Source: Planctomycetota bacterium
Lineage (GTDB): Bacteria > Planctomycetota > Planctomycetia > Pirellulales > Lacipirellulaceae
DNA: 13,105 nt
Reading direction: 5' to 3'
NCBI GenBank assembly: GCA_024278035.1
Contig: JAJRUA010000196.1
Coordinates: 1-13,105 of the forward strand
Part shown: piece after piece, positions 1 to 13,105 of the stretch
Position numbering within the stretch: the first letter of the stretch is position 1
Layout of the letters: each line of letters begins with the position of its first letter
Notes under the pieces: generated by a model
What the model was told of the DNA's origin: nothing
Database searches by the model: none
Seen by the model: only the letters and a program-made list of their open reading frames with translations
Program-made: the position numbers and the translations under genes

Positions 1-2312
1 AGCAGTTTGCCGCCGCCTCGCAAGAACTCCAAGGCTTGGACGGCGAGGTTCACAAGTCGCAACAACTTTTGACCGGGGCCGAGCGAAAACTTCGCGACGA
101 CCGCAGCATGCTTTCCAAGTTGCCAGGCCAGCTAGCCGACCTTCGCGGCCGTTTGACCGGTGCCAAAGAGCGGTCGGTCGTCTTGGAAGAACTGGAACGC
201 CGGCTCGACGGGCTTAGCGCTGGCACCAAAGAAGTTTTACGGCTCGCTCGCGAACAGCCCAACGGACCATTCGGTGGCGTTCGGGGCGTGGTTGCCGACT
301 TGCTAAACGTCGACGCGGACACCGCTTCGCTTGTCGAAATCGCACTCGGAGATCGGGCCAACCATCTTCTTGTCGAACAGACTCGCCCTGCCATGTTCGC
401 TTTGAACGACACCGAGTGGCCCGGGCGAACCAGTTTTCTCCGCATGGATGTCCCTTTGCCGGCTAGCGCGGTCGACCGTATCGACCTTTCCAGCGAGTCC
501 GGCGTCATGGGGCGTGCCGATCAGTTTGTCGAAACGGCTCCCGAGCTTACGTCGCTTCCGCGTCGTCTGTTAGGACGAACTTGGTTCGTCGATTCGCTGC
601 AAACGGCTCTTCGATTGTCGAGCGGAATCGGCCGGGGACTTAGTTACGTCACGGTCGTAGGCGAAGTTGTCGGAGCCGATGGGACACTCATCGTCGGTCC
701 CCGCCAATCGACCACGGGCTTGCTTTCTCGCCGAAGCGAACTACGCGCGCTTGTCGAAGAAATTCGCGACATGGAGAAACGCATCAAGCAACAGGACTCG
801 GTTTGTGTTGAACTAGAAAGCTCGATTCTCGTCGAAGAACAAAAGCTAAGCGACTTCTCCGAACTGCATCAAAAACTCTCCAAGCAGCTTGCTGCCGCAC
901 AGCTCCAGGTTGCCTCGCTTCGCGAACGGCTTGCTCAAGCCAGCAAACGCTATGAAACGGCCAAGTCCGATTTCACCGCGACCGAAGACAAGCACACCAC
1001 CGCAACTCACGACCTTCAACACGACCGACAACGACTCGCTCAGCTTCAAAGCAACTTGCAACAACTACAGAAACGTCTCGACGATCGCACCGAGCTGGCT
1101 GGCAAGCTCGAACACCAACTCGGCACGCTTCAACGAAACGTCACCGACCACCGAGTCGACCTGGCACGTAGCGAACAACGTCGCGACGGCCTCCGACGCC
1201 AAATGGAACAACTCCATCGAGACCACGAAGAACACGATCGCGCACTCGTCGAAACTCACGAGCGTGTTTCTCAGTGTCGCGACCAATATCAGCAACTCGA
1301 ACAGTCGGTTCTCGATTTCAGCAGCGACCTCGCCGAGCTTTACCGTACGAAAGAGCACTTAGGAAGCCAATCGCGAGGTCTCACTCATAAACAAGTCATA
1401 CTTCGCCAACAGAAAAATCGACTCAGCAAAAACTGCGAACAGCTTCGCATGCGTCTCCTGCAATGCCAAGGAGGCCTTCAACAAGCCGAAATCCGCGTCC
1501 AACAGCTGAAACAACAACGGGGCGATTCGGCCAGTCGACTTGCCGACGACTACGGTACGGATCTCGCCCTGCTCGCCACGACCGATCCCTCAGACAAACT
1601 CGAAGACAAGCAAACCGCTGAAAACGAAATCCAAAAACTCCGAGCCCTTCTGCAAAACATTGGCCCGGTGAACCTTGAAGCACTCTCCGAGCTCGAAGCT
1701 ATCGAGCAACGTCATACTTCGCTCTCGCGACAATACCAAGACCTTTGCGAAGCCAAAAATCGCCTCGAACAGTTGGTCACTCGCATCAACATCGAAAGTC
1801 GAGAGCTCTTTGTCAAAGCACTCGACATCATCCGGGGACATTTCCAGGAACTCTACAGCAACCTTTTTGGCGGAGGCGAAGCAGACATCATTATCGACGA
1901 AAGCGATGGCGGTGACGTCTTGGAATGCGGCATCGAAATTATCGCCCGCCCTCCCGGCAAGCAGCCTCGTAGCATTTCGCTCCTCTCAGGCGGCGAACGC
2001 ACGCTCACCTGCGTCGCGCTGCTACTGGCAATCTTCCGCAGCCGCCCAAGCCCTTTCTGCGTGCTCGACGAAGTTGATGCCGCCCTCGACGAAGCCAACA
2101 TCGACCGCTTTGCCGAAGTGCTAAAAGAGTTTATGACCACCACCCAGTTCATTGTCGTGACCCACTCCAAGCGAACGATGTCCTGCGCCGACACACTCTA
2201 CGGCATTACGATGCAAGAGTCGGGCGTCTCGAAACGCGTCTCCGTACGGTTTGAAGATGTGAGTGCCGAAGGGCATATCCCCCCTGAAGCCGGTGGTGCG
2301 AAAGCAGCGTAG
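1..2312 (+). CDS. smc: SMC chromosome segregation ATPase, C-terminal part (5' end outside window)
   Basis: SMC dimers use ATP to organise and segregate the chromosome, usually with ScpA and ScpB. The reading frame is open from base 3 to the left edge, so the N-terminal head (Walker A) and most of the first coiled-coil arm lie outside. Visible in order: the end of the first coiled coil; the hinge (about nt 265-710, with the glycine-rich segment GVRGVVADLL and later GRGLSYVTVVGEVV); a Gln/Arg/Leu-rich coiled coil of about 1 kb with no proline-rich break; the conserved IGPVNLEALSE segment near nt 1660; and the C-terminal ATPase head. The head has the ABC signature LSGGE at 1983-1997, Walker B CVLDE at 2058-2072 followed by the D-loop region, and a VTHSK switch histidine near 2157. 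All key head residues are present. The gene is convergent with the repair operon, with a palindromic element between them. The product is clear; only the missing 5' part is unknown. Confidence 0.96.
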   Translation, partial: QFAAASQELQGLDGEVHKSQQLLTGAERKLRDDRSMLSKLPGQLADLRGRLTGAKERSVVLEELERRLDGLSAGTKEVLRLAREQPNGPFGGVRGVVADLLNVDADTASLVEIALGDRANHLLVEQTRPAMFALNDTEWPGRTSFLRMDVPLPASAVDRIDLSSESGVMGRADQFVETAPELTSLPRRLLGRTWFVDSLQTALRLSSGIGRGLSYVTVVGEVVGADGTLIVGPRQSTTGLLSRRSELRALVEEIRDMEKRIKQQDSVCVELESSILVEEQKLSDFSELHQKLSKQLAAAQLQVASLRERLAQASKRYETAKSDFTATEDKHTTATHDLQHDRQRLAQLQSNLQQLQKRLDDRTELAGKLEHQLGTLQRNVTDHRVDLARSEQRRDGLRRQMEQLHRDHEEHDRALVETHERVSQCRDQYQQLEQSVLDFSSDLAELYRTKEHLGSQSRGLTHKQVILRQQKNRLSKNCEQLRMRLLQCQGGLQQAEIRVQQLKQQRGDSASRLADDYGTDLALLATTDPSDKLEDKQTAENEIQKLRALLQNIGPVNLEALSELEAIEQRHTSLSRQYQDLCEAKNRLEQLVTRINIESRELFVKALDIIRGHFQELYSNLFGGGEADIIIDESDGGDVLECGIEIIARPPGKQPRSISLLSGGERTLTCVALLLAIFRSRPSPFCVLDEVDAALDEANIDRFAEVLKEFMTTTQFIVVTHSKRTMSCADTLYGITMQESGVSKRVSVRFEDVSAEGHIPPEAGGAKAA

Positions 2313-2363
2313 AAGAAACAAAGGACGCGACTCATTGGCGTCATGCCCAGACCCGCGAACCAC

Positions 2364-2470
2364 TAGTGCTTTGTCATAGCTGAAAATTGGGGTGCTGGTT
2401 GTCAGAACAACCTACTGGATAACAACTTCTGTCAGCCAGCACCCCAATTCTAAGAGTTGTCAAAGCACTA
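2364..2470. repeat. 107-bp MITE-like palindromic element, copy 1
   Basis: The whole 161-bp gap between the convergent smc and ogt stops is almost filled by an imperfect palindrome. Its outer arms TAGTGCTTTG (2364-2373) and CAAAGCACTA (2461-2470) are perfect. Its inner arms, 2385-2398 and 2436-2449, give 14 perfect pairs (AATTGGGGTGCTGG), with further pairing around TGTCAG/CTGTCA. The ends begin and finish with TA, as expected if a TA target was duplicated (IS630/Tc1-mariner style). A diverged relative of equal length sits at 4514-4620. There is no coding capacity, so if mobile it would need a transposase supplied elsewhere. The right end lies 3 bp from the ogt stop codon, so the hairpin could also act as a two-way transcription terminator, although neither side has a long T-run. 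Confidence 0.8.
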
Positions 2471-2473
2471 AGC

Positions 2474-2956
2474 TTACGAAAAATCCCATGCCTCTTGTTC
2501 GAGTTTCAGGAGGGCTGCTTTCGTCGGGAGACCCCCGCCGAAGCCGGTTAGTTTTCCATTGGAGCCAATGACTCGATGGCAAGGAATGATCACAGGGATC
2601 GGATTTCGACCGTTCGCCGCGCCGACGGCACGCATTGCCTTAGGTTTACCAAGCCGTGCGGCAATCTCTCCGTACGAAACCGTCTCGCCGTAGGGGACTT
2701 TTAGGAGCTGTTGGAGTACGCCCAACTGAAACGGCGTGCCGCTCGGCTTGAGCGGCAAGGAAAATGTTCGGAGCGACCCCGAAAAGTAATCGTTGAGTTG
2801 CGCCTTGGTCTCGGAAAAAATAGCATCGCGTAGTTCCCAGTCGGGCTCAGCGCGTCGACGTTTGGGGCCGTCAGGAAAACCGAGTTCTTGCAAGACGTAT
2901 TGATCTCCTACCAGCAGCAACTCGCCAATCGGTGTATCGAGGTAAGTGTAATTCAC
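2474..2956 (-). CDS. ogt: Methylated-DNA--[protein]-cysteine S-methyltransferase (Ogt type)
   Basis: This is a suicide repair enzyme that transfers the alkyl group from O6-alkylguanine (and O4-alkylthymine) in DNA to its own cysteine. The product is 160 residues, close to E. coli Ogt (about 171). The acceptor motif is PCHRV with Cys126. It is preceded by the winged-helix segment YGEIAARLGKPKAMRAVG, which includes the arginine-finger region, and by ANGRNP, and followed by GKLTGFGGGL. I chose the GTG start at 2956 because AGGAG lies 8 nt upstream and the protein then begins MNYTYLDTPIGELLLVG, the normal family start. A longer frame to 3028 would overlap the upstream gene and has no such ribosome site. 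It lies 17 nt after the Ada/AlkA fusion, so the two are co-transcribed; this supplies the O6-guanine repair activity that the fusion lacks. Confidence 0.95.
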   Translation of the reverse strand: MNYTYLDTPIGELLLVGDQYVLQELGFPDGPKRRRAEPDWELRDAIFSETKAQLNDYFSGSLRTFSLPLKPSGTPFQLGVLQQLLKVPYGETVSYGEIAARLGKPKAMRAVGAANGRNPIPVIIPCHRVIGSNGKLTGFGGGLPTKAALLKLEQEAWDFS

Positions 2957-2973
2957 GAGTTGATTCTCCTGAT

Positions 2974-4443
2974 TCAGGTGAGCAAGTTCCAGAGGTGCAT
3001 CGCCGCATAGGCGCGCCAGGGCCGCCACGATTCAGCATGTTTTGATAGTGTTTTCGAGGTTGCTTTCTTGCCTGGGGCAATCGCTTTAAGCAGACCGAGA
3101 TCCGAGGCGGGAAACGCATCGGGATCTTTTAAGACCCGCATCGCGACATATTGCACAGTCCACGGACCGATTCCAGGAATAGCTTGAAGACGCTGAGAAA
3201 ATTCCCCCGGCTCTTGAGCCGAGTTAAATTGAATCTCTCCCTGTTCGGTTGCCTTGGAAAGTTGCCGTATCGTCTCGACACGGCGTGTGGTGATCCCAAG
3301 GTTGTTCATGCGTGCTTTGGCAAGACGGGCCGGCGCAGGAAAAAAATGGGATAGCGTGCCAGTCGGGACAGCGTACCGGAGGCCGAGGGGGTTGCTTAAA
3401 AGATCGCCGTAGCGATGCACCAGTCGGCCGGCGAGTGTGGTTGCTCCTTTCACCGAAATTTGTTGGCCAAGGATTGCTCGCACGGTCAGCTCGAAACCGT
3501 TCCACGCACCAGGGACGCGCAGGCCCGGTTGCCGGCGAACCGAAGCGGCGAGACGCTTGTCTTGGCGAAGCATGTTGGCGATCTCTTGGATCGGCGCGTC
3601 AAGATCGAGTGCCATGCGCGCCGTCTGCGAGATCTCCAAGAGGTGTTCTGTCGCAATCGCATGAACCGTCATTGTCAGAAAACCGGCGAGCTTTGCTGGC
3701 CGAATTTCGACGATGCCTGGTTGGCCTCCAACCAGGACCGTTCTCGCGTACCGATCTCCGGCGACTTCTTCCACGCCTGGCGTCGCCCGTCCAGCCAGAA
3801 ACCGCAGCATGGCGTTCCAGTCGAAAGGCTTTTGGTAGGACAGTCGCAGCGACAGGCCCAATCCACAGTTGCCAGGATTGGTCTGACTGTGTTTGCGAAG
3901 CTCGCGAGGCGTCCGCTGATAGGTTTTGATAAATTGATCGTTGAAACGGCGAACACTTCCGTACCCGGCGGCCATGGCAACTTGAGTCATCGTCAAGCTC
4001 GTTTCATCGAGCAAGCGTTTGGCAAAATGAAGCCGTCCAGTTTGTGCCACCGCGGTTGGCGACGCTCCCAAATGCTTTTTGAACAACCGTCGTAGATGGC
4101 GATCAGTCACCCCAAGACGTGTTGCAAGCTGTGTGACATCGCTGTTCTCTAAAGCGCCTTCGGCAATGAGTCGCAGTCCACGCCGTACCGTGGTCGAGCT
4201 GCCATACCAAGCAGGCGAGCCGGGAGCACACTCGGGGCGACATCGTAAGCAAGGTCGAAAACCAGCCTCCGAGGCAGCCGCTGCGCTGGCAAAGAACGTG
4301 ACATTTTTCGCGAGCGGCATTTTGACAGGACAGACGGGGCGACAATAAATGCCAGTCGTCTTCACGGCAACAAAAAACCGCCCGTCGAACCGCGCATCGC
4401 GAGCCAATCGGGCCCGCTCACAAATTTTGTTATTCAACAGCAT
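2974..4443 (-). CDS. ada: Ada/AraC/AlkA fusion: adaptive-response regulator and 3-methyladenine DNA glycosylase II
   Basis: This 489-residue protein joins three parts of the adaptive response to DNA alkylation. Residues 1-75 form the Ada metal-binding domain: RFDGRFFVAVKTTGIYCRPVCP with zinc ligands Cys34, Cys38, Cys65 and Cys68. Cys34 aligns with E. coli Ada Cys38, which takes the methyl group from phosphotriesters. Residues about 85-185 are an AraC-type double HTH (TRLGVTDRHLRRLFKKHLGASP, split across two helices, then YGSVRRFNDQFIKTYQRTP). Residues about 198-310 are the AlkA N-terminal domain. Residues about 320-489 are the HhH-GPD glycosylase, with hairpin IPGIGPWTV and catalytic Asp448 in FPASDLGL. 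The Ada methyltransferase domain is absent; ogt follows 17 nt downstream. From family knowledge, methylated Cys34 would turn the protein into an activator of its own operon. An AdaA-AlkA fusion next to ogt is also known in mycobacteria. The ribosome site before the ATG is weak. Confidence 0.95.
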   Translation of the reverse strand: MLLNNKICERARLARDARFDGRFFVAVKTTGIYCRPVCPVKMPLAKNVTFFASAAAASEAGFRPCLRCRPECAPGSPAWYGSSTTVRRGLRLIAEGALENSDVTQLATRLGVTDRHLRRLFKKHLGASPTAVAQTGRLHFAKRLLDETSLTMTQVAMAAGYGSVRRFNDQFIKTYQRTPRELRKHSQTNPGNCGLGLSLRLSYQKPFDWNAMLRFLAGRATPGVEEVAGDRYARTVLVGGQPGIVEIRPAKLAGFLTMTVHAIATEHLLEISQTARMALDLDAPIQEIANMLRQDKRLAASVRRQPGLRVPGAWNGFELTVRAILGQQISVKGATTLAGRLVHRYGDLLSNPLGLRYAVPTGTLSHFFPAPARLAKARMNNLGITTRRVETIRQLSKATEQGEIQFNSAQEPGEFSQRLQAIPGIGPWTVQYVAMRVLKDPDAFPASDLGLLKAIAPGKKATSKTLSKHAESWRPWRAYAAMHLWNLLT

Positions 4444-4513
4444 GTTTTTTGCTTTCTATGCAGAAGTGTACCCAGCAAAGAAAGTAAAACTAGCCATATT
4501 CGGACCTCGTCAC

Positions 4514-4620
4514 GAGTGCTTGACAACCTCTTCGAGTTAGGGGACTGGCTGACAGAAGAACTTACTGCAAAGCAACTTCTGTCAGCCCACACCTGCACTT
4601 TGAATACGGACAAAGCACCA
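4514..4620. repeat. 107-bp MITE-like palindromic element, copy 2 (diverged)
   Basis: The same length and plan as the element at 2364-2470. The left end is GAGTGCTTGACAACCTCTT, matching the reverse complement of copy 1's right end (TAGTGCTTTGACAACTCTT) apart from small indels. The right end is GACAAAGCAC. The inner arms GGCTGACAGAAG (4547-4558) and CTTCTGTCAGCC (4576-4587) are a perfect 12-bp inverted repeat with a 17-nt loop, and the core CTGGCTGACAGAAG is shared with copy 1. The terminal TA seen in copy 1 is not kept. The element lies about 70 bp upstream of the ada start, so the two copies bracket the repair operon. Confidence 0.75.
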
Positions 4621-4629
4621 ACACCTAAA

Positions 4630-4849
4630 AGGTGGGCTCCCTGGAAACGAGACGCGACCTCAATCGAGGGGGCTTCAGGCGGTATAACCGGATGAGTCGG
4701 TGTAAATAGGGAAAGTTTCTAAAGTTAGCCCCCCATTTGAATCGAAACTAACTCTCGGAAGGGTTGTTCTCGACGACACGGCCACAGTGATTATTCACTC
4801 AGGCTAACCCCGTCGCTCGGAACAGACCTACCAAGGGGGGAGCCTGCCT
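4630..4849. ncRNA. Candidate structured RNA, about 220 nt, family not recognised
   Basis: The two ends pair: AGGTGGGCTCCC (4630-4641) with GGGAGCCTGCCT (4838-4849), 12 pairs including two G-U. Inside are a 7-bp stem GGGGGCT (4668-4674)/AGCCCCC (4727-4733) and a long 3' hairpin. That hairpin is built from CGACG/CGTCG (4771-4775/4811-4815), GGCC/GGCT (4780-4783/4802-4805) and AGTGA/TCACT (4786-4790/4795-4799) with loop TTAT. A small stem CCTC/GAGG lies at 4658-4669. Two mutually exclusive hairpins share ACCG at 4687-4690: it can pair with CGGT at 4680-4683 or CGGT at 4698-4701. This nested layout is more than palindrome-rich DNA usually gives. It does not match what I know of RNase P, tmRNA, 6S or SRP RNA. 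The strand is unproven, since no clear promoter or T-run terminator is visible; the plus reading is described here. Confidence 0.5.
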
Positions 4850-4870
4850 AAAGGAAGGCGTAAGGCCTTT

Positions 4871-4924
4871 GGCATAAGTTGCTAGTAATACTTGCTAGTG
4901 ACTTACGACCAACGACTTATTGCC
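4871..4924. repeat. Imperfect palindrome of short GTTG/ACTT-type units
   Basis: GGCATAAGT (4871-4879) pairs with ACTTATTGCC (4915-4924) with one bulged base. Between them lie direct and inverted copies of short units such as TTGCTAGT (4879-4886 and 4892-4899) and ACTTACGACCAACGACTTA. It resembles the two larger palindromes at 5131-5213 and 5304-5390 in style (repeated 6-8-bp words) but not closely in sequence. Confidence 0.5.
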
Positions 4925-4973
4925 TTCATTCGACACGCTCTCAGTGTGCAACTCGTGTTGCAAATCCTAGCGT

Positions 4974-5006
4974 TTTGTCTGTTTATTGATTGGATAGATA
5001 GACAAA
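4974..5006. repeat. 13-bp-stem hairpin
   Basis: The arms 4974-4986 and 4994-5006 pair along 13 positions (TTTGTCTGTTTAT against ATAGATAGACAAA, two of the pairs G-U as RNA) around a 7-nt loop. The right arm continues into GACAAAGCAC, the same ten bases that end MITE-like copy 2, so this may be the remnant of a further copy. It could equally be a terminator-like RNA hairpin, though no T-run follows. Confidence 0.55.
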
Positions 5007-5130
5007 GCACTTGGCGATGAGTGTACGGAAGTGTGAAAAATAGTTGCTTGGAATGGCTTATGCCTACATTCTCCAATTTAACGACTTTTGCCAATCTTCC
5101 AGTGCTTGCATCGCCGATAGGTTTTATACC

Positions 5131-5213
5131 GAGTTGTGAGTTGTAAGTTTTGAGCCGCAAGCTGACGAAGGAAAAAGCCTTTATCGCGACCCACGACTCG
5201 CAAGTTGCAACTC
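5131..5213. repeat. Palindromic intergenic repeat, copy A
   Basis: It starts GAGTTGTGAGTTGTAAGTTT and ends in the inverse sense with ACTCGCAAGTTGCAACTC. The middle is GACGAAGGAAAAAGCC. The same order of words (GAGTTGTGAGTT, TGAGCCGC, TGACGAAGGAAA, TCGCGACCC, ACTCGC) recurs 173 bp further on. The arms pair imperfectly. It is non-coding; the short open frame crossing both copies is not credible as a gene. Confidence 0.7.
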
Positions 5214-5303
5214 AACATGGACGGAGAGGATCAGAAGGACCTGAGCCAACCCAACATGCGATTTATAGGATGCCCCGACCCAGGTACGCATTCGGCATAG
5301 ATG

Positions 5304-5390
5304 GGTTGCGAGTTGTGAGTTATGAGCCGCGAGTTGACGAAGGAAATTCCTTCGCCGTTTTCTCGCGACCCGTAACTCGCGGCTCGCAAC
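5304..5390. repeat. Palindromic intergenic repeat, copy B
   Basis: This is the better preserved copy. It is bounded by GTTGCGAG (5304-5311) and CTCGCAAC (5383-5390), with arms of nearly 30 bp that pair with few mismatches. At the centre lies the perfect palindrome CGAAGGAAATTCCTTCG (5338-5354). It shares the word order GAGTTGTGAGTTATGAGCCGC, GACGAAGGAAA, CGCGACCC, AACTCGC with copy A. The unit looks built from the 7-8-bp word GCGAGTT(G) and its complement. Confidence 0.75.
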
Positions 5391-5459
5391 ACGTCGCCTA
5401 CCCGCTGGCAGAAGGGAAGCAAGTTGCCAGGCCGATGCACTAACTAGAGGGGTGTCCAG

Positions 5460-5474
5460 TCCGCCAAAGGCGGA
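5460..5474. promoter_or_regulatory. Short perfect palindrome upstream of the HTH-receiver gene, possible operator
   Basis: TCCGCC (5460-5465) and GGCGGA (5469-5474) form a perfect 6-bp inverted repeat with a 3-bp spacer, 40 bp before the ATG of a DNA-binding protein. Position and symmetry suit an autoregulatory site or a hairpin in the mRNA leader. No function is shown by sequence alone. Confidence 0.35.
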
Positions 5475-5514
5475 TTGACCAGTGTCAACGCAAGAATATA
5501 TTGGAGTACCCGTG

Positions 5515-6087
5515 ATGAAGGTCTTTACTACTGGTCAGGTCGCTAAGATCTGCAAAGTGGCCCCCCGCACGGTCAGCAAGTGGTTTGACTCAGGGCGTTT
5601 GAAGGGCTATCGCATTCCCGGTTCCCAGGACCGGAGAATTCCCCGCGAATACTTGATTAAGTTTCTCAAAGAGCACGGCATGCCGCTTGGCGATCTTGAG
5701 GATGAGGCCATGGCCAAAATCCTGATTGTTGCTCAAGATCAAGTCTTGATCGAGAATCTCAAGCGAGAGCTGCCGCCCCAGAGGTCATTCAAAACTTCGA
5801 TGGCCGCAAGCGGTTTTGAAGCTGGCATCCAAGCCGAAAGCTTCCACCCCGACTGCATTATCGTCGACTTTTCGATCGGACAAGTCGAAGCTCTGCAGAT
5901 TTGCCAAAATCTGCGCCGCAGCAGCGATTTTGCTGAAACCATTCTGATCGCACTACTACCGGACGACGGTACCACTGCCAGCTTCGACCGTTCGAGTATC
6001 AACGAGACGTTCAAAAAACCGTTCGACGCCGCTCTGCTGGCCGAACGACTACGAACTCTCATTGGTAGCAAAAAAGAATTGGTCTGA
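5515..6087 (+). CDS. Excisionase/MerR-type HTH protein with C-terminal degenerate receiver domain
   Basis: A 190-residue probable transcription regulator. Residues 3-55 are a winged HTH of the excisionase (HTH_17/MerR-like) kind: TTGQVAKICKVAPRTVSKWF, then GRLKGYRIPGSQDRRIPRE, a wing-like stretch rich in Arg. Residues 67-185 have the alternating pattern of a response-regulator receiver. The phospho-acceptor position is kept (Asp118 in CIIVDFS), as is Lys158 before Pro159 (FKKPFD). The acidic pair that binds magnesium is replaced (IVAQD instead of IVDDD), and the switch Thr/Ser is Leu (ILIALLP). The receiver may therefore not be phosphorylated normally. I chose ATG 5515 because GGAG lies 8 nt upstream and HTH proteins of this kind start MKVFTTGQVA; an in-frame GTG at 5482 would add eleven unconserved residues. 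No kinase is adjacent. I recognise the type from planctomycetes; its target is unknown. Confidence 0.85.
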   Translation: MKVFTTGQVAKICKVAPRTVSKWFDSGRLKGYRIPGSQDRRIPREYLIKFLKEHGMPLGDLEDEAMAKILIVAQDQVLIENLKRELPPQRSFKTSMAASGFEAGIQAESFHPDCIIVDFSIGQVEALQICQNLRRSSDFAETILIALLPDDGTTASFDRSSINETFKKPFDAALLAERLRTLIGSKKELV

Positions 6088-6280
6088 GTTTTCTCAGAAA
6101 TTGAAGGTCAGCCGTAGGTCGCAGTCACGATCAACTGCTGAGTAAGCAAAAACGAAAAGTGTGCCTAAACCGTTGGAGGAGACTGCTTCCGGCGGATTAC
6201 ATATCGAGTCAGGGGCTGTTGAACGATTCAACTGCGAAGTGGCGGTTCTCTCCCGGACCGTTGCTCCTTCCCCAATCATC

Positions 6281-6318
6281 GAGCCTCGCTGCCTATTGGG
6301 CCGCGAGGCTCTTTTTTT
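6281..6318 (+). terminator. Rho-independent terminator
   Basis: GAGCCTCGC (6281-6289) and GCGAGGCTC (6303-6311) are perfect 9-bp arms around a 13-nt loop, directly followed by seven T (6312-6318). This is a textbook intrinsic terminator on the plus strand. It may end the HTH-receiver transcript with a 190-nt 3' region, end a separate small RNA starting in that region, or serve as an attenuator in the leader of moaC. Confidence 0.88.
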
Positions 6319-6352
6319 GCCCCTCCTTTTTCTCCCCCCTTATTCCCCTCAG

Positions 6353-6381
6353 GCGGTTAACCGCAGCCCTCCCTTGCGGTT
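6353..6381. promoter_or_regulatory. Palindrome GCGGTTAACCGC with a further GCGGTT copy
   Basis: GCGGTTAACCGC (6353-6364) is a perfect 12-bp palindrome. GCGGTT occurs again at 6376-6381, so AACCGC can pair either within the palindrome or with the later copy (11-nt loop). It sits about 175 bp before moaC, between the terminator and the gene, where an operator for the moaC-prenyl synthase pair would be expected. Only the symmetry supports this. Confidence 0.3.
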
Positions 6382-6557
6382 ACACTGACGACGGAAATCT
6401 TACGTCGTTCCCGCCGTTTCGTTGTGGTTCGTGCTGGAACCCCCGTGTTTTTTCGCACTTTGCAAGGCTCCTGGCCGCTTTGCCAAGACACCTCGACGGA
6501 CCGGTTTTCCCGAATACAATGGCCTTCTCAGCCTTTCCCTTTCCAGCAATCAGGCCT

Positions 6558-7058
6558 ATGAGCGATCTTACCCATTTCGACGAGCACGGGGCCAGCCGCA
6601 TGGTCAATGTGGGCGATAAAACCGTCTCCCAACGCATCGCTCGAGCTAGCGGGTTGGTCCGAATGCTGCCCGCCACCCGGGAAATGATCCTCCAGCGCGG
6701 CCACGCCAAGGGCGACGTCTTAGAGGTAGCTAGGCTTGCCGGCATCATGGCTGCCAAGCGTACGGCCGACCTAATTCCCCTCTGCCACCCCTTGCCTCTG
6801 GAAGCCCTTAACCTCGATTTCCAGCCGCTTGCAGACAATGCCATCCGCATCGAAGCCACGGTCGCGGTTACCGCCAAAACGGGCGTCGAAATGGAGGCCC
6901 TCACTGCGGTGAGCGTCGCAGCCCTTACTATTTACGACATGTGTAAATCGGTCGATCGAGCGATGAGCATCGAACAGGTGCAACTCGAAGAAAAATCGGG
7001 CGGCGCCAGCGGGCACTTCCTCCGCAAAGATACCTGTGGCGAGAAAGGACTCTCATGA
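6558..7058 (+). CDS. moaC: Cyclic pyranopterin monophosphate synthase MoaC
   Basis: MoaC converts the 3',8-cyclo-GTP made by MoaA to cyclic pyranopterin monophosphate, the second part of the first stage of molybdenum-cofactor synthesis; it is a cytosolic hexamer. The protein is 166 residues (E. coli 161) and follows the family from end to end: [15 protein letters not shown] at the start, RGHAKGDV with Lys51, [38 protein letters not shown] with Asp127 and Lys130, and KSGGASG near the end. Lys51, Asp127 and Lys130 correspond to E. coli Lys51, Asp128 and Lys131, so the enzyme should be active. The ATG at 6558 gives the usual family start; the ribosome site there is weak. The stop overlaps the start of the next gene (ATGA). 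No other moa or mob gene is in the window. Confidence 0.97.
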
Positions 7059-8089
7059 GCACCGCCGATTCTCGACAACGCAGCCCGCAGCAGCTCCAAC
7101 CGAAACCGCCCGATCCCGTCTCGGCATGGCTACAGATATTTGCGCCCATCGCCCAAGACCTGGCCACAGTCGAACGTCGGCTCCAAGATTCGCTCCAGCA
7201 TTCCGATCCCTTCATCGACGAGCTTGCCCAACGCTGCTTTCGCTTAGGCGGCAAACGCCTTCGCCCTGCCCTGTTGCTTATGACCGCTCAAGCGATTGGC
7301 GAGGTCAACGATGCCCACCATACTCTGGCGGCCGTTGTCGAAATGATTCACACCGCCACCTTGGTCCACGACGACGTTCTCGACGAAGCAGACATCCGCC
7401 GACACGAAGACACGATCAACGCCCGTTGGAACAACCAAACAAGCATCCTCCTCGGCGACTACCTCTTCACTCAGGCCTTTTACTTGGCCAGCTCGCTGGA
7501 AACCACCTTTGGCTGTCGAACCATTGGCCGAGCAACCAATATCGTCTGCGAAGGCGAGCTACTGCAAACTGCCGCGAGCGGAAAGTTCGATCTCGATCGC
7601 AAACAGTATTTCCGTATCATCGAAGCCAAAACGGCCTCGCTCTGCGCCTGCTGTTGTACCCTCGGAGCCCATTACGCAGGTGCCGACCACGAAACGGTAA
7701 AGCGATTAGAAAATTTTGGCCTCCAGCTAGGCCTCGCCTTCCAAATTGCCGACGACCTGCTCGACCTCGTAGGCGAAGAAAAAACGGTCGGCAAATCGCT
7801 CGGCACCGACCTGACCAAACAACGCATGACCTTGCCGCTTCTCGTCCTCCGCGACCAGCTCGCCACCTCGGAACAGCAAGAACTCCAAACCCTGCTCGAC
7901 CACCCCAGCAGCGAAAACTCGGCAGCCTTGCTCAATTGGCTCGAAGAAAGCGGAGCACTCCGTCAAACCCGCGACTTGGCCCTCGCCCACGCCGACCAAG
8001 CCATCCGGCAACTAGATTTCCTACCCGACACTCCCGCCAAACACTCGCTGCAACAGCTCCCCCGAGTAGCCGTCTCCCGCTGTGTTTAA
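7055..8089 (+). CDS. Trans-isoprenyl diphosphate synthase, probably long-chain (IspB/HepT-like)
   Basis: It adds isopentenyl diphosphate units to an allylic diphosphate to give an all-trans polyprenyl diphosphate, typically for a quinone side chain. The protein has 344 residues. Visible motifs are GGKRLRP (residues 65-71), the first aspartate-rich motif DDVLD (106-110) followed by [15 protein letters not shown], the KTASL segment near 182, and the second aspartate-rich motif DDLLD (233-237) in [25 protein letters not shown]. The residues just before the first motif (IHTATLVH) are small, as in long-chain enzymes such as IspB rather than farnesyl or geranylgeranyl synthases; this chain-length call is an inference. 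The first 20 residues are a Gln/Pro-rich, unconserved extension. AAGGA 5 nt upstream supports the ATG at 7055, which overlaps the moaC stop by ATGA, so the two are likely translationally coupled. It is convergent with the DUF6580 gene 39 bp on. Confidence 0.93.
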
Positions 8090-8128
8090 GTGTTGTGCTT
8101 ACACAGTGGTCACCGCAACCTATTTTCG

Positions 8129-8677
8129 CTATGCCGAGACCTTTTGCCGTGCCTCGGGCACCGCAGCGCTCGCGATCGCTAAACATCCAAGCAGCACGAC
8201 CAAGTAAAAAACGTCGCCTGCCAGCATCCAGCGGTAGAACGGTAACGCTGCCGCATAGCAGCTCAACAGCCCTTCAAGCGAAGAGGCGTAAGTGCTCTTG
8301 AACATCCAGACCGCGAAGTTCGTAACTAAGAAAAAGGCCGTCGCTGGCACAAAGCCGCAAAGGCCAAGCAACACTCCGCGGCGCAACCCTTGAGCACCTC
8401 GTGCCGAACGGCCCAGCAGCAGAGGCACGACCATCATCAGATGCACACTGATCATTACCGGCAGGCTATCGTGGACAGGGAGCACCAAATCTGAAACCGC
8501 CAAGATGCCGATTGGTAGCAAAACCGCGGGCATGGTTCGGCGGAAATAAAACCCACCCAAAACCGTGACCGCAGCCAGCGGCGTGAAATTCCAAGTCGGC
8601 TGAGCCCAGCGTCCCACAACGCCAATCGCTAACAGCAAACTAAACACGGCAAGGTCTCGAACAGTATCGCGGTTCAT
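8129..8677 (-). CDS. DUF6580-type integral membrane protein, putative transporter
   Basis: A 182-residue very hydrophobic protein with about five or six membrane segments (roughly residues 8-24, 31-46, 49-66, 72-89, 101-125 and 146-174). It carries landmarks I associate with the DUF6580 putative-transport family: NFTPLAAV (30-37), a SDL after a hydrophobic run (62-64), FFLVTNFAVW (115-124) and CYAAALPF (140-147). These proteins resemble the substrate-binding S components of ECF vitamin transporters, but the substrate is unknown. The start is supported by AAGGAAG about 7 nt upstream. The gene follows the DUF4430 gene by 104 nt on the same strand, so the two are probably an operon. No ECF ATPases or T component are nearby. 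The family call is from memory of motifs; the membrane nature is certain. Confidence 0.75.
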   Translation of the reverse strand: MNRDTVRDLAVFSLLLAIGVVGRWAQPTWNFTPLAAVTVLGGFYFRRTMPAVLLPIGILAVSDLVLPVHDSLPVMISVHLMMVVPLLLGRSARGAQGLRRGVLLGLCGFVPATAFFLVTNFAVWMFKSTYASSLEGLLSCYAAALPFYRWMLAGDVFYLVVLLGCLAIASAAVPEARQKVSA

Positions 8678-8781
8678 CAGGTATCTTCCTTTATCGTTCT
8701 GGAAAAGCCCGAGGAAATGCGATTCTCCGGGGTACTGGTCAGTATTTCTGGTCGACTAAGTGTCTTCCCTGAAAAGCCATT

Positions 8782-9294
8782 CTACTCTTCGCCCGCAAAC
8801 TTCCACAAGAGACGGTCTCCTGGCTCAAGTGGGTGCAAGCAAAAGCTGGTTTCTGCATATTTTCCGTTCACTTCATACTTCCAATTCCGGCCGCTGAACC
8901 CCTGGTTCTTAAGGCCGTCGATCGACTCGATAAACCCCGTTTCTCCTTCGCCAAGCTGCGAGTAGAAAATCCCCGGCTGCCAACGAGACGCCTCTTGCAT
9001 CAGTAATTCTACGGTCATTCCCTGACGCCAAGGCAGGGCATCAAACTGTTTCTTTACACCGTTACCAAAGTCAATCGTCAGGCCCACGCACTTGCCTTGA
9101 GGCACCTCGGTCGGCAGCCACTGGGTCGTCGCCTCCGTAGTTCCCGTTAAGTGCGTGTCTCCAGGTCCAAATTGACCTGCGCCGAAAACAACAGCCAGCA
9201 CAACCAATAGCAAAGCAGGGAAAATCCATCCCCCGCCCAACTTCTTGTCCTGGGTAGTTTGCTCACCCCCTGTGCTTAGTTGATTGGGTTCCAT
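8782..9294 (-). CDS. Membrane-anchored DUF4430 (transcobalamin-like) domain protein
   Basis: 170 residues: a short polar N-terminus, one membrane segment (about 23-41, WIFPALLLVVLAVVFGAG), a linker rich in Thr, then a domain at about 68-166. The domain ends with the pattern typical of DUF4430: GRNWKYEVNGKYAE, then a hydrophobic strand and LEPGDRLLWKF. The TVELLMQEA segment fits the early helix of that fold. DUF4430 is related to the C-terminal domain of transcobalamin and intrinsic factor, and in other bacteria occurs on surface proteins beside ECF-type transporters. The topology puts the domain outside the cytoplasmic membrane. ATG 9294 is chosen because the 37 residues of the longer frame to 9405 are charged and look non-coding. 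It is divergent from fadJ over a 144-bp gap, and upstream of DUF6580 on the same strand. Confidence 0.72.
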   Translation of the reverse strand: MEPNQLSTGGEQTTQDKKLGGGWIFPALLLVVLAVVFGAGQFGPGDTHLTGTTEATTQWLPTEVPQGKCVGLTIDFGNGVKKQFDALPWRQGMTVELLMQEASRWQPGIFYSQLGEGETGFIESIDGLKNQGFSGRNWKYEVNGKYAETSFCLHPLEPGDRLLWKFAGEE

Positions 9295-9438
9295 AGAATG
9301 CAACTTACAAGAGTGCCGCACAACAGGTCTAGCCCCCTGGCCGCGAGGCTTATCGCCGTTGTCTTGTGCAACGAGTGCTTTCCATAAAACTTGTCGCTGT
9401 TCCAATTTTTTGTTTTCAACCCACGCGAACGGTTCCCG

Positions 9439-11574
9439 ATGTCCGATTCTATTCTCTCGCTAGATTTTCCTGTCGAAGACATTGCCGTCCTCACGATCAG
9501 CGACCCCAACAAAAGCGTCAACGTCTTGTCTCGGCCCGTGCTGGAAGACTTCCAACGCATCTTCGACCAGCTAGCCGATCGCAACGACTTAGCCGGTCTC
9601 ATTATCCACTCGGACAAGCCTGGCAATTTTATTGCCGGGGCAGACATTCGAGAATTTGTTGCCGACATCGATCAACCTCCGGAAAAGGTTGTCGAGGTTT
9701 CGACCCGTGGCCAGAATCTGTTTAGCGCGCTCTCTGAACTTCCCTTCGTCACGATTGCCGCAATCGCTGGCATCTGCGTCGGCGGTGGAGCTGAGCTCTC
9801 GGTTTGGTGCGATCGCCGAATTATGGCACGCGACAGAAAAACTAGCTGGGGATTTCCCGAAGTCAAACTAGGCATCTACCCCGGCTGGGGTGGCACGGCT
9901 CGCACGCCGCGCATCGTAGGCCTTAGCAACGCGGTCGAGCTTTGCACCGGCGGCCAATTTATCGACGCCGATGCCGCCATGGCCATGGGACTTGCCGAAA
10001 TCGTCGCGCCAGAACAACTCATGGACGCAGCCATCGCGATGGTTCGTGCCGAAGAGGAGTCGAAGCAATACTTGAAAGACCGCGAGCTATGGTCTGGCCC
10101 AATCGACATCAGCGAGACCGAGCTGGGCTTCCTCGCCGCCACAGCCAGCGCCTACATTCAAGGGGAAACCCAAGGCAACTACCCCGCCCCGCTTGCCGCG
10201 TTGGAAGTGATGATCGGATCGGCCCATTCCGATCTCAAAACCGCATGCAAGATGGAAGCCGAGGGCTTTAAGGACGTGTTCGGCTCTCCCGTCAACCGGT
10301 CGCTGCTTAACGTTTTCTTCCTACAAGACAGCAACAAAAAGCAAAAAGGCTACAAAGACCTCGCTCCCGCCAAAATTAGCTCGGCCACCGTCCTCGGCGC
10401 CGGGGCCATGGGCCAAGGCATCGCAGCCGCAAACGTCAAGCGTGGTGTGCCGGTCGCGTTGGGCGACTTGTCAGCCGAAGCCGTAGGGCGGGGCGTTCAG
10501 GGGATCCTTACCGAAGTCAGCTTCAACAAAAAAACCCGTGGTCCCGACGCAACGCTCGCCCTCAAGTACGTCCCGCTCGTCAACGGCACGGTAAGCGATA
10601 GCGAGCTGGCTGCCTCAGACATCGTGATCGAAGCGATTTACGAAAACGCCGATGCCAAACGCGAACTCTACGCTCGACTTGAATCGCAACTCGCCGACAA
10701 CGCGATACTTTGTTCCAACACCTCGACCATTCCTATCACCGAACTGGCAAAGGGGTTAAAAAACCCTGAACGATTCTGTGGACTGCATTTCTTCAATCCC
10801 GTTCGCCGAATGCCCCTGGTTGAAGTCATTCGTGGCGAAAAAACGAGCGACGAAACCATCTCAACCGCAGTAGCCTATTCGATGGCCATCGGCAAATCGC
10901 CGATCGTCGTCGGCGATGGCCCAGGCTTCCTCGTCAATCGGGCACTCCTACCGTACATGAACGAAGCCCTGGTTTTGCTCGAAGAGGGAGTCTCCATGAA
11001 GGCGGTCGACCGAGCAGCCACCAAGTTCGGTATGCCCATGGGGCCGATCTCCCTTCACGATACCGTTGGGCTCGACATCGCTCTGCACGCTGGCGGCGTC
11101 TTGCAACGAGCATTTCCTGACCGGGCTTTGGGCTCCAAGGTCCTCACCGCCATGGTCGAAGCCAAGCGGCTTGGCAAGAAAAACGACCGTGGGTTCCTTG
11201 ATTATGGCAAAGGCAAGAAATTGGCCCGAGGTGTTGCCAGCCCTGAAGTCGCAGCCTTGCTAAAAGAAATTGCGTCTGGCGAAAGCGATGCCACTCCCGA
11301 ACAAATTATCGATCGACTCTTCCTGCCAATGCTCCTCGAAGCCACGCGGCTCATCGAAGATGGCATTGTCAGCGACGTACGCGAGGTCGACCTTGGCTTA
11401 ATCTACGGCATCGGCTTCCCACCTTTCAAAGGCGGCCTCTTTTTCTGGGCCGACACCTTGGGCGCCCAAGCAATCGTCGAACGCCTCAAACCTTACGCCA
11501 GCCTCGGCAAACGATACGAACCCACCACGATGCTGTTGGAACATGCAAAATCGAATAGAAAATTTTATAACTAG
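9439..11574 (+). CDS. fadJ: Fatty-acid oxidation complex alpha subunit (enoyl-CoA hydratase / 3-hydroxyacyl-CoA dehydrogenase)
   Basis: A 711-residue multifunctional beta-oxidation enzyme. Residues 1-190 are the crotonase domain: NFIAGADI (oxyanion-hole segment), VGGGAEL with Glu119, and FPEVKLGIYPGWGGT with Glu141, the two hydratase acids. A linker follows, with QGNYPAPLAALEV near 255. Residues about 315-495 are the NAD-binding domain with GAGAMGQG (320-327), SNTSTIPITEL and GLHFFNPVRRMPLVEVI, which holds His450 and Glu462, the same numbers as the catalytic pair of E. coli FadB. Two C-terminal 3HCDH domains follow (GFLVNRALLPYMNEA; YGIGFPPFKGG). It is close to E. coli FadJ in length (714) and in the QGNYPA linker. 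ATG 9439 is preferred to a TTG at 9391 because it gives the family numbering. No good ribosome site is visible. fadA follows after 59 nt, so both parts of the complex are made together. Confidence 0.95.
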   Translation: MSDSILSLDFPVEDIAVLTISDPNKSVNVLSRPVLEDFQRIFDQLADRNDLAGLIIHSDKPGNFIAGADIREFVADIDQPPEKVVEVSTRGQNLFSALSELPFVTIAAIAGICVGGGAELSVWCDRRIMARDRKTSWGFPEVKLGIYPGWGGTARTPRIVGLSNAVELCTGGQFIDADAAMAMGLAEIVAPEQLMDAAIAMVRAEEESKQYLKDRELWSGPIDISETELGFLAATASAYIQGETQGNYPAPLAALEVMIGSAHSDLKTACKMEAEGFKDVFGSPVNRSLLNVFFLQDSNKKQKGYKDLAPAKISSATVLGAGAMGQGIAAANVKRGVPVALGDLSAEAVGRGVQGILTEVSFNKKTRGPDATLALKYVPLVNGTVSDSELAASDIVIEAIYENADAKRELYARLESQLADNAILCSNTSTIPITELAKGLKNPERFCGLHFFNPVRRMPLVEVIRGEKTSDETISTAVAYSMAIGKSPIVVGDGPGFLVNRALLPYMNEALVLLEEGVSMKAVDRAATKFGMPMGPISLHDTVGLDIALHAGGVLQRAFPDRALGSKVLTAMVEAKRLGKKNDRGFLDYGKGKKLARGVASPEVAALLKEIASGESDATPEQIIDRLFLPMLLEATRLIEDGIVSDVREVDLGLIYGIGFPPFKGGLFFWADTLGAQAIVERLKPYASLGKRYEPTTMLLEHAKSNRKFYN

Positions 11575-11596
11575 AGGCAAATAGCCATCCCCTTTT

Positions 11597-11624
11597 AGTC
11601 CCTAAACCACAGTCCCCTAGTCCC
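11597..11624. repeat. Three AGTCCC units in the fadJ-fadA spacer
   Basis: AGTCCC occurs at 11597-11602, 11611-11616 and 11619-11624 in the 59-bp gap before fadA, the last two as the run AGTCCCCTAGTCCCC. It takes the place where a ribosome site would be, and no purine-rich site is seen before the fadA ATG. It looks like a short word-repeat rather than a defined element. Confidence 0.45.
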
Positions 11625-11633
11625 CAAAAAACC

Positions 11634-12791
11634 ATGAACTCTGCCGTAGTCGTCGATTGTTGTCGAACTCCCATTGGTCGCTCGCATCCCAAGCTGGGCG
11701 CATTTCGCGATGTCCGTTCCGACGACCTCGCCGTCGCGGTCGTCAAAGCCTTGATCGAGCGAACAGGCATCGACCCCGCCGAAGTCGAAGACATCATCCT
11801 TGGCAATACCCAGCAACAACGCGAGCAGGGTTTCAATGTTGCGAGAATGGTTTCGCTCATGGCGGGCCTCCCGGCCGAAACCGGTGGCGCTACCATCAAT
11901 CGCCTCTGTGGCAGTAGCCTCCAGGCACTCAACCAAGCTTGCCACTCCATCGCCGCAGGCGGCGAAGACGTCCAAATTGTCGGCGGCCTCGAACACATGG
12001 GTCACGTCGCCATGGATGCCAGCCTCGACCTCAACCCCAAGCTCTTTACCGTCACCAGCAAGGGCGCCCTCCACATGGGCTTCACCGCAGAATTCCTTGC
12101 CCAGAATTACGGAATCTCTCGCGAGGCGCAAGATCAATTCGCCCTGAATAGCCATCTCAAAGCCGCCGCTTCGACGGAAGCCGGTTTATTCAAAAACGAA
12201 ATCATCCCCATCACCGGTCGCAACGACGAAGGCATGAACTGCCAGATCACCGCCGATCAATGCATCCGCCCCGAATCGACCCCCGAATCGCTCGGCGCAC
12301 TCAAACCTGCATTCATGCCTGGCATTGGCAGCGTAACCGCAGGTAACAGCTCGCCTCTGAACGACGGCGCCGCCGCCCTGCTCGTAATGAGCGAAGAAAA
12401 AGCCAAGTCGCTTGGCCTCAAACCGCTCGTCCGAATCCGAGCAACCGCCGTCGCCGGCGTCGACCCAGCCGTCATGGGAACCGGTCCCGTGCCTGCCACC
12501 AAAAAAGCACTCAAACGTGCCGGCCTAGAACTCGCCGACCTCGATCTGATCGAACTCAACGAAGCTTTCGCCTCCCAATCGCTCGCCTGCATCAAGCTCC
12601 TCAAGCTCGACGAGTCGAAAATAAACATCCGTGGCGGATCGATTGCCATCGGCCACCCGCTCGGAGCAAGCGGCGCACGCATCTCAACCACCCTCATTCA
12701 CACCATGCTCGCCTCCGACGCTACTCTCGGCCTCGCCACCATGTGCATCGGCGTCGGCCAAGGCATCGCGACGATTTTCGAGCGATGCTAA
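11634..12791 (+). CDS. fadA: 3-ketoacyl-CoA thiolase (acetyl-CoA C-acyltransferase), beta subunit of the fatty-acid oxidation complex
   Basis: It cleaves 3-ketoacyl-CoA with CoA to give acetyl-CoA and a chain two carbons shorter, the last step of the beta-oxidation turn. It has 385 residues, against 387 in E. coli FadA. The nucleophile is Cys92 in NRLCGSSLQALNQA; the other active-site residues are NEAFA (about 302-306), His341 in GHPLGASGAR and Cys371 in MCIGVGQGIA, all present. The start VVVDCCRTPIGRS is the usual family start. The last residues IATIFERC match the FadA-type C-terminus rather than the shorter biosynthetic thiolases. It lies 59 nt after fadJ on the same strand; co-transcription is likely. 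The 3' side is hairpin-rich. The call is secure; whether it prefers long- or medium-chain substrates cannot be read from sequence. Confidence 0.97.
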   Translation: MNSAVVVDCCRTPIGRSHPKLGAFRDVRSDDLAVAVVKALIERTGIDPAEVEDIILGNTQQQREQGFNVARMVSLMAGLPAETGGATINRLCGSSLQALNQACHSIAAGGEDVQIVGGLEHMGHVAMDASLDLNPKLFTVTSKGALHMGFTAEFLAQNYGISREAQDQFALNSHLKAAASTEAGLFKNEIIPITGRNDEGMNCQITADQCIRPESTPESLGALKPAFMPGIGSVTAGNSSPLNDGAAALLVMSEEKAKSLGLKPLVRIRATAVAGVDPAVMGTGPVPATKKALKRAGLELADLDLIELNEAFASQSLACIKLLKLDESKINIRGGSIAIGHPLGASGARISTTLIHTMLASDATLGLATMCIGVGQGIATIFERC

Positions 12792-12994
12792 GCAACTTAC
12801 CAATTCCCGCGCATCCTAGTCGAGTTTCGCTCATGATGGGTGAACTTGTCGGTGGAACATCCGTCGCAAAAAAAATCCACTACCGAAAGAACCAACCAGT
12901 CCTACGGACTGCCAGATCCTTCGCATAACTGCCTGAGTAGCTAACTCGGTGGCGGCCACGCCACTGCGAAGGGTAAAAACGCTCCGCGCCGTAC
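12792..12994. other. Non-coding gap after fadA with clustered hairpins
   Basis: No gene is supported. The minus-strand open frame across 12831-13061 is Arg-rich and has no motif. From 12897 on the DNA is highly structured (see the hairpin cluster at 12897-12972). A run of eight A at 12868-12875 would be a T-run on the minus strand, but no GC-rich stem directly adjoins it. Confidence 0.5.
12897..12972. ncRNA. Hairpin plus three-way-junction structure, terminator or leader RNA candidate
   Basis: First a perfect hairpin CAGTCC-TAC-GGACTG (12897-12911). Then an outer perfect 8-bp stem CCTTCGCA (12918-12925)/TGCGAAGG (12965-12972) encloses two hairpins in a row: CTGAGT (12933-12938)/ACTCGG (12944-12949) with one G-U, and TGGCG (12950-12954)/CGCCA (12959-12963) with loop GCCA. 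The three-stem junction is well defined on either strand. It could terminate fadJ-fadA (no T-run on the plus strand), be an independent RNA, or lead the possible gene at 12995. Confidence 0.4.
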
Positions 12995-13105
12995 ATGGCA
13001 CAGGAGGTCTGCCCCGTTTGCGTCTCGGCCATTCCTCTCGTCGCAAGCGACACCGACGCATGTCCGAATTACGCCCTCTCGATGGCTAAGCATATTGCGG
13101 ACAAA
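12995..13105 (+). CDS. Possible start of a Cys-containing protein cut by the right edge
   Basis: ATG at 12995 opens a frame of 37 codons that stays open to the end of the window; a stop lies in frame eight codons upstream, so this would be the true start. The product begins MAQEVCPVCVSAIPLVASD and has a CPVC pair near the N-terminus and a further CP a little later, as zinc- or metal-binding proteins often do. Codons favour C and G at third positions (GTC, GCC, GAC, TCG), as in the neighbouring genes. There is no ribosome site and no recognisable family, and a chance frame of this length is not rare. The structured segment just upstream would be its leader. Confidence 0.3.
   Translation, partial: MAQEVCPVCVSAIPLVASDTDACPNYALSMAKHIADK

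Follow-up and report, generated by a model that had tools for sequence, protein, structure and literature searches.

A large, conserved and structured RNA of roughly 500-800 nt was found directly upstream of a regulator gene in a stretch of 13,105 nt of planctomycete DNA, hereafter the window. An earlier note, made from the letters alone, had singled out positions 4630-4849 as an unrecognised structured RNA. This segment is on balance probably the 5' domain of the larger RNA, which we read from comparative analysis as the leader of the mRNA of a BldC-like/receiver regulator. The RNA displays sequence conservation, covarying helices, a preference for the plus strand, one copy per matching genome and a near-constant place before the gene. 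Its role is most likely the control of the regulator gene directly downstream. From the motif CUAAAG to the start codon the distance is about 450-810 nt in relatives and about 800 nt in the window, where two inserted repeats are included. The following features were recognised.

4674-4710, plus strand: 5' flank with ACCGG (and a TACGACT motif in relatives), promoter-like or the RNA 5' end
4711-4760, plus strand: A core with GAAAGUUUCUAAAGU, C-run, AUCGAAACUA and CUCGGAA; sequence conservation in alignments and match to model R2
4761-4828, plus strand: A hairpin, the three-segment 3' hairpin of the earlier note; swap test and pair counts
4833-4848, plus strand: B motif AAGGGGGGAGCCUGCC; GGGGGG kept in 68 aligned sequences
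5006-5115, plus strand: C domain, a hairpin at about 5048-5076 and two enclosing pairings; swap tests, pairs read by eye
5133-5211, no strand assigned: first copy of the inserted repeat, separating C from D, absent from most aligned relatives
5228-5247, plus strand: D1 hairpin GGAUCAG-AAGGAC-CUGAGCC; model R1, helix 2, 93.6% of cells paired
5272-5453, plus strand: D3, helices 3 and 4, pairing CCCC (5273-5276) with GGGG (5449-5452) and GCAU(U)CGG (5288-5295) with CCGAUGC (5432-5438)
5305-5390, no strand assigned: second copy of the inserted repeat, within the loop of D3; repeat comparison
5457-5477, plus strand: E hairpin CAGUCCGCC-AAA-GGCGGAUUG, 5' of the ribosome site; swap test, pairs by eye
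5490-5514, plus strand: conserved stretch up to the start codon, including ribosome site GGAG; conservation profile
5515-6087, plus strand: regulator gene, 190 aa, HTH_17 (BldC-like) and receiver domain; domain search

Conservation of the segment and its borders

The source of the window belongs to the order Pirellulales. A set of 80 loci was collected via the next plus-strand gene, the regulator. One of these (L001, an environmental assembly) is 99.9% identical to the window over 4440-5520 and encodes a regulator protein that is 100% identical. An iterated HMM of the segment matched 71 of the 80 loci, always upstream of the regulator gene (one strand searched). Five of the nine loci without a match had less than 520 nt of upstream sequence, while the other four (L036, L048, L074 and L075) had ample upstream sequence and gave no A domain by HMM or covariance model, which counts against a leader. 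A second conserved block was found between the segment and the gene; it is split in the window by both repeat copies, and matches to an HMM of this block extended into the first 60 model positions in 50 of the 80 loci (one strand searched). The block HMM as a whole matched 80/80 loci, a figure that overstates its spread since the model includes about 30 coding bases, and L018, L046 and L058 match by its end only.

The conserved core consists of CUAAAGU, a C-rich stretch, CGAAACUA and CGGAAGG, with a variable hairpin and GGGGGG after it. The 68 sequences with the G-run were obtained from 71 by leaving out L051, L073 and L079, which are without it, and a set of 66 resulted from further removal of L001 and L008, which carry inserts. 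Ungapped conservation exceeded background from about 45-50 nt 5' of CUAAAG (window ~4670), and the flank at 4674-4710 held 0.2-0.44 bit/position against 0.03-0.11 farther upstream (66 loci). Within the 46 nt 5' of CUAAAG the tetramer ACCG, found in the window at 4687-4690 and shared there by the two possible competing hairpins of the earlier note, was enriched (26/66 sequences vs 9.6 in letter shuffles). The border of about 220 nt drawn in the earlier note had to be redrawn on both sides, as conservation starts at about 4670 and further conserved blocks reach the start codon at 5515.

Of 200 dinucleotide shuffles, 198 folded less well than the plus strand of 4625-4860 (z -2.9, moderate for a single sequence); for the minus strand the count was 197 of 200 (z -2.4). 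The stems described in the earlier note are physically present in the window sequence. The description of the segment as a structured RNA of no known family holds as to RNA and as to the lack of an Rfam family match, and fails as to its borders and its outer stem.

Covariation in the A domain

As base-by-base alignment fails in the variable parts, a strand-swap test was used in which the pairing of each strand with its own partner was set against that with the partners of other species. Repeated strand pairs and sequences without anchors were left out. The test can be inflated by relatedness and composition, and the anchors were set after viewing the sequences; pairings used as controls had z of -0.1 (n=20) and +0.5 (n=21). 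The A hairpin paired at -13.7 kcal with its own partner against -8.4 kcal with swapped partners (n=58, z -14.4, reached by 0/2000 permutations). Pair counts were made on 64 distinct rows, each less than 85% identical to the rows used for model building, after removal of rows from the models' training genomes and repeats of one genome. Here 64.8% of cells were paired vs 49.9% in shuffles, and the covariation score was 0.425, against 0.215 for shuffled controls and a maximum of 0.159 for slid ones (0/500). Double changes were seen in 14 of 14 pairs, a count that 162 of 500 shuffles also reach and that is not decisive. The three-segment 3' hairpin proposed at 4761-4828 is accordingly conserved with compensatory changes. 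Model R2 of the A domain gave one match per source in 76/82 sources and 113.7 bits in the window at 4693-4850.

The 12-bp closing stem fared differently. It is strong in the window (-26.0 kcal/mol as an isolated duplex) but showed no conservation when the GGGGGG region was swap-tested with the 60-nt stretch between -106 and -46 relative to CUAAAG (n=66, z -0.9, reached by 350/2000 permutations). Its 5' arm (-89 to -74 from CUAAAG) held about 0.1 bit, near background, and, as conservation fades about 45-50 nt upstream of the core, lies outside the element. There was no support either for the C-run pairing to the 3' GGGGGG (n=62, z +1.5) or for the 26 nt 5' of CUAAAG pairing to the 21 nt 3' of it (z -1.2). 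The nested 7-bp G/C stem of the earlier note uses GCCCCCC at 4728-4734, where L001 has GACCCCC. Position 4729 is C in the window and A in near-identical L001 and most close relatives aligned, which is a variant or an assembly error.

The alignments from R1 and R2 are fitted to their own models and lean towards them, for which the slid and shuffled controls partly allow. An R-scape-like covariation analysis, applied with a tree null to a MAFFT alignment of the entire element made from sequence alone (n=66), gave best pairs of E ~5 or worse, mostly non-base-pairs. RNAalifold gave no structure on large sets, with no pair predicted for the large A set, and a structure was obtained for 21 closer A sequences and for 24 D sequences.

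Covarying helices down to the start codon

A second covarying domain, unseen in the earlier note, was found at 5213-5454 (D domain). Its covariance model R1 was built on 24 training sequences, in which 14 of 24 pairs were changed on both sides, and scored 48.5 bits in the window at 5216-5307. Among 42 clean and distinct rows, all less than 85% identical to the R1 training rows, 18 of 24 pairs were changed on both sides (116 cells vs 31 in shuffles) with a score of 0.344 vs 0.156 shuffled and at most 0.081 slid (0/500). In D3, double changes were seen in 14/15 pairs of helices 3 and 4, and the swap test gave z -8.6 for the D3 helix (n=61, 0/2000). The D3 pairs of the window were placed by eye, because R1 aligned 5216-5307 only.

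In C, the hairpin and an enclosing helix each gave z -4.2 (n=22 and 23, 0/2000), with 23 of 66 sequences having the anchors and 43 left out. The enclosing pairings, AGCACU (5006-5011) with 5101-5106 and GGCGAUG (5013-5019) with 5109-5115, cross one another and form either a pseudoknot or alternatives. The E hairpin gave z -3.4 (n=65, 1/2000). In the helices G-U exceeded A-C by 63:28 in D and 138:51 in A, with only 40:31 in the training set; a plus-strand RNA would be expected to show such an excess. The earlier note had held that homologues without compensatory changes in the stems would speak against it; homologues with such changes were found, for the 3' hairpin and for the D domain.

The last 28 nt before the start codon were conserved at 0.2 to 1.2 bits/position (77 loci). 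Between D3 and these 28 nt the ungapped profile was at background, which counts against a leader, as the conservation next to the start codon may then reflect no more than the ribosome site.

Linkage to the regulator gene

Of 146 genomes sampled from the order Pirellulales, 97 had a single R1 match each and the other 49 had none under strict filters, the latter being a point against a leader. The D domain lay on the contig and strand of the regulator gene in 46 of 47 genomes compared, the two being on different contigs in the 47th. The D match ended 62-98 nt before the first codon in 44 of these 46 genomes and 184 and 196 nt before it in the other two. Two marks of structured leaders were found, a fixed same-strand upstream place (46/47 genomes) and covarying secondary structure (pair counts and swap tests). 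The near-constant place, the strand, the conservation at the start codon and the closeness of the last helix to the ribosome site all argue for a leader that controls the gene. The neighbours are less constant. SMC lay within 4 kb upstream in 31/62 loci and MoaC downstream in 32/65, so the RNA follows the regulator more faithfully than these genes do. The earlier note had argued from the 665 bp to the nearest gene that the RNA was free-standing. As this gap holds conserved blocks that travel with the gene, the last of them close to it, the argument from distance loses its support.

The main alternative, possible but less probable, is that the RNA comes from a separate noncoding gene of ~400-700 nt, which has a promoter of its own and a 3' end after D, acts in trans and stays next to the regulator gene through a functional pairing of the two. 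A compact multi-domain fold with long invariant unpaired stretches would suit such an RNA. A promoter-like site at 5475-5502 between RNA and gene, found once vs 0.8 times expected in shuffles and hence at chance level, keeps this alternative open together with the background conservation just after D3. Against it stand the 46/46 one-contig cases in which the RNA lies just upstream on the strand of the regulator, the single match in all 97 matching genomes and a terminator scan of 4400-5700, in which the one site found was inside an inserted repeat.

It is unlikely that A-B and C-D-E are two molecules side by side, the first a 5' RNA and the second a leader of its own. No long-range pairing of A-B with C-D was seen, and the four loci without A still match the D-side model. 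The two parts nevertheless keep company, with A present in 71 of the 75 loci having more than ~520 nt upstream of the gene and D matched, or trained on, in many of those. A conserved DNA-level element made up of regulator or promoter binding sites would account for the ACCGG and TACGACT stretches, conserved without shown pairing, but is very improbable given the compensatory changes and the G-U excess. Equally far-fetched is a conserved small protein gene, for which no support was found beyond the existence of stop-free runs (median 90 codons in any frame, whole stretch) and against which the distances speak, being spread modulo 3 as 26/19/21 for CUAAAG-GGGGGG and 18/23/25 for CUAAAG-ATG.

The regulator and a possible mechanism

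The BldC-like helix-turn-helix of the regulator was matched at E 4e-8, below the family cut-off. BldC of Streptomyces shares this fold, from which the regulator here differs by its fused receiver domain, and we know of no RNA leader of this kind at bldC. Read by eye, the receiver start shows ILIVAQDQ where the consensus has an acidic pair, so ordinary phosphorylation may not apply.

In a sample of the class Planctomycetia some match to the regulator was found in 297/297 genomes, with a best E below 1e-60 in 282 and of 3e-49 to 4e-33 in the remaining 15, the level of a more distant relative. Identity dropped stepwise, from 81-96% to 66-70%, and a separate search of 28 genomes gave 57-66%. Beside the 57-66% copy, these 28 genomes also have a remoter relative of the regulator, mostly at 33-38% over most of its length and in one case at 46%. 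The regulator was matched at no less than 67% in 12 of 199 genomes of the phylum; full-length matches then dropped to 45% or less, with short helix-turn-helix matches of up to 66%.

If the RNA is the leader that we favour, transcription would start at about 4690-4711 and read through the RNA into the regulator gene. The output of regulator would then be set by the fold, whose last strong helix stops 62-98 nt 5' of the first codon. Binding of a ligand, either the regulator protein itself in a feedback loop or some other ligand, would alter access to the ribosome site or cause early termination. Feedback by the regulator protein would, given a leader, be a plausible if rather unlikely arrangement. 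In A and B, the unpaired stretches that do not vary resemble binding or contact sites, and may serve as such.

Leaders of such length are unusual, which speaks against this reading; riboswitches and protein-binding leaders are normally much shorter. Elaborate conserved folds in large RNAs are rare in bacteria and several proved to have unexpected roles. Here such an RNA, absent from Rfam 15, lies next to a regulator gene with strong conservation of its own in the class, and a leader function would give the planctomycetes, in which little is known of gene control, a large RNA-based control point. The fetched loci include cultured strains (Blastopirellula marina DSM 3645, Lacipirellula limnantheis, Bythopirellula polymerisocia and Botrimarina species), so transcript, structure and effect are directly testable.

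Comparison with known RNAs

The comparison with Rfam suggested in the earlier note gave no Rfam 15 family at cut-off in the window. Five matches at E up to 5 were all below cut-off, none of them within 4630-4849. Six relatives likewise had no Rfam family at cut-off, and 17 loci, other groups among them, had none at E up to 0.1. SRP RNA was covered through these scans, with no family at cut-off. The earlier note could match the segment to neither RNase P RNA, tmRNA nor 6S RNA, and this was borne out in each case. RF00010 (RNase P RNA) was found once per genome in 9/9 genomes and had no match in the window or in the scanned loci, and in genome G001, where both places were listed, the place of the RNase P RNA differs from that of this RNA. 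ARAGORN found 0 tRNA or tmRNA genes in the window. 6S RNA is the single-copy structured RNA of general regulation that would be expected, and the RNA here is several times longer and without an RF00013 match. The RF00013 model matched 0/6 Pirellulales genomes and 5/14 control genomes; this does not show 6S RNA to be absent, and invites, without supporting it, the idea that this RNA replaces 6S.

OLE, GOLLD and ROOL are large, elaborately folded RNAs conserved in limited bacterial groups. The present RNA is like them in size class, fold and limited spread and differs in being tied to one regulator gene and in having no Rfam match. It resembles riboswitches and protein-binding leaders in its place before a gene, its covarying fold and its closeness to the ribosome site. 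Unlike these it matches no known ligand class, precedes a transcription regulator and has a transcript that is presumed.

No published description of this RNA was met in the limited literature searched, and the main text of PMC11109978, PMC8632094 and PMC6429828 gave 0 hits to planctomycete words. The sole printed candidate met was the Rhodopirellula-1 motif, which appears in a table of PMC2864571 for Planctomycetes and Proteobacteria as probably cis-regulatory and without an Rfam entry; compared by that table row alone, identity or overlap with the present RNA is possible.

Inserted repeats and neighbouring genes

The repeat at 5133-5211 and 5305-5390 is ~80-86 nt long, can form a long hairpin and lies in variable loops of the RNA; it also occurs in L008. 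A sub-threshold Rfam match to MIR1883 on the minus strand at 5301-5394 coincides with one copy. Another, related pair of repeats that form hairpins, ~69-70% identical, was observed at 2363-2471 and about 4510-4620, with its end near the RNA start. On the minus strand at 2474-4443, in the stretch from SMC to the RNA, the window encodes an O6-methylguanine methyltransferase and an Ada/AraC-AlkA fusion. As this pair was present there in 1/62 loci only (L001), it is probably a recent insertion.

Traces beyond the order

Similarity searches of phage and plasmid records gave no match. Upstream regions from other groups, defined by regulator identity, were scanned at -560 to -300 for the motif YNAAG[UA]-N12-26-CGA-N4-12-(C/U)(A/G)G, which was chosen after seeing these sequences. 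It was found in 19/20 regions of the 67-70% group (shuffles mean 3.0, max 7), 9/12 of the 62-66% group (1.8, max 5) and 8/15 of the 57-62% group (1.5, max 5). A core HMM of the 67-70% group alone matched 14 of 41 Pirellulales regions, some from one genome, at 8 bits and at -620 to -557 (4/820 shuffles). With the 62-66% group added to the model this rose to 19/41 (1/820 shuffles). A core HMM of Pirellulales and the 67-70% group matched 3/13 regions in the 62-66% group (0/260 shuffles), and one of all three groups matched 0/15 in the 57-62% group. On 48 upstream loci of other groups, with an E limit of 10, R2 matched weakly in 6 cases (best E 0.005), in one of them (L145) on the wrong strand, and R1 over a phylum sample matched 12/392 genomes under strict filters. 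From the motif, core HMM and R2 results, relatives of the RNA are likely in two further groups of the class and doubtful in the 57-62% group. We infer Planctomycetales, Isosphaerales and Gemmatales as the order names of these other groups.

A broader reading is that a single-copy RNA occurs in all orders of Planctomycetia, one-to-one with the BldC-like/receiver regulator, as an RNA-protein unit that acts beyond its own gene in bacteria without detected 6S RNA. This we regard as improbable. In four loci at 57-58% regulator identity (L165, L166, L170 and L172) a conserved-looking stretch with ACCGG repeats, CACGGAAGGCACGUC and CCGGAACGAUCA was observed about 490-610 nt before the gene.
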